64,000 nucleotides of DNA from Roseateles puraquae (lineage in GTDB: Bacteria > Pseudomonadota > Gammaproteobacteria > Burkholderiales > Burkholderiaceae_C). The notes under the pieces are model-generated. The model had not been told where the DNA came from, did not search any database, and saw nothing but the letters and a program-made list of their open reading frames with translations. The translations under genes were made by a program, and so were the position numbers. Positions 1 through 64,000 of the stretch are shown here, piece by piece; position 1 is the stretch's first letter; each line of letters starts with the position of its first letter. The stretch lies in the NCBI RefSeq assembly GCF_002205845.1, contig NZ_NISI01000002.1:186001-250000 (forward strand), written 5' to 3'.

Positions 1-637
1 CCGGTTGCGAGCCGGGCGGGTAGTTGGGGTGGAAGAACACCGGCTGGGTGTCTTCGTTGGTCATGGGCAGGAAGTCGTACGGCCCGGCCAGGCCGATGAA
101 ACCGGCCAACTCGTCAGGATGGTGCGCGCCGGCCGGGTTGCCCTGCAGCCAGCGCGCATCCAGGGCCAGCATGGCCGCGTTGTAGGCGCCGGCACTGTGA
201 CCCATCACGAACACCCGGCGCGGGTTGCCGCCAAGGGGCGAGGCGTGTTCGAGGCCCCAGGCCAGGGCGGCGGCGCTGTCGCGCAGGAAGTCTGGGTAGC
301 GCACCTCGGGGTAGAGGCGGTAGTCGGCCACCAGCGTCAGGATGCCGCGGGCGGCGAGGGCCTCACCCACGAAAGCGTAGTCGCCGCGCGCGCCGCTGTT
401 CCAGGAGCCGCCGTAGAAGAACACCACCACCGGCCAGCCGCCCGTCGGCGCGGGCTGCGCCGGGCGGTAGATGTCCAGCTTCTGGCGAGGGCCGTCGCCG
501 TAGGCCACGTCAGCGGTGCGGGTGTGGGTGCCGGCGGGGGCCAGCGCGTTGAGGGCCGTGATCGGCGAGCAGGCCACCAGCGCCAGCGCCGCCACCAGGG
601 CCGCGAGCAGGGCCCAGCCGAACTTCATCGCCGCCAT
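1..637 (-). CDS. Alpha/beta hydrolase (esterase-type) lipoprotein, C-terminal part beyond the window
   Basis: The gene runs off the left edge, so its C-terminus is missing. The N-terminus looks like a lipoprotein signal: a hydrophobic stretch ending LALVACS with Cys in a lipobox-like context. The alpha/beta-hydrolase core follows: an oxyanion-hole segment VVVFFYGGSW (HGG replaced by YGG) and the nucleophile elbow VMGHSAGAYNA. This resembles the acetylesterase/lipase-like carboxylesterase group (BD-FAE/Aes-like). The substrate cannot be read from sequence. Two in-frame ATGs exist, at 637 and 628. The first is preferred because AAAGGA lies 12 bases upstream of it. The Asp and His of the triad would lie outside the window. 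Confidence 0.8.
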   Translation of the reverse strand, partial: MAAMKFGWALLAALVAALALVACSPITALNALAPAGTHTRTADVAYGDGPRQKLDIYRPAQPAPTGGWPVVVFFYGGSWNSGARGDYAFVGEALAARGILTLVADYRLYPEVRYPDFLRDSAAALAWGLEHASPLGGNPRRVFVMGHSAGAYNAAMLALDARWLQGNPAGAHHPDELAGFIGLAGPYDFLPMTNEDTQPVFFHPNYPPGSQP

Positions 638-686
638 CGTCGGGTTCCGTCCTTTGAGATGCAAAGGCCCGCATGGTGCGCAAAAA

Positions 687-718
687 AACGGCCGCCCGGT
701 GTAGTCCGGGCGGCCGTT
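687..718 (-). terminator. Rho-independent terminator after infA
   Basis: A perfect 13-bp inverted repeat (687-699 and 706-718) with a 6-base loop. On the minus strand it is followed by a run of T (681-688 is CAAAAAAA on the plus strand). It ends the minus-strand cspA/infA transcription block and separates it from the esterase gene. Confidence 0.9.
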
Positions 719-736
719 CGATGGGGGCCGGTCAGG

Positions 737-994
737 TCAGCGACGGGCGCCTGCGGTCGGCGCGGGGCGCGGGCCACCGAGGTGACGGAAGGTGATGCGG
801 CCCTTGGTCAGGTCGTAGGGCGACATTTCCAGGGACACGTTGTCGCCGGCCAGGATGCGGATGTGGTGCTTGCGCATCTTGCCGCCGGTGTAGGCGATGA
901 CCTTGTGGCCGTTCGTCAGCGTCACGCGGAAGCGCGAGTCCGGCAGGATTTCGTCGACGACGCCGTGCATTTCGATCAGTTCTTCTTTGGCCAA
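737..994 (-). CDS. infA: Translation initiation factor IF-1
   Basis: An 85-residue OB-fold protein that binds the 30S A site during initiation. The sequence [19 protein letters not shown], then [20 protein letters not shown] and ITFR, matches IF-1 throughout. The C-terminal tail rich in Gly, Pro and Arg makes it somewhat longer than the usual 72 residues, as in the longer betaproteobacterial form. No ATG fits; the start is TTG at 992-994, with GGAG eight bases upstream. It lies downstream of cspA and a small gene in the same orientation, suggesting a cold-shock-linked copy. A strong terminator follows. Confidence 0.93.
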
Positions 995-1083
995 GTGTGG
1001 GGCTCCGTTTGCGAGTTGTTGGACGGGGGCCGGGCCCGAAGGCCCTGCCGGCACGAGGTGCGGCCGCTTGCCGCAGGCGCTGC

Positions 1084-1305
1084 TCAGTGGCAGCGCGCCC
1101 AGGCCAGGCCTTCGGCGCGGGCGTAGCGCAAGGCCGCGCCCGGGCTGATGAACTGGGGCGTGAAGCGCATGACGCGGTCCACGCTGGCCATGCCGCGTCC
1201 GGAGCGGATCGACACCAGGGCGTCGAAACCACCGCCTTCGCGGGCCTGGGACATGGGTGAAACGATGAAACGTCCCACCGGGATGATGTTGTTGTTGTTC
1301 TTCAA
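1084..1305 (-). CDS. Small conserved protein of unknown function beside cold-shock genes
   Basis: A 73-residue protein starting [12 protein letters not shown] and containing VSIRSGRG and VMRFTPQF. I recall near-identical small proteins next to cspA in other Burkholderiales; that is memory, not a search. No catalytic motif or membrane segment is visible. The start appears to be TTG (1303-1305), with an AAAGAAG stretch just upstream. It sits between cspA and infA on the same strand, so it is probably expressed with them on cold shock. Its function is unknown; its small size and basic residues would allow an RNA- or ribosome-associated role, but that is only a guess. Confidence 0.7.
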
Positions 1306-1315
1306 GTACTTCTTT

Positions 1316-1343
1316 ACTGAAAGGGGCGCCGCTCGGGCGCCCC
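1316..1343 (-). terminator. Hairpin downstream of cspA
   Basis: An 8-bp GC stem (1323-1330 with 1336-1343, loop of 5). On the minus strand it is followed by TTTC only, so it is a weak terminator or a stabilising 3' hairpin. Read-through would supply the two downstream small genes. Confidence 0.5.
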
Positions 1344-1352
1344 GGGCACGCC

Positions 1353-1565
1353 TTACAGCGTGCGGATGTTGGAGGCTTGCGGGCCCTTGGCGCCTTGGGT
1401 CGATTCGAACGAGACCTTGGCACCTTCGGCCAGCGTGCGGAAGCCGCCGCTGTTCTTAATTTCGCTGTGGTGGGCGAACAGGTCCTTGCCGCCCGCGTCA
1501 GGCGTGATGAAGCCGAAGCCCTTGCCGTCGTCGAACCACTTCACGGTACCGGTTTGAGTCGTCAT
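1353..1565 (-). CDS. cspA: Cold-shock protein, CspA family
   Basis: A 70-residue single cold-shock domain that binds single-stranded RNA/DNA. Both RNP motifs are clear: KGFGFITPD (RNP1) and LFAHHSEI (RNP2-type). The start ATG at 1565 is preceded by AAGGA at a good distance. About 180-200 bases of leader seem to separate it from the nearest promoter-like sequence, which fits the long regulatory 5' UTRs of cspA genes. It is the first gene of the block leading to infA. Confidence 0.95.
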
Positions 1566-1741
1566 GGTGTTTCCTTTGAAAAGATGGAATGGAGAAACCT
1601 CCCGCTGGCGACATGCCTGACGGGAACAGAAACACTCAAGAACACTCGCCGGGGAGTTGGCTGAAGCGAGCCGCTCGCAAGAAGGGCCAGGGGGTGGCCA
1701 GCGGGGCTGCAGATAAGACCTTGAGGAAACGGTCTTGCGCG

Positions 1742-1774
1742 AATCTATGCCCGCTAATGTACCAGCCGTGTCAA
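1742..1774 (-). promoter_or_regulatory. Possible cspA promoter
   Basis: A perfect -35 hexamer TTGACA (1769-1774 on the minus strand) lies in the only region upstream of cspA with lower GC content. The -10 is poor: a CATAGATT stretch lies 19-21 bases away, longer than ideal. The rest of the 1566-1741 stretch is probably cspA leader RNA. Confidence 0.35.
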
Positions 1775-1823
1775 GCCCTGCGGCGCAGCAGGGGTGGGTG
1801 GGTCGGCGTGGGCGATGCAACCG

Positions 1824-1853
1824 TTGTCAAGTTGCGTGGCAATTGCACATAAA
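1824..1853 (+). promoter_or_regulatory. Possible promoter for the GGDEF-EAL gene
   Basis: TTGTCA (1824-1829), an 18-base spacer, and CATAAA (1848-1853) lie in an AT-richer patch about 110 bases before the start codon at 1967. The 1566-1966 gap therefore holds divergent control regions and the cspA leader; no gene is visible in it. Confidence 0.4.
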
Positions 1854-1966
1854 TGGCCGTCAATTTGCGTTGAAAATAATTTCTGGCGGCGTTTGCAATC
1901 GATGCAGGCCGCCGCTGCAAGACGGCCGGCTGCCCGCATCCGCACGGCCCAGGAGACGAGACACCC

Positions 1967-4900
1967 ATGATTCCCCCGGCGCTGCCCCCCGATGAGGCTG
2001 AACGCCTGAAGGCGCTGCAGCAGCTGGCCGTGCTCGACACCCCGGCCGAGGCGGCCTTCGACGCGCTGGCGCGGGCCGCGGCGGCGTTGTGCGGCGTGCC
2101 GATCGCGCTGGTGTCGCTGGTGGATGCCGACCGCCAGTGGTTCAAGGCCCGCGTGGGCCTGGACAGCACGCGCGAGACTCCGCGCGAGCAGGCGTTCTGT
2201 GCCCACGCGATCCTGCAGGCAGACGTGTTCGAGGTGACTGACGCGCAGGCCGACCCGCGCTTTGCGGGCAACCCCCTGGTCGCCGGCCCGCAGGGCATTC
2301 GCTTCTACGCCGGCGCGCCGGTGACCCTGCCCGGCGGCGCGGCGGTGGGCACGGTCTGCGTCATCGACCGCGTTCCCCGCCAGCTCGACGAGCGCCAGCG
2401 CGAGGTGCTGGCGGAGCTGGCCCAGGCCGCCTCGGCCCTGCTGCAGGCACGGCGCGACGCCCACACCCTGGCGCAGAGCGAGGCCCGCTACCGCGCGCTG
2501 GCCGAGCTGTCGCCGGCCGGGCTCTTCCTGGGGGATGCCGACGGCCAGTGCACCTACACCAACCCCAGCTGGCAGGCCATCCACGGCCTGTCGCTGAGCG
2601 AGAGCCTGGGGCTGGGGTGGATGCAGGTGGTCGAGCCTGCGGAGCTGGAGCGGCTTGGCGGACAGTGGCGTGCCGCCATTCGCGAGCGGCGGCTGTTCGA
2701 TGAGGTCGTGCGGGTGAGGCGCCTGGATGGCAGCGCCTGCGTCGTGCGCAGCCGCTCCGCACCGCAGTTCGACGACCAGGGGCGGCTGACCGGCTTCGTC
2801 GGGCTGGCGGAAGACATCACCGCATCGCATGTCGAACAGGAGCGTCTGGCCGACGAGCGCCAATACCTCGCCTCCGTCATCGAAAGCACCGGCGTGGGCA
2901 CCTGGGAGTGGCATGTGCCCAGCGGCGCGATGCGCATCAACGAGCGCTGGGCGGCCATCCTCGGCTACACGCTGGAGGAGCTGGAGCCGGTGTCCATCGA
3001 CACCTGGCGGCGCCTGGTCGACCCTGAGGACGAGGCCCGTGCCCGGATCGCCCTGCAGCGGCACTTCAGCGGCGAGCTGCCGCAGTACCGCTGCGAGGTC
3101 CGCATGCAGCACAAGGCCGGTCACTGGGTCTGGGTGCTGGCCGTGGGCCGGCTGCTGTCGCGCGCGGCGGATGGCACGCCGCAGTGGGCCTTCGGCACGC
3201 ACCTGGACTTCAGCGAGCAGGTGCGCCATCGCGAGGCGGCCGAGCAGGCCTACCGGCGCATGGAGCTGGCGCTGGAAGGCGGCGGCGTGGCGCTGTGGGA
3301 GTACGACGTCGCCCGCAACCAGCTGAGCTGGCAGCAGCGGCTGGAGGCGCTGTATGGCCTGCCCGACGACGCGCCCGCCATGACCTACCCGGAGTGGCTG
3401 GCCGTCATCCACCCGGACGACCGCGAGCGTGTGCAGGCCGAGATCGGCGAGGTCATCTCGGGTCAGCGCGATTACGACATCCGCTTTCGCGTGCAGCGGG
3501 CCGACGGTGCGCTGCGCCACATGCATTCCATGGCGCGCTGCCGCTACGACGGCCAGGGCCGCGTGGCCGGCCTGCTCGGCGCCACCTGGGACACCACCGA
3601 GCTGAACGAACTCAGCGCCGAGCTGGCCGAGCAGCACGAGCTCATGCGGGTCACGCTGAAGTCGATCGCCGACGGCGTCATCACCACCGACCAGCGCGGC
3701 TGCGTGACCTGGATGAACCCGGTCTCCGAGCGCATGACGGGCTGGCTGGCCGCCGAGGCGCGGGGGCGGCCGCTGGAAGAGGTGTTCGTCATCCGCTCCG
3801 AAGAGACCCGCGCCCTCGCGGCCAACCCGGTCCAGGCCTGTCTTGCCACGGGGGAGGTCGCAGGCCTGAGCCCGCACACGGTGCTGATCTCGCGCAGCGG
3901 CGAACACTTTGGCATCGAAGACTCTGCTGCTCCCATCCGCGACACACGCGGCCGGGTGCTCGGCGCCGTGCTGGTGTTCCACGACGTGACCGAGCAGCGC
4001 CGCCTCAGCTCGGAGATGACCTACCGCGCCAAGCACGATGCGCTCACCGGCCTGGTCAACCGCCAGGAGTTCGAGCACCGCTTGCGGCGCGCGCTCGAGC
4101 AGGCGCGGCGCGACGCAGCCTGCCACACGCTGCTGTTCATCGACCTTGACCAGTTCAAGCTCGTCAACGACGCCTGCGGCCACCAGGTGGGCGACCAGCT
4201 GCTGCGGCAGGTGGCCCAGCTCATCGGCACGGTCGTGCGCTCGCGCGACACGCTGGCGCGGCTGGGCGGTGATGAGTTCGCCGCGGTGCTGGAGCAATGC
4301 ACCAGCGATCAGGCCCAGCGCGTGGCGCAGCAGATCTGCGACCGCATCGACGAGTTCCGCTTCGTGCACGACGGCCGGCGCTTCCGCATCGGGGCCAGCA
4401 TCGGCCTGGTGCAGGTCGATGCGCGCTGGAACGACCTGGCCGCCCTGCTCAAGGCCGGTGACGCCGCCTGCTATGCCGCCAAGGAGGCCGGCCGCAACCG
4501 GGTGCACACCTGGTACGAGTCCGACCGCATGATCCTGGAGCGCAGCGGCGACATGCAGTGGGCCACGCGTCTGGCCCAGGCGCTGGACGAAGAGCGCCTC
4601 GTGCTGTTCGGCCAGCGCCTGCAGCCTTTGAAGGAAGGGCCGGACGGCCTGCACGTCGAGGCCCTGGTGCGCATGCGCCAGCCTGACGGCAGCCTCACGC
4701 TGCCCGGCAGCTTCCTGCCCGCCACCGAGCGCTTCGGCCTCGCGCCGCGGCTGGACCGTTGGGTGGTGCGCGAGGCGCTGCGCTGGCTGCACGACCATGG
4801 CGCCGGCTGTGGCCTCGCCTGCCTGCATGTCAACCTGTCGGCCCAGTCGCTGGCCGATGCGAGCTTTCGGCGCGACATCCTCACCGTGCTGGAAGACGCC

Positions 4901-5311
4901 GGCACCGCCAGCTGCCACGCGCTGTGCTTCGAGATCACCGAAACCGTGGCCCTCGCCAACCTCGGTGAGCTGGCCGCCTTTGTGGACGGCGTGCGCGCCC
5001 GCGGTGCGCGTGTCGCGGTGGACGACTTCGGTGCCGGGGCCTCCCACTTCGGCTACCTGCGCTCGCTGAAGGTGGACATCATCAAGGTCGATGGCCAGTT
5101 CATCAAAGGCATGCTGCGCGACCCGCTGGACGATGCGTCGGTGCGTGGCTTCCTGGAAGTGGCGCGCGTTCTGGGCGTGCAGACCGTGGCCGAGTTCGTC
5201 GACGAGGCCGCGGTGCTGACCCGCGTGCGCGAGCTGGGCTTTGACTTCGCGCAGGGCTACTTCATTGGCAGGCCGCAGCCGTTGTCCAGTTGCACGGCCG
5301 GCGCAGTCTGA
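1967..5311 (+). CDS. GAF-PAS(x4)-GGDEF-EAL cyclic di-GMP signalling protein
   Basis: A 1114-residue cytoplasmic sensor with no membrane segment. An N-terminal GAF domain (about 20-165) is followed by four PAS/PAC repeats (about 170-685), a GGDEF domain and an EAL domain. The cyclase active site is intact (GGDEF at 767-771) and an inhibitory I-site RSRD stands five residues before it. The phosphodiesterase also looks intact: EAL at 898-900, LHVNLS, EITET, the DD of DDFGAG at 1019-1020, IKVDG, and VAEFV. Both activities may be possible, with sensory input deciding direction. The region has no neighbouring partner gene, so the signals sensed are unknown; GAF and PAS domains in such proteins commonly bind small ligands, haem or flavin. 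Confidence 0.93.
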   Translation: MIPPALPPDEAERLKALQQLAVLDTPAEAAFDALARAAAALCGVPIALVSLVDADRQWFKARVGLDSTRETPREQAFCAHAILQADVFEVTDAQADPRFAGNPLVAGPQGIRFYAGAPVTLPGGAAVGTVCVIDRVPRQLDERQREVLAELAQAASALLQARRDAHTLAQSEARYRALAELSPAGLFLGDADGQCTYTNPSWQAIHGLSLSESLGLGWMQVVEPAELERLGGQWRAAIRERRLFDEVVRVRRLDGSACVVRSRSAPQFDDQGRLTGFVGLAEDITASHVEQERLADERQYLASVIESTGVGTWEWHVPSGAMRINERWAAILGYTLEELEPVSIDTWRRLVDPEDEARARIALQRHFSGELPQYRCEVRMQHKAGHWVWVLAVGRLLSRAADGTPQWAFGTHLDFSEQVRHREAAEQAYRRMELALEGGGVALWEYDVARNQLSWQQRLEALYGLPDDAPAMTYPEWLAVIHPDDRERVQAEIGEVISGQRDYDIRFRVQRADGALRHMHSMARCRYDGQGRVAGLLGATWDTTELNELSAELAEQHELMRVTLKSIADGVITTDQRGCVTWMNPVSERMTGWLAAEARGRPLEEVFVIRSEETRALAANPVQACLATGEVAGLSPHTVLISRSGEHFGIEDSAAPIRDTRGRVLGAVLVFHDVTEQRRLSSEMTYRAKHDALTGLVNRQEFEHRLRRALEQARRDAACHTLLFIDLDQFKLVNDACGHQVGDQLLRQVAQLIGTVVRSRDTLARLGGDEFAAVLEQCTSDQAQRVAQQICDRIDEFRFVHDGRRFRIGASIGLVQVDARWNDLAALLKAGDAACYAAKEAGRNRVHTWYESDRMILERSGDMQWATRLAQALDEERLVLFGQRLQPLKEGPDGLHVEALVRMRQPDGSLTLPGSFLPATERFGLAPRLDRWVVREALRWLHDHGAGCGLACLHVNLSAQSLADASFRRDILTVLEDAGTASCHALCFEITETVALANLGELAAFVDGVRARGARVAVDDFGAGASHFGYLRSLKVDIIKVDGQFIKGMLRDPLDDASVRGFLEVARVLGVQTVAEFVDEAAVLTRVRELGFDFAQGYFIGRPQPLSSCTAGAV

Positions 5312-5334
5312 GGCGGCCCGCCTATGCTTGCGCC

Positions 5335-6156
5335 ATGTGCAGCAACTACAAGCCCGTCACGCTGCAGGACCGCCTGCTCGCCCACTTCGGCGTGGCCCGG
5401 CCTGACGATGCCGAGCCGCCCGAGCTGACCTACGCCGGCCGCGCGGCGCCCTTCATCGTGCGCACCGACCAGCGCGAGGCCATCGCCTGCGAGGTCGGGC
5501 TGTACGGCCTGCTGCCCGACTGGGCGCCCAACCTTGCCTTCGGCCGGCGCACCTACAACTGCCGCACCGAGACCATGCGCAGCAAGCCGAGCTTCCGGCA
5601 GGCCTGGTTCGAGGGGCGGCGCTGCGTCATCCCGGTGGAGATGCTGTTCGAGAACTGCTGGGAGACCGGCGACCCGGTGCGCTGGGCCATCTGCCGCAGC
5701 AATGGCGACCCGATGGCGGTGGCCGGCCTCTGGGGCGTCTGGCACGACCCCGAGGGCCGCGAGGTGCTGAGCTTCACCATGCTCACCGTCAATGCCGATG
5801 GCCATGGCGTGTTCGGCCGCATGCACCCGCCCGGCGACGAGAAGCGCATGCCCGTCATCCTGCGCATGCAAGACCAGCACGCCTGGCTGCACGGCAGCCC
5901 CGCCGAGGCCCTGGCCTTCATCCGTCCCTTCCCGGCGGAGATGCTGCGCGCCGAGCCCGATCCCGCTGCCTGGAAGCCCCTGGCCGAGCCCAAGAGCTGG
6001 GCTGCTTCAGAAGACCTCTTCGCCGACGACTGGCACCAGGCCGCGGCCGACCCCAAGGCCCGGGCGCTGAAGGCGCGCCGCACACGCGCGGCGCCGCCAC
6101 CGCCGCCTCCGGCGCAGGGCGGGGACAGCGGTGAGACGGGGGATCTGTTCGGCTGA
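5335..6156 (+). CDS. SRAP-family abasic-site DNA-protein crosslinking protein (YedK/HMCES-like)
   Basis: 273 residues. SRAP proteins shield abasic sites in single-stranded DNA by a covalent thiazolidine link to the Cys exposed after Met removal. Here Cys2 is present, which fixes the start at the ATG at 5335. The other active-site residues are visible: Asn75 in TYNCRTE, Glu102 in IPVEMLFE, and His164 in RMHPPGDEKRMPVIL. The C-terminal 50 residues are a basic, Ala/Pro-rich tail not needed for the fold. The start lies 23 bases after the stop of the GGDEF-EAL gene, so they may share a transcript, although no functional link is known. Confidence 0.92.
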   Translation: MCSNYKPVTLQDRLLAHFGVARPDDAEPPELTYAGRAAPFIVRTDQREAIACEVGLYGLLPDWAPNLAFGRRTYNCRTETMRSKPSFRQAWFEGRRCVIPVEMLFENCWETGDPVRWAICRSNGDPMAVAGLWGVWHDPEGREVLSFTMLTVNADGHGVFGRMHPPGDEKRMPVILRMQDQHAWLHGSPAEALAFIRPFPAEMLRAEPDPAAWKPLAEPKSWAASEDLFADDWHQAAADPKARALKARRTRAAPPPPPPAQGGDSGETGDLFG

Positions 6157-6168
6157 CGGCAGGGGCGC

Positions 6169-7071
6169 TCAGGTGCTGCTGTCGGCCGTCGCACCCTGGC
6201 GCGCGAGCTCGATGAAGGCCTTCAAGTAGTCGATGTGCAGTTCGCTGTCGCGCGCGCCCAGGTAGATCTGCTTGGCGACACCCTTCTTGCCCAGCTGCAC
6301 GGGCACGACGTCCAGTCGTTCGGCGTATTCCTCGACCAGCCAGCGCGGCAGGGCTGCAACGCCGCGGCCGCTGGCGACCATCTGCAGCATGATGTCCGTG
6401 GTCTCGATGCACTTGTGGCGTCGCGGTGAGATGCCGGCGGGCATCAGGAACTGGGTGTAGATGTCGAGCCGCTCGATGTCCACGGGGTAGGTGATCAGCG
6501 TCTCGGACGTCAGCTGCTGTGGCTTGGCATAGGCGGCGTTGGCCAGCGGGTGCCCGCGGTTCACCACCAGCACCTGCTCGTAGTCGAACACCGGCTCGAA
6601 GTGCAGGCCGGGCTTGAACAACGGGTCTGGCGTCACGAGCAGGTCGATCTCATAGCCAAACAGCGCACCAATGCCGCCGAACTGGAACTTCTGCTTCACA
6701 TCCACGTCCACGTCCGGCCAGGCGGCGAGGTAGGGCGAGACGACCTTCAGCAGCCACTGATAGCAGGGGTGGCACTCCATGCCGATCCGCAGCGTGCCGC
6801 GCTCGCCCGCCGCGAACTGGCGCACGCGCTGCTCGGCCAGCTCCAACTGCGGAAGCATCCGGTTGGCCACGGCCAGAAGGTATTCGCCCGCTTGCGTCAA
6901 CCGCAAGGTCCGCCCTTCGCGCAGCCAGATTTGCGTGCCCAGCTGGTCCTCCAGCTTCTTCATCGCGTGGCTGAGTGCGGACTGGGTCACGCAGAGCACC
7001 TCGGCGGCGGCCGTCAGCGTGCCGGTGCGTTCCACCTCCCGGATCACGGCGAGATGAGTGCGTTCAAGCAT
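6169..7071 (-). CDS. metR: LysR-family regulator of methionine genes, MetR-like
   Basis: A 300-residue LysR-type regulator with an N-terminal winged helix-turn-helix (TLTAAAEVLCVTQSALSHAM) and a type-2 periplasmic-binding-like effector domain. The segment IGMECHPCYQWL corresponds to the ECHSC-QWL region of E. coli MetR, which senses homocysteine. The start ATG at 7071 gives the normal LysR N-terminus (MLERTHLAVIREVERTG). It is transcribed away from mesX-mesD, the classical arrangement for a LysR regulator and its targets, so it probably activates methionine synthesis when homocysteine accumulates. It ends 12 bases from the convergent SRAP gene. Confidence 0.9.
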   Translation of the reverse strand: MLERTHLAVIREVERTGTLTAAAEVLCVTQSALSHAMKKLEDQLGTQIWLREGRTLRLTQAGEYLLAVANRMLPQLELAEQRVRQFAAGERGTLRIGMECHPCYQWLLKVVSPYLAAWPDVDVDVKQKFQFGGIGALFGYEIDLLVTPDPLFKPGLHFEPVFDYEQVLVVNRGHPLANAAYAKPQQLTSETLITYPVDIERLDIYTQFLMPAGISPRRHKCIETTDIMLQMVASGRGVAALPRWLVEEYAERLDVVPVQLGKKGVAKQIYLGARDSELHIDYLKAFIELARQGATADSST

Positions 7072-7097
7072 GAGCGAAATTGATTGAACGTTGAGAA

Positions 7098-7115
7098 ATG
7101 ACCATTTTACGTCAT
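7098..7115. promoter_or_regulatory. Candidate MetR operator between metR and mesX
   Basis: A perfect 5-bp inverted repeat, ATGAC and GTCAT with 8 bases between, lies in the 98-base metR-mesX gap. An AACGTT core lies just to its left at 7088-7093. LysR regulators bind interrupted dyads in such divergent gaps. The known enterobacterial MetR box (TGAA-N5-TTCA) is not matched exactly, so the assignment rests on position. Confidence 0.4.
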
Positions 7116-7169
7116 GGGTTGGGCTGCCTACGATGCCGCCATCGACAGGCCCTCGGACGCCCTCACGCC

Positions 7170-8162
7170 ATGCCCACCTTGAACCCACCGCTTGCCTTCG
7201 CGATCCAGCGCGTTTGCTTCGATGAGCATTACCAGCCGTCTGACAGCACGCGCATCACCACCAACTTCGCTAATCTGGCCCGCGGGGCCAAACGTCAGGA
7301 GAACCTGCGCAATGCGCTGAAGATGATCAACAACCGCTTCAACGCCTTGGCCCGCTGGGACAACCCCGGCGCCGACCGCTACGCCGTCGAGCTCGAGATC
7401 ATTTCCGTGCAGATGCGGTTTGGCGCTGATGGCCCCGGTGACGCCGTGCCGGCGATCGAGGTGCTGAAGACCCACATCCTCGACAAGCAGACCGGCAAGC
7501 GCACCGAGGGCATCGTCGGGAACAACTTGTCGTCCTACGTGCGGGACTACGACTTCAGCGTGCTGCTGCAGCGGCACAACCAGAACCGGACCGCATTCAG
7601 CATCCCCGACAACTTTGGCGACCTGCACGGCAAGCTCTTCCAGCACTTCGTGCATTCCGAGGCCTACCGGCAGAACTTCGCCAAGCCGCCGGTCATCTGC
7701 CTCAGCGTCTCGGACAACAAGACCTACCACCGGACCGAGAACCAGCATCCCGTGCTGGGCTTGGAGTACGTGCCCGAAGCGTCATCACTGACCGAGCGCT
7801 ATTTCAAGAAGATGGGTCTGCAGGTGCGCTTCTTCATGCCACCCAACAGCGTGGCGCCCCTGGCGTTCTACTTCTTTGGCGATCTGCTCAACGACTACAC
7901 GAACCTTGAGCTCATCAGCACCATCAGCACGATGGAGACGTTCCAGAAGATCTATCGGCCGGAGATCTACAACGCCAACTCCGTCGCGGGCGCCTGCTAC
8001 CGGCCGGACCTGAAGAACCCTGACCATTCGATCACCCAGATCGTCTACGACCGCGAGGAGCGCAGCCGCCTGGCCGTCGAGCAGGGCCAGTTTGCCGAGG
8101 AGCACTTCATCAAGCCCTACCAGGCGTTGCTTGAGCAGTGGACGGCCGGCCCCCTGCACTGA
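7170..8162 (+). CDS. mesX: MesX, DUF1852 partner of the folate-independent methionine synthase
   Basis: A 330-residue DUF1852 protein. In bacteria with the MesD type of core methionine synthase, MesX is required together with oxygen and is thought to be an oxygenase-like activity that supplies the methyl group. Family-typical stretches include FAIQRVCFDEHYQPS, TRITTNFANLARG and LSSYVRDYDFSVLLQRHNQN. The ATG at 7170 is chosen because it gives the family N-terminus; an upstream ATG at 7098 would lie inside the control region. No strong ribosome-binding site is visible. mesD follows after 42 bases, so the two form an operon. Confidence 0.9.
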   Translation: MPTLNPPLAFAIQRVCFDEHYQPSDSTRITTNFANLARGAKRQENLRNALKMINNRFNALARWDNPGADRYAVELEIISVQMRFGADGPGDAVPAIEVLKTHILDKQTGKRTEGIVGNNLSSYVRDYDFSVLLQRHNQNRTAFSIPDNFGDLHGKLFQHFVHSEAYRQNFAKPPVICLSVSDNKTYHRTENQHPVLGLEYVPEASSLTERYFKKMGLQVRFFMPPNSVAPLAFYFFGDLLNDYTNLELISTISTMETFQKIYRPEIYNANSVAGACYRPDLKNPDHSITQIVYDREERSRLAVEQGQFAEEHFIKPYQALLEQWTAGPLH

Positions 8163-8204
8163 CCGATCGATCGACCCACACAGAGCAAAGGCTCGCGCAA
8201 GACC

Positions 8205-9233
8205 ATGAAAAGACTCCTCCCCACCGCAACGGCAGGCAGCCTGCCCAAGCCCGCCTGGCTCGCTGAACCCGAGAAGCTCTGGTCGCCCTGGAAGCTGCAT
8301 GGCGCTGAACTGGCCGAGGGCAAGCGCGATGCGCTGCGGCTGTCGGTGCAAGAGCAGCAGGTGGCGGGCATCGACATCGTCAGCGACGGCGAACAGTCGC
8401 GCCAGCATTTCGTCACGACCTTCATCGAGCACCTCGATGGCGTCGACTTCGAGAAGCGCCAGACCGTCAGGATCCGCGACCGCTACGACGCGAGCGTGCC
8501 GACGGTGGTGGGCCCGGTGTCACGGTCAAGGCCGGTCTTTGTCGAAGACGCCCGATTCCTGCGCCGCCAGACCCAGCAGCCCATCAAATGGGCGCTGCCC
8601 GGCCCCATGACGATGATCGATACGCTCTACGACGCGCACTACAAGAGCCGCGAGAAGTTGGCGTGGGAGTTCGCCAAGATCCTCAACCAGGAAGCCCGGG
8701 AGCTGGAGGCTGCCGGTGTCGACATCATCCAGTTCGACGAACCGGCCTTCAACGTGTTCTTCGACGAGGTCAATGACTGGGGCATTGCCGCGCTGGAGCG
8801 GGCCATTGAAGGGCTGCGGTGCGAGACCGCCGTGCACATCTGTTACGGCTACGGCATCAAGGCCAACACGGACTGGAAGAAGACGCTGGGGGCGGAGTGG
8901 CGGCAGTACGAGCGCACCTTCCCGAAGCTGCAGGCCTCCGGCATCGGCATGGTGTCGCTGGAATGCCAGAACTCGCGCGTACCCATGGATCTGATCGAAC
9001 TGCTCCGCGGCAAGCAGGTCATGGTCGGCGCCATCGACGTGGCCAGCGAGACCGTGGAGACGCCGGAGGAAGTGGCCGCCACGCTGCGCAAGGCGCTCCA
9101 GTTCGTCGATGCCGACAAGCTCTTCCCGTGCACGAACTGCGGCATGGCGCCGCTGTCGCGCACGCTCGCCCGGGCCAAGCTCGAAGCCTTGAGCGCCGGT
9201 GCCGCCATCGTCCGCAACGAACTCGCTCACTGA
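8205..9233 (+). CDS. mesD: MesD, folate-independent core methionine synthase
   Basis: 342 residues, about half the length of MetE, matching only its C-terminal catalytic barrel. The likely zinc ligands are conserved: His211 and Cys213 in HICYGYG, Glu253 in SLECQNS, and Cys312 in CTNCGM. Residues around QFDEP (177-181) probably contact homocysteine. Without the MetE folate-binding half it cannot take a methyl group from polyglutamyl methyltetrahydrofolate; the MesD family works with MesX and O2. The gene follows mesX and lies opposite metR. A cobalamin riboswitch begins about 60 bases downstream, but it points to the next gene. Confidence 0.92.
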   Translation: MKRLLPTATAGSLPKPAWLAEPEKLWSPWKLHGAELAEGKRDALRLSVQEQQVAGIDIVSDGEQSRQHFVTTFIEHLDGVDFEKRQTVRIRDRYDASVPTVVGPVSRSRPVFVEDARFLRRQTQQPIKWALPGPMTMIDTLYDAHYKSREKLAWEFAKILNQEARELEAAGVDIIQFDEPAFNVFFDEVNDWGIAALERAIEGLRCETAVHICYGYGIKANTDWKKTLGAEWRQYERTFPKLQASGIGMVSLECQNSRVPMDLIELLRGKQVMVGAIDVASETVETPEEVAATLRKALQFVDADKLFPCTNCGMAPLSRTLARAKLEALSAGAAIVRNELAH

Positions 9234-9289
9234 GTCGCTAACTGACTCGTGAAGCGGCGCGATGGCGTGCCCCGCATAATCCAGATGCC

Positions 9290-9477
9290 CCGCGGTTTTC
9301 CGTCTTCCTCACGGGGAGGCCGGAAATGAAAAGGGAACAACAGAAGGGTCGCTGGCGACCTGCGCTGTGGCTGCCCCCGCAACTGTGATCGGCGAATGTC
9401 GTGCCCCTCAGCCACTGGCTCCGTGCCGGGAAGGCGGGTGCGATGTCACGACCCGAGAGCCAGGAGACCTGCCGCGG
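9290..9477 (+). promoter_or_regulatory. Cobalamin (B12) riboswitch
   Basis: All main parts of an adenosylcobalamin aptamer are present in order: a closing P1 stem of CCGCGG (9290-9295) with CCGCGG (9472-9477), GGCCGGAAATGAAAAGGGAA, GCTGTGGCTGCCCCCGCAAC, GCCACTGG, CCGGGAAGGC and the B12 box GCCAGGAGACCTGCC (9459-9473). Ligand binding normally switches off B12 uptake, synthesis or B12-independent enzyme genes. A CATAAT hexamer at 9275-9280 could be its -10. No U-rich terminator follows; control by hiding the nearby GGAG is possible. The gene now downstream encodes a thioesterase-like protein, an unexpected target. Confidence 0.93.
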
Positions 9478-9488
9478 AGCGATTGTTT

Positions 9489-9572
9489 GTGACTTGGGGC
9501 GGGGTGTCTCCGAGCAAGAAGCGCTGCCGCGTGGCGAGTGCCTGGACGGTCTGCCTGCTCATGGCCAGGCCG
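9489..9572 (+). other. Signal-peptide-like reading frame just after the riboswitch, possible gene relic
   Basis: A GTG at 9489 has GGAG eight bases upstream. The frame from it reads through a basic region KKRCR, then VASAWTVCLLMA and PTALA, resembling a Sec signal peptide with a cleavage site. It stays open into the thioesterase frame. Exported TonB receptors of the BtuB type are the usual riboswitch-controlled genes, so this may be the 5' end of a lost receptor gene. This is inference from hydrophobicity and position alone. Confidence 0.3.
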
Positions 9573-9665
9573 CCTACGGCGCTCGCGCGTCCGCAACTCT
9601 CTTGCCCAAGCCTCGCTCCGCGATGGAGAACGTGCTTGTCCCCCTCTCTCGAATCCACTCCCGCC

Positions 9666-10382
9666 ATGACCGTGGTGGACATGGTCTGGCCGGATCAATC
9701 CAATCACCACGGCACCTTGTTCGGCGGCGCCGCCTTGTCGATGCTGGATCGCATGGCCTTCATCATGGGCAGCAAGGTGCTGCGCGGCTCGGTCGTCACG
9801 GCCGCCGTCGGCCAGTTGAACTTCGCGGCACCCGCGCCGGCCGGGCATTTGGTCGAATGCCAGGCCGTCGTCATCAGGCAGGGCCGCCGTTCGGTGACCG
9901 TCGAGACACGGCTGTTGGCCGAGGACCTGCTCAGCGGGTCGCGCACGCTGTGCCTGAGCGGGGAATTCGTGATGGTCCGTCAGGCCGATGACGGCGCACC
10001 ACCGTCCTTGGCGGTCGATGTCGAAGAGCGACAGGCGGATTCGGGCCACTTCGCGTCAGCCACCGTGGCAGAGATCGTCTTCCCCGGCCACGCCAACCAC
10101 AGAAGCCTCTTGCACGGCGGCCCGGCGATGGCCTGGATGGCCAAGGCCGGGTTCGTCGCTGCTACGCGCCAGGTGCGGCGGACGGTGGTCATGGCCGCCA
10201 GCGAGAAGCTCGATTTCAAGGCGCCAGCGCACGTCGGCGAGGTGGTGGAGGTCCTCGCGCGTGTCACCCGCGTCGGCAACCGCTCCGTGCAGGTGCAGAC
10301 CGAGATGTGGGCAGAGTCGCCAACCACCGGCGCGCGCCGCCAGTGCACGACGAGTCAGCTGGTTTTTGTCGCCATCGATTGA
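9666..10382 (+). CDS. Acyl-CoA thioesterase-like protein with two hotdog domains
   Basis: About 238 residues from the ATG at 9666, forming two tandem hotdog domains of the acyl-CoA thioesterase (YciA/BFIT-like) kind. Each half repeats the motif: WPDQSNHHGTLFGGAAL...LDR in the first and FPGHANHRSLLHGGPAMAWM in the second. In the first half the conserved N-H-GTLFGG-D/M pattern suggests a working active site; the second half is more diverged. The expected product is free acid and CoA from an acyl-CoA. The start is uncertain: no ribosome-binding site precedes 9666, and the frame is open back to a GTG at 9489 with a GGAG, which would add a 59-residue signal-like extension. The gene lies directly behind the B12 riboswitch. 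Confidence 0.8.
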   Translation: MTVVDMVWPDQSNHHGTLFGGAALSMLDRMAFIMGSKVLRGSVVTAAVGQLNFAAPAPAGHLVECQAVVIRQGRRSVTVETRLLAEDLLSGSRTLCLSGEFVMVRQADDGAPPSLAVDVEERQADSGHFASATVAEIVFPGHANHRSLLHGGPAMAWMAKAGFVAATRQVRRTVVMAASEKLDFKAPAHVGEVVEVLARVTRVGNRSVQVQTEMWAESPTTGARRQCTTSQLVFVAID

Positions 10383-10478
10383 AGGCAACCCCGCCAAGCG
10401 ACGGCTTGAGCGTGGCCGGTCGGCGCCAAGGCCTGGCTTCGCCGGCGCGCCCGGGCGACGAGGGCGTGCCGCGGCGGC

Positions 10479-11003
10479 TCAGTCCAGCGGCTGCGTCTGC
10501 GGCGTGCGCTGGAAGGCGGCCTTGTCGAAGCCCAGTTCGGCCGCGCGGTCCAACAGGGTCTGCAGCGTGGCCTCGTCAAGCTGCGGCGTGCGCGACAGCA
10601 CCCAGGCGTACTGGCGGCTGGGCGCGCCCACAAGCACGTGCCGGTAGTCGGCGTCGAGCGCCAGCACCCAGTAGTCGCCGTAGAAGGGCCAGAAGAAGCT
10701 CACCCGCAGCTTGGCATTGCCGCTGCCGTCCACCACCTTGGCGCGGCCCTTGATGTCGTCCACCCGGCCATCGGCCAGGCGGCAGCGGTTGAGCACCGCC
10801 ACGCGGTCGCCGTCCAGCTGGTAGCGCGCCTGCGTGTCGGCCACGCATTGCTTCTGGAAGCGGTTGGGCAGCAGCGCGATTTCATACCAGGCGCCGGCAT
10901 AGCGGGCCAGGTCGACGCTTGGCACGGTGGGCAGCGGCGGCGGGGCAGCCCGCACCGTCAGCGCTGCAAGGGTCAGGGCGAAGGCGGTCAGCAGTGTGCG
11001 CAT
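10479..11003 (-). CDS. blc: Lipocalin, Blc-like, exported
   Basis: 174 residues. Bacterial lipocalins bind fatty acids and lysophospholipids in the periplasm. The GxW signature is in YAGAWYEIALLPNRFQKQC, followed by RYQLDGDRVAVLNRC and FFWPFYGDYWVLALD, typical of the Blc subgroup. Unlike E. coli Blc it lacks a lipobox Cys: the N-terminus ends in LTVRAAPPP, so it should be released by signal peptidase I rather than anchored. The start codon overlaps the stop of the hemolysin-III-like gene by one base (TGATG), so the two are translationally coupled. Confidence 0.92.
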   Translation of the reverse strand: MRTLLTAFALTLAALTVRAAPPPLPTVPSVDLARYAGAWYEIALLPNRFQKQCVADTQARYQLDGDRVAVLNRCRLADGRVDDIKGRAKVVDGSGNAKLRVSFFWPFYGDYWVLALDADYRHVLVGAPSRQYAWVLSRTPQLDEATLQTLLDRAAELGFDKAAFQRTPQTQPLD

Positions 11004-11668
11004 CAGGCGTAGGCGTAGAACAGCGCCGCGAAGAAGTGGCAGACGCTGCCGCCCAGCACGAACAGATGCCACACGAAGTGGGCGTAACGCAGCTTGTTGT
11101 CGAGTAGGAAGACCACGGCGCCGAGCGTATAGCTCAAGCCGCCGGCCACCAGCAAGGCCAGGCCGCCGGCCGGCATGCGCTCCACCAGCGGGCCCATCGC
11201 AAACACCACCACCCAGCCCATGGCCACATAGAGCGCCGTGGACACCAGCGGGTGGCGCAGCCGGTTCAGCAGCTTGATGGTCACGCCGAACGCGGCCGCG
11301 GCCCACACCGCGATCAGCAGCGTCAGGCCCGGCCCGGTATTCAGCACGCCCAGCGTAAAGGGCGTGTAGCTGCCGGCGATGAAGACATAGATGGCGGCAT
11401 GGTCCAGCCGGTTGAGCCAGGCCTTGACCCGGCCGCCAGCCAGGGACGCCGGCAGCGCGTGGTAGGCCGCCGAGATGCCGTACAGCAGGATGGCCGTGGC
11501 CGCGAAGATCGCCGCCGCCACCACATCGGCCACGCCACCGTGGTTCACCGCACGCATGACCAGGATGGGCAGTGCCGCCACCGCCAGCAGGGCACCCAGG
11601 CCGTGGCTGACGGCGTTGGCGATCTCTTCGCCGAGGGTTTGCGGGCGGTCGGGCGTGGCGGTGGACAT
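11003..11668 (-). CDS. Hemolysin III / PAQR-family seven-helix membrane protein
   Basis: 221 residues with seven predicted transmembrane helices. Family motifs are present: ANAVSHGLGALL at the start, YHAL and LDHAAIYVFIAGSYTPF in the middle, and AHFVWHLFVLGG near the end. The conserved Ser/His/His/Asp positions are those that bind zinc in the related adiponectin receptors, so a ceramidase-like or lipid hydrolase role is likelier than true haemolysis. It is cotranscribed with the lipocalin gene, which supports a joint role in membrane lipid turnover. Confidence 0.9.
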   Translation of the reverse strand: MSTATPDRPQTLGEEIANAVSHGLGALLAVAALPILVMRAVNHGGVADVVAAAIFAATAILLYGISAAYHALPASLAGGRVKAWLNRLDHAAIYVFIAGSYTPFTLGVLNTGPGLTLLIAVWAAAAFGVTIKLLNRLRHPLVSTALYVAMGWVVVFAMGPLVERMPAGGLALLVAGGLSYTLGAVVFLLDNKLRYAHFVWHLFVLGGSVCHFFAALFYAYA

Positions 11669-11845
11669 GGCGGGGTACTGCAGGGTTCGAACTACGAGGG
11701 CAAGCATGCCACAGCGCAGCCCGGCGGCGCCTCCACAGCCTTGACACCCTCTTGCCGGCAGCGCCGGGCTTCTTGATGCGTTCTTGACGGCCTGCGGCCT
11801 AGATTGAAGGCCTCGCAACACAGGCCGGTTCAGCCCGGCTGGCTC

Positions 11846-12580
11846 ATGAGATCGATCGCCATCCTTCAGCACGACCCGCTGCAAGGGCCCGGATTCCTGC
11901 AGGACTGCCTGCGCGCCCAGGGCTGGGACACCCACGTGATCCGGCCTGCCTTTGGTGACCCGATGCCCCAGCACAGCCGGGATTTCGCCGGCCTCGTCGT
12001 GCTGGGCAGCGACCATAGCGTGCACGACCGCCTGGGCTGGATCGTCGCGGAACGTGCGCTGCTGCGCGATGCCCTGGCCCACGACGTGCCCGTGCTCGGC
12101 CATTGCTTTGGTGCGCAACAACTCGCGATGGCCGCCGGGGCTCGCGTGCACCGCAACGCCTGGCCCAACGTCGGTTGGTCGCGGGTATGGGTCACGCCGG
12201 ACGGCCGGGCGCTGCTCGGCGGCGCGCAAACGCTGGACGTCTTCAACTGGCACTACGACACCTTCGAGCTCCCGGCCGGCGCACGCCGCACGCTCTATGG
12301 CGCCCATTGCCTGAACAAGGGTTTCCGGCTCGGCCCGCACCTGGGCTTCCAGTGCCACCTGGAGGTGACCGAGGCCGGGGTGCGCCGCTGGTGCGAGGCC
12401 GGCCGCGCCGAAGTGCAGGCCTTGCGCGGCCCCGCGGTACAGACCTGGGCCGACATCCAGCGCGATCTCGGCGCACGGACCGCAGCGCTGCAGGCCGTGG
12501 CCCGCGAGACCTATCGCCAATGGGCGGGCTCGCTGACCCGGCCGCCCTTGCTGCGCGTGGGGGTGGGGCTGGGCGTGTGA
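11846..12580 (+). CDS. Class I glutamine amidotransferase-like protein
   Basis: A 244-residue single-domain protein of the GMP-synthase-like amidotransferase group. The catalytic Cys sits in LGHCFGAQQLA and the His and Glu in FQCHLEVTE, so the triad appears complete. No synthetase partner is adjacent, as is common for this stand-alone group, some of which act on gamma-glutamyl compounds. The start ATG at 11846 gives the conserved N-terminus MRSIAILQHDP. It is divergent from the hemolysin-III-like gene, with about 180 bases of shared upstream DNA. Confidence 0.85.
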   Translation: MRSIAILQHDPLQGPGFLQDCLRAQGWDTHVIRPAFGDPMPQHSRDFAGLVVLGSDHSVHDRLGWIVAERALLRDALAHDVPVLGHCFGAQQLAMAAGARVHRNAWPNVGWSRVWVTPDGRALLGGAQTLDVFNWHYDTFELPAGARRTLYGAHCLNKGFRLGPHLGFQCHLEVTEAGVRRWCEAGRAEVQALRGPAVQTWADIQRDLGARTAALQAVARETYRQWAGSLTRPPLLRVGVGLGV

Positions 12581-12659
12581 CCGGCAGGGCCGCGGGTTGC
12601 CAGCGGCCAGCACCCTTGCGACACTGCGCCCACACTTCGGCCGCGTCCTGCAACGCGCC

Positions 12660-14744
12660 ATGGGCATGCACAAGATGGAGACAGGGGGGCGGCACGCCCG
12701 GCTGTGGCGCGCATGGGTGGGGATGGCCTGGGCCGTGCTCGCGGCTCCCGGGGCGCTCGCCACCGAGCCCCTGAACGTGACCTTGGCCGCCACCGAGCGC
12801 GTGCCTTACCTGGGCGAGGCCTTGCCGGGCGGCGGCTACGTGGCCGAGTTGGTGACCGAGGCGCTGCGCAGCCAGGGCTACACGGTGCGCCTGCAGTTCT
12901 ACCCGGCGGCCCGCGGCCTGGCGCTGCTGCGTCGTGGCGAGGTCGATGGGCTGCTGCCCGCCACCGAGGCCGACGCCGCGCCCGAGCAGGGGCTGGGTGC
13001 TTCCGACGCCTTCCCCGGCGACACCGTCGGCCTGCTCAAGAAGACCAGCACCGCCCTGCCGCCCGGCCTGGCGACGCCAGGCGCCTCCCTCGCAAGCGCC
13101 CTGGCCGCACTGCGCCAGGCCGGTATGCGCGTGGGCGTGGTGCGCGGTGCGGCAGGGGAGGCGGGCGAGGGCCCGGAGCCCGCCGACACCGCGGCCGATG
13201 ACCTGCAGAACCTCGACAAGCTCGAACGCGACCGGGTGTCACTGCTGCTCATCGACAAATACACCGCCGCCGATCTCATCACCGGGCGACGCCCCCACCT
13301 CATCGGCAAGCTCGCCTTCGTGCCCGAGGTGTTTCAGTCACGACCGTTTCGCGTGATCTTCAACACCCGCACGCCGCAGGGGCGTGCCCAGCTCGCCGCC
13401 TTCAATGCCGGGCTCAAGCAACTGCGCCAGGGGCAAGGCCTGGCACGCATCCAGGCGCGCCACGGCCTGCAGCCGGCGCCGGCGGTGGCGCCCGGTGAGC
13501 AGCGGCTGGTGATCGGCACCGTCAACAACAGCGACATGCTGGTCATGCGCCAATTGGCCAGGGAGTTCGAGACCGCGCACCCCCGGGTCAAGCTGCACTG
13601 GCGTGTGATGGACGAGGGCACCTTGCGCACGCGGCTGCTGAGCGACCTGGCGATCGCCGACGGCCAGTTCGACGTCATCACCCTCGGCGCGTACGAGGTG
13701 CCGCTGTGGGCGCAGCGGGGCTGGCTTGAGCCTTTCGGGCCGCTGCCGGCGGCCTATGAGCTGGACGATCTCTTTCCCGGCGTGCGCGCCGGGCTGACGC
13801 ACGCGGGCCAGCTGTTCGCGCTGCCCTTCTACGCCGAGAGTTCGCTCACCTACTACCGCACCGACCTCTTTCGCGCCGCCGGGCTCACCCTGCCCGCGCA
13901 GCCCACCTGGGATGACATCGCCACCGCCGCGGCCCGGCTGCACCGGCCCGAGGCCGGCGTGTACGGCATCTGCCTGCGCGGCCGCCCCGGCTGGGGCGAG
14001 AACCTGGCCCTGATCACCACCATGGCCAATGCCTACGGGGGCCGCTGGTTTGACGAACGCTGGCGCGCCGAGCTGACTTCCCCACCTTGGCACAACGCCG
14101 TCACGATGTATGCGCAGCTGCTGGGCCGCTACGGGCCGCCCGCGCCCACGCAGAACGGCTTCAACGAGAACCTGCGCCTGTTCGCGCTGGGGCGCTGCGC
14201 GATGTGGGTGGATGCGAGCGTGGCCGCCGGCACGCTGTACGACCCCAAGCGCTCGCAGGTCGCCCAACAGGTGGCCGTGACCGCGGCACCGCGGGCCGTG
14301 ACGGACCGGGGCGCGGCCTGGCTGTGGAGCTGGTCGCTGGCGGTGCCGCAGTCGTCCAGCCAGCGAAGCGTGGCCCAGGACTTCATCACCTGGGCCACCT
14401 CGCGCGGCTACATCCGCAGCGTGGCACGGCGCTACGGCTGGGTTGCGGTGCCACCCGGCACGCGCAAGTCCACCTACGACAGCGAGGAGTACCGACGCGT
14501 CGCCCCCTTTCATGCCGCGGTGCGGGCAGCCCTGGACGGCGCCTCGGTCCAGGCCCGTGCACCCCAGCATCAATACCCCGGCATCCAGTACGTCGGCATC
14601 CCCGAGTTCCCGGCCATCGGCAGCCAGGTGGCGGTCGAACTGGCCAAGGTCGTCAGCGGCCAGCAGACGGTGCCGCAGGCCCTGCAGCGGTCGCAGTCGC
14701 TGACCACCGCGGCCATGGCGGCGGCAGGCTACGCGCCGCCCTGA
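12660..14744 (+). CDS. Fusion of two periplasmic solute-binding domains
   Basis: 694 residues with a signal peptide (AWAVLAAPGALA). The first part (about 38-290) resembles family 3 binding proteins for polar amino acids (LRSQGYTVRLQFYPAARGLALLRRGEVDGLL). The second (about 300-680) is a family 1 carbohydrate-type binding protein, with LPFYAESSLTYYRTDLFRAAG, PTWDDIATAAARL and RCAMWVDASVAAGTL, most like mannitol/sorbitol-binding proteins. Proteins of this kind normally deliver to an ABC transporter, but no permease or ATPase gene is near. ATGs at 12660, 12666 and 12675 are all possible starts. The 3' end overlaps the convergent DUF1203 gene by 16 bases. Confidence 0.85.
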   Translation: MGMHKMETGGRHARLWRAWVGMAWAVLAAPGALATEPLNVTLAATERVPYLGEALPGGGYVAELVTEALRSQGYTVRLQFYPAARGLALLRRGEVDGLLPATEADAAPEQGLGASDAFPGDTVGLLKKTSTALPPGLATPGASLASALAALRQAGMRVGVVRGAAGEAGEGPEPADTAADDLQNLDKLERDRVSLLLIDKYTAADLITGRRPHLIGKLAFVPEVFQSRPFRVIFNTRTPQGRAQLAAFNAGLKQLRQGQGLARIQARHGLQPAPAVAPGEQRLVIGTVNNSDMLVMRQLAREFETAHPRVKLHWRVMDEGTLRTRLLSDLAIADGQFDVITLGAYEVPLWAQRGWLEPFGPLPAAYELDDLFPGVRAGLTHAGQLFALPFYAESSLTYYRTDLFRAAGLTLPAQPTWDDIATAAARLHRPEAGVYGICLRGRPGWGENLALITTMANAYGGRWFDERWRAELTSPPWHNAVTMYAQLLGRYGPPAPTQNGFNENLRLFALGRCAMWVDASVAAGTLYDPKRSQVAQQVAVTAAPRAVTDRGAAWLWSWSLAVPQSSSQRSVAQDFITWATSRGYIRSVARRYGWVAVPPGTRKSTYDSEEYRRVAPFHAAVRAALDGASVQARAPQHQYPGIQYVGIPEFPAIGSQVAVELAKVVSGQQTVPQALQRSQSLTTAAMAAAGYAPP

Positions 14745-15229
14745 GGGGCGAGGCCCCGCTCCACGCGGGCCTGGAAGCAGTTGAACTTGGAGCGGATGTG
14801 CACATACGCCACATCCTCGCGGGCCAGCAGGGTGCGGCAGGTGGCATCGAGCGCCGGCCCGTCCAGCACCTGGCCGGTTTCGTAGACGATCCAGTCCGCC
14901 GCGTTGTAGCCGCGCACCAGGGCGGGCGACAGATGCGCGAACCAGGCAGGCAGCGCTTCGGCGTCATAACGCGGGCAGTCAGCGGCATGCAGAAAGATCG
15001 GCCCGGTCTCGGCGTAAGGCTGCGCATGGTCGAAGGGCCGGTAGGCCAGCACCAGCTTCTCGTCACCCTCGCGGATGAGCTGCAGGCAGTGGCGGCAGGG
15101 GTTGCCGGGCCCCTGGGCCACGGCGCGCAGCGGCAGCTGGCCGTTGGCGTCGGGGCCGCCTTGGCGCAGGGCCTGGGCGTGGGCGGTCGGGATGCCTCGG
15201 ACGGCGAGGCGAAGCGGCAAGGATTTCAT
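14729..15229 (-). CDS. DUF1203 protein of unknown function
   Basis: 166 residues matching DUF1203 in length and pattern: a CRHCL pair of cysteines in the middle, AYRPFDHAQPYAETGPIFLHA, and VHIRSKFNCFQARVERG at the end. No enzymatic role is established. The ADC/HAADC and CRHC residues suggest metal or thiol chemistry, but that is a guess. The C-terminus overlaps the convergent binding-protein gene. No signal peptide, so cytoplasmic. Confidence 0.85.
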   Translation of the reverse strand: MKSLPLRLAVRGIPTAHAQALRQGGPDANGQLPLRAVAQGPGNPCRHCLQLIREGDEKLVLAYRPFDHAQPYAETGPIFLHAADCPRYDAEALPAWFAHLSPALVRGYNAADWIVYETGQVLDGPALDATCRTLLAREDVAYVHIRSKFNCFQARVERGLAPQGGA

Positions 15230-15323
15230 GGCCGGTGTGCGAGTGAAGATGCCTCATTGCACTCGCCCTTGGCCCAGCCGGCTCGCCGGGACCGGACATG
15301 CAGTTCCTGCCCGTCGCGGTCGT

Positions 15324-17513
15324 TCAGAACCGGTGGCTCAGGCTGGCGCTGGCCAGCCAGGTGCGGCCCGGCGCCGGCTCGAAGAAGCGCCCGTTGCCGT
15401 CGTTGACGATGACGGAACCCGCATAGCGGCGGTCGGTGAGGTTGTCCACGCGCAGCAGGGTCTCCAGCGTCCAGGCGCCGCGGGTGAGCGTGTAGCCGGC
15501 GGTGGCGGCCAGGGTGGCGTGGCCGGCGGCGGCGTCGGTGTTCAGGTCGTTGACCCACACGCGGCTCAGCGCGCGGCCCTCCAGCCCGAGTTGCCAACCG
15601 ACGGCGGGCTGCCACTGCAGCGCGGCATAGCCGGCGCTGCGGGCCAGGCCGGGCAGGCGGTTGCCGGCTGCCACCGCGCTGGCCGCGGTGGCGCAGGGCG
15701 TGGCGGTGCAGGTCAGGAAGCCGTCGCGGTAGCGGGCGTCCAGCCACGTGGCGCTGAGCAGGGCCTGCAGCGTGGGCGCGAGTGGCCAGCGGGCCGAGGC
15801 CTCCAGCCCGCGGCGCTGCGTGGCGCCGGCGTTCTGGAAGGTGGCCCGGCCGCCGAGGTTGGTCTGCGTGACGATCTCGCGCGCCGTGCGGGTGTCGAAG
15901 ACCGCGAGCGTCGCCTCGCCGCTGCCAGGCAGCTGGGCCTTGAGCCCGACTTCGAGACTGCGGCTGGTGGCCGACTGCAGCGCGAAGTTCAGGCCCGTGG
16001 CGCCGCTGGGGCGGTAGGCCAGTTCATTGAGCGTGGGCGTCTCGAAGCCGCGCCCGGCGGTCGCGTAGACGCGCAGCCCCGGCGCCAGCGCATGGCTGAC
16101 GCCCAGCACGGGCGACGTGGCGGCGTAGCGCGCGCGGCCGCTGTCGTCGGGGTTGGTGGCGGTGATGTAGGCGTCGGTCGAGCTGAAGCTCACGCGGCTG
16201 CGGCGCAGGCCGGCGGTGACCAGCCAGTGGGCCGACGGGCGCCATTCGGCCTGCAGATAGGGGTCGGCGCTGTTCACGCGGTTGGTTTCGTCGCGGCGCA
16301 GCGCGCCTTGCACGCCCAGCGCGCTGCCGACGAAGTTCTGGTAGCCCAGGCGCCGCTCGCGCAGGCCGTCGGCCGCGATGCCGGCCACCAGCGTGAAGCC
16401 CGGCTGCTGCCAGCGCCAGCGCAGGTCGGCGCCTTCGTAGTCGCGGGCGAGGTCGATCACGCCGCCGGGGTGCAGCGCGTTGGCCTGGGTCGCCACCGGA
16501 ATCGCCTGGAACTGCGTCGTGGCGCGGTGGCCCTGGTAGACCATCACACGCAGGCTGTGGGCCGCATCGATGCCGTGCTCCAGCACCAGGCCGCCCTGGG
16601 TCTGCTGCAGGGTCTTGCGGGTGTCAAAGCTGAGGGCGGCCGGGTCCACGCCGCGCGGGTTGGCGGCCCATTGCGTGCGGCTCAAGCCGAGTGGGTCCTG
16701 CGCTTCGGGCAGGTCCAGCGAGTTGGCCACCAGCGTGAGCCGTGTGCGCTCACCGAGCTGCCAGGCCAGCCGGGCATTGGCCAGCCGCCGGTCGGCGGCG
16801 CTGTGCTCGCGGTAGCCGTCGGTCGTGAAGCGGCTGGCGCCCAGCGTGTAGCCCAGGCCGCCGGCCGTGCCGCTGGCGGTGGCGGCCACGCGGCGCAGGC
16901 CGTCGCTGCCCACCGCCACGCTGGTGCTCACGCGCGGTGGGCGGGCCGGCTCTTCGGTGTAGAGGCTGATGACGCCGCCCGAGGCATTGCCATACAGCGC
17001 GGAGAACGGCCCGCGCAGCACCTCCACCCGGCCTGCGCTGCCCAGCTCCATGTGCGTGACCTGGCCCTGGCCGTCGGGCAGCGTCGCCGGGATGTCGTCC
17101 ACATAGACCCGCACCCCGCGGATGCCAAAGCTCGCCCGCGCCCCGAAGCCGCGCACCGAGATCTGCACGTCCTGTGCGTAGTTCTGCCGGTCGCGGGCCA
17201 GCAGGCCGGGCACCTCGCCCAGGCTTTCGGAGAGGTTCACCTGCGCGCGGCCGGCGCGCAGCGCGTCACCGTCGATGCGGGTGACGGCGGCCGGCACCGC
17301 GAGCGCGGCCGCCTCGCTGCGCGTGGCGGAGACCACGACCGTCTCCAGCCGCTGTGTCGGGGCCGTGGCCTGGGCCGAGGCGAGGCCGGGCGTGGCGCCG
17401 CCCAGCAGCGCAAGGCAGGCCAGGGTGAGGGGGGAGGCGGGGCGTCGTCGAGGCGGCACGGGCACAGGCGGGGTCAGCGGCGATGGGGGGCGAAGCATGC
17501 CAGGGTTGCCCAT
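15324..17513 (-). CDS. TonB-dependent outer-membrane receptor
   Basis: 729 residues: signal peptide, TonB box region (RLETVVVSATR), plug domain (about 65-170, with FGIRGVRVYVDDIPATLPDG and VEVLRGPFSALYGNASGGVI) and a 22-strand barrel ending in Phe (SLSHRF) as required for Bam insertion. The plug resembles the FecA/iron-siderophore group, but the substrate cannot be fixed. Start codons at 17513 and 17498 are both possible; a GAGG precedes the first. No transporter or regulator of iron uptake lies beside it. Confidence 0.92.
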   Translation of the reverse strand: MGNPGMLRPPSPLTPPVPVPPRRRPASPLTLACLALLGGATPGLASAQATAPTQRLETVVVSATRSEAAALAVPAAVTRIDGDALRAGRAQVNLSESLGEVPGLLARDRQNYAQDVQISVRGFGARASFGIRGVRVYVDDIPATLPDGQGQVTHMELGSAGRVEVLRGPFSALYGNASGGVISLYTEEPARPPRVSTSVAVGSDGLRRVAATASGTAGGLGYTLGASRFTTDGYREHSAADRRLANARLAWQLGERTRLTLVANSLDLPEAQDPLGLSRTQWAANPRGVDPAALSFDTRKTLQQTQGGLVLEHGIDAAHSLRVMVYQGHRATTQFQAIPVATQANALHPGGVIDLARDYEGADLRWRWQQPGFTLVAGIAADGLRERRLGYQNFVGSALGVQGALRRDETNRVNSADPYLQAEWRPSAHWLVTAGLRRSRVSFSSTDAYITATNPDDSGRARYAATSPVLGVSHALAPGLRVYATAGRGFETPTLNELAYRPSGATGLNFALQSATSRSLEVGLKAQLPGSGEATLAVFDTRTAREIVTQTNLGGRATFQNAGATQRRGLEASARWPLAPTLQALLSATWLDARYRDGFLTCTATPCATAASAVAAGNRLPGLARSAGYAALQWQPAVGWQLGLEGRALSRVWVNDLNTDAAAGHATLAATAGYTLTRGAWTLETLLRVDNLTDRRYAGSVIVNDGNGRFFEPAPGRTWLASASLSHRF

Positions 17514-17802
17514 CGTGCCTCGCCCGCGGCACGAGCAGCCCCACGGTGGCCGCAGGCGTGGCGCGGATCACGCGAAATGCAACAGGCGGTAGCCCGAAGT
17601 CACAGCCCTGCGTGACGGCGCGCCGACAACGTTGCCATCGGCGCTGTTACATGTTGCCCAGGACCCTTACCGACCCTCGTTCCTAGAGTCGCGCCTGCTC
17701 TCAATCCCCACTGATGCAGGCTCGCAGCGTTCCCTCGTGAAGGGTCATCTCAGGTGACCGGGCGTGGTGCGGCGTGCGTCTCCTACGCAAGGCGTCGACA
17801 CC

Positions 17803-19449
17803 ATGAAGTCCAAGCACTCCTGCCCCCGCCCGCGCCTGCTGCTCGTGGCAGCGGCCTGCCTCGCCAGCGCCGGTTCGGCGCACGCTGCGCTGACGCTCAA
17901 CATCAAGCAGGACGTCTGGCAAGGCGGCTTCTGCAGCCACGTCAATGTCTACAACGACGCCAGCCAGCCCAGCGGCGCCTGGACGCTGCAGTTCGACCTG
18001 CCCCAGGGCCAGGTCACCGGCACCTGGAACGGTCAGTTCAAGCAAAGCGGCAGCAGCTTCACCGTCACCGGCGTCAGCTGGAACTCGCCGGCCGCGCCGG
18101 GCCAGCGTTTCGAGGTGGGCTTCTGCGGCAATGGCACCGCGCCGGCGGTGTCGTCCTTCCGCATCAATGCCGGCACCGTCACGCCGCCGCCGGCGCCCTC
18201 GCCAGCGCCTTCACCGGCACCGACCCCCGCGCCTACTCCCGCGCCTACCCCCGCGCCAACGCCAGCCCCGACACCGGCCCCCACGCCCGCTCCCACGCCG
18301 GCGCCTGCACCCGCTGGTGACCTCGCCGTGCCGGCCAACGGCGAGTTCAAGCCGCCCTTCAGCATCGTGGACGGCAACCGCGTCGTCGACAGCCAGGGCG
18401 CCACCACGTCCATCCGCGGCGTGAACTGGTTCGGTTTCGAGACACCCGACCTCATCGCCCACGGCCTCTGGCAGCGCAACTACAAAGACATGATTGCGCA
18501 GATGAAGAGCCTGGGCTTCAACGCAGTGCGCCTGCCGTTTTGCTCGCGCACGCTCAGCGCCACCGGCGTGCCCACGGCCATCAACACCAGCCTCAACACC
18601 GACCTCACCGGCAAGACGCCACTGCAGGCGCTGGACCGCATCGTGGCCGAGTTCGCCAGCCGCGGCATGTATGTGCTGCTGGACCACCACCGCTCCGGCG
18701 ACTGCAGCGTCATCTCCACCACGCCGCAGACCACCAACTACTCGCTCGACCAATGGGTGGCCGACCTCAAGTTCGTGGCCCAGCGCTACCGCAACGTGCC
18801 CAACGTGATCGGGCTGGACCTGAAGAACGAGCCGCACAGCGACGGTGGCAGTGGCGCCTACTGGGGCACCGGCAACCTCGCCAACGACTGGAAGCTCGCG
18901 GCCGAGCTGGCCGGCTCGGCCGTCAACGCGGCCAACCCCAACCTGCTGGTGTTCGTGGAGGGCGTGTCTGACAACGGCGGCCGCTGCGAGTCGCCCGAAG
19001 GCCACTGGTGGGGCGGCAACATCGAGCCGCACGCCTGCTATCCCATCGACACCACGCGCATCCCGGCGTCCAAGCTGGTGCTGTCGCCGCACATCTACGG
19101 CCCGTCGGTGTTCAGCATGGCCTACTTCGCCGATGGCACCGGCTTCCCGAACAACATGCCCGCCATCTGGCAGAACCAGCTCGGCCGCTTCATGCCGCGC
19201 AACGCGGTGATCCTCGGCGAGTTCGGCGGCAAGTTCGAGGGCAAGGACGCGCTCTGGCAGACCAAGTTCGTCGACTGGCTCAAATGCAAGGGCGTGCGCA
19301 ACTTCTTCTACTGGTCGTGGAACCCCAACTCGGGCGACACCGGCGGCATCGTGCTCGACGACTGGACCACCGTGTCCACGGCCAAGTACAACAACCTCAA
19401 GCGGCTGTGGGACGGCTCGGCCGTGGACAGCAGCGTCTGCGTGCGCTGA
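17803..19449 (+). CDS. Secreted CBM2-GH5 endoglucanase (cellulase)
   Basis: 548 residues. A signal peptide (to about residue 28) is followed by a family 2 carbohydrate-binding module (about 29-124, with Trp39, Trp60, Trp75 and Trp93 and a likely Cys44-Cys108 bridge), a Pro-Ala-Thr linker (127-172) and a GH5 catalytic barrel. The acid/base Glu343 is in LKNEPHS and the nucleophile Glu473 in ILGEFGGK; LDHHRSGDC and LSPHIYGP are also typical. It should cut internal beta-1,4-glucan bonds in cellulose or related glucans outside the cell. The ATG at 17803 is chosen because the signal peptide begins there. The gene stands alone. Confidence 0.94.
   Translation: MKSKHSCPRPRLLLVAAACLASAGSAHAALTLNIKQDVWQGGFCSHVNVYNDASQPSGAWTLQFDLPQGQVTGTWNGQFKQSGSSFTVTGVSWNSPAAPGQRFEVGFCGNGTAPAVSSFRINAGTVTPPPAPSPAPSPAPTPAPTPAPTPAPTPAPTPAPTPAPTPAPAPAGDLAVPANGEFKPPFSIVDGNRVVDSQGATTSIRGVNWFGFETPDLIAHGLWQRNYKDMIAQMKSLGFNAVRLPFCSRTLSATGVPTAINTSLNTDLTGKTPLQALDRIVAEFASRGMYVLLDHHRSGDCSVISTTPQTTNYSLDQWVADLKFVAQRYRNVPNVIGLDLKNEPHSDGGSGAYWGTGNLANDWKLAAELAGSAVNAANPNLLVFVEGVSDNGGRCESPEGHWWGGNIEPHACYPIDTTRIPASKLVLSPHIYGPSVFSMAYFADGTGFPNNMPAIWQNQLGRFMPRNAVILGEFGGKFEGKDALWQTKFVDWLKCKGVRNFFYWSWNPNSGDTGGIVLDDWTTVSTAKYNNLKRLWDGSAVDSSVCVR
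18181..18317 (+). repeat. Tandem PAPT-coding linker repeat
   Basis: About ten imperfect 12-base units encoding PAPT/PAPS within the cellulase gene, forming the flexible linker between binding module and catalytic domain. Synonymous variation between units shows it is not freshly expanded, but repeat number is likely to vary among strains. Confidence 0.9.
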
Positions 19450-19469
19450 GGGCGGGGCCGGCGCAGTTG

Positions 19470-20141
19470 TCAGCCAGCGCGGCGGCGTGCTGCCGCAGCG
19501 CCCAGCACGGCCAGGCCGGCCAGCGCGAGGGCAGCGTTGGCCGGCTCGGGCACGGCGGAGGTCAGGAACACGACGTTGTCCAGGCCCACGTTGTAGGCCG
19601 AGTTGCGCCATTCGATGCGCAGGCCGGCCGTGGAGGTCAGGCCGAGGTTGAAGGTGTTGGCGCTGATGCTGCCGTTGCCTACGGGGCCGACAAAGCTGTA
19701 GAGCTCGGCGTTGCTGCCCAGGTCGAACACCTTGAGGTCGGTGCCGCGGGTGGTCAGCGAGTAGGCGCCCAGGTCCAGGCTGGTCAGCGTGATGCTGTGG
19801 CCGGCCAGTGGCACGAGGTCCACGCGGGCGTAAGACGCGGGGTTGTCGCCGCCGTCGGCCCAGAGCACGCCGTACAGGTTGTTGTAGTTGGTAGACCACC
19901 ACCGCAGCGAGGTGGCGCTGGCGGCCAGCGGCTGGCTGTACTGCACGTCGAGCACGCCGGCAATGTCGCCATAGCTCTGGTTGATCCAACTGCCATCGCT
20001 GCAGCCCGTCAGGGCCCCCACGCCGTTGGCGGCCGCTGCACAGATGCTGGGTGCGGGCGCCGCGTTGGAGAAGTCCAGCGTGTCAGCCTGGGCTTGCAAG
20101 CCCGCAAGGGCAAGAGACGCGGTCAACAGCAGCTTGGTCAT
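19470..20141 (-). CDS. PEP-CTERM sorted exported protein
   Basis: 223 residues: signal peptide (LALAGLQAQA), a beta-rich body of about 170 residues, then the PEP-CTERM tail VPEPANAALALAGLAVLG with an RRR end. Such proteins are sorted by an EpsH/XrtA-type exosortase and often go to the matrix. No exosortase lies in this window. GGAGGA stands before the ATG at 20141. Its 3' end is 20 bases from the convergent cellulase gene. The body is not recognised; it could be a carbohydrate-binding jelly-roll. Confidence 0.88.
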   Translation of the reverse strand: MTKLLLTASLALAGLQAQADTLDFSNAAPAPSICAAAANGVGALTGCSDGSWINQSYGDIAGVLDVQYSQPLAASATSLRWWSTNYNNLYGVLWADGGDNPASYARVDLVPLAGHSITLTSLDLGAYSLTTRGTDLKVFDLGSNAELYSFVGPVGNGSISANTFNLGLTSTAGLRIEWRNSAYNVGLDNVVFLTSAVPEPANAALALAGLAVLGAAAARRRAG

Positions 20142-20258
20142 GGCGGTCCTCCAGAAGTACTGCTGATGCTGCACGGGGCGGCCGGTCTGGAGAACCCCTC
20201 GAATCGAGTTTCCGGGCGCTGTGTCGCCGATGCGGGCGACACAGGCCCCGGCGGGCGC

Positions 20259-20558
20259 TCAGCGCCGCCTTACCCGCGCACTCTTGCGCGTGGCCACGAA
20301 GAAGTCATCGGGCTTGGTGCGCACCCAGTCCACGAAGCGGCGGATCTCGGGGTGCGTCAGCAGCGCCTCGACGGTGGCGTACTGGCGGGCGAGTTCGGTC
20401 TCGGTCAGCAGCGCATGGATCTGCCGGTGGCAGACCCGGTGCAGGTACTCGGTGTGCCGCCCGCCGCGGCTCTTGGGCACGAGGTGATGGGCGTCGCGCT
20501 GCGCGGGCGGGATGGGCCGCTCGCACAGCGGGCAGACGACGGGCTCGGGCACGGCCAC
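20259..20558 (-). CDS. Small HNH endonuclease-fold protein
   Basis: 99 residues with a zinc-ribbon HNH core: CPLCERPIP, then RDAHHLVPKSRGG and HRVCHRQIHALL. Similar short proteins (YajD-like) occur as stand-alone genes; their target is unknown and they need not be mobile-element nucleases. The start is GTG (20556-20558), with no in-frame ATG nearby. The gene follows the DUF4149 gene by 10 bases on the same strand. Confidence 0.85.
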   Translation of the reverse strand: MAVPEPVVCPLCERPIPPAQRDAHHLVPKSRGGRHTEYLHRVCHRQIHALLTETELARQYATVEALLTHPEIRRFVDWVRTKPDDFFVATRKSARVRRR

Positions 20559-20568
20559 GGGCAGCGCC

Positions 20569-20961
20569 TCAGGCCAGGCCCGCCAGCAGCCAGCCGCAGG
20601 CCGCGATGTGCGCCAGCGTCACCCCCACCGACAACCCGTGCAGCCAGGCAAAGCGGCGCCGGTCGCCGGCATCGGTGGCGCGGTTGATGGCCGGCATCAG
20701 CAGCTGCCGCACCGGCACCGTGCTCAGCGCCACCGCCGCCAGCACGGCGGCCCGGCCCGGGTGCAGCGGCCACCACAGCGCTGCGGCCAATGCTGCCGTG
20801 CCGATGACGAACAGGTAGAACCACGGAAAGGCCCCGCGCAGCACCGCCCGCGCCGAGGGCATGGGCAGGGTCTTGAACAACACCGCCGCAAAGCCGAAGG
20901 CATACAGCGTCATGCCGCCGAACAGCAGCGCGGTGGTCAGCAGGGCGAGTGCGGCGAGCAT
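20569..20961 (-). CDS. DUF4149 (TMEM205-like) integral membrane protein
   Basis: 130 residues with four hydrophobic helices (LALLTTALLFGGMTLYAFGF, WFYLFVIGTAALAAAL, AAVLAAVALSTV, LHGLSVGVTLAHIAACGWLL) and the conserved internal pattern LLMPAINRATDAGD. Function unknown. It runs into the HNH gene with a 10-base gap, suggesting co-transcription. Confidence 0.8.
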   Translation of the reverse strand: MLAALALLTTALLFGGMTLYAFGFAAVLFKTLPMPSARAVLRGAFPWFYLFVIGTAALAAALWWPLHPGRAAVLAAVALSTVPVRQLLMPAINRATDAGDRRRFAWLHGLSVGVTLAHIAACGWLLAGLA

Positions 20962-21122
20962 GGCGGGCGGCGACGGGGTGAGCGCAAGCGGGCGAGGCCT
21001 GCATGGTGGCGCGGTGCCGCGGGCCTTGCAGGGCCACCTGGCCAAGACCCAGCCGTGCGGCCGTGATTGGCCGTGTTCAGCCGTGTCCGGCCCTGTCTGG
21101 GATGAGGATGAGGGCCTGGCGC

Positions 21123-21647
21123 TCAGTCGCCCGCGCCCGTGGCCGAGCTTTGTGACTCGCGCGCCTGGTCGATCATCAGCCGGGCCATCAGCACCGCCAC
21201 CAGCACCTCCACGGCGGGGTCGTCGCTGAGCAGCTGCACCCCGTGGCGGTTGCGCAGCGTCAGCCACTTGCCCTCGGCCGTGGCAAGCACCTGGCCCTGG
21301 TGCTCCAGCTTGAACGACATGTCGATGAAGTTGCCGGTGAAGGTGGCGCCGCTGAACGGCCCGCTCTCCACCACCAGCGTGCGTCGCAGTGTGAACACCC
21401 GCTGGCTCAGCGTGAACGTGCCGCGCGGCGAGCGGATGTCCCAGCGCGGCACCCAGCTCAGCAGACGGCGGCGCATCTCGGTCTCGCTGCCGTCCGCGGC
21501 CGTCAGCACCCACACCTCGCGGAACCACGCGAAGCGCCAGGTGCAGTCGTACAGCTCGCGCGGTTCGTCGTCGCCCCGCTCCTCGCGGATCTTGAAGCGT
21601 TCCTTCAGGGACAGGAGCTTGGCGGCGATGCTGAGGTGGCGGGGCAT
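21123..21647 (-). CDS. LURP-one-related (YxjI-like) protein
   Basis: 174 residues predicted as an almost all-beta fold. The arrangement of short hydrophobic strands, RRRLLSWVPRWDI, VESGPFSGATFTGNF and AVLMARLMIDQ fits the LURP1-related tubby-like barrel family (YxjI in Bacillus). Membrane-lipid binding is described for tubby-like folds, but for this protein the role is unknown. No signal peptide. Confidence 0.6.
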   Translation of the reverse strand: MPRHLSIAAKLLSLKERFKIREERGDDEPRELYDCTWRFAWFREVWVLTAADGSETEMRRRLLSWVPRWDIRSPRGTFTLSQRVFTLRRTLVVESGPFSGATFTGNFIDMSFKLEHQGQVLATAEGKWLTLRNRHGVQLLSDDPAVEVLVAVLMARLMIDQARESQSSATGAGD

Positions 21648-21708
21648 GGGCGCGGCATGGGTGAGCTGGCGGGGCCGCGAGTGTCCACGAGAAACGAAGC
21701 GGCGCGGC

Positions 21709-22932
21709 TCAGTTGCCCAGCGCCTGCCACAGCGCTGCGGCCCGCGGGGGCAGAGCGGGGTCGGCGCTGATGTCGATGTTGGTCATGAACAGCCGCCCCA
21801 CGCGCGTGGCCGGGTCCAGGAAGAGAAAGACCGTCACGCCGTCGTCGCTGCCGGTGTGGCCCACGCTGCCGTCCTTGCGCAGCGCGAAGAACAGGCCCTG
21901 GTTGGGCTCGCGGGCGTTCAGCCCCGGCGGCGTGCGGCCGGGCGCGAACTGCGGCGCCAGCGCGGCGCGCAGGGCCGTGGCGGTGAGGGGCGCGGGGGCC
22001 TGGCCGTCCAGCGCGCCGGCCCAGGCCTGCAGCAGCCGGGTGAGGTCGGCGCAGGTGCTGCGCAGGCCGCCGTCGGGGTAGGTCGCCAGCAGGTAGGGCG
22101 CGAGCGGCTGGCGGTCGCCCGCGTAGAGCGTGGCGCGCTCGGCCGCGCGGTGGGCGGGCATGAACCAGCCGGTGTGCTGCAGGCCCAGCGGCTGCAGCAC
22201 CTGCGTGGTGGAGAGCACGTCGAACGGCTGCCCGGCCGCGTTGGCCAGCACCTGCGCGGCAAGCGCCGAGCCCACGTTGCTGTACTGAAAGCGCGCCCCC
22301 GGCGCGGCCGGCGCGAAGTGGCTGCGCTGGTACAGCCGGCCGCCCGGGCGCAGGTAGGCGTCGAGGTAATCGGGCAAGGCCTGGCGCGGGCGCTGCGGGT
22401 CGCCGCGGTCGCGTTCGTAGGCGGCTTGCTGGTAGCCGGCTTCGCTGTCGGCGATGCCGCTGGTGTGCGTGGCCAGCTGCCGCAGCGTGATCGGCACGCC
22501 CGGGTGGGCCGGGTGGCGCAGCGGGGTGCGCAGGTGGCGGTCGATGGGGGCGTCCAGGTCCACCACGCCGCGCTCGGCCAGCTGCGCCAGCGTCAGGCCG
22601 ATGACCGTCTTGCTGACCGAGCCCACCGGCTGCCAGGTGTCCACGGTGTAGGGCCGGCGCTGCGCCACGTCGGCATAGCCAAAGGCCTGCTGCAGCTCCA
22701 CCGCTGCGCCGCGCGTGCGGGCCACGCAGCCGCCGGGCAGGGCGGCGGGCGCCAGCAGCGCAGCGAGGCGCTCGGCCCGCGGCGCAGGGCTGCTGCCGCT
22801 GCCCTCGGTGAGCGTGGTGGCGGTGGCCAGGCTGGTCAGCGCCAGGCCGGCCAGCGTGCCGATCAGGCGGTGGGCACGCCGTGCGGGCGCCAGGTGGGCC
22901 GGCAGGCGGGGGGCGCTGGGTGGGAGGGCCAT
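21709..22932 (-). CDS. Exported serine hydrolase, class C beta-lactamase family
   Basis: 407 residues with an N-terminal hydrophobic signal (LIGTLAGLALTSLATA). The active-site motifs of the penicillin-recognising fold are complete: SVSK (Ser105, Lys108), YSN in QYSNVGSA and HTG in GHTGSDDG. The spread of sequence is that of the broad esterase/D-aminopeptidase-like group rather than a true AmpC cephalosporinase, so resistance should not be assumed. It is divergent from the PAS-GGDEF gene. Confidence 0.88.
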   Translation of the reverse strand: MALPPSAPRLPAHLAPARRAHRLIGTLAGLALTSLATATTLTEGSGSSPAPRAERLAALLAPAALPGGCVARTRGAAVELQQAFGYADVAQRRPYTVDTWQPVGSVSKTVIGLTLAQLAERGVVDLDAPIDRHLRTPLRHPAHPGVPITLRQLATHTSGIADSEAGYQQAAYERDRGDPQRPRQALPDYLDAYLRPGGRLYQRSHFAPAAPGARFQYSNVGSALAAQVLANAAGQPFDVLSTTQVLQPLGLQHTGWFMPAHRAAERATLYAGDRQPLAPYLLATYPDGGLRSTCADLTRLLQAWAGALDGQAPAPLTATALRAALAPQFAPGRTPPGLNAREPNQGLFFALRKDGSVGHTGSDDGVTVFLFLDPATRVGRLFMTNIDISADPALPPRAAALWQALGN

Positions 22933-23041
22933 GGGCGGGGTGGCAGTGTCGAAGTTGGCGTTGTAGCGCAACCTTGTCGCCCACTCGGCAGGGCGGGGCC
23001 AGGTCTTGCGGCACACTGCGCCGCGCAGAAGAGGAGGAGCC

Positions 23042-24334
23042 ATGAGCCACAACAACCCGGCCATGCTGCAACAAGAACAACCGCCCGCCGCGCTGCTGGC
23101 GCAGAGCCAGGAGCTCTGGTGGCGTGAAGACGAACACGGCGTGCTGCAACAGCTGTCCGGCAGCGTGCAGGCCCTGACTGGCTGGGCCCCCGGCGCGCTG
23201 CTTGGCCAGCCCGTGAGCCGCCTGCTGTCGCCCGAGGCCGGCCAGGCGCTCGCGCATGCGCTGGCCCAGGGCGAGCCCGACTGCCGCACCTGGCTGCAAT
23301 GCCAGGGCGGCCCGCCGCGCCGCGTGGCGCTGAGCGCCCAGCCCGTGGCCCATGCCCTCGGCCAGCCCGCCGGCCGCTGGGTGCTGGCGCGTGACCTCAC
23401 CGACCTCGCCCGCCTGGAGGCCCGCCTCCAAGACAGCGAGCGCCGCTACCTGGAGCTGGGCGAGACCGCCAGCGAAGGCATTGCCGTGGTGCAGGACGGG
23501 TGCTTCCAGTTCGTCAACCGCCACCTGTGCGACTTCGTCGGCATGACCGAGGCCGACCTGCTGGGCCGGCCCTTCCTGGAAGTCATCCACGAAGACGACC
23601 ACGAGCTGGTGTTCTCCAACCACCGCAAGCGCCTGGCCGGCGTGCCCATCCCCACGCGCTACGAATACCGCGTCAAGACCCGCACCCGCGGCGTGCGCTG
23701 GCTCGAGATGGGCGGCGCCCTCATCGACTGGCAGGGCCGCCCGGCCACCATCAACACCATCAACGACGTGACCGTGCGCAAGGAGCTTGAAGCCCAGGTG
23801 CGCCAGCTCGCGTTTGTGGACTCGCTCACCGGCCTGCCCAACCGCCGCCTGCTCGACGACCGCCTGCGCATGGCCGTCAACCAGGCGCCGCGCAGCGGCC
23901 TGCACGGCGCGGTGTTGTTCATCGACCTCGACCGCTTCAAGCCCCTGAACGACACCCACGGCCACGCCGCCGGCGATGCCCTGCTCGTGGCCGTGGCCCA
24001 GCGCCTGCAGGCCGCCGTGCGCGCCTCAGACTCCGTGGCCCGCCTGGGCGGTGACGAGTTCGTGGTGATGCTCACGCCGCTGCCCGCCAGCGCGGCAGAG
24101 GCCCACCAGCAGGCCGAAGCCGTGGCCGCCAAGCTGCGTGAGCGCCTGGCCCAGCCGTATGAGCTGCGGCTGCCTGAGCCGGGCGGGGCCGGCCCAGCGG
24201 GCGCCGAGCGCCGCCTGCTGCACCACGCCTCCGCCAGCATCGGCCTGGCCGTGTTCGGCCCGCAGGACGACAACCCCGAGGCGGTGCTGGCGCGGGCGGA
24301 TCAGGCGATGTACCGCGTGAAGGCGCGGCGCTAG
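23042..24334 (+). CDS. PAS-PAS-GGDEF diguanylate cyclase
   Basis: 430 residues, no membrane segment. Two PAS domains (about 20-130 and 135-255) precede a GGDEF domain (about 260-430) with an intact RLGGDEF motif and an inhibitory I-site RASD five residues upstream. It should make c-di-GMP from GTP under feedback control. AGGAGG before the ATG at 23042 gives strong translation and settles the start. It is the second c-di-GMP gene in the window. Confidence 0.93.
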   Translation: MSHNNPAMLQQEQPPAALLAQSQELWWREDEHGVLQQLSGSVQALTGWAPGALLGQPVSRLLSPEAGQALAHALAQGEPDCRTWLQCQGGPPRRVALSAQPVAHALGQPAGRWVLARDLTDLARLEARLQDSERRYLELGETASEGIAVVQDGCFQFVNRHLCDFVGMTEADLLGRPFLEVIHEDDHELVFSNHRKRLAGVPIPTRYEYRVKTRTRGVRWLEMGGALIDWQGRPATINTINDVTVRKELEAQVRQLAFVDSLTGLPNRRLLDDRLRMAVNQAPRSGLHGAVLFIDLDRFKPLNDTHGHAAGDALLVAVAQRLQAAVRASDSVARLGGDEFVVMLTPLPASAAEAHQQAEAVAAKLRERLAQPYELRLPEPGGAGPAGAERRLLHHASASIGLAVFGPQDDNPEAVLARADQAMYRVKARR

Positions 24335-24418
24335 CGCGGCACCGGCGTCGGCGGCGTGTCGACGCAGCCGCTGTCTGAGTTGCAGCGACGGCGCGTTGCA
24401 CCACAGATCGGTGAGCCG

Positions 24419-24499
24419 GTAGGTTGGGGTGAGCCCTGCGAACCCCAACGCGGTCGTCGTCGGGAAATGTTGGGGTTCACTGCTCTCACCCCAACCTAC
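24419..24499. repeat. REP-like palindromic element, copy 1
   Basis: An 81-base element with perfect 15-base inverted ends, GTAGGTTGGGGTGAG (24419-24433) and CTCACCCCAACCTAC (24485-24499). A second nested inverted pair, GAACCCCAAC and GTTGGGGTTC, lies inside. The GTAG head is the signature of REP sequences mobilised by RAYT (TnpA-REP) transposases. A second copy of equal length is at 24728-24808. Confidence 0.85.
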
Positions 24500-24727
24500 G
24501 CGCTGAAGTCGTAGTGGTTCGACATGTTGCTGATCGCCGCCAGCTCGCCGTTTTCAGCCGCCAGCTTTACGTAGGCGCGCGAGCGCGCCATCCAGTCGCG
24601 CACGGCCGGCTGCTCGGGCTGGGCCGTGGCGTTCAGCATCGCGTCGCCATACGGCCCTTCTTGCAGGAATGCCATGGCCGCGCCGGGCACGCCGGCCTAC
24701 GCGGCCCGTTCGGCGTACTGCAGCGCG
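24496..24727 (-). pseudogene. Gene relic caught between two REP-like elements
   Basis: A minus-strand coding remnant of about 75 codons: LQYAERAA, an in-frame TAG, then AGVPGAAMAFLQEGPYGDAM and ending YDFSA. It has high GC and a helical, Sel1/TPR-like look. Its 5' end is cut off by the second REP element and its stop codon (24496-24498, TAG) is supplied by the GTAG of the first. With an internal stop and no start it cannot make a normal protein. Confidence 0.6.
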
Positions 24728-24808
24728 GTAGGTTGGGGTGAGCCCTGCGAACCCCAACGCGGCTAACTTCGGGATATGTTGGGGTTCACGCGGTTTACCC
24801 CACCCTAC
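24728..24808. repeat. REP-like palindromic element, copy 2
   Basis: 81 bases, same order as copy 1: GTAGGTTGGGGTGAG at the left, CGAACCCCAACGCGG, GTTGGGGTTCACG and CCCCACCCTAC at the right. The first 37 bases are identical to copy 1; the central part and right end have diverged. It stands just outside the AT-rich block, so it may mark the left edge of the insertion site. Confidence 0.85.
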
Positions 24809-24919
24809 GGCCCTGCATGACCCGCCGGTGTTTCGATTCATCTTTGATGAAGCGCGATGGGTTAAGGGGGGCGAATCCCAACGAGGGTGCTCCCGGGGTA
24901 TATATTTGGGTTTCCGCGC

Positions 24920-27259
24920 TCACCCTCTTCTATTATGTCGAGGATTGGTTTTCCCCCAGTTGCCCCCGAAGAAGTTCAGAATATTCTGTAAATCTGACTT
25001 TAAGGGTAGCGTCTGCGAGGGTGGATTTGCTGCTAAGCGCGCGACTACCTTTTTTACGTCATCGACGGTTCGAATTTCATCGACATGGCGACGATTGTTG
25101 TCGTAGTTGTCAATGGATTCTGCGCATGGCGCGATAAAGTCGATTAAGTACCGCTCGTCTCCTGAAATCTTGTAAGCCCGAGCGTACAACTGTGCGAGTA
25201 CTAATGTGGCGCTGAAATAGGTTTGATTCTTCCTCTTTTGTGTGTCGAGTCGAACTTTTCGCGCATGACCAACACCCTCCGTTATCTCTTGAAGTTTGAT
25301 GCCAAACATCAGTTCTGCTTTTGCGCGCTGCAGCCAATAGTGAGGCTCTAGGGCGTAGATATCAGAAATTCCCTCGTAGATCCGCTTGATGAAGACTCGC
25401 GAGCGATGTCCTCCGGATATTTCATTAATCTTGTCAATTCGAAGCAGGTCTTTTGCATGGCTTGAGAATCCGTGCCGTTCAAGTCCCCGAATAACATCGC
25501 TGACAGCCTTGTGTGCGAATTCGTTCGATTTGACAAAATCATGAATTATCTTGAGCAGCCAAAGTGTGGCACTGCAGACCAGCACGCGGTCGCCGGTTTT
25601 GGTGATTTCTATTTCAAAAACTCGATCGTTCTTGGAGACAAAACCAGCAACATCGAAGTTCTCTGACACGCACGCAATTTGCTCAAGTGATGCTTTGCCG
25701 AAGGCAACCAGCAAAATTAGAACAAGATAAGTTTCCCCGCTAAAGCGTTGATTGAAAAGGGTGGATGTTGGCAACTGCCCTTTAAACTCTTCGTGGCATC
25801 GAAAGGCAAAGTTGATCAGATTTTCTTTATTGTTAATTATTGGAAGGCCGGACTTTGCGAGCTGTAGATTGAACTGCTTGATTTCTGTTGGATTCAAATA
25901 GTTAGAAATCTGAACCTCAGCGAATGGCACGGAACGCTCGCCAAGCTTGGCCCGAACCCGCTCCGCGTCACCAGCGCTTGCGCAGAGAACAAGCCGGCTG
26001 CTTGCTGCAAGCTTTGACTCAAGAACTTCTGTCAGTGATTCGGAATCTAAATGATTAGAATCGAAGACGAAAAGGCAATTCTCTAGGTTGTCAATTTGGC
26101 GCCCAATTAGCGGCGTGTAAGAGTCGCTTGAGCCGAAAAACTTGGCTCCAAACTCCTGCATAGCCAACATGAGTTGGAACAGAAATAGAGTCTTGCCACT
26201 GAATCGGCGCCCAGTGACGAGCAAGCAGTCATTATCTCGTAGAAGTCGGCGAGCGTCGTCGATTACGGTTCTACGGGCAAACGTTTCGCTTGCAACAGCG
26301 ACTCTGCGTTGGTCGACAAGTCTGTAAATGGGGCCGCCGTTTGCGATCAATTCGATAGCTGTGCCTCGCGGCAGAACAGCGTCGTCAAAAGCTAACTCCC
26401 TCACCGGGGCATCACGATGAATTCCCGACAAGGTGATGCGCAGCCAATGGTAGATCTCATCGTAGTTGTCAAAATATATTACTCGGCTGATTCCATAGTT
26501 TGCCAAATTCAGCCTGTCCTCCACTGAGGTCTTGCCCTTTTTTAAATAGATCGATTTCGAGAAGGGTGTATCTCGAGTGAGGTGGATTAGATCCAACTCC
26601 GCATCCAGGCTGCACCCGACGAACAAAAATGCGGAGGTTTTTGCTTGATCGGATAAGAACCCGAGGAGAGCCTTGTTGCTAGCGATGCTGTGAGCGTAGT
26701 CGCGCCAAGTGAAAATCAGGTTGGTATCTTCGGTGGCGACAAAATCCTTGATGTCCCCATGGATCTTGAAGAGACATTGATTGGCTGAAATATACTCTCG
26801 GGAAGTCACCTTGTTCGGACGAAGCTTTTCGTATTTATTGGTGGTGCGCTCGATTGCATCGTCAATGTTGAAGGTGAATATGTGAGGCCAATCCAAGTGA
26901 AGTATTGCGCGCTTGTCATGACTTGCGATTTCAACTTTGTAGAATATATTTCCAAGGAGCGTTTGGGCTTGCTTGGTTGATATGTAGTCTGGCGTCGACA
27001 ATAAGGAAAACGCGCTCTTTAGAGCTTTAATCGCGAGGATTTGTTGTCGCTGCTCCTCTGATATTCCCGGCTTGGAGCTTGCAATCTTTGTTATCTCCTT
27101 TGTGAGCTCCGTGGCATCCGGAACGCGACCTTTGGATGCCTTCTCGTTACGCGTGAATCCGCTGCCGAAGAAAGGTATGAGTCGTGAACCCTTAAATAGA
27201 GTCTGAATCTCCTGGGTAGCGCGCGGATCTGTAAAATGAATCTCATCAATCGATTTCAT
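24920..27259 (-). CDS. SIR2-STAND NTPase, probable antiphage NADase
   Basis: 779 residues in three parts. The N-terminal SIR2-like domain (about 20-275) has the NAD pocket FFGSGFT (30-36), the catalytic-type Asn131 in FTFNIDD, His168 in KIHGD, and FVGCSLD (213-219). A P-loop NTPase follows with Walker A GRRFSGKT (350-357), Walker B CLFVFD (395-400) and a sensor-like strand SRLVLCAS. The C-terminal 300 residues are helical and lack a named domain; they probably sense the trigger. SIR2-STAND proteins (Avs5-like) and related SIR2 proteins stop phage growth by destroying NAD+ after recognising a phage product. The gene is far more AT-rich than its neighbours, stands alone and fills the whole foreign block, all typical of a transferred defence gene. 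Confidence 0.85.
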   Translation of the reverse strand: MKSIDEIHFTDPRATQEIQTLFKGSRLIPFFGSGFTRNEKASKGRVPDATELTKEITKIASSKPGISEEQRQQILAIKALKSAFSLLSTPDYISTKQAQTLLGNIFYKVEIASHDKRAILHLDWPHIFTFNIDDAIERTTNKYEKLRPNKVTSREYISANQCLFKIHGDIKDFVATEDTNLIFTWRDYAHSIASNKALLGFLSDQAKTSAFLFVGCSLDAELDLIHLTRDTPFSKSIYLKKGKTSVEDRLNLANYGISRVIYFDNYDEIYHWLRITLSGIHRDAPVRELAFDDAVLPRGTAIELIANGGPIYRLVDQRRVAVASETFARRTVIDDARRLLRDNDCLLVTGRRFSGKTLFLFQLMLAMQEFGAKFFGSSDSYTPLIGRQIDNLENCLFVFDSNHLDSESLTEVLESKLAASSRLVLCASAGDAERVRAKLGERSVPFAEVQISNYLNPTEIKQFNLQLAKSGLPIINNKENLINFAFRCHEEFKGQLPTSTLFNQRFSGETYLVLILLVAFGKASLEQIACVSENFDVAGFVSKNDRVFEIEITKTGDRVLVCSATLWLLKIIHDFVKSNEFAHKAVSDVIRGLERHGFSSHAKDLLRIDKINEISGGHRSRVFIKRIYEGISDIYALEPHYWLQRAKAELMFGIKLQEITEGVGHARKVRLDTQKRKNQTYFSATLVLAQLYARAYKISGDERYLIDFIAPCAESIDNYDNNRRHVDEIRTVDDVKKVVARLAANPPSQTLPLKSDLQNILNFFGGNWGKTNPRHNRRG

Positions 27260-27349
27260 GCCATCCCCGTTTTAATGCGTCGCCTAGCGCTTGGGTTGGG
27301 TAGGCGAAGCGCTGGTTAATATTCTCGTCGGTCAGTTTTTTGTGCGATC

Positions 27350-27391
27350 ACGTCATGCTCATTCATTCGATATTCCGAATTGGCGTGACGT
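27350..27391. promoter_or_regulatory. Nested palindrome upstream of the SIR2-STAND gene
   Basis: Outer arms ACGTCA (27350-27355) and TGACGT (27386-27391) enclose an inner pair ATTCG (27365-27369) and CGAAT (27376-27380). It lies between the AcoR-like stop and the defence gene, about 90 bases before its start, inside the AT-rich DNA. It could be an operator, a terminator-like hairpin or an end of the inserted block. Confidence 0.35.
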
Positions 27392-27403
27392 TTAGTAGAC
27401 CAG

Positions 27404-29392
27404 TTAGCCCGCCCTCCTGTACAGCGTATTCCTACTAATCCCCAACCTCCTTGCCGCCTCCGACACATTCCCCCCGGTCGCGGCCAACACCTCGCGAATC
27501 CGCGCCGCCGTCAGCGCCCGCAAATCCTCCGGCGCATCGCCGTCCACGGCCGCCACGGCGGCGCTCGCCACGCGGCGCGATGAGCCGTCAGCCGCCCGCA
27601 CGGCATGGCCCCGATCACCAGCCGTCACCACACCTTCCCCAGGCACGGCTTCCATCGCAGCCCTGACCTCCTCCGGCCATTCCTCCGCCGTCACGACGTC
27701 CACCCCTTCGTCCAGCAACGCCACCGCCGTCCTCACCGCATTCGCCAGCTGCCGCACATTCCCCGGCCAGCGCAGCCGCTGGAGCGCAGCCATCACGGCG
27801 TCATCCACGCGCAGCGCGCGCTCGGGCGCCTCGGCCTGCAGCAGCTTGGTCACCAGCGCGGGGAGGTCGCTGCGCTCGCGCAGCGGGGGCAGGGTCAGGG
27901 TCAGGCCGTTGAGGCGGTAGAACAGGTCTTCGCGGAAGCGGCCGGCCGCCACTTCATCCGCCAGGCGGCGGTGGCTGGCGCAGATGAGGCGGAAGTCCAC
28001 CGCCACGGCCGCGCCGCCGCCCAGGGGCGTCACTTCTCGCGCTTCCAGCACGCGCAGCAGGCGGGCTTGCATGGCCAGCGGCATGTCGCCGATTTCGTCC
28101 AGGAAGAGGGTGCCGCCGTGGGCTTCGCGGATGCGACCCGGGGCGCCCTGGCGGCTGGCGCCGGTGAAGGCGCCGGGGCGGTAGCCGAAGAGTTCGGCTT
28201 CGATCAGCGTCTCGGGCAGGGCGGCGCAGTTGACGGCCACAAAGGGCTGGCTGCGGCGGGTGCTGCTGGCGTGCAGGGCGCGGGCGAGCACGTCTTTGCC
28301 AGTGCCGGTTTCGCCGTGCAGCAGCAGCGGGATGGCGGGTTTGTCGAGCACGCGGCGGGCGCGTTGCAGCGTGGCGCGGAAGGCGGCGTCGCCGGTGTCC
28401 AGCGCCGCCAGCGCGTCCAGCGGGCGCCAGGCGGTGTCGGTGGCGGGCGCGGCCGGCGCCGTGGCGCGCGGGCGGGGGCGCAGGGTGTGGCCGGGCTCCA
28501 CGCGCAGCCACAGCGGGGGCAGGCCGGCGGGGCGGGGCAGCGGGCGTGGGGCGCCGCCTTGGGCGAGCAGCTGGGGCAGGGTCAGGCCCAGCGCGCGCTC
28601 GGCGGTGGCGGCGCCGATGTCGCGGCGGGCCAGGCCCAGCAGTTCCAGCGCGGCGGTGGTGGCGCCCACCAGCCAGCCGTCTTCGCTGAGGGCGAGCAGG
28701 CCTTCGGTCACGGTGCCCAGGCCTTCAGCTTGCGCATGCAGGCGCACCACCAGCCCGGCCTGGAAGCGCGCGGTGAAGAGCTGGTGCTCCACCATGCGCG
28801 CGCCGCTGCGCACCAGGGCCAGGGTGTGGCGGTGGTAGCCGCGGCGGTCGCCGGAGATGTCGAGCACGCCGAGCAGCTGGCCGCCGGGGTCGGCAATCGG
28901 GGCGGCGGCGCAGGTCAAAAAGCCGTTGCGCTCCAGGTAGTGCTCGCCGCCGTGCACGACGGTGGGCTGGGCTTCAGCCAGCGCGGTGCCGATGGCGTTG
29001 GTGCCGCGCCATTGCTCGCTCCACAGCGCGCCGGGGCGCAGGGCCACGCGGGCGGCGCGGTCGGCAAAGTGGGCGTCGCCGGTGCTGTGCAGCAGCAGGC
29101 CTTGCGCATCGGCCAGCAGCACGAGGCTGTCGCTGCCCTGCACCTGTTCGTTCAGGAAGGCCATCACCGGCTTGGCGTGGGCCACCAGGCTGTGGCGGTG
29201 GTCCAGCGCGCGGGCCAGCTGGGCGGCGCTGGCATGCGGCGCGCCTTGCGGGCGGCCCAGCGGCTCCAGGCCGAACTCGCGGCAGCGGGCCCAGCTGGCG
29301 CGCAGGGCGTCGGGGATCAGGCCGGTGTCGACCTGGCCTTGCTCCAGCCATTGGCGGCGGGCGGTGCGCAGTGGGGTGGGCGCGGTGGGCAT
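27404..29392 (-). CDS. acoR: Sigma-54-dependent activator, AcoR-like
   Basis: 662 residues. An N-terminal GAF domain (about 70-215, with [13 protein letters not shown] and [11 protein letters not shown]) and a PAS-like region precede an AAA+ domain with Walker A GETGTGKD, the sigma-54 contact loop GAFTGA and Walker [10 protein letters not shown] Fis-type helix-turn-helix ends the protein ([20 protein letters not shown]). This is the layout of AcoR, which activates acetoin/acetaldehyde catabolism. Its divergent neighbours, an aldehyde dehydrogenase with a sigma-54 promoter and DUF779, are the likely targets. Its stop codon abuts the AT-rich block. Confidence 0.9.
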
Positions 29393-29513
29393 GCGGCATG
29401 TCTCCTGGGTGGCCGTGGTCGGCTCTGGCCGGCAGGCTAAGCCTGCGCGGAGATGCGGACGCTAGCCTGACGGCGCCGCTCGTCAAGCGCTCGGCGCGAG
29501 GCTGGGCTGATCT

Positions 29514-29550
29514 GTGTCAACCCGAGGCGTTGTGACACCGGGGTGTGTCA
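29514..29550. promoter_or_regulatory. Candidate enhancer sites for the AcoR-like activator
   Basis: Three half-sites: GTGTCA (29514-29519), TGACAC (29533-29538) and GTGTCA (29545-29550). They lie 75-110 bases upstream of the sigma-54 promoter, the normal place for an enhancer-binding protein. The first two form an inverted pair. The 29393-29698 gap otherwise holds only promoter DNA. Confidence 0.55.
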
Positions 29551-29623
29551 TTTCGGAACAGTTCGCCGGCCGCGGCGGCCGGGTTTTGCGCCGGCGTGCG
29601 CCCGGGCCGGGCCGAACCCGCGC

Positions 29624-29639
29624 TGGCACGCCCCTTGCG
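29624..29639 (+). promoter_or_regulatory. Sigma-54 promoter of the aldehyde dehydrogenase operon
   Basis: TGGCACG, four bases, then TTGCG matches the -24/-12 consensus (TGGCACG-N4-TTGC) exactly. It is 60 bases before the dehydrogenase start and faces it, beside a divergent sigma-54 activator gene. Confidence 0.88.
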
Positions 29640-29698
29640 CTGAAGCGCCCGACCCGCGCCATGTCACGACGCCGGGCATTCATCCAGGAGACACCGCC

Positions 29699-31222
<1,524 letters not shown>

Positions 31223-31302
31223 ACGCGGCGGCCCACCCGGCCGCTGGCGACCCTCAGACCCTCGGGGCGGCTGCGGCCGCCCCTTTCTGCAGGAAGGCGG
31301 CG

Positions 31303-31695
31303 ATGACGGAAGCCCTCCCCCGCGTTCGCGCGACCGATGCGGCCCAGGCCTTGGTGGCCGAGTTGCAGCGACAGCACGGCGAGATCCTGTTCTACCAGTC
31401 GCACGGCTGCTGCGCCGGCAGCGCGCCGATGTGCTTCACGGCGCAGGAGCTGCACCTGAACGAGAACGACCGCCGACTGGGCGAGGTGGCGGGCGTGCCC
31501 GTCTACGCGAGCCAGTCACAGTGCGACTACCTCGCAGGCCTGGCCATGACGCTGGACGTGGCGCCCGGCAACAGCGGCAGCTTCGGCCTGGAAGACGGCT
31601 CCGGCCAGCACTTTGTGGCGCACCTGCGGCTGTGGACCGACGACGAACTGCCCCGCCTGGCGCCGATCACGCCCGCCCTCGGCGCGGCGAGCTGA
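31303..31695 (+). CDS. DUF779 protein, partner of the aldehyde dehydrogenase
   Basis: 130 residues of DUF779 with the conserved Cys/His clusters FYQSHGCCAGSAPMCF and YASQSQCDYLAG. These genes almost always follow an AldB/ExaC-type dehydrogenase; their biochemical role is unsettled and the cysteines suggest metal or thiol chemistry. AGGAAGG before the ATG at 31303 fixes the start, 80 bases after the dehydrogenase stop, so one sigma-54 transcript likely covers both. Confidence 0.88.
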   Translation: MTEALPRVRATDAAQALVAELQRQHGEILFYQSHGCCAGSAPMCFTAQELHLNENDRRLGEVAGVPVYASQSQCDYLAGLAMTLDVAPGNSGSFGLEDGSGQHFVAHLRLWTDDELPRLAPITPALGAAS

Positions 31696-31719
31696 GCCGC
31701 CCGGCCGCAGCTCGCCGGC

Positions 31720-32376
31720 TCAACGGCGGCGCCGTGCCAGCGGCAGGGCACCCAGCGTCAGGGCCACCAGCGGCAGCGTGCCCGGCAGGGGCACGGTGTT
31801 GCCGTTGCCTTCGCCGCGCAGGGCCACGCGCAGGTTGTCCAGCGTGGTCTCTTCGTTGCCGCCGCTGGCCTCATGGGCCTCGTTCCAGCGGAAGCTGGTG
31901 ATGGCGAAATCGGCCACCACGCCGATGAAGATGTTGGCACCCGTGGCATTGCCGGCGATCTCCAGCAGCTCGGTGCTGCCGTCGCTGAAGGTGAACACCA
32001 GCTGGCCGGTGTCGACCGCGGTGCTGCCGTTGCCGGGGATGGACTCGAAGCTCCCAATGTCCAGCGCCACGGCGCGGTAGGGCAGGGTGTACTGGCCCTC
32101 GTAGTAAACGTTGCCGCCGCCGCGCCCGCCCAGGGCGAAAGCTTCCAGGTCCGGGCCGAAGACCTCCAGCCGCTGGGTGTTGGCCGTCAAGGTCATGCCG
32201 GGCAACAGGGTCTCGCCGAACAGGCTGGTGCCCGTGGCATAGCCGGAGAAGTCCTGCGTCTGGACGGCGCCGGTCACGGCGGCCTGCCAGTCGGCGAGGT
32301 TGGTGAACACGCTGACCGTTGCTGCCTGGGCGGCGGCGGCGGTCAGCAGGGCGAGGGCGGTGAGGGTGCGGCGCAT
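31720..32376 (-). CDS. Exported protein with PEP-CTERM-like sorting tail
   Basis: 218 residues: signal peptide (LALLTAAAAQA), a beta-rich body with several Gly/Asn turns, and the tail VPLPGTLPLVALTLGALPLA plus RRRR, the VPLP variant of the PEP-CTERM signal. The body is not assigned to a family. It is the second exosortase-type substrate in the window and is unlike the first in sequence. It is convergent with the DUF779 gene. Confidence 0.8.
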   Translation of the reverse strand: MRRTLTALALLTAAAAQAATVSVFTNLADWQAAVTGAVQTQDFSGYATGTSLFGETLLPGMTLTANTQRLEVFGPDLEAFALGGRGGGNVYYEGQYTLPYRAVALDIGSFESIPGNGSTAVDTGQLVFTFSDGSTELLEIAGNATGANIFIGVVADFAITSFRWNEAHEASGGNEETTLDNLRVALRGEGNGNTVPLPGTLPLVALTLGALPLARRRR

Positions 32377-32507
32377 GCGAGTCTCCTGGCCGTGAGCGGC
32401 GCCACGATTGGGCGCCGGCCTGCGCGGTGCGCGCACCCTACGCCTTGGGGAGGACCCCGCAGCCGTGCGGCCGGCGCCCTGCCGATGCGGGACGGTGGCT
32501 GCCCGGT

Positions 32508-34445
32508 TCAGGGGGCGGCGGCGGTGCCGCGGCTTGACAACAGCATGGCCAGTCTCGCTGGCAGGGCGTCGATGTCCAGCGGCTTGGTCCAGTAGTCGTC
32601 GAAGCCGGCGGCCAGGGCGCGTGCGATCTCCTCCGGCATGGCATCGGCCGACACCGCGACCGCGGGCACCTGGCTCAGGCGCGGGTCGCGCTTGAGCCGG
32701 CGCAGCAGCTCGCGGCCGTCCATGTCGGGCAGGCTCATGTCGAGCAGCAGCAGGTCAGGCGGCTGTTGCTCGGCCAGTGTGCAGGCGGCCTGGCCGGTGG
32801 TGGCCACGGTCAGCACCACGTGTGGGAGGCGGTCCAGCACGGCCTGCATCAGCAACGCGTTGACCGGGTCGTCTTCGGCATACAGGAGCTGCCAGGTGCG
32901 GCCTTCGGGTGGGCGGGCCAAGGCGGCGGGCAAGGGCGCCACCGCCGCGCCGTCCTCAGGCGCGGGCAAGGGCGTGGCGGCGGGCAGCTCCACGGTGAAG
33001 CAGCAGCCGTCGCCCGGCTGCGACTGCAGCTGCAGCGTGCCGCCCATGCACTCCACCAGATGCCGCGTGATGACCAGGCCCAGGCCCGTGCCCTGCACGC
33101 GGCTGCGCTCGGCCCCCAGGCGGTTGAAGGGCTGGAAGAGCTGTTGCTGCTGCGCGGGCGTCAGGCCGGGGCCGTTGTCGCGCACCCGCAGCTGCACGCG
33201 CGCGGGCCGGGGGCCTTCGCCCACGGCAGCCACTTCCACCGCCACCCAGCCGCCGTCGCGCGTGTACTTGATGGCGTTGGAGACTAGGTTGTTCAGCACC
33301 TGCTGCAGGCGGGCCTCATCGGCCAGTGCACCCAGGCCGGCCGTGGCCGAGACGGTCAAGGTCAGCCCGCGGGCCAGGCGCGCCGGCTCCAGCGACTGGC
33401 AGACCTGCTCCACCAGCGGCGCCAGGGGCACCGGCGCGAGCTGCAGATGCAGCCGGCCGGACTCGATGCGTGAGATGTCGAGCACCTCGTCCACCAGCTG
33501 CAGCAGCTGCTCGCCGGCCGCATGGATGATGCCCACGCGCTGCTGCGCCTGGGCGCCTTGCAGCGTGGCGTCGGAGCCCAGCAGCTGCGAGAAGCCGATG
33601 ATGGCGTTCAGCGGCGTGCGCAGCTCGTGGCTCATGCGGGCGAGGAATTCGCTCTTGCTGCGGTTGGCCCGCTCGGCCGCGTCGCGCTCGCGTTCGGCCT
33701 CGTCCACGGCCACCTGCTCGGTCACGTCGACGATGGTGCCGTACCAGACCATGCGCCCGTCGGGCTCGGCATAGGGCTGGGCGCGCACCCGGTGGCAGCG
33801 CCACGGGCCCTGGCCCGCGCGGGCGCGGAACTGCCCGACCCACAGGCTGAGCGTCTGCGCCGAGTCTTCGCGGCGGGCGAGCAGCGCGGCGCGGTCGTCG
33901 TCGTGCACGCAGGCCAGCCAGGGCGCATCGCTGAAGGCCACGGCCTCGGCCGTCAGGCCGTAGAGCGACACGAGACCGGCGCTCGCGTAGTTGAGCCAGC
34001 TGCGCCCGTCGACATCGCGCACGCATTCGAACAGCACGATGGGCGCGGCATCCGCCGAGCGTTGCACGCGGGCGAGTTCGGTCTCCACCCGCAGCCGCTC
34101 GCGCATGGGCGACAGCACCAGCTCGGCCAGTGGCCCGCCCGCTTCGCCCGGCCGCTCCACCAGGCTGGCCGAGCACAGCACATGCACCTTGCCCGACGGC
34201 GCCCGCAGCGACAGGCTCAGCTCCTGCACCTGGCCGTGCAGCCGCAGCGTGGGCAGCAGGTGGGTGTGATACAGCACGCGGCCCGGGCGGCTCAGCAGCT
34301 CGTCGACCGGCTGGCCGATGAGCGCCGCCGCCGGGCGTCCCAGCCAGCCGGCGAGGCAGTCGTTCAGCGCATGGATGCGGCCGTCGAAGCTGACCTGCAG
34401 CACGCCGACCGGCAGCCGCTCAAGCGCTGGTGCGAGCCCGGGCAT
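32508..34445 (-). CDS. PAS-containing hybrid histidine kinase with receiver domain
   Basis: 645 residues, cytoplasmic. Two PAS domains (about 5-115 and 140-270) precede HisKA with the phospho-acceptor His in MSHELRTPLNAIIGFS, an HATPase domain (NLVSNAIKY, VRDNGPGL, GTGLGLVI) and a C-terminal receiver (LYAEDDPVN, acceptor Asp in LLLLDMSLPDMDG). There is no output domain, so it passes phosphate to another protein. Its start at 34445 lies inside the end of the RsbQ-like gene (26-base overlap), so the two are translated together. In Bacillus, RsbQ works with the PAS-bearing phosphatase RsbP; here a kinase takes that place. Confidence 0.9.
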   Translation of the reverse strand: MPGLAPALERLPVGVLQVSFDGRIHALNDCLAGWLGRPAAALIGQPVDELLSRPGRVLYHTHLLPTLRLHGQVQELSLSLRAPSGKVHVLCSASLVERPGEAGGPLAELVLSPMRERLRVETELARVQRSADAAPIVLFECVRDVDGRSWLNYASAGLVSLYGLTAEAVAFSDAPWLACVHDDDRAALLARREDSAQTLSLWVGQFRARAGQGPWRCHRVRAQPYAEPDGRMVWYGTIVDVTEQVAVDEAERERDAAERANRSKSEFLARMSHELRTPLNAIIGFSQLLGSDATLQGAQAQQRVGIIHAAGEQLLQLVDEVLDISRIESGRLHLQLAPVPLAPLVEQVCQSLEPARLARGLTLTVSATAGLGALADEARLQQVLNNLVSNAIKYTRDGGWVAVEVAAVGEGPRPARVQLRVRDNGPGLTPAQQQQLFQPFNRLGAERSRVQGTGLGLVITRHLVECMGGTLQLQSQPGDGCCFTVELPAATPLPAPEDGAAVAPLPAALARPPEGRTWQLLYAEDDPVNALLMQAVLDRLPHVVLTVATTGQAACTLAEQQPPDLLLLDMSLPDMDGRELLRRLKRDPRLSQVPAVAVSADAMPEEIARALAAGFDDYWTKPLDIDALPARLAMLLSSRGTAAAP

Positions 34446-35241
34446 CGAGCACCTCCTGCACGAGCTCCACGGTGAGCGCCGGATGGCTGACGTGCGGGCA
34501 GTGCCCCGAGATGTCGATCTCGCGCAGCCGGCTGCCGGCCATGTGGCGGTGCAGCCATTGGCCGACTTCGGGAGGCGCAATGCCGTCCCGCATGCATTGC
34601 ACGATGGTGGTGGGCACGCGGGTGCGGCTCATCAGCTCGCGGGCATCGGCCAGGAAGGCCAGCCGCGCGAAGTGCCGGGCGATGCGCGGCTCCAGCGCAC
34701 ACAGCGCGGCCTCGAACTGCTGCACCAGGTCCTGCGGGTTGCTCTCGCCGATGGCGATCGGGGCCAGGAAGCGAGCCCAGCCGAACTGGTTGGACTCCAT
34801 CAGGTGGAACATCTCGTCGAGGTCTTCCCGCTCGAAGCCGCCGATGTAGTCGGGCGGGTCGTTCACGAAGCGCGGCGACGGGGCCAGCAGCAGCACATGC
34901 TCGAAGGCGTCGGGGCGCTGCTCGGCAGCATGCAGTGCGATGACGCCCCCCACGGAGTGCGCCACGCAGATGGCCGGCGCCATGCCGGCTTCGTCGATGA
35001 CCTCCAGCAGGTCCGCGGCATAGCCCTTCAAGCTGGCGTGGCGCTGCAGGTCCCAGGCGGGCACCGCGCGGCCGCAGCCGGCATGGTCGTAGACGAGGGT
35101 GCGGCAATGCGGCTCGAAGGCCGGCTCGACGAAGCGCCAGATGTCGCGGTCGCAGCCGAAGCCGTGGACAAACACCAGGCGGGTGCCGCCAGTGCCCCGC
35201 AGCACGGCGTGGTGGCGTTGAAGTGCAGGCCCCTTGTCCAT
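34420..35241 (-). CDS. RsbQ-like alpha/beta hydrolase (KAI2/D14-type small-molecule receptor fold)
   Basis: 273 residues. The catalytic triad falls at Ser96 (VAHSVGG), Asp219 (QCMRDGIAP) and His247 (SGHCPHVSHP), the same positions as I know for B. subtilis RsbQ. Family stretches such as FGCDRDIWRFVEPAFE, SPRFVNDPPDYIGGFERED and MESNQFGWARFLAP are strongly conserved. RsbQ is needed for energy-stress signalling through a PAS-domain partner and probably processes a small hydrophobic molecule; plant KAI2 and D14 are homologous hormone receptors. A perfect AAGGAGG precedes the ATG at 35241. It is coupled to the hybrid kinase gene. Confidence 0.9.
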   Translation of the reverse strand: MDKGPALQRHHAVLRGTGGTRLVFVHGFGCDRDIWRFVEPAFEPHCRTLVYDHAGCGRAVPAWDLQRHASLKGYAADLLEVIDEAGMAPAICVAHSVGGVIALHAAEQRPDAFEHVLLLAPSPRFVNDPPDYIGGFEREDLDEMFHLMESNQFGWARFLAPIAIGESNPQDLVQQFEAALCALEPRIARHFARLAFLADARELMSRTRVPTTIVQCMRDGIAPPEVGQWLHRHMAGSRLREIDISGHCPHVSHPALTVELVQEVLDARARTSA

Positions 35242-35388
35242 GTCCACCCTCCTTGATGTGCCGCCGGCCGCAACGGTCGTGGCCGTCTTTGCAGCCATCG
35301 TTGCCGAGGTCGCCCTGGGGCGTCAAGGTCCGACGCGCCCCGGCGGCGGCGGTGCGCAGGGGCTGCTGGAAAACGTTGCAAAAGTCAC

Positions 35389-35423
35389 GCATCGCGAGGT
35401 GACTCGCGGGTTTGGCGCGATGC
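35389..35423. promoter_or_regulatory. Inverted repeat between the RsbQ-like and acetyltransferase genes
   Basis: GCATCGCG (35389-35396) and CGCGATGC (35416-35423), perfect 8-bp arms 19 bases apart, lie in the 233-base divergent gap. A second inner pair, CGCGA and TCGCG, overlaps the left arm. An operator for a dimeric regulator or an RNA hairpin is possible; which cannot be told. Confidence 0.35.
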
Positions 35424-35474
35424 GGGGCGGGGTGACGAACGTTCTCGGCAGCATGCGCTGCTAACGTTCTTGCC

Positions 35475-35954
35475 ATGCTGAGTTTTCGTCCCCTGACCCC
35501 TGCCGACCAGGATGCCCTGTGGCACTGGCTGCACATCGCCCTCTGGGACCCGCCGCCGGCGGGCCTGCGCCCCATCGAAGTCCTGCAGCACCCCGGGGTG
35601 CGCATCTATGCGGAGGACTGGGGCCGCCCGGGCGACATTGGCCTGGTGGCCGTGCGCGATGGTGAGGATGCCGGCGCCTGCTGGATGCGGGTGCTGCCCG
35701 AGGGGGTGGGGCTGGCGTCGGTGGATGCCGACACGCCGCAGCTCGGCATCGGGCTGCGGCCCGCCTTCCAGCGCCAGGGCATCGGCCGGCCGCTGATGCA
35801 GGCCGCCTTGCGCGCGGCATGGTCACAGGGCCACAGCCAGGTGGCGCTGACGGTCCACCCCGAGAACCCCGCGCGCCGGCTGTATGCCGAGTGCGGCTTC
35901 GTGGACGTGGAGGTGCGCAACGGCTACCACCTGATGGTGGCCCAGCGGCCCTGA
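35475..35954 (+). CDS. GNAT-family N-acetyltransferase
   Basis: 159 residues with the GNAT fold: the acetyl-CoA binding motif A is in LRPAFQRQGIGRPLMQAAL (Q/R-x-x-G-x-G/A pattern) and motif B in NPARRLYAECGFVDVEVRNG. The substrate is unknown. It is transcribed away from the RsbQ-like gene and ends just before the convergent glycerophosphodiesterase gene. Confidence 0.88.
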   Translation: MLSFRPLTPADQDALWHWLHIALWDPPPAGLRPIEVLQHPGVRIYAEDWGRPGDIGLVAVRDGEDAGACWMRVLPEGVGLASVDADTPQLGIGLRPAFQRQGIGRPLMQAALRAAWSQGHSQVALTVHPENPARRLYAECGFVDVEVRNGYHLMVAQRP

Positions 35955-35973
35955 GCCGCGCGCGGCATGGCCG

Positions 35974-37227
35974 TCAGCGCTGGCCGGTGCAGTTGGCGTA
36001 GAAGCTGACCGTGGCCGGCCAGTCGGAGAACACGCCGATCACGCCGATGTCCTGCGCCAGCACGTCCAGCATGCGGAACATGTCGCCCTCGCGTTTGATG
36101 GCGGCGTCGTAGGTCTGGTAGTAGGACCCGTTGTTGCCGTCGGCCAGGATGCCGCTGCGCTCCAGCGACCAGGTGATGATGTCCAGCCCCGCCGCGCGGG
36201 CGTTGCGCGCGTAGGCCGAGGGCAGCAGGTTGCCGCTGCTGTCGGCCTGCAGCAGCACCCACAGCGGCGGCGCCACGATGCGGATGCCCTGGGCGCGGTA
36301 GCTGCGCAGCTGCTCCAGCGTGGGCACGTCGGCCGGCGTGTTGGCGTCGTCCAGGTAGACGGCCTGGCGGCCGAACGCGGGTTCGTTCTTGACCCAGTAC
36401 AGGATGTCGTTGATGTCGAAGCTCTGCGCCCACACATCGCGCGCCGGCACGCCCGCGGCCTTGTGTTCGTCGATCATCTTCTGCGCATACGCGGCCTGGC
36501 TGAAGCCGTTGAAGGGCATGGCCACGCTGGGCGACTTGAGCTCCGGCGTCATCTTCACGCCGAGCTGCTTGAACAGGGCGATCGCTTCCTTCAGCGACAG
36601 CAGCGTGCCACTGGTGGGGCCGGCGTAGAGGTCGGTGCGCCAGTTGGGCGTGCCGGCCATGTACTCGGCCACCGTGCGGCCGCGCGGATTGAAGGCGTCC
36701 ATCTTGCCGCGCAGGCTCTTGAACTCGGCCAGCGTCAGCTCGCTGGTGCGGCATTCGGCAGCAGCCGGCGTGACGACATTGCCCGCGGCGTCCAGCACGG
36801 CCGGCGTGAACGGCTTGATGCAGGTGGCCGCCAGCGGCGTGGCCAGGATGTTGGTGGTGGTGTGCAGGTCGTTCTGCGCGTGGCGGCAGACGAGTTCCTT
36901 GTCTTTGGTGAAGGTCACGTCGCACTCGACGATGCCCGCACCCATGCGCGCGGCGGCCTCGTAGCTCTCCTTGGTGTGCTCGGGGAACTGCAGCGCCGCC
37001 CCCCGGTGGCCGATGGAGAACAGCGTCGGGCGGTAGGTGTCGCGGGTGGCGGCGCAATGCTGCAGGCGCTTCTTGAGCGGGCTGTCCAGCATGTCGTTCA
37101 CCAGGAAGAACGGGCGCGGGCCGAGCTGCACCGGCACGCCTTCACTGCGGTCGTGTGCCAGCGCGGGCAGGGTCGCGCCGGCCAGGGTCAGGGCCAGCGT
37201 GGCCAGGCGCAGGAGGGAGCGGTTCAT
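35974..37227 (-). CDS. glpQ: Exported glycerophosphodiester phosphodiesterase
   Basis: 417 residues with a signal peptide ([14 protein letters not shown]). The GDPD active site is complete: [36 protein letters not shown], and the later TPELKSP and SFDIND segments. It hydrolyses glycerophosphodiesters from phospholipid breakdown to glycerol-3-phosphate and an alcohol in the periplasm. The insertion between the first metal-binding segment and TPELKSP resembles the larger GlpQ-like secreted enzymes. The start at 37227 gives the signal peptide; a longer frame upstream has none. Confidence 0.9.
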
Positions 37228-37313
37228 GCGGTGTCTCCGTGGAATGAAGCACCGCACGCTAGGCAGCCGGCATGAAGCCGGCATGACAGCGCGCCGCGAA
37301 GTTAGGGGTGGCG

Positions 37314-38597
37314 TCAGGCGCCCGGCGCGTAGGCCTTGGTGCGCAGCGCATCGGCAATGCCCTTGCGGTTCTGCGCCAGCGCGGCCATGCTGAAGTGGAT
37401 GTGGCCGCTGCCCGGCGACTGGCGCCGGATGATGTCGATCTGCGCCAGCACTTCGTCGGGCTGCCAGCTTTGCGGCGTGTCGTTGATGCGGCTCGTGAAC
37501 AGGCCCGGGTGGATGGGCCGGCCCAGCGGGTTGAGCGCGCGCCAGGCTTGCAGCAGCGGCTCGAAAGCCTGTGCCGTCTGCGCGCGCGGCCAGTAGAGCT
37601 GGGGCGCGAGGTAGTCCAGCCAGCCTTCGCGCAGCCAGAGCTCGACGTCGGCGTAGAGCTTGTCGTACTGGCTGAAGCCGCTGATGCCCGGCGGGCGCGC
37701 GCCCGGCTTGGGCAGGCCGAAGGGGCTCACGCCCACCCGCGTGCCTGGGCGCACCTCATGGGCCAGCGCATAGAGGCGCTGCACCAGGCGGTTGACGTTG
37801 TAGCGCCGCCAGTCGGCCCGGCCGAGGCTGCCACCGCCGGCCAGGTAGCGCTGCCAGCTGGGGTCGTCGGGGAAGTCCACCTCCTGCTTGGTGGCGGGGT
37901 CCTGCACCGGGTAGGGGTAGAAGTAGTCGTCGATGTGGATGCCGTCCACCGCATAGCGGCTCAGGCAGTCGCGCACCACCGCGAGCGTGTGCTCGGCGGC
38001 GGCGGGCTCGCCGGGGTCCATCCAGAGCTGGTCGCCATAGCGCTTGACCCACTCCGGGTGGGTGCGGCTCACATGGCTGTCGGCCACGGCCGACTTGGCC
38101 GTGCTGTGGCGCGAGCGGTAGGGGTTGAACCAGGCGTGCAGCTCCAGCCCGCGCGCCTTGGCCTCGGTGATCCACACCGCCAGCGGGTCGTAGCCCGGGT
38201 GCTGGCCCTGGGTGCCGGTGAGGTATTCGCTCCAGGGCTCCAGCTTCGATTCGTAGAGCGCGTCGGTGGACGTGCGCACCTGCAGGATGAGCGCGTTCAG
38301 GCCCGTGGCCACCGCGGTGTCGCACAGGCTGCGGATCTCGGCCTGCTGCACTGCCGCGGGCAGGCCGGGCTTGCTGGGCCAGTCGATGTTGGCCACGGTG
38401 GCCACCCAGGCGGCACGCCATTCGCGCGGCGGTGGGGCGAGCAGCGGGCCGGAGGCGGCGGGGGCCGGGCTGGTGACCGCGCCGAGAGCGGCTTCGCCGG
38501 GCGAGACCGGCGCGTTGGCCGGCGCGGGCGAGGGCGGTGTGGCGCAGGCGGCGAGCAGCGGGGCCGAGGCGAGGCTGAGGAGGTGTCGGCGTTTCAC
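37314..38597 (-). CDS. GHL10-family (DUF187) glycoside hydrolase-like lipoprotein
   Basis: 427 residues. A lipobox (LLAACATP) marks an anchored lipoprotein. The barrel has the family features [56 protein letters not shown] and [12 protein letters not shown]. Family members are thought to cleave cell-wall or surface glycans, and the acidic IDD and an APQLYW strand may carry the catalytic residues. It is the last gene of the murQ operon (4 bases after the NagX-like gene), which points to peptidoglycan sugars as substrate. Confidence 0.9.
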
Positions 38598-38601
38598 GGG
38601 G

Positions 38602-39747
38602 TCAGACTTTCACGAACCACTGCTTGCGGTACATCACCCAGGCCACGGCATACATCACCGCGACGAAGGCCAGCGCATGCAGCAGCGAGGCGTTGACGGG
38701 CGCGAGGCCCGAATCGCGCAGCGGCGCGTAGAGCGTGGCGCCGAGGCTGCGGCCGTCGGTCAGCTTGACCGTGTAGAGCAATTTGGCCACCAGCCCCGAC
38801 AGCGCGAACAGGAAGAGGGCGTTCATGCCGAACACCACCAGCGGATGCAGCCAGCGGGCCCAGCGTGCGCGGGACAGCGGCTGGGGCTGCGCGTCCAGCA
38901 GCCAGTAGAAGACCGCGAACACGACACAGGCCCAGCCCGCCATCGTGAACACGAAAGAGGGCGTCCACAGCGACTTGTTGATCGGCATCAGCCAGGCGTC
39001 CAGCACCTGGCCCAGCCAGAGCGAGGCCAGGCCGGCCAGGACCCAGGTCATGGTCTTCTCGGCGGGCTGGCGGCGGGAGGCCAGTACATAGCCGGCCAGC
39101 ACGCCCAGCAATTGCGACGACACCGCGGGCAGGGTCGAGAGCAGGCCTTCGGGGTCCCAGGTCTTGGCCTGGCGCCACAGGTGCCCGTCCATCAGCTGGC
39201 GGTCGAGCCAGGCGCCCACGTCCTTGCCGGGCTCCAGCAGGCCGGTGTGCACGACGCCGTCGGCATCGGGCACGGGCACGGTGAGCTGCAGCACCGCGTA
39301 GACGGCCATCAGCGCCAGCGCCCACAGCGCCACGCCGCGTGGCCGGCACCAGATGACGATGGGCGCCGCCAGCAGGGTGCACAGCCCCAGGCGCTGCAGC
39401 ACGCCCGGGATGCGCACCGAGCTGAAGTCGAAGCTCGGAATGAGGTTGAGCAACAGCCCGATGCCGATGATGAGCGCCGCCCGGCGCGCGGTGGTCAGCA
39501 TCAGGGCGGTCTTGTCGGCGCCAGCCTGCGCGCGGCGGGCCAGGCTGATGGTCATGGCCATGCCGCTGATGAACACGAAGAAGGGGAAGACCCAGTCGGT
39601 GAAGGTCCAGCCGTGCCACTTGGCATGCAGCAGCGGCGCGTAGACATGGCCCCAGTCGCCGGGGTTGTTCACCAGCAGCATGGCCGCGATGGCGAAGCCG
39701 CGGAAGGCATCGAGGCTGAGCAGGCGCTGGCCCGTTCGCGCGTTCAT
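38602..39747 (-). CDS. nagX: NagX-like (DUF5009 / heparan-alpha-glucosaminide acyltransferase-like) membrane protein
   Basis: 381 residues with about ten transmembrane helices. The N-terminus SLDAFRGFAIAAMLLVNNPG is the hallmark of the acyltransferase-3-like family of lysosomal HGSNAT and bacterial NagX. Such proteins acetylate or move amino sugars across the membrane. GGAGGACGC precedes its ATG, and the start overlaps the transporter stop by four bases (ATGA). Its place among murQ, an AmpG-like transporter and GHL10 supports a role with N-acetylglucosamine or muropeptides. Confidence 0.88.
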   Translation of the reverse strand: MNARTGQRLLSLDAFRGFAIAAMLLVNNPGDWGHVYAPLLHAKWHGWTFTDWVFPFFVFISGMAMTISLARRAQAGADKTALMLTTARRAALIIGIGLLLNLIPSFDFSSVRIPGVLQRLGLCTLLAAPIVIWCRPRGVALWALALMAVYAVLQLTVPVPDADGVVHTGLLEPGKDVGAWLDRQLMDGHLWRQAKTWDPEGLLSTLPAVSSQLLGVLAGYVLASRRQPAEKTMTWVLAGLASLWLGQVLDAWLMPINKSLWTPSFVFTMAGWACVVFAVFYWLLDAQPQPLSRARWARWLHPLVVFGMNALFLFALSGLVAKLLYTVKLTDGRSLGATLYAPLRDSGLAPVNASLLHALAFVAVMYAVAWVMYRKQWFVKV

Positions 39748-41069
39748 GCGTCCTCCTTGCGGCCGAAGTTTTCGGGAACCTTGATCAGCGCCGCCATCGC
39801 AAAGCTCGGCACGGTCGCCACCAGCACCCACACGAAGAAGCTCACGTAGCCGAGGTGGTCCTGCAGCCAGCCGCTCCACATGCCGGGGATCATCATGCCC
39901 AGCGCCATGAAGCCGGTGCAGATCGCGTAGTGGGCAGTCTTCTGCGGGCCTTCGGCCACATGGATCATGTACATCAGATAGGCCGTGAACCCGAGGCCAT
40001 AACCGAACTGCTCCACGGCGAGCGCGGCGCTGATGACGGCCAGGTTCGTCGGGTGCGTGAGCGCCAGCACCAGGAAGGCCACGTTGGGTACGTGCATGGC
40101 CAGCACCAGCGGCCAGAGCGCGCGCTTCAGGCCCACGCGGGAGATCACCCAGCCGCCGGCCAGGCCGCCCAGAGTGAGCGCGGTCAGGCCCACGGTGCCA
40201 TAGGCGATGCCGACTGCCTTGGTGGACAGGCCCAGGCCGCCTTGCTCGACCGGGTCGAGCAGGAAGGGGCTGGCCAGCTTGAGCAGCTGCGCCTCCGGGA
40301 AGCGATAGAGCAGCAGGAAGCCGAGGATGACCGCGATGCCGGGCTTCTTGAAGAAGCTCACGAACACCGCGAAGAACTCGCGCGCCAGGCCGCGGGCGGC
40401 ACGGTGGCCCGGGCCGCGCACATCGGCTGCGGGGCGCGGCAGCACCAGCGCATGCCACGCCGCCAGCGCCACGAACAGCCCGCCAAGCAGCCAGAACACC
40501 CAGCTCCAGGCCTGCGCGGCACTGCCGGTGCGCTCGGTCAACTCGCCGGCGAGGTAGACGAGCCCGCCCTGGCCGCCGATGTTGGCCAGGCGATAGAAGG
40601 TGGAGCGCACGCCCACGAAGGCGGCCTGCTGGTGCTGGGGCAGGGCCAGCATGTAGTAGCCGTCGGCGGCGATGTCGTGCGAGGCCGAGGCGAAGGCCAT
40701 CAGCCAGAACACCGCGAGCGACAGCTGGAACACGTGATCGGTCGGGATCGTCAGCGCCACGCCCGCGAGCGCCGCGCCCACGAAGAACTGCAGCACCGCC
40801 ACCCATTGCCGCTTGGTGCCGAACAGCTCGGCCAGCGGCGACCACAGCGGCTTGATGACCCAGGGCAGGTAGAGCCAGCTGGTGTAGAGCGCGATGTCGG
40901 TGTTGGAGATGCCGAGGTTCTTGTACAGCACCACCGACAGCGTCATGACGACGACGTAGGGGATGCCCTGGGCGAAGTAGAGCGTGGGGATCCACGCCCA
41001 CGGGGAGGTTTGCCCCTCGACCGCCGGGTACGGCGGTCGATCCCCCGGCGCTGCGGCCTTGTCGGTCAT
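39744..41069 (-). CDS. ampG: AmpG-like MFS muropeptide/amino-sugar transporter
   Basis: 441 residues, twelve predicted transmembrane helices. The N-terminus PTLYFAQGIPYVVVMTLSVV and motifs DIAADGYYM and RSTFYRLANIGGQGG are AmpG-like. AmpG brings anhydromuropeptides or anhydro-disaccharides from periplasm to cytoplasm. Overlaps of four bases with murQ and with the NagX-like gene show tight coupling. It could also carry free N-acetylglucosamine or MurNAc, as in NagP-like systems. Confidence 0.88.
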   Translation of the reverse strand: MTDKAAAPGDRPPYPAVEGQTSPWAWIPTLYFAQGIPYVVVMTLSVVLYKNLGISNTDIALYTSWLYLPWVIKPLWSPLAELFGTKRQWVAVLQFFVGAALAGVALTIPTDHVFQLSLAVFWLMAFASASHDIAADGYYMLALPQHQQAAFVGVRSTFYRLANIGGQGGLVYLAGELTERTGSAAQAWSWVFWLLGGLFVALAAWHALVLPRPAADVRGPGHRAARGLAREFFAVFVSFFKKPGIAVILGFLLLYRFPEAQLLKLASPFLLDPVEQGGLGLSTKAVGIAYGTVGLTALTLGGLAGGWVISRVGLKRALWPLVLAMHVPNVAFLVLALTHPTNLAVISAALAVEQFGYGLGFTAYLMYMIHVAEGPQKTAHYAICTGFMALGMMIPGMWSGWLQDHLGYVSFFVWVLVATVPSFAMAALIKVPENFGRKEDA

Positions 41070-41947
41070 GCGCTCAGGGCCCGGCTCACGCTGCCGTCGG
41101 CCGCGTCCAGCAGCGCCCGCGCCTGGGCGGCGTCCACGCCCCGCTTGAGCATGACCAGCGCGGTCTTCACGTGGTGGTCGCATTGCGCGAGTGCGGCTTG
41201 CGCGTCGGCTTCGCTGGCGCCGCTGGCGCGCACGGTCAGCGCCAGGGCGCGCTTCACGAGCTTGGCGTTGGTGGCCTTGAGGTCGACCATCAGGTTGCCG
41301 TAGACCTTGTTCAGTTTGACCATCAGCGCCGACGAGAAGGTGTTCAGCGCGATCTTCTGCGAGGTGCCGGCCTTCAGCCGCGTGCTGCCGGAGATGACCT
41401 CGGGGCCGGTGTCCAGCGTGATGCCGATCTCGGCCTGGGCGGTGACCGGGGCGCCGGGGTTGTTGGCAAAGCCAATCGTCAGCGCGCCGGCCGCCCGGGC
41501 CGCCTCGATGGCGCCCAGCACATAGGGTGTGCCGCCCGACGCGGCCAGCAGCAGCGCCACGTCGTTCGGGCCGGGGTTCAGCGCGGCGAGGTCGGCGGCG
41601 CCCTGGGCGCGGTCATCCTCGGCGCCTTCGACCGCGACGAACATCGCGCCCTCGCCGCCGGCAATGACCGCCACGGCCCGCTCGCGCGGCCACGAGAAGG
41701 TGGGGTGCAGCTCCACGCTGTCGAGCACGCCCAGGCGGCCGGAGGTGCCGGCGCCGGCATACAGCAGCCGGCCGCCCGCGCGGATGCGGGGCAGCGCGGC
41801 GTCCACCGCCGCCGCGAGTTGGGGCAGGGCCGCCTTCACGGCGGCGACGGCGGCGGTCTGGTCGTCGATGAATGCATCCAACAGGGCCGGCGTGGCGTAG
41901 GTGTCCAGGTCGGGGTGACGGGTGCTCGGGGTCTCGGTGTTCAGCAT
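41066..41947 (-). CDS. murQ: N-acetylmuramic acid 6-phosphate etherase
   Basis: 293 residues of the SIS-domain family. It removes lactate from MurNAc-6-phosphate to give GlcNAc-6-phosphate. The key segments are RLLYAGAGTSGRLGVLDSVELHPTF, LLLAASGGTPYVLGA and STRLKAGTSQKIALN. First gene of a four-gene operon for recycling cell-wall sugars. No AnmK or MurK kinase or NagZ gene is in the window, so the MurNAc-6-phosphate must be made elsewhere. Confidence 0.95.
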   Translation of the reverse strand: MLNTETPSTRHPDLDTYATPALLDAFIDDQTAAVAAVKAALPQLAAAVDAALPRIRAGGRLLYAGAGTSGRLGVLDSVELHPTFSWPRERAVAVIAGGEGAMFVAVEGAEDDRAQGAADLAALNPGPNDVALLLAASGGTPYVLGAIEAARAAGALTIGFANNPGAPVTAQAEIGITLDTGPEVISGSTRLKAGTSQKIALNTFSSALMVKLNKVYGNLMVDLKATNAKLVKRALALTVRASGASEADAQAALAQCDHHVKTALVMLKRGVDAAQARALLDAADGSVSRALSA

Positions 41948-42057
41948 GGGGAAAAGGCAGCGGCAGGCTGCCGGACTCTAGCGGCTGCCACCGGGGCCTG
42001 ACGAATGCCGGCCGCCATTGCAGTCATAACGTCAGCTCATCAGAATCTGACCGCGGG

Positions 42058-42090
42058 CTGTAAGGAAGCGGCCAGTCATGCCGACGCAAG
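42058..42090 (+). promoter_or_regulatory. Possible ECF-sigma promoter for the bufferin cluster
   Basis: TGTAAGGAA at 42059-42067 with CCGACGC about 14 bases later has the general look of ECF sigma -35/-10 pairs seen before DUF2282/bufferin genes. No ECF sigma or anti-sigma gene is in the window, so the match is weak evidence. Confidence 0.3.
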
Positions 42091-42171
42091 CAGGCAAGTC
42101 GATGCGGAGGGCTGCTCTGCTCGACCTGTGGTGACCCGATCTCAACCACTTCCTTTTTTCTGGAGAGCTTC

Positions 42172-42426
42172 ATGAACGCATCCCTCAAGACCGGCCTGGG
42201 CATTGCCGCCGCCGCTGCCGCCCTGTTCGCCACCGCCGTGCCCACCACGGCCCTTGCCGCTGACGGCATGGTCAAGTGCTCCGGCATCAATGGCTGCAAG
42301 GGCACCTCCGAGTGCAAGACCGCCAAGAGCGAGTGCAAGGGCCACAACGGCTGCAAGGGCCAGGGCTGGGTCAGCAAGAAGTCGGCCGAAGAGTGCACGA
42401 AGGCTGGTGGCAAGGTAGAGAAGTAA
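42172..42426 (+). CDS. bufA: Bufferin precursor peptide (BufA2-like, copper-binding RiPP)
   Basis: 84 residues: signal peptide ending TTALAA, then a Lys-rich mature peptide with six Cys (36, 42, 48, 55, 61, 75) in patterns CSGINGCKG, SECK and GHNGCKGQG. Bufferins are exported modified peptides whose Cys residues are converted by a DUF692 enzyme into copper-binding heterocycles, protecting the cell from copper. The next two genes are the matching modification pair. This is the BufA2-type precursor rather than DUF2282 BufA1, judged by the repeated NGCKG. Confidence 0.88.
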   Translation: MNASLKTGLGIAAAAAALFATAVPTTALAADGMVKCSGINGCKGTSECKTAKSECKGHNGCKGQGWVSKKSAEECTKAGGKVEK

Positions 42427-42465
42427 GACCCCCCCTACCGGCTGACGCCGGCCCCCCGAGGGGGC

Positions 42466-42502
42466 ACTGCCAATGGCCCGGCAAAGCCGGATCCATGGCA
42501 GT
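42466..42502 (+). promoter_or_regulatory. Large hairpin between bufA and bufB
   Basis: ACTGCCAATGGCCCGGC and GCCGGATCCATGGCAGT form an almost complete hairpin with a three-base loop. A second GC hairpin (42433-42464, CCCCCTACCGGC with GCCGG and CCCCCGAGGGGG) precedes it. There is no T run, so partial attenuation or mRNA stabilisation is likelier than full termination, allowing more bufA than bufB. Confidence 0.6.
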
Positions 42503-42552
42503 CGCTGGATGGCGCGGGAGCCTGTGGCCCCGCGTCTGCTTCTTTGTACGCC

Positions 42553-43374
42553 ATGACCCACATCCAAGGCTTTGGCCTGGGGTTGCGCGTGGAGCATTAC
42601 GCGGCCTTCGAGGCGGGCGTGGATGCTGCGGTGCGGCCTGACTGGCTGGAGATCATTTCCGAGAACTACCTGGTGCCGGGCGGGCCGCCGCTGGTGCATC
42701 TGGAGCGCATCCGGGCGGACTATCCGCTGGTGATGCATGGCGTGTCGCTGAACATCGCCGGGCCGGTGCCGCTGGATGAGGGCTATCTGCGCGAGCTGCG
42801 GGCGCTGGCTGACCGGCTGGAGCCCGGCTGGGTGTCCGACCACCTGTGCTGGAGCGCCGATGCGCACAGCCAGTTGCATGACCTGCTGCCGGTGCCGCTC
42901 ACGCGCGCGGCGCTCGACCATGTCGGCAGCCGCATCGCCCAGGCGCAAGACGCGCTGGGCCGGCCGCTGGTGCTGGAGAACGTGTCGAGCTATGTGCGCT
43001 TCGCGGCCGATGAGATGACCGAGTGGGACTTCATCACCCAGCTGCTGAAGGCCACCGGCGCGCAGCTGCTGCTGGACGTGAACAACGTCTATGTGTCCAG
43101 CCGCAACCATGGCTTCGACCCGCTGGACTATCTCGCCGGCCTGCCGGTCGAGCCGGTGCGGCAGATCCACCTCGCCGGGCATGAAGACCGCGGCGACATC
43201 GTCATCGACACCCACGACCACCCCGTGCGCGATGAAGTCTGGGCGCTCTACGAGCAGGCCGTGCGCCGCTTCGGCCGTGTGCCGACCATGATCGAGCGCG
43301 ACGACCACATCCCGCCGCTGGAGAGCCTGCTGGCTGAACTCGCCGTGGCACGCCGCCTGGCCGCCGCCGCATGA
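42553..43374 (+). CDS. bufB: Bufferin-modifying DUF692 multinuclear iron oxidase (BufB)
   Basis: 273 residues with a TIM-barrel, multinuclear non-haem iron dependent oxidative enzyme (MNIO). Candidate metal ligands include WLEIISENYL, LVMHGVSLN, WVSDHLCW, VLENVSSYV, LLDVNNVYVSS, QIHLAGHED and DTHDHPV. It oxidises Cys residues of the precursor. It is downstream of bufA and coupled to bufC by a four-base overlap. The ATG at 42553 is used; a TTG nine bases earlier would add three residues. Confidence 0.92.
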   Translation: MTHIQGFGLGLRVEHYAAFEAGVDAAVRPDWLEIISENYLVPGGPPLVHLERIRADYPLVMHGVSLNIAGPVPLDEGYLRELRALADRLEPGWVSDHLCWSADAHSQLHDLLPVPLTRAALDHVGSRIAQAQDALGRPLVLENVSSYVRFAADEMTEWDFITQLLKATGAQLLLDVNNVYVSSRNHGFDPLDYLAGLPVEPVRQIHLAGHEDRGDIVIDTHDHPVRDEVWALYEQAVRRFGRVPTMIERDDHIPPLESLLAELAVARRLAAAA

Positions 43375-44156
43375 CACCCGCCGCGCTGCAATCCCGCCTG
43401 GCCGCCGCCATCCGTGACGGTGCGGATGCCGACGGCCTGCTGGCGGGCGATTTCGCGCTCGGCCTCGAGGTCTACCGCCATGCCTACCGGGCCCGGCTGG
43501 CAGCGGCCCTGGCCGACAACTTCACCGTGCTGGCGCGCGCGCTGGGGGACGAAGCCTTCGAGGCCCTGGCTCAGGCCTACCTCACCGCCCGGCCCAGCCA
43601 GCAGCCGTCCATCCGCTGGTTCGGCGACGGGCTGGCCGACTTCATGGCCGGCGCGGGCGCTGACCACGTGCCCCATCCGAGCCTGGTGGACGTTGCCCGC
43701 ATGGACTGGGCACTTCGCGGCGCCTTCGATGCGGCCGAGGCGCTGCCGCTGCAGGCGGCTGCCCTCGCTGCCCTCGCCCCGGACGACTGGGCCGGCCTCG
43801 TGCTGCACCTGCATCCCAGCGTGCAGCGGGTGGCCTTGGCGCATGCGGTCGAGCCCGCGTGGCGTGCGCTGCGCGAATGGGACCCCGAGTCCGGTGACGC
43901 GCAGCCCGAGCTGGACGAGCCCCTGCCGCACCGCCATGTGCTGCTCGCCTGGCGCCAGGGTCACGAGACCCGCTGGCGCTCGCTGGCCCCGCTGGAGGCC
44001 GGGCTGCTGGCCGCTGTGGCGGCAGGGGCGCCGTTCGCGGCCCTGTGCGAGCAGGCCGCGGCTGAGCTGGGGGATGCCGGCGCCGCCGCGCAGGCGGTCA
44101 TCGGCCTGCTGCAGGGCTGGCTGGCCGAGGGCCTGCTTCAGGGGCGGGCGTCGTAG
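43371..44156 (+). CDS. bufC: DUF2063 partner of the bufferin-modifying enzyme (BufC)
   Basis: 261 residues. The N-terminal DUF2063 half (about 1-110, FALGLEVYRHAYRARLAAAL, IRWFGDGLADFM) is thought to bind the precursor peptide for the DUF692 enzyme. The C-terminal half (LLAWRQGHETRWRSLAPLEA) resembles the RRE-like segment of the family. It overlaps bufB by four bases. Its 3' end overlaps the convergent lipoprotein gene by 19 bases. Confidence 0.9.
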   Translation: MTPAALQSRLAAAIRDGADADGLLAGDFALGLEVYRHAYRARLAAALADNFTVLARALGDEAFEALAQAYLTARPSQQPSIRWFGDGLADFMAGAGADHVPHPSLVDVARMDWALRGAFDAAEALPLQAAALAALAPDDWAGLVLHLHPSVQRVALAHAVEPAWRALREWDPESGDAQPELDEPLPHRHVLLAWRQGHETRWRSLAPLEAGLLAAVAAGAPFAALCEQAAAELGDAGAAAQAVIGLLQGWLAEGLLQGRAS

Positions 44157-45022
44157 CTGAGCAGGTGAGAGGCGCTTCGCTCGCCCCGCAGCACGCCGTG
44201 CCGGTTCATCGTGGCAGGCGTGCTGCCCAGGGCGGTCGAGGTCCAGACGATCGTCAGGTCACAGCGAGCGACGGCGGACGTGCGCGGGTCGTCGTTGTTC
44301 TGGCTGCGGCTGGCAGCGTTCAGCGCGTCATCCACGGTGGCCGGCTCCAGCCGGTAGCCACCTCCCACGACGCCATCGGCACGCACGCCCAGGGCGGTGC
44401 CCGTGGTGGTGAAGCGGCTGCCATCGGCGCGGGTGCAGCTGCCCACGGCCGTCGCACTGGCCGTGCCCACGGTCGCCAGGCTCAGGCGGACCGGCAGCGC
44501 CAATCCGCCACGCGTCATCAGGGGCGTGCCCATGGGTTGCAGCACCGTGAAGGCCGGCGGCATCGTCACCTGGCTCACATGCCGCACGCCGGCGCGCGTG
44601 AAGACCACCTGCACCACCGGCAGAGCGGAGGCCGCCGGCAGCTGGGCGGTGTAGTCGTAGCGCTTGCCGTCCGGGTTGTCCATCGTCACCTCCGGACTGC
44701 CGTCGATGCTGGCGCTCAGCCGCTCGTTGGGCGCCATCAGCACCGTGGTCAGCAGGTTGGCTGACTTGCCCAGGTTGCCGCGCACCTGCACGGCGCTGTC
44801 GCCGGCCGCCTGGCTGGCGGTGAAGCGGGGGCTGATCTCATCGAGGTTCAGCGTGCTGGACTCGGTGCAATTGCGCACACCGCAGACGACGCCGTCACCG
44901 ACCGCCTGTCCGATGTCGTTGCCGACGTCACTGCCGACGCCGCCGCAGCCGGCCAGCGCCCCCAGAAGGGCCAGTGGCATCAGTCCAAGCGCCGTCACGC
45001 GGCAGCTGGGGGAAGAAGTCAT
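44138..45022 (-). CDS. Lipoprotein of unknown function
   Basis: 294 residues. The signal ends in a lipobox LAGCGG; the mature part is Thr/Ser/Ala-rich and predicted largely beta. No domain is recognised; four Cys residues beyond the lipobox could bridge (VVCGVRNC, GSCTRADG, ARCDLTIVW). The ATG at 45022 is chosen since GAGG stands eight bases before it, although a GTG three codons upstream is also open. No functional clue from neighbours. Confidence 0.75.
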   Translation of the reverse strand: MTSSPSCRVTALGLMPLALLGALAGCGGVGSDVGNDIGQAVGDGVVCGVRNCTESSTLNLDEISPRFTASQAAGDSAVQVRGNLGKSANLLTTVLMAPNERLSASIDGSPEVTMDNPDGKRYDYTAQLPAASALPVVQVVFTRAGVRHVSQVTMPPAFTVLQPMGTPLMTRGGLALPVRLSLATVGTASATAVGSCTRADGSRFTTTGTALGVRADGVVGGGYRLEPATVDDALNAASRSQNNDDPRTSAVARCDLTIVWTSTALGSTPATMNRHGVLRGERSASHLLSYDARP

Positions 45023-45118
45023 GTCATTCACCTCGGTATTCGACGCCGCGCATACTAGCCACTCGCCGGCCGCGCCGGCACCCCCTTGACCTGTGACTGT
45101 TCACCTCTTGGAGTCGTT

Positions 45119-45661
45119 ATGTTGACGTCTACTGCCCGCCTGCTGTCGGCCCTGCCCCTGCTGCTCGGCCTGGCCCTGCCTGCCCATGCGGCGCTGACCG
45201 TCGGCGCGCCGGCGCCCGACTTCAGCGCCGACGCCGCCGTCGGCGGCCAGCCCTTCAAGTTCAAGCTGGCCGAGGCGCTCAAGCAAGGCCCGGTGGTCGT
45301 CTACTTCTACCCCAAGGCCTTCACGAGCGGCTGCACGGTCGAGGCGCACCAGTTCGCCGAGGCGACCGACAAGTTCAAGACGCTCAACACCACCGTCATC
45401 GGCATGTCCAACGACAACATCGACACGCTGAAGAAGTTCAGCGTCGAGGCCTGCCGCAACAAGTTTGCCGTCGCGGCCGACGCCGATGGCAAGGTCATCA
45501 AGGCCTATGACGCCAGCCTGAAGATGGTGCCGGGCACCATGGCCGACCGCATCTCCTACCTGATCGGCACCGACGGCAAGATCGCCGCCGTGCACGCCAG
45601 CATGGACCCCGATGGCCACATCGCCGCCATGCTGAAGGCCGCGGAAAAGCTCAAGAAGTGA
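45119..45661 (+). CDS. Exported peroxiredoxin (AhpC/TSA family, BCP-like)
   Basis: 180 residues with a signal peptide (LLGLALPAHAA), so it works in the periplasm, unusual for this family. The peroxidatic Cys72 lies in YPKAFTSGCTVEAHQF, and a second Cys near 107 (EACRNKF) may resolve it. It reduces peroxides with a thiol partner not seen here. It ends with TGA inside the GTG start of the amidase gene (four-base overlap), so the two are translationally coupled. Confidence 0.9.
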   Translation: MLTSTARLLSALPLLLGLALPAHAALTVGAPAPDFSADAAVGGQPFKFKLAEALKQGPVVVYFYPKAFTSGCTVEAHQFAEATDKFKTLNTTVIGMSNDNIDTLKKFSVEACRNKFAVAADADGKVIKAYDASLKMVPGTMADRISYLIGTDGKIAAVHASMDPDGHIAAMLKAAEKLKK

Positions 45662-47055
45662 TCGCCGGCCTGTCGGCCGCCGAGCTGCTGTCGGCCTACC
45701 GCACGGGTGAGCTCTCGCCCGTGGAGGTGATGCGCGCCGTGCTGGCCCAGGCCGAGGCGCGCGAGGCCGAACTGCATGCGTTGTGCGCGGTCGATGCCGA
45801 AGGCGCGCTGGCCGCGGCCCGCGCCAGCGAGGCGCGATGGCGGGCGGGCCAGCCGCTGGCGCTGGACGGCGTGCCGGTCACCCTGAAGGAAAACATCGCT
45901 GTGCCGGGGGCGCCCTACCGCCTGGGCACGGCCGCCACGCCCGAGACGGCGGTGGCAGGTTTTGAGGCCCCGCCCGCGGCGCGGTTGCGCGAGGCGGGCG
46001 CCATCGCGTGGGCGCGCACCACCATGCCCGACTACGGCATGCTGAGTTCGGGCCTGTCCAGCCTCTACCCCGAGCCGGCCCGCAACCCCTGGGACACGCG
46101 GCTCACGCCCGGCGGCTCCAGCGCCGGTGCCGCCGCCGCCGCGGCGGCCGGCTATGGGCCGCTGCACCTGGGCACCGACATCGGCGGCTCCATCCGCCTG
46201 CCGGCGGGCTGGTGCGGCCTGGTCGGCCTCAAGCCCAGCCATGGCCGCGTGCCCATCAAGCCGGCCTATGCCGGCCGCGTGGCCGGGCCCCTGACCCGCA
46301 ACGTGGCCGACGCCGCCTTGATGCTCGCCGCGCTGGCCCAGCCCGATGCGCGCGACGCGACGCAACTGCCACCCGCTGACGTGACGCCGCGCCCGCTGGC
46401 GCTGCGCGGCCTGCGCCTGGGACTGATGCTGGACGCCGGCTGGGGCGAGGCGGTGCAGCCGGAGGTGGCCGCTGCCATCACCGCCGCGGCGCGGGCCTTC
46501 GAGCGGGCGGGCGCGGTGGTCGAGCCCATCGCGGGCTTCACGACGCGCGAGATGGCCGACGGCATCGACCGCTTCTGGCGCATGCGCTCCTGGCTGGACA
46601 TCTCGGCCCTGCCGCCCGCGCAGCGTGCGCGGGTGCTGCCCTACATCCTGGACTGGGTCGCCCCGGCAGCGGGCTACGACGGCGCCACGGTGTTCCACGG
46701 CTACAGCCAGATGCAGGCCCTGCGCGAGGCGGCCAACGCGGCCATGGACGGGCCGCGGCCGTTGGACTTCCTGCTCTCGCCGGTGTCGCCGATGCCGGCC
46801 TACCCGGCTCACCAGGCCAGCCCCCTGCACGACCCGGCACGGCCCTTCGAGCACATCGCCTTCACGCTGCCCTTCAACATGAGCGAGCAGCCGGCGCTGG
46901 CCGTGAACGCGGGCTACACCGCGGGCCGCCAGCCCTTGCCCATCGGGCTGCAGATCATCGGCCGGCGCTTTGACGACGCCGGTCTGCTGGCCCTGGGGGC
47001 GGCCTGGGAGCAGCTGCGCCCGGCCCAGCGGCCCTGGCCCTTCGAGCCGGGCTGA
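45658..47055 (+). CDS. Amidase-signature-family hydrolase
   Basis: 465 residues. The Ser-cis-Ser-Lys triad is complete: Lys in VTLKENIAV, cis-Ser in TPGGSSAGAAAA and nucleophile Ser in GTDIGGSIRLPA. Family members hydrolyse amides including aryl amides and glutamine of tRNA; with no GatC/GatB partners nearby this is a stand-alone amidase of unknown substrate. Start is GTG (45658) overlapping the peroxiredoxin stop. Confidence 0.93.
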   Translation: MIAGLSAAELLSAYRTGELSPVEVMRAVLAQAEAREAELHALCAVDAEGALAAARASEARWRAGQPLALDGVPVTLKENIAVPGAPYRLGTAATPETAVAGFEAPPAARLREAGAIAWARTTMPDYGMLSSGLSSLYPEPARNPWDTRLTPGGSSAGAAAAAAAGYGPLHLGTDIGGSIRLPAGWCGLVGLKPSHGRVPIKPAYAGRVAGPLTRNVADAALMLAALAQPDARDATQLPPADVTPRPLALRGLRLGLMLDAGWGEAVQPEVAAAITAAARAFERAGAVVEPIAGFTTREMADGIDRFWRMRSWLDISALPPAQRARVLPYILDWVAPAAGYDGATVFHGYSQMQALREAANAAMDGPRPLDFLLSPVSPMPAYPAHQASPLHDPARPFEHIAFTLPFNMSEQPALAVNAGYTAGRQPLPIGLQIIGRRFDDAGLLALGAAWEQLRPAQRPWPFEPG

Positions 47056-47064
47056 GCGGTGCCC

Positions 47065-47550
47065 TCAGGCCGTGCCCAGCCCGGCCGGCATCGGCTGCTG
47101 CGGCAACCCAGCCTCGCGCAGCACGCGGTTGACCTCGGCCCAGGCGTCGGTCGGGGTGGTGCAGACCACGCAGGGGCGACTGCGCCGATAGATGGCGGCC
47201 ATGTCGGTCACCATGGGGGCGTCTTCATCGCCGGGCGCCACGAGCAGGATGGTGGCCAGCGGCACCGTCTGTCGATCGATGAAGCCGCCGACCGTCTCGC
47301 GGAATTCGCGCAAGCCGTCTTCATCCAGGCCGAGCGGCCGGCGGAACTCCATCAGGCTCACATAGCGCCGGTCCGCCGGAATGCGCTCGGCCGCGATGTT
47401 GGTGCCCCGCTTGGCGGCGGCCATCAGCGTGGCGTCGAACGGCCCCTGGGCGATGTAGTGCATGACCCGGTCGAGAAAGCCCACCGTGACACGGCCGAAG
47501 CCGTAGGCATCAGGCTGTTCGTACAGGGGCGTGGGGCCGGCGGCGCACAT
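47065..47550 (-). CDS. Uncharacterised protein, downstream member of a tandem pair
   Basis: 161 residues. The N-terminal 60 residues share FGRVTVGFLDRVMHYIAQGP, LMAAAKRG, PADRRY and more with the upstream neighbour (47624-48115), so the two are paralogues made by tandem duplication. The alternating strand/helix pattern could be a SpoIIAA/STAS-like fold, but no motif proves it. Start ATG at 47550; a longer frame upstream is not supported. Confidence 0.7.
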   Translation of the reverse strand: MCAAGPTPLYEQPDAYGFGRVTVGFLDRVMHYIAQGPFDATLMAAAKRGTNIAAERIPADRRYVSLMEFRRPLGLDEDGLREFRETVGGFIDRQTVPLATILLVAPGDEDAPMVTDMAAIYRRSRPCVVCTTPTDAWAEVNRVLREAGLPQQPMPAGLGTA

Positions 47551-47623
47551 GGGAATCGGGGGCAGTCGCCCGGATTCTCGCGCCAATGTGGTGCAAAGAG
47601 GGAGAGACAGGGGAGCGGCTGGC

Positions 47624-48115
47624 TCAAGCGCGCGGCCGCGGTGTCGGCGCTGGTTGCGGAGGCAGGCCGGCGGCGATGAGGTCGGCATTGACCAGCGCCC
47701 AGGCGGCGTCGAAGGTGTCGGCGCGGCGCACCGGGCGGCTGGCGCGCCAGATGTCCATCAGCGCGGGCAGCCGCTCGATGCCCGGCAGCCCGGGCGGCAC
47801 CAGGAAGACGGTGGACACGGCCACCAGCCCCCGCGAGGCGAAGGCGTCGATGCTGGCGCGGAGCTGGTCCACGGCGTTGGCGTCCATCTGCAGGCTGGTG
47901 CGGATCTCGATCATGTCGCCGAAGCGGCGGTCGGCCGGCAGCCGCTTGCCGGCCAGCGCGATGGCGCGCTTGGCGGCGGCCATCAAGGCGGCATCAAAAG
48001 GCCCTTCGGCCACCGACATCATCACGCGGCCCACCACGCCCACGCTGACCCGACCGAAGCTCGACCGAGGCTGCGGGCGGCGGTGGGTGAGCAGGGGAGG
48101 GCGGGGCGTGGCCAT
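47624..48115 (-). CDS. Uncharacterised protein, upstream member of a tandem pair
   Basis: 163 residues with FGRVSVGVVGRVMMSVAEGP, DAALMAAAKRA and ADRRFGDMIE, clearly homologous to the next gene downstream. Both end in a helix of similar type (DTFDAAWALVNADLIAAGLP against TPTDAWAEVNRVLREAGLP). No known domain recognised; not exported. It is divergent from a GST gene. The pair is likely one operon (73 bases apart). Confidence 0.7.
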   Translation of the reverse strand: MATPRPPLLTHRRPQPRSSFGRVSVGVVGRVMMSVAEGPFDAALMAAAKRAIALAGKRLPADRRFGDMIEIRTSLQMDANAVDQLRASIDAFASRGLVAVSTVFLVPPGLPGIERLPALMDIWRASRPVRRADTFDAAWALVNADLIAAGLPPQPAPTPRPRA

Positions 48116-48151
48116 GATGTGAGACGATTTTGCACGCTCAACTGAGGAGTC

Positions 48152-48778
48152 ATGACGATGTTGACCTTGTACGGCACCAAGGGCTCCGGCTCCGCCGCGA
48201 TCGAAGCGGCCCTGGCGCGCGCGGGCCTGGCGTTCACCAGCGTGGACGCCGCCTCCTGGAACCCCGGCCCAGGGCATGAAGCGCTGCTGCAGGTGAACCC
48301 GCTGGGGCAGATTCCGACGCTGGTGCTGGCCGACGGCACGGTGCTGACCGAAAGCGCCGCCATCCTGATCCACCTGGGCCTGACCGTCGCGCCGGGGCTG
48401 CTGCTCCCCGCCGAGGCCAGCGAGCGCGCCCGTGCGGTGCGGGGGCTGGTGTACATCGCGGCCAATTGCTACGCCGCCATCAGCGTCATCGACTACCCCG
48501 AGCGCTGGTGCGAGCCCTGCGACGACGACATGAAGGCCCGCATCCGCGCCGGCACCCGCGCGCGGCTGCACGAGCACTGGCGCGTGTTCGCCGACCAGTT
48601 CAGCATCGGCTTCGAGGCCGCCAAGCCCGGCGCGCTGGAGCTGCTGGCCGCGGTGGTGAGCAAGTGGTCAGGCACGCGCCCGATGCTGCAGGCCGAGCGG
48701 CCCACCTTTCATGCGCAACTGCTGCGGGTGGAGCAGCACCCGGAGGTGGCCGCCGTGTTCCAGCGGCACTGGCCCTGA
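48152..48778 (+). CDS. Glutathione S-transferase family protein
   Basis: 208 residues. The N-terminal thioredoxin-like half includes LYGTKGSGSAAIEAAL, VNPLGQIPTLVLADGTVLTESAAI (the cis-Pro and SES glutathione contacts); the C-terminal half is helical. A Ser or Tyr near the start serves as catalytic residue. GAGGAG precedes the ATG at 48152; another ATG two codons later is possible. Substrate unknown. Confidence 0.88.
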   Translation: MTMLTLYGTKGSGSAAIEAALARAGLAFTSVDAASWNPGPGHEALLQVNPLGQIPTLVLADGTVLTESAAILIHLGLTVAPGLLLPAEASERARAVRGLVYIAANCYAAISVIDYPERWCEPCDDDMKARIRAGTRARLHEHWRVFADQFSIGFEAAKPGALELLAAVVSKWSGTRPMLQAERPTFHAQLLRVEQHPEVAAVFQRHWP

Positions 48779-48794
48779 GAGCAGGAGGCCGGGA

Positions 48795-49421
48795 TCAGAA
48801 CACCGGGTCGGGCAGTTTTTCCTTGGCCACCACGCGCTGCGTCGCCGGGCGCTCGAACACCCGTTGCAGGTAGGCGCCCAGCGCCGGGCGGGTCTTGGCC
48901 GGGCGGGCCTGCATGCGCGTCCAGCGGCACAGCATGAAGGCCAGCGGGTCGACCGCGCTGTAGGTCTCGCCCAGGAACCACGGGCCGCCGTGGCGGGCGA
49001 GCTCGGCGTCCATCTGATCCAGCATCGGCGCCACCTGCGCTTCGGCGCGGGCCTTGACCTCCGCGGCGTCGCTGGCCATGCGGTCGGGGTAGAAGTAGTG
49101 GATCAACATGGCCTGCAGGGTGTTGGTGAGCCACACCATCCACTTGTAGTACTGGGCGCGCTGCGGCGTGCCCGGCGCCGGGCAGAAGCCCGGGTGGCAG
49201 TCGGCCAGGTGCATCAGGATGGCGGCGGTCTCATAGAGCACGAGGTCGCCATCGACCAAGGTCGGGATGAGGCCGTTGGGGTTGAGCTTGAGGTAGGCCG
49301 GCGACTTGTGCTCGTTGTTGGCCCGGTCCACCTGGCGCAGCGTGTAGGGGATGCCCATCTCCTCCAGCAGGATGTGGGGCGCGAAGCTGGCGTTGCTGGG
49401 GTAGTAGTGCAGTTCGATCAT
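48795..49421 (-). CDS. Glutathione S-transferase family protein
   Basis: 208 residues. MIELHYYPSNASFAPHILLEE, NPNGLIPTLVDGDLVLYETAAI and the helical C-half (WFLGETYSAVDPLAFMLCRW) are typical of beta/theta-like GSTs. It is convergent with the preceding GST gene (16 bases between stops) and not closely related to it, so they are unlikely to be a recent duplication. Probably in detoxification. Confidence 0.9.
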   Translation of the reverse strand: MIELHYYPSNASFAPHILLEEMGIPYTLRQVDRANNEHKSPAYLKLNPNGLIPTLVDGDLVLYETAAILMHLADCHPGFCPAPGTPQRAQYYKWMVWLTNTLQAMLIHYFYPDRMASDAAEVKARAEAQVAPMLDQMDAELARHGGPWFLGETYSAVDPLAFMLCRWTRMQARPAKTRPALGAYLQRVFERPATQRVVAKEKLPDPVF

Positions 49422-49541
49422 GAGGCTGACAGGCGGGCGACAGGGGAAGCTGCGAACTTTACGTGGGCGCAAAGCGCCGGCAGTCCACCGGCGCCAAGCT
49501 CGCGACGTTGCCTGCCCATCACGGCTGCCTCCCTGACGATC

Positions 49542-50162
49542 ATGAATGCCTTGCTTCGCACCACCGCCACGGCGGTTCTGGCCCTGACCGCCGCGTTCTC
49601 TGCCCATGCCGATGTCCGCGCCCGCGTGAACATCGGCATGGTGTTCGACAACCGCTACCACCACGACCATTACTACCCGGCACCCGGCTACATCGCACCG
49701 GTCGTGCCCCATGGCGCGGTCATCGTCGGCGCCGGCCCGGGCCGCTATTGGTTCCATGGCGGCGTCTGGTACCAGCCCTACGGCCCGCGCTACCGCGTGG
49801 TGCTGCCGCCGGTGGGGGTGGTGATTCCGCTGCTGCCGCCGGCCTATGTGACGCTGACCGTGGGCGGCCTGCCCTACTACTACGCCAACGGCGTGTACTA
49901 CCGCGCCGTGCCCGAGGGCTACGCCGTGGTGGCGCCGCCGCCCGAGCCGGTGGCCCAGGTGCAGCCCGCTCCACCGCCCCCGCCGCCGCGGGCCGAGCCC
50001 ATCATCTACCCGCGCAACGGCCAGTCGGCCGAGCAACTGGAGAACGACCGGCGCGAGTGCAACCGCTGGGCCACCACGCAGCCAAATGCCCAGGCCGACG
50101 CCAGCGTGTTCAACCGCGCGGTCGAGGCCTGCATGGACGGCCGCGGCTACACGATGAAGTGA
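49542..50162 (+). CDS. Exported Tyr/Pro-rich protein, DUF6515-like
   Basis: 206 residues: signal peptide (ALTAAFSAHA), a Tyr/Gly/Pro-rich middle with YRVVLPPVGVVIPLLPP and LPYYYANGVYYR, a stretch of prolines, and a Cys-containing C-terminal domain (ENDRRECNRWAT ... AVEACMDGRGYT). This layout recalls DUF6515-type envelope proteins. Probably periplasmic or outer-membrane associated; function unknown. Confidence 0.8.
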   Translation: MNALLRTTATAVLALTAAFSAHADVRARVNIGMVFDNRYHHDHYYPAPGYIAPVVPHGAVIVGAGPGRYWFHGGVWYQPYGPRYRVVLPPVGVVIPLLPPAYVTLTVGGLPYYYANGVYYRAVPEGYAVVAPPPEPVAQVQPAPPPPPPRAEPIIYPRNGQSAEQLENDRRECNRWATTQPNAQADASVFNRAVEACMDGRGYTMK

Positions 50163-50220
50163 AGCCCGCCGCCCGGGCGGGCCGGCTTGGGTCGGCCCGG
50201 CGCTGGGCCCGTTCCGGGGG

Positions 50221-51201
50221 TCAGAGGGCGCAGCCGGCTTCGACCGTGTTGCCGCCGGCCTGGTAGCGCACGGCGGTCATCTCCGCCAGGATGCTCAGTG
50301 CAATCTCCGGCGGCGTGCGGGCGCCGATGTTCAGCCCGACCGGGCCGTGCAGGCGGTCGAGCTCCGCGTCGCTCAAGCCGAAGTGCTCGGCCAGCCGAGC
50401 GCGGCGCTTGGCCTGGTTGACCCGCGAGCCGATGGCGCCGACGTAGAAGGCCGGGCTCTTGAGGGCCTCCATCAGTGCCAGGTCGTCGAGCTTGGGGTCG
50501 TGCGTCAGCGCGACGATGGCGGTGGCGTCATCCACCTGGAAGGCCGTGACCACGTCGTCGGGCATCTCGCGCGTCAGCGTGACGCCGTCGATCGCGAAGC
50601 CGTCGGCGTATTCCTCGCGCGGGTCGCACACCGTGACGCCGTAGCCGAGGGCCTGGGCCATCTGGGCGAGGTAGTCGGTCATCTGCCCGGCGCCGATGAC
50701 GAGCAGCCGCCACTGCGGGCCGTGGTGGCTGATGAGCTGGGTGTCGGTCACGCTCAGCGTGTCGGCCCCGCGTTCGGCGGGGGCGAGCGTCACGGCGCCG
50801 GTGGCGAGGTCGAGCGTGCGGCGCACGCGCTCGCCACGGGTCAGGCGGGTGAGCAGGTCGTCGAGTGCCGACCGCGGGCCCAGCGGCTCCAGCATCAGCT
50901 CCAGCGTGCCGCCGCAGGGCAGGCCGAAGCGGCGCGCCTCCTCCGCGCCCACGCCGTAGCGCAGGGGCGCGGGGCGGTCGAGCGTGAGGCTGCCCGCGCG
51001 CAGCTGGGCGACCAGGTCGTCCTCGATGCAGCCGCCGGACACCGAGCCGGCAATCTGGCCGTCATCCCGCACGGCCACGAGCGAGCCCACCGGCCGCGGC
51101 GCCGAGCCCCAGGTGCGGGTGATGGTGCCCAGCACCACGCCGCGCTGCTCGGCACGCCAGCCGGCGGCGGTGCGCAGCACGCTCAGGTCGAGGTTGTCCA
51201 T
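50221..51201 (-). CDS. xdhC: XdhC-family molybdenum-cofactor insertion protein
   Basis: 326 residues. XdhC proteins bind and sulphurate the Mo cofactor before its insertion into xanthine-dehydrogenase-type enzymes. The N-terminal domain has TRTWGSAPRPVGS and SVSGGCIEDD, and the C-terminal Rossmann domain LLVIGAGQMTDYLAQ and YVGAIGSRVNQAKRR. It is divergent from the coxS gene, and its products are the likely substrates. Start ATG at 51201; an upstream start would add about 15 residues. Confidence 0.92.
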   Translation of the reverse strand: MDNLDLSVLRTAAGWRAEQRGVVLGTITRTWGSAPRPVGSLVAVRDDGQIAGSVSGGCIEDDLVAQLRAGSLTLDRPAPLRYGVGAEEARRFGLPCGGTLELMLEPLGPRSALDDLLTRLTRGERVRRTLDLATGAVTLAPAERGADTLSVTDTQLISHHGPQWRLLVIGAGQMTDYLAQMAQALGYGVTVCDPREEYADGFAIDGVTLTREMPDDVVTAFQVDDATAIVALTHDPKLDDLALMEALKSPAFYVGAIGSRVNQAKRRARLAEHFGLSDAELDRLHGPVGLNIGARTPPEIALSILAEMTAVRYQAGGNTVEAGCAL

Positions 51202-51303
51202 CGTTTGTTCATCCCAAGCTTGATTCCCCACTAGGGTAAACGGCAATCACAAGTCCGGTGGGCAGGAACAGCATTTGACCCACAACACCCACGGAGACAA
51301 GCG

Positions 51304-51774
<471 letters not shown>

Positions 51775-51775
51775 C

Positions 51776-54130
51776 ATGAACGCACCGCAAGACGGCTTCA
51801 TCGGCCAGAGCGTCAAGCGCCGCGAGGACGCGCGCTTCCTGACCGGCCGCGGCCAGTACACCGACGACATCCTGCTGCCGCGCCAGACCTACGGCGTCTT
51901 CGTGCGCAGCGCCTATGCGCATGCACGGCTGAACAAGGTCGACACGGCCGCCGCCGCTGCGGCGCCGGGTGTGCTGGGCGTCTACACCGGCGAGCATTTC
52001 AAGGACGTCGGCGGCCTGCCCTGCGGCTGGCTGATCAACAGCCTTGACGGCTCACCCATGAAGGAGCCCAAGCATCCCATCTTGGCGCACGGCAAGGTGC
52101 GCTATGTGGGCGATGCGCTGGCCCTCGTCGTGGCCGAGACCCTGGCCGAGGCCAAGGCCGCAGCGACGCTGGTGGAGGTCGACTACGAAGAACTGCCTGC
52201 GGTGGCCGACACCGCCACGGCGGCCGGCCATGCGGGCGTGGTGCACGACGAGGCGCCCGACAACCGCTGCTACACCTGGGGTTGCGGTGACAAGGCCGCC
52301 ACCGATGCCGCCATGGCCGGTGCCGCCCACATCACGCGGCTGCAGTTCCGCAACAACCGGCTCATCCCCAACGCCATCGAGCCGCGCGCGGCCAACGCCA
52401 GCTACAGCCCGGCCGACGAAAGCTACACCCTGTACGTCGCCAATCAGAACCCGCATGTGGAGCGGTTGCTGATGTGCGCCTTCGTGCTGGGCATCCCCGA
52501 GCACAAGCTGCGCGTGGTGGCGCCGGACGTGGGCGGTGGCTTCGGCTCCAAGATCTTCCTGTATGCCGAGGAGACCGCGCTGGTGTGGGCCAGCAGGCAG
52601 CTCGGCCGCCCGATCAAGTGGACGGCCGAACGCAGTGAGAGCTTCCTGAGCGACGCCCATGGCCGGGACCACGTCACCACGGCCGAGCTGGGCCTGGATG
52701 CCAACGGGCGCTTCGTCGGGATGCGGGTGCACACCACAGCCAACCTGGGCGCCTACCTGTCCACCTTCGCGTCCAGCGTGCCCACCATCCTGTACGCCAC
52801 GCTGCTGGCGGGCCAGTACACGACGCCCCGCATCTACGCGGAGGTGACGGGCGTGTTCACCAACACGGCGCCGGTCGATGCCTACCGGGGCGCCGGCCGG
52901 CCCGAGGCCACCTATGTGGTCGAGCGCCTGGTGGAGACGGCCGCGCATGAACTGAAGCTCGACCCAGCCGAGCTGCGCCGGCGCAACTTCATCACGACCT
53001 TCCCCTACGCCACGCCGGTGGGCCTGACCTACGACACCGGCGACTACGACGCCACGCTGCGCCAGGCGCAGGAACTGGCCGATGTGGCGGGCTTTGCGGC
53101 CCGCCGGGCGGCGAGCGAGGCCAAGGGGCTCAAGCGCGGGCTGGGCTACTCGACCTACATCGAGGCCTGCGGACTGGCGCCGAGCAACATCGCCGGTGCA
53201 CTCGGCGCGCGTGCCGGCCTGTTCGAGGCGGGTGAGGTGCGGGTGCACCCCACCGGCAAGGTCACGGTCTTCACCGGCAGCCATTCGCATGGCCAGGGGC
53301 ACGAGACGACGTTCGCCCAGGTGGTGGCCGACCGGCTCGGCATCCCGCTGGACGATGTCGACATCCAGCATGGCGACACCGGCAAGGTGCTGTTCGGCAT
53401 GGGCACCTACGGCAGCCGCTCGCTGTCGGTGGGCGGCACGGCCATCGTGAAGGCGCTGGACAAGGTCATCGCCAAGGGCCGCAAGATCGCCGCCCACCTG
53501 CTGGAGGCCAGCGAAGGCGACATCGAGTTCAAGAACGGCGAGTACCGCATCGCCGGCACCGACCGGGCCGTGCCCTTCGCCCAGGTGTCGCTGACCGCCT
53601 ATGTGCCGCACAACTACCCGCTCGACAAGCTGGAGCCCGGCCTCAACGAGAACGCCTTCTACGACCCCACCAACTTCACCTACCCGGCGGGCAGCTATGT
53701 CTGCGAGGTGGAGGTGGACCCGGCCACCGGCGTGGTGCGCATTGACCGCTTCACTGCGGTGGACGACTTCGGCAACATCGTCAACCCGATGATCGTCGAG
53801 GGCCAGGTGCATGGCGGGCTGGCGCAGGGCATCGGCCAAGCGCTGCTGGAGCATGGCGTGTACGACGCCGACTCCGGCCAGCTGCTCACCGGCAGCTACA
53901 TGGACTACGCCATGCCGCGTGCCGACGACCTGCCGAGCTTCACGGTGAAGACCGCCACCGGCACGCCCTGCACCCACAACCCGCTGGGCGTGAAGGGCTG
54001 CGGCGAGGCGGGCGCCATCGGCTCGCCGCCGGCCGTCATCAATGCCATCTGCGACGCCATCGGCGTGAAGGACCTGCCCATGCCGGCCACCCCCTGCGCG
54101 GTCTGGACGGCGCTGCAGGCCAAGGCCTGA
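51776..54130 (+). CDS. coxL: Molybdenum-binding large subunit of a CO-dehydrogenase-like hydroxylase (form II type)
   Basis: 784 residues of the xanthine-oxidase large-subunit family. The active-site loop reads [12 protein letters not shown], not the AYxCSFR of form I CO dehydrogenase, so true CO oxidation is unlikely; the AYRGAGR form is found in related hydroxylases acting on other substrates. The catalytic Glu is in [12 protein letters not shown] and the Mo site in [11 protein letters not shown]. The order coxS-coxL-coxM with divergent xdhC supports an assembled hydroxylase. Confidence 0.92.
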
Positions 54131-54140
54131 GGAGACGACG

Positions 54141-54908
54141 ATGAACTACCAAGTTGCTGCTTCCGTAGCCGCCGCCCGCCTGGGCGCCGACGACAAGTTC
54201 CTGGCCGGCGGGCAGAGCCTGCTCGGTGCCATCAAGCTGGGCCTGGCGGCGCCCGAAGGCCTGGTGGACGTGCGCCGCCTGCCCGAGCTGCAGGGCATCA
54301 GCGTGACGGGCGCTGCGGTGCGCATCGGGGCTGCCACGCCGCATGCGGTGGTGGCCGCCTCGCCCGAGGTGCGGCGCGCCATCCCGGCGCTGGCCGACCT
54401 GGCCGGGCGCATCGGCGACCGGCAGGTGCGCAATCTCGGCACCCTCGGCGGCAGCCTGGCCAACAACGACCCGGCGGCCTGCTACCCCGCAGCGGTACTC
54501 GGGCTCGGGGCCACGGTGCATACCGCCACGCGCCAGATCGCAGCCGACGACTTCTTCCAGGGCCTGTTCACCACGGCGCTGCAGGAAGGGGAGCTGATCA
54601 CCGCGGTGAGCTTTCCCATCCCGAAGGCCGCCGGCTGGCAGAAGTTCAAGCAGCCCGCCTCGCGCTTCTCGCTGGTGGGTGTGTTCGTCGCGCGCTTTGA
54701 CAGCGGCGTGCGCGTGGCCGTGACGGGCGCGGGGCCGGGCGTGTTCCGTTGCCATGAGCTGGAGGCGGCACTGGCCCACGACTGGAGCCCGGCCGCCGCC
54801 CGCGCGGTGAAGCTGTCAGCCGATGGCCTCAATACCGACCTGCACGGCACCGCCGCCTACCGCGCCGCCCTGATCCCCGAACTGGCCGCCCGGGCGGTTG
54901 CGGGCTGA
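54141..54908 (+). CDS. coxM: FAD-binding medium subunit of the molybdenum hydroxylase (CoxM-like)
   Basis: 255 residues of the vanillyl-alcohol-oxidase FAD fold. FAD contacts lie in KFLAGGQSLLG and NLGTLGGSLANNDPAA. The enzyme passes electrons to an acceptor. It is slightly shorter at the N-terminus than many CoxM proteins but keeps the AGGQSL loop. Ten bases after coxL; a GGAG precedes the ATG. Confidence 0.93.
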   Translation: MNYQVAASVAAARLGADDKFLAGGQSLLGAIKLGLAAPEGLVDVRRLPELQGISVTGAAVRIGAATPHAVVAASPEVRRAIPALADLAGRIGDRQVRNLGTLGGSLANNDPAACYPAAVLGLGATVHTATRQIAADDFFQGLFTTALQEGELITAVSFPIPKAAGWQKFKQPASRFSLVGVFVARFDSGVRVAVTGAGPGVFRCHELEAALAHDWSPAAARAVKLSADGLNTDLHGTAAYRAALIPELAARAVAG

Positions 54909-54925
54909 GCGGCGGGCCGGGTGGG

Positions 54926-55594
54926 TCAGCCCACCGGGCGCTCGTTTTCCTGGGCGGCGATCAGCGCTTCGCGCCAGAGGCGCGCGGGGATGAAGGTGCG
55001 CAGCTGCTCCATGGCCTTCTCGATGAGGGCCGGGTGCAGGCTGTGGTCGATGTGTGGCAGCAGGTCGGCCGTCACGTCGGCACCCAGGTCGACCAGGGCC
55101 TGGGCGGCATCCACCACGTGGCGGTAGGGGAAGCGCTGGTCGGCGATGCCGTGCAGCAGGTGTACGCACACATCCTGGGGCGCGCTCTCGGGGCGCGCCA
55201 GGTAGCCGCCGGCAAAGGCCAGCACGCGGCCCACGAGCGCCTGCTCGGCCTGAACGGCTTCGAGGGCCAGCAGCGCGCCATCGCCCACACCCGCCAGCGC
55301 CACGCGCTGCCAGGGCAGGCCGTGGCGGGCGGCCTCGAAGCGCAGGCGCTCGATCAGGTGCGGCACGGCGGCGTTGACGCCGGCTTCGTCCGGCGAGGCG
55401 CCGGGCCACCAGCGGCAGCGGCCTTCGGCATCCCGCAGCGGCGGGTGCAGGTGCAGCACCAGCGCCCGCGGGTATTGCGCCGCCAGGGCCGCGGCCAGCG
55501 GGGCGAGGGTGTCAGGGCCGTCAGGGGCAATGCCGCTGTCGGGCAGGAGGGCGAACAGCAGGTCAGGGGCTGTTGCATCTTGGGGCTGGCTCAT
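54926..55594 (-). CDS. YpfH-like carboxylesterase lacking the catalytic serine
   Basis: 222 residues of the phospholipase/carboxylesterase group. The nucleophile elbow, GxSxG in the family, reads [12 protein letters not shown] with Gly104 where Ser belongs. The Asp (HGIADQRFP) and His (HIDHSLHP) remain. It is therefore probably a pseudoenzyme, or has another activity. It stands between the two Mo hydroxylase sets, on the opposite strand, so it may simply be a neighbour; no signal peptide. Confidence 0.82.
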
Positions 55595-55655
55595 GCCGGT
55601 ATTTTCGTCGCCTGCGGCTATCCTGGGGCGCCCTGCTCGCCGAGATGACGCGCCG

Positions 55656-56120
55656 ATGGATCTGAAAGTGAATGGCCAGGTCGTGGCCCTGCCCGAGATT
55701 GCCAGCGACCCCGCCATGCCGCTGCTGTGGGCGTTGCGGGATGGCCTGCAGCTCACCGGCACCAAGTTCGGCTGCGGCGTCGGGGCCTGCGGGGCCTGCA
55801 CCGTGCATCTGGACGGTCAGCCGGTGCGGTCCTGCGTCACGCCGCTGGGTGCCTGCGCGGGCAAGCCGGTCACCACCATCGAGGGTCTGGCCCCGGCCGG
55901 CTCGCCGCATGCGTTGCAGCTGGCCTGGCTGGCCGAACAGGTACCGCAGTGCGGCTACTGCCAGAGCGGCATGCTGATGGCGGCCGCGGCCCTGCTGGCC
56001 CGCAACCGCCGCCCGACGGATGCCGACATCGACGCCGCCATGACCAACCTCTGCCGCTGCGGCACCTACCCGCGGGTGCGGGCGGCGATCAAGCAGGCGG
56101 CCCAGGGGCTCAAGCCATGA
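55656..56120 (+). CDS. iorA: [2Fe-2S] subunit of isoquinoline 1-oxidoreductase-type hydroxylase (IorA-like)
   Basis: 154 residues with the two [2Fe-2S] sites in [20 protein letters not shown] and in [10 protein letters not shown] with LCRCGTYPR. IorA-type subunits pair directly with an IorB subunit and need no FAD subunit. Overlaps iorB by four bases. Divergent from the serine-less hydrolase. Confidence 0.93.
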
Positions 56121-58447
56121 AGCGCCGTACCTGGTTGCTGGCCGGTCTGGGCGCGGCCGGCGCGCTGGTGGTGGGCTGGGGCGCGCTGCCGCCGCGGTCG
56201 CGCCTGGGCACGGCCCACAGGCTGCCGGTGGTGGCGGGCGAGGTGGGGCTCAATGGCTGGATCAAGATCGCCGCCGATGGCCATGTCGTGCTGGCCATGA
56301 ACCGCAGCGAGATGGGGCAGGGCGTGCACACCGGCCTGGCGCAGTTGGTGGCGGAGGAGCTCGATGTGCCGCTGCACACCGTGCGCCTGACAGCTGCCGG
56401 GCATGAGAGCCTTTACGGCAACGTGGCCACCATGCTCGGCAACATGCCCTTCGGCCCGCGCGACGAGGGCACTGTGCCCGAACGCATCGCGCACTGGGCG
56501 ACCGTGCGGGTCGCCCGCGAGCTGGGTATCAACCTCACGGGCGGGTCGTCGAGCATGGCCGACGCCTGGGAGCCGCTGCGCCTGGCCGCAGCCACGGCCC
56601 GCGCGCAGCTGCTGGGCGCGATGGCGCTCAAGCACAAGCTGCCGGTGGCCGAACTCACGGTCAAGGACGGCGTCGTCCACCATGCCAGCGGGGCGCTGGG
56701 CCATTACGGCGAGGTGGCCGCCCAGGCGGCGCTGACGCCGCCGGGCGAGGTGACGCTGAAGCCACCCGCGCAGTGGCGCCAGATCGGCCAGGCCCTGCCG
56801 CGCATCGACCTCGCCGGCAAGGTGAATGGCCAGGCCCGGTTCGGCCTGGACGTGCGCGAGCCCGGCCAGCTGTTCGCGGCGGTGCGGCACTGCCCCATGC
56901 TGGGCGGCGGCGTCGGCCCGGTGCGCAACCTCGCGCAGGTGATGGCCATGCCCGGCGTGCTGCGGCTCGTGAGCCTCGGGCCCATGACCGGGTCGACGGC
57001 GGCCTATGCTGTCGTGGCCCGCACCACCTGGCATGCCCAGCAGGCCGCCCGCGCGCTGGAGGTGGACTGGCAGGCGCCACCGTCGGGCCGGGTCGATTCG
57101 GCCACCGTGATGCAGCAGCTGGCGCAGGCCGCGCAGGCGGCGCATGACAGCGGCGGGGGCTTCGCCTTTCGCCGCGAGGGTGACGTGAAGGCCGGCCTGC
57201 AGTCGGCGGCACGGCAGGTCAGCGCGGTCTACAGCGCGCCTTATCTCGCGCATGTGACGATGGAGCCGATGAACTGCACCGTGCAGGTCCGCGACGGCGC
57301 GGCCACGGTCTGGGCGCCCACGCAGGTGCCCGGTGCTGCGCGTGAGGCGGCGGCCCGCGTGCTGGGGCTGCCCGATGAGGCGGTGACGGTGCACGTGACC
57401 TACCTCGGCGGCGGGTTCGGCCGCCGCCTGGAGGTGGACTTCATCGCGCAGGCCGCGCGCGTCGCGCTCGAATGTGGCGGCGCGCCGGTGCAGCTGGTCT
57501 GGTCGCGCGAGGAAGACATGACGCACGACTTCTACCGTCCGGCCGGAGTGGCCGTGCTGCAGGCGGGCCTCGGCGCTGACGGCCGGCCGGTGGCGCTGGC
57601 CATCACGAATGCCGGCGACGCGCTGGTGCCGCGCTGGCTGTCCCGCATCGTGCCGCGGGTCTCCGGTCTGATCGATGGGCTCACCCGCAACGGTTTCCCC
57701 GACAGCCGGGCCCTGGGCGCGCTCACCGCCCCCGGCGACGCCCCCGACAAGACGGCCGCCGAGGGCCTGTTCGACCTGCCCTATGCCGTGCCCGCGCTGC
57801 GCGTGGCGCATGTGGCCACGCACAGCGGCATCCCGGTCGGGTCCTGGCGGGCGGTGGGGCATTCGCACCACGCGTTCTTCCTGGAGAGCTTCATCGACGA
57901 GCTCGCGCATGCGGCAGGCGCCGACCCGGTGGCCTACCGCCTGGCGCTGCTGGACGGTCTGCCGCGCCATGCGGCGGTGCTCAAGCGCGCGGCCGAGGCG
58001 GCCGCCTGGGGGCAGCCGTTGCCGGCGGGTGTGGCGCGCGGTGTGGCCCTGCACGAGAGCTTTGGCAGCATCGTGGCGCAGGTGGTGGAGGTGACCCAGC
58101 TCGCCGGCCGGCCGCGCGTGCGGCGCGTGGTCTGCGCGGTGGACTGCGGCACCGTGGTCAACCCCGGCGTGGTGGCGCGGCAGATGGAGAGCGGCATCGT
58201 CTTCGGCCTCACGGCGGCGCTCTATGGCCGCATCGACGTGGTCCGCAGCGAGGTTCAGCAAAAGAACCTGCCCGACCAGCCACTGCTGCCGCTGGCGGAA
58301 TGCCCGGTGATCGAAACCTATTTCGTGCCGAGCGACGGCCCGCCGACCGGTGTGGGTGAGCCGGGTACCCCGCCCATGGCGCCCGCGCTGGCCAATGCCT
58401 GGTTTGCGCTGACGGGAGAGCGGCGACGCAATCTGCCGCTGATTTGA
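56117..58447 (+). CDS. iorB: Molybdenum-binding subunit of isoquinoline 1-oxidoreductase-type hydroxylase (IorB-like)
   Basis: 776 residues. The N-terminus ([19 protein letters not shown]) is a membrane/export signal. The Mo-cofactor region shows the duplicated domain typical of IorB, with [32 protein letters not shown] and the catalytic Glu in [10 protein letters not shown]. Such enzymes often oxidise aldehydes or N-heterocycles in the periplasm and pass electrons to cytochromes. No cytochrome gene follows; substrate unknown. Confidence 0.92.
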
Positions 58448-58839
58448 GCGAGCCGATCTTTGCCGGCGGATTTCCAGGGCACCTCGGAAATCTTTCTGGT
58501 TAGTAAAACACCGGCTTTCGCCAAACTGTCCGTGTGGCGGACTCGGTGAATATTCGCATTGAATATCCCATGACTTCCAGCATGGCTCCGCATGCGCTCT
58601 TGGCCGGCGACGTGGCGCTGTGCGCGCACCGGCATCTGCGCGCTGGCGCGATGGAGTTGTTGGGAAGTTGCAACATAAGTGTCACGGAGAGGCCTGCCCA
58701 GGCTCCGGGAAGACCCTGGATCGAAGCACAGGGATGACCTCCCAAGGGACCCCCTCCCTAACATGAGGTTTCGAGCCCGATGGCCGCGTCGCCCCACCCG
58801 GATTACGCAGGGTTCGAGATACCCCTTGATGGACCCAAT
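58448..58839. other. Intergenic control region before the TonB receptor gene
   Basis: About 390 bases without a convincing gene. It contains AT-rich DNA at 58540-58570 with a GAATATT repeat and the sequence GTTGCAACATAAGTG near 58667-58681, which has a CATAA -10-like core. Likely promoter and leader of the receptor; no certain operator found. Confidence 0.5.
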
Positions 58840-61800
58840 ATGCCTACGAACTCCACCCGCTTCAAACCCGCTCGCAAACCCATCGCGATTGCAGTGGTCG
58901 GTTTGATCCTGGCGCAGCAAAACGCGCTCGCCCAAACCCAGGCCCCGGAAACCAAGCCCGCCACCACGGCTGAAACTCCCGCGCCCAAGACCGACAACCC
59001 GCAGAAACTCGAAACGGTGGTCGTCACCTCGGGTTCGCGCATCAAGCGTGACAACTACAGCAGCACCGCCCCGCTGCTGGTGGTGAAGACCGAAGACGCT
59101 GCGCTGGCTGGCTACAGCTCGACCGCCCAGGTGCTGCAGGGCACGGCGGTGACCGGCGGCCAGGGCCAGATCAACAACGCCTTCGGCGGCTACGTCACCG
59201 ACGGCGGCCCCGGCGCCAACACCATCGGCCTGCGCGGCTTCGCCCCGACCCGCTCGCTGGTGCTGCTGAACGGCCGCCGCATGTCGCCCTCGGGCACGCG
59301 CGGCTCGGTCGGTGCCGCTGACCTGAACACCCTGCCGAACTCCATCGTCGACCGCATCGAAGTGCTGAAGGACGGGGCGTCCTCCATCTACGGCTCTGAC
59401 GCCGTGGCCGGTGTGATCAACATCATCACCAAGAAGGACCTGACCTCCATCCAGGTGGACGGCTCGGCCTCCCGCACGGTGGACGGCGGCGGCAACGCCT
59501 ACAACTTCTCGCTGGCCGGCGGCTTCGTCACCGACCGCACCCGTTTCCTGGCGTCGTACAACTACAACGCCATCACCGGCATGACGCTGGCCCAGCGCGA
59601 CTGGACCACCTGCAACACCGACTACCGCCGCACCAGCGTGAACGGCGTGGTGGGTGACTGGGGCAGCGCCGACACCATCGACCCGCTGACCGGCAAGCCC
59701 AAGTGCTACCCCATCACCGGCACGGGCTCCAACGGCGTGACGATCAACACCATCGGCACGAACACCCTGACCGGCGTGCCCGCCGTGGGCGCCACCGGCA
59801 CCAGCTTCAACCGCTGGCGTCCGAACTCCTCCGTCTCGACCGGCCTCGTGGGCTTCGAAGGCGTGGGCGGCGGCCAGACCACCAACACCAACATCCGCGA
59901 CACCTTCGACCCGCGTACGCTGAACCGCACGCTGTACTCGCCGGTGCGCAACCACAACATCTACGCCCAGGGCGGCGTGGACCTGGGTGTGCTGGGTGAT
60001 GCCGAGCTGTACTACGAAGTGCTGCTGAACCGCCGCGAGTCCTCGCAGGTTGGTTACCGCCAGCTGTCGCTGGACTACATCAAGGGCAGCCCGCTGATCC
60101 CCGCCAACCTGGCAGGCAGCACCTTCTCGGGCCCGGTGAACACCAGCAACGGCCAGAACGTCGGCGTGCGTGCCTTCATCGGCTTCGGCAACGACTACAG
60201 CAGCCAGAGCGTGGACTTCGTCCGCACGGCCGTCGGCCTGCGCGGCGCCATCCCGGCCTTCAGCTCGTGGGACTACGACGTGTCGTGGACGCACGCTGAA
60301 AGCCGCGGCTCCTACGCCCAGCAGTCGTTCCTGACCGACCGTCTGGCCAACAGCCTGAACGTCGTGGCCAGCGGCAGCGGCTTCGCTTGCGCCAACACGT
60401 CGGCCACCGGCTGCGTGGCGGCACCCCGCCTGACCTCGGCCGTCATCGGCGGCCAGCTGCCCCAGGCCTGGGTCGACTACGTGTGGCAGACCGTCACCGG
60501 CATGACCAAGTACAAGGAAGACGTGGTCACGGGTTCCGTCACGGGTTCGCTGTTCAAGCTGCCCTACGGCGATGTGAAGGGCGCCTTCGGTGCCGAGTTC
60601 CGCAAGAACAAGATCGACGACACCCCGTCGCTGGACTCGCAGAACAACAACCTCTACAACCTGACCTCCTCCGCCCCGACCCGCGGCAGCGACCAGGCCA
60701 CCGACTTCTTCGGCGAAATCGAAGTGCCGGTGCTGAAGAACCTGCCCCTGGCCAAGGAACTGACGGTCAACGCCTCCACGCGCTACGCCGACTACAAGTC
60801 CTACGGCTCTGACTCCACCTACAAGTTCGGCGCCATCTGGGCCCCGGCCAGCTGGATCACGCTGCGTGGCTCCAACGGCACGTCCTACCGCGCACCGGCC
60901 CTGTACGAGCAGTTCCTGGGTGCCACCACCGGCTTCCTGAGCAACCAGAACGACCCCTGCAACAACTGGGACAACCCCGCCCAGGCTGGCACGCCGCGCG
61001 CGGTCAACTGCAAGTCCGAAGGTCTGCCGGCCGGCTTCCAGGCCACGTCCAGCATCACCGTCGTCAACTCCGGCGGCCGTGCGGCCGGCCTGAAGGCTGA
61101 AACCTCGAAGAACGCCTCCTGGGGCGTGGTGCTGCAGCCCGAGCTGCCCACCGGCTGGGGTACGGTCTCTCTGGCGGTGGACCGCTTCGACCTGGTCGTC
61201 GACAACGGCGTCTCGCGCGCCGGCACGGCCAACATCCTGCAGCGTTGCTACGACAGCCCGGGCTTCCGCCAGGCCGGTGGCTTCTGCCGCCTGGTCGATG
61301 CTCGCAACACGACCTCGAACGCGCTGACCGTCAACGACAGCTACGTCAACCTGGCGACCGACATCGCCCGTGGCTTCGACTACACGGCCCAGTACACGAA
61401 CGAGATCGGCTCCGGCAAGCTGAAGATCGACCTGACGGTGACCGAGTACCGCTCGCAGGCCTACAAGCTGTTCGCGGACGATGCGCTGGATGACAACAAC
61501 GGCAACGTCGGCACGCCGAAGTGGTCCGGCCAGCTGGACGTGAAGTACAACCTCAAGAACTGGGGCGCGTACTACAGCCTGGAGTGGGTCGACAAGACCT
61601 CCAGCTACGCCTACTACGGCGAAGATCCGGCCACCAGCCGCTTCAAGCTGAACACCCCGAGCTACTTCCTGCACTCGGCCTCGGTCTCGTACAACGACTC
61701 GGTCAACAAGTGGAAGGCCACCATCGGCGTTCGCAACCTGTTCGACAAGAAGCCCCCGGTGATCTCCTCCGGTGTCTACAACCGCGTGGGCAATGCGCCC

Positions 61801-61863
61801 CTGTACAGCGGCTATGACTACCTGGGCCGTCGCCTGTTCGTGAACGTCTCCAAGACGTTCTGA
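58840..61863 (+). CDS. Large TonB-dependent outer-membrane receptor
   Basis: 1007 residues: signal peptide (AIAVVGLILAQQNALAQ), a Pro/Thr/Lys-rich spacer, TonB box QKLETVVVTSGSRIKRDN, a plug (about 60-190 with RSLVLLNGRRMSP and VEVLKDGASSIYGSDAVAG) and a large barrel ending VSKTF. The size and plug type resemble Caulobacter/Massilia-like receptors that take up peptides, plant polymers or complex nutrients. Start ATG at 58840 gives the signal peptide; an earlier ATG at 58780 does not. A terminator and a secreted peptidase gene follow. Confidence 0.92.
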   Translation: MPTNSTRFKPARKPIAIAVVGLILAQQNALAQTQAPETKPATTAETPAPKTDNPQKLETVVVTSGSRIKRDNYSSTAPLLVVKTEDAALAGYSSTAQVLQGTAVTGGQGQINNAFGGYVTDGGPGANTIGLRGFAPTRSLVLLNGRRMSPSGTRGSVGAADLNTLPNSIVDRIEVLKDGASSIYGSDAVAGVINIITKKDLTSIQVDGSASRTVDGGGNAYNFSLAGGFVTDRTRFLASYNYNAITGMTLAQRDWTTCNTDYRRTSVNGVVGDWGSADTIDPLTGKPKCYPITGTGSNGVTINTIGTNTLTGVPAVGATGTSFNRWRPNSSVSTGLVGFEGVGGGQTTNTNIRDTFDPRTLNRTLYSPVRNHNIYAQGGVDLGVLGDAELYYEVLLNRRESSQVGYRQLSLDYIKGSPLIPANLAGSTFSGPVNTSNGQNVGVRAFIGFGNDYSSQSVDFVRTAVGLRGAIPAFSSWDYDVSWTHAESRGSYAQQSFLTDRLANSLNVVASGSGFACANTSATGCVAAPRLTSAVIGGQLPQAWVDYVWQTVTGMTKYKEDVVTGSVTGSLFKLPYGDVKGAFGAEFRKNKIDDTPSLDSQNNNLYNLTSSAPTRGSDQATDFFGEIEVPVLKNLPLAKELTVNASTRYADYKSYGSDSTYKFGAIWAPASWITLRGSNGTSYRAPALYEQFLGATTGFLSNQNDPCNNWDNPAQAGTPRAVNCKSEGLPAGFQATSSITVVNSGGRAAGLKAETSKNASWGVVLQPELPTGWGTVSLAVDRFDLVVDNGVSRAGTANILQRCYDSPGFRQAGGFCRLVDARNTTSNALTVNDSYVNLATDIARGFDYTAQYTNEIGSGKLKIDLTVTEYRSQAYKLFADDALDDNNGNVGTPKWSGQLDVKYNLKNWGAYYSLEWVDKTSSYAYYGEDPATSRFKLNTPSYFLHSASVSYNDSVNKWKATIGVRNLFDKKPPVISSGVYNRVGNAPLYSGYDYLGRRLFVNVSKTF

Positions 61864-61881
61864 TCGCGTAAGTGATCCAAT

Positions 61882-61915
61882 GCCCTGGCAGCTTCGGTTG
61901 CCGGGGCTTTTTTTT
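61882..61915 (+). terminator. Rho-independent terminator after the TonB receptor gene
   Basis: Stem GCCCTGGCA (61882-61890) with TGCCGGGGC (61899-61907), one G-T pair, followed by eight T. It separates the receptor from the peptidase gene whose ATG is only 15 bases after, so peptidase expression must use partial read-through or an overlapping promoter. Confidence 0.9.
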
Positions 61916-61929
61916 GACGTGAGACTCCC

Positions 61930-63987
61930 ATGAAGAGCTATTTCAGGCCGGCAGGCCAGGCGCTGGTGATCGCCAGCGCAGCCCTGCTGTACAACTTCGC
62001 GGTGGCCGCCGAGGCGCCGCCGATCCGCGTCCCCACGGTGGAGACGCTGGCCCAGTTCCCGGGCATGACGGGCTTTCGCATCTCGCCGGACGGCAAGCAC
62101 ATGCTGGCCATCCAGAGCCAAGGCGACACCCGCAACATCCTGGTGTGGAAACTGGCCGACCTCGCCGCCAGGCCCACGGTCATCGGTTCCAAGAACATGC
62201 AGATCAGCAGTGCGTCGTTCCTGAAGAACGACATGCTGCAGGTCACCATGACCCAGCCCTACGACTGGCGCGATGACGAGATCACCAAGACCTTCATCAG
62301 CAAGCTGCTGTTCACCGACCTGGAAGGCAAGAACTGGATCGAGCCGACCGTGTCGGGCGAGGTAGCCCGCTCCGAAGCCGCCAAGCGCGCAGCCGCGCTG
62401 TCCAACCCGCGGGTGATCAACCGCCTGCTGGCCGACCCCGACAACGTCATCATCCAGAGCGGCTCCATCGAAGGCCGCGACATCTACCGCTACAACCTGC
62501 GCACCAACAAGACCTCGCGCATCCTGCGGCTGGGTGAGTCCGACAACACCGTTCGCGTGAACAACGCCGGGCAGGCCTGGGCGAAGTCGCGTGCGGGCAT
62601 CGATGCCACCGGCCCATTCATCGCGATCGACTTCCGCAGCCCTGACGGCGAATGGGTCGAGCATTTCCGCAGCTATGTGAAGGACCGCGACATCGTGGAC
62701 GTGGTCGCGCCCGGCCTGAAGCCCGGTACGGCCATCGTGCGAAGCAACGTCGGCCGCGAGTTCACGGCGCTGTACGAGTACGACATCGCCGCCCGCAAGA
62801 TGGGCGCACCGGTGTTCGAGCACAAGTATTTCGATGCCAGCGGCGTGCGCAGCTTCCGTGACGACGACGCACCTCGCGAGGAGGGCTTCGATGGCTACGT
62901 CTTCGAAGGCCACCTCGGCGGCGACGAGCACTGGGAGAACCCCAAGCTGGAGGCCACCCTGCGCGGCGTCGCCCAGGCGCTGGGCATCAAGGAGATCGAC
63001 CAGGAACTGGTGAATATCGGCAGCGGTGAGCGCGCCACCATCAAGTCACTCGATGGCGTGCAGGTGCGACTGGTGTCGTATGTGGGGGGCGAGACGCCGA
63101 CCTACCTGATCCGCGTCAGCGGCCTGACCTACCCGACCGAGCACTACCTGCTGCGCGGCCAAGCCATTCAACTGCTGGCCAAGGAGTACCCGGACGTCGA
63201 CAAGCGCTCGCTCGGCACGGCCCGCTTCGTGTACTACAAGGCGCGCGACGGCCTGACCATCCCGGCCTACCTCACGGTGCCGAACGCGCAGCTGTGCGGC
63301 CCGGGCCCCTACTCGGCCGTCATCCATCCTCACGGCGGCCCGTGGGCGCGTGACACCATGGACTACGACCGCTCCGGCTGGGTGCCGCTGCTGGTGTCGC
63401 AGTGCCGGGTCGTGCTGCAGCCGCAGTTCCGCGGCTCGGCCGGCTGGGGTCGTGCCCTGTGGTACGCAGGCGACCGCGAGTGGGGCCAGAAGATGCAGGA
63501 CGACAAGGATGACGGCGCCAAGTGGCTGGTCAGCGAGAAGCTGGCCGACCCCAAGCGCATCGCCATGTTCGGCTTCTCTTACGGCGGCTACTCGGCCTTT
63601 GCCGCGGCGGTGCGGCCCAACGGGCTGTACAAGTGCGCGATCGCCGGCGCGGGCGTGTCGGACATCGAGCGCATCGGCGCGCGGCTGTTCACCAACCCGT
63701 TCTTCCGCTCCGCGCAGGAGCCCACGATGCGCGGTCTGAATCCGCTGGCCCAGGCCGACAAGATCCAGATCCCGATCATGGTCTACCACGGCGACCGCGA
63801 CCAGACCGTGCCGCTGATGCAGTCCGAGCTGTTCGTGGACAAGGCCAAGGCCGCCGGCAAGCCGGTCGAGTACCACGTGCTCAACGACTATGCCCACGGC
63901 CCGGCCTGGACGCGCAAGGTCAACATCGACCAGCTCAACCTGATCAGCAACTACCTGGGCAAGGGCTGCGGTGGTGGCGGCCTGTGA
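61930..63987 (+). CDS. Secreted S9-family prolyl-oligopeptidase-like peptidase
   Basis: 685 residues with a signal peptide (ALLYNFAVAA). An N-terminal beta-propeller-like half (about 30-420) is followed by an alpha/beta hydrolase with the nucleophile in MFGFSYGGYSAF, Asp in YHGDRDQTVP and His in DYAHGPAW. It should cleave short peptides in the periplasm or outside the cell. It directly follows a TonB receptor, hinting at joint nutrient use. The peptidase ends 13 bases before the window edge. Confidence 0.92.
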   Translation: MKSYFRPAGQALVIASAALLYNFAVAAEAPPIRVPTVETLAQFPGMTGFRISPDGKHMLAIQSQGDTRNILVWKLADLAARPTVIGSKNMQISSASFLKNDMLQVTMTQPYDWRDDEITKTFISKLLFTDLEGKNWIEPTVSGEVARSEAAKRAAALSNPRVINRLLADPDNVIIQSGSIEGRDIYRYNLRTNKTSRILRLGESDNTVRVNNAGQAWAKSRAGIDATGPFIAIDFRSPDGEWVEHFRSYVKDRDIVDVVAPGLKPGTAIVRSNVGREFTALYEYDIAARKMGAPVFEHKYFDASGVRSFRDDDAPREEGFDGYVFEGHLGGDEHWENPKLEATLRGVAQALGIKEIDQELVNIGSGERATIKSLDGVQVRLVSYVGGETPTYLIRVSGLTYPTEHYLLRGQAIQLLAKEYPDVDKRSLGTARFVYYKARDGLTIPAYLTVPNAQLCGPGPYSAVIHPHGGPWARDTMDYDRSGWVPLLVSQCRVVLQPQFRGSAGWGRALWYAGDREWGQKMQDDKDDGAKWLVSEKLADPKRIAMFGFSYGGYSAFAAAVRPNGLYKCAIAGAGVSDIERIGARLFTNPFFRSAQEPTMRGLNPLAQADKIQIPIMVYHGDRDQTVPLMQSELFVDKAKAAGKPVEYHVLNDYAHGPAWTRKVNIDQLNLISNYLGKGCGGGGL

Positions 63988-64000
63988 TGGCCTGACACGC

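Follow-up and report, generated by a model that had tools for sequence, protein, structure and literature searches.

A probable Avs5 antiphage gene in an AT-rich block next to acoR in Roseateles puraquae, with other cargo at the same site in sister species

Described Avs5 systems and the locus

Filamentation reportedly activates bacterial Avs5, in work said to come from Wang et al. in 2025. Filament activation of Avs5 is likewise discussed in PMC12700824, and PMC12931631 (Mol Cell 2026) describes a phage protein, JADA, that triggers three Avs5 clades. According to the latter source, infection makes NAD+ drop in the case of the clade 1 protein, in which the Sir2 residues, the Walker A motif and the C-terminal helices are needed, and the clade 3 protein PaAvs5, which may have several triggers, stops unrelated phages. 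One Avs5 chain of 769 aa is available under two PDB entries of the same sequence, 9nah and 9nc9 (the latter entitled ‘Helical assembly of AVAST5 filament’), and a further entry, 9jap (‘Helical structure of EfAvs5(SIR2-STAND)’), represents EfAvs5, which belongs to clade 3 in PMC12931631.

The window, by which we mean the whole stretch of 64,000 nucleotides analysed here, carries a gene whose product probably has the same Sir2 / nSTAND / C-terminal repeat layout as the P. aeruginosa Avs5 proteins of clades 1-3 (PMC12931631). The features of the locus are as follows.

24417-24500 and 24726-24809, no strand: a pair of imperfect palindromic repeats, each of 84 nt and 85% alike, lying at the block’s distal edge
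24850-27403: the avs5 block, on the 3’ side of acoR
24920..27259, minus strand: avs5, encoding a predicted SIR2-STAND (AVAST type 5) protein of 779 aa (open reading frame; NF041814; PADLOC; PDB 9nah_A)
26390..27259, minus strand: predicted SIR2 NADase domain, residues 1-290, an approximate boundary (Pfam SIR2_2, invariant residues, structural matches)
25910..26269, minus strand: putative NTPase core of STAND type, spanning residues 331-450 (with the Walker A motif and a Walker B-like FVFDS at 397-401)
24923..25909, minus strand: C-terminal region, largely helical, the presumed phage sensor, residues 451-779 (Avs5 profile, relatives)
27404..29392, minus strand: acoR-like sigma54-dependent activator (name as in the earlier note, read by eye), co-directional with avs5 and immediately upstream of it, the fixed edge of the block

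Family membership, domains and fold

The gene is best explained as encoding an Avs5 (AVAST type 5) antiphage NADase, a reading that we hold to be very probable, with horizontal acquisition as the most likely origin and a mechanism that would follow by homology. The NCBIfam equivalog NF041814 (‘AVAST type 5 anti-phage protein Avs5’) scored 1263 bits (cut-off 1000), with residues 4-763 of the protein aligned to positions 1-763 of the 763 in the profile, and the PADLOC Avs5 model gave 1004 bits. Among PDB sequences, phmmer matched 9nah_A over residues 8-765 with 788 bits (E 1e-235). These matches support the view, put forward from the sequence in the earlier note, that this is a SIR2-STAND protein and probably a single-gene antiphage NADase, and their full length led us to reject a lone SIR2 protein of undescribed type. 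The Avs5 family is already described, and the window adds one member to it.

Relative to the solved chain 9nah/9nc9, the window protein is of similar length and keeps the motifs, but more than half of its residues differ (identity 45-46% by Foldseek and 40% over 691 residues by VIA-align), and it extends 14 residues, 766-779, beyond the match. EfAvs5 (9jap) was a structural match alone, at 15-16% identity, and phmmer against the PDB at E <= 1 returned no match to it, which places EfAvs5 on a more distant branch and the window protein nearer to 9nah. Besides Avs5, the only PADLOC models matched at E <= 1 were two for ThsA, at 22-25 bits; both were confined to SIR2 residues 104-224, and an assignment to ThsA (Thoeris) was rejected on that ground. 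ThsA, DSR2, SPARSA and KomBC are SIR2 NADases whose sensors differ from that of Avs5, and for ThsA, SPARSA and KomBC the partners differ too.

A scan of genome contigs for Avs5 gave five loci from 40 candidate stretches. Four encode full-length or nearly full-length relatives at 35-49% identity, in Superficieibacter, Paraburkholderia ferrariae, Xanthomonas nasturtii and a Deefgea MAG, and three of these pass the NF041814 cut-off (1172-1249 bits), with Deefgea below it at 702 bits; the fifth (L006), matched over SIR2 residues 18-218 alone at 22%, was left out of the alignment. The SIR2 part was matched by Pfam SIR2_2 over residues 126-219 (42 bits, cut-off 24.5), whereas nSTAND3 reached 20.1 bits, below its cut-off of 27.2. 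The SIR2 motifs GSGFT (32-36), TFNIDD (129-134, with Asn131), KIHGD (165-169) and GCSLD (215-219) and the Walker A motif GRRFSGKT (350-357) lie where the earlier note had placed them, with the correction that the catalytic histidine is residue 167, not 168. Among the residues invariant in all five aligned Avs5 sequences are G32, G34, F35, T36, N131, D133, H167, G168, C216, S217, G350, G355, K356, D400, Y641, W642 and Q644, as is the whole string GRRFSGK; thus the N-terminal SIR2 domain keeps both the catalytic Asn (N131) and the HG motif (H167-G168). In PaAvs5-1, by contrast, NG stands in place of HG (PMC12931631). A conserved HYWLQ motif is also intact in the window protein, and by eye its Y641, W642 and Q644 may be the counterparts of a Tyr, a Trp and a Gln that are conserved close to where the repeats begin in PMC12931631.

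The earlier note had left the C-terminus unassigned and its sensor region without a family, which was not borne out. We can assign the presumed sensor to Avs5 because the profile extends to residue 763 and because residues 616-765 share 42% identity, over 149 positions, with L002, which is itself closely related to the solved Avs5 chain (1589.8 bits). Identity to the four relatives is 31-50% over residues 451-615 and 616-765, with 451-615 among the least conserved parts of the protein (31-36%). In the structure model, residues 565-726 are all helix, with block pLDDT values of 68-92 over 561-710. The model as a whole is weak, built on a five-sequence alignment with a mean pLDDT of 65.5, values below 50 around the catalytic histidine (residues 135-164 and 166-197) and an rmsd to 9nc9 of more than 20 Å over the chain, and it served solely for comparison with solved folds. 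For the SIR2 part, the matches listed by VIA-align (50 entries, one row each, families not among them being no counter-evidence) were mostly defence proteins: Avs5, ThsA, KomBC, SPARSA and DSR2.

The SIR2 fold as such is common to deacetylases, and the structural matches listed for the SIR2 part include human FAM118B, so we weighed a role outside defence, for example as a regulatory deacetylase. Such a role is very improbable given a match to Avs5 at equivalog level, the predominance of defence proteins among the matches just listed and the patchy occurrence of the gene in the genomes sampled.

Mechanism and the candidate trigger JADA

By analogy with other Avs5 proteins, the window protein would most likely stay inactive up to the point where its C-terminal repeats are bound by a phage protein, such as a JADA-like one made early by nucleus-forming jumbo phages. 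The nucleotide-bound STAND core would then build a filament, the filament would switch on the SIR2 domain, and hydrolysis of NAD+ by SIR2 would abort the infection.

That JADA is the trigger here is plausible. Since phiKZ gp124 is the JADA orthologue according to PMC12931631, its 721-aa sequence was used as a tblastn query at E <= 1e-3 and matched 68 of 50,697 phage records, all of them Pseudomonas phages. With the Noxifer homologue as query and E <= 1, 70 records were matched: 68 from Pseudomonas phages, one from Burkholderia phage FLC9 (E 7e-4) and one from a phage of Xanthomonas (E 0.01). The FLC9 protein, gp89 (687 aa; L084 4089-6152), is annotated as hypothetical and proved to be a divergent JADA homologue in a phage whose host is Burkholderia glumae: a four-protein JADA profile aligned to it with an hhalign probability of 99.7% and an hmmsearch E of 1e-29, while none of 319 further ORFs did better than E 1.1, with the first 50 kb of BcepSaruman, a Burkholderia phage, used as a negative set. 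Furthermore, the gene immediately upstream of gp89 is gp90, with 30% identity to phiKZ gp123 (E 3e-85), a protein whose relatives are partly annotated as a subunit of the nvRNAP. The order of nvRNAP subunit and JADA genes is called invariant in PMC12931631, and gp90-gp89 in FLC9 has that order. A point against is that the nvRNAP subunit was found in four Burkholderia phage records, and a JADA match at E <= 1 in FLC9 alone. The evidence on gp89 shows that one or more jumbo phages infecting Burkholderia carry a JADA homologue, which makes it a more pointed question whether JADA can be sensed beyond Pseudomonas.

We give appreciable weight, somewhat short of even, to the alternative that a phage protein other than JADA triggers the window Avs5. 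The low conservation of residues 451-615 would fit it, as would the restriction of gp124 matches to Pseudomonas phages (68 of 68 records) and the broad protection given by some Avs5 proteins, exemplified in PMC12931631 by the action of the clade 3 PaAvs5 against unrelated phages. On the other hand, JADA activates Avs5 of three out of three clades tested in that source, and the Noxifer query does reach a Burkholderia jumbo phage, which keeps JADA the plausible candidate.

Origin of the block and variable cargo at acoR

The avs5 gene has a GC content of 47.7% (52.7% at third positions) in a window that has 70.4% outside the block, and in 500-bp intervals the GC of the window falls below 57% solely in the avs5 block. 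A laxer cut, 0.10 under the window mean, adds two small dips at 1251-1950 and 7551-8050; a milder dip was also seen at about 61000-62500. The open reading frame begins with ATG and runs through 779 codons free of internal stops, and the contrast in composition confirms what had been described as an AT-rich, foreign-looking block with one 779-residue protein. All four full-length relatives are AT-rich against their surroundings as well (GC 0.33 against 0.49-0.55, 0.45 against 0.58-0.62, 0.44 against 0.56-0.60 and 0.32 against 0.53-0.54). By eye, Vsr-like ORFs lie near avs5 in the Paraburkholderia and Xanthomonas loci (L003 and L004), and the Xanthomonas locus has an ORF resembling a DNA cytosine methyltransferase too, as in defence islands.

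Could the gene be a decayed or silent passenger, a family member by sequence with no function in this host? No promoter-like site stands out 5’ of the start codon (the three such sites of the region are at about shuffle level), and third positions at 52.7% GC, atypical in a window of 70%, may limit expression. We nevertheless regard a silent passenger as unlikely: 779 codons are open and the motifs invariant in five sequences are retained.

Avs5 is the sole match in its own genome (6.06 Mb in 43 contigs), and that genome is the only one of 60 relatives with it; no match was found in the 59 others, 19 congeners included. The gene is absent from the relatives searched, and the earlier expectation of foreign composition together with absence from relatives held. 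Sampling more broadly gave the same result: Avs5 above the cut-off occurred in 1/399 genomes of the order and 1/398 of the phylum, in both cases the genome studied here, with one partial match of 191 bits (G504) in the order sample. Avs5 is rare in this sample of the order, and its carrier here is a high-GC bacterium. By tblastn, no phage record and only three plasmid records, at 21.8-22.8% identity, were matched, and carriage of avs5 by a plasmid or phage was rejected on that result.

On one side, the block ends at the acoR stop codon (27404-27406). Congeneric acoR genes remain alignable almost to their ends, with divergence setting in at the last few codons, in cargo-free genomes too. On the other side lie the two palindromic repeats, which bear out only part of the ‘REP-like’ edge reported before: the palindromes are present, but at <= 3 mismatches their 31-nt core has no copy in the 6.06-Mb genome beyond these two, which at such stringency makes them a local repeat and leaves a dispersed REP family unsupported. 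The segment between them (24505-24720) appears by eye to hold a short remnant of a minus-strand coding gene. As for an RNA attachment site, no Rfam match at the gathering score was found in 20-32 kb, and there is no tRNA in the window.

Among 20 genomes of the genus, our own included, seven have an acoR orthologue (E <= 1e-280); of the others, four have an acoR relative at 48-51%, outside the block comparison, and in the remaining nine no match was found at E <= 1e-120. Five of the seven orthologues have an AT-rich block (500-bp GC < 57%) on their 3’ side, with none elsewhere in 176 kb. The block overlaps the end of acoR in four of the five and starts about 330 bp away in one. At the laxer cut (0.10 under the locus mean) the same five appear together with four smaller dips, two in the window and one each in L022 and L027. 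The cargo is different in all five; besides Avs5 in the window, it is as follows.

L022 8201-10600 (G005): a pair of genes encoding 319 and 169 aa, with no Pfam, PADLOC or NCBIfam match above cut-off
L024 6351-8600 (G016): a type V retron (PADLOC reverse transcriptase 342 bits, cold-shock protein 84 bits)
L025 10751-12550 (G018): a 217-aa protein, with no Pfam, PADLOC or NCBIfam match above cut-off
L026 6851-8550 (G008): a DUF4062 protein

The reverse transcriptase of the retron falls below the NCBIfam retron cut-offs. With Avs5 and the type V retron among the cargo, two of the five blocks hold defence genes of a recognised kind. In G019 and G012, acoR has no block next to it; in G012 a response regulator (by eye) lies within about 100 bp of acoR, and in G016 the stretch homologous to that of G012 begins about 2.8 kb further on, with the retron genes and an additional gene in between. 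Outside the genus, among the best 20 of 63 acoR matches, the lax threshold gave a block in one (L073), within 1.4 kb of acoR. In the same 20, the 57% threshold gave no block in 16, and the other four are loci of 59-65% mean GC, one of which (L071) has a 0.8 kb block reaching the end of acoR.

The presence of different foreign genes at the same acoR spot in sister species is mildly new and a modest addition; our literature search found no paper on acoR as an anti-phage hotspot. We propose tentatively, and with the balance somewhat against us, that small defence modules may be exchanged on the 3’ side of acoR; the unassigned cargo of G005, G018 and G008 might then represent undescribed antiphage systems and Avs5 one interchangeable occupant. 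The site offers a handful of genes that are candidates for a role in defence by their position, not by similarity.

In the blocks of the genus, where the profile scan covered the main cargo proteins, we noticed no integrase gene. A vehicle common to all cargo blocks was rejected: blastn among the seven downstream regions gave acoR, old flanks and one 30-nt match (90%, inverted) between G016 and G008, at the distal edge of the block in each. A 13-nt core resembling TTGAGACCTGACC (<= 2 mismatches) lies at a block edge in both G016 (L024 6407) and G018 (L025 10435) and at the two edges in G008 (L026 6955 and 8324), and was not found, at the same stringency, at the edges of the window’s own block or that of G005. 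The core was chosen post hoc, without a shuffled control, and has eight matches in 176 kb, four at edges and two in the cargo-free L027; as a clue to cargo movement it is a lead only. In G018 alone, the cargo lies between two inverted repeats, each about 330 bp long and 77% alike, which in L025 are some 173-503 and 2085-2387 bp beyond acoR.
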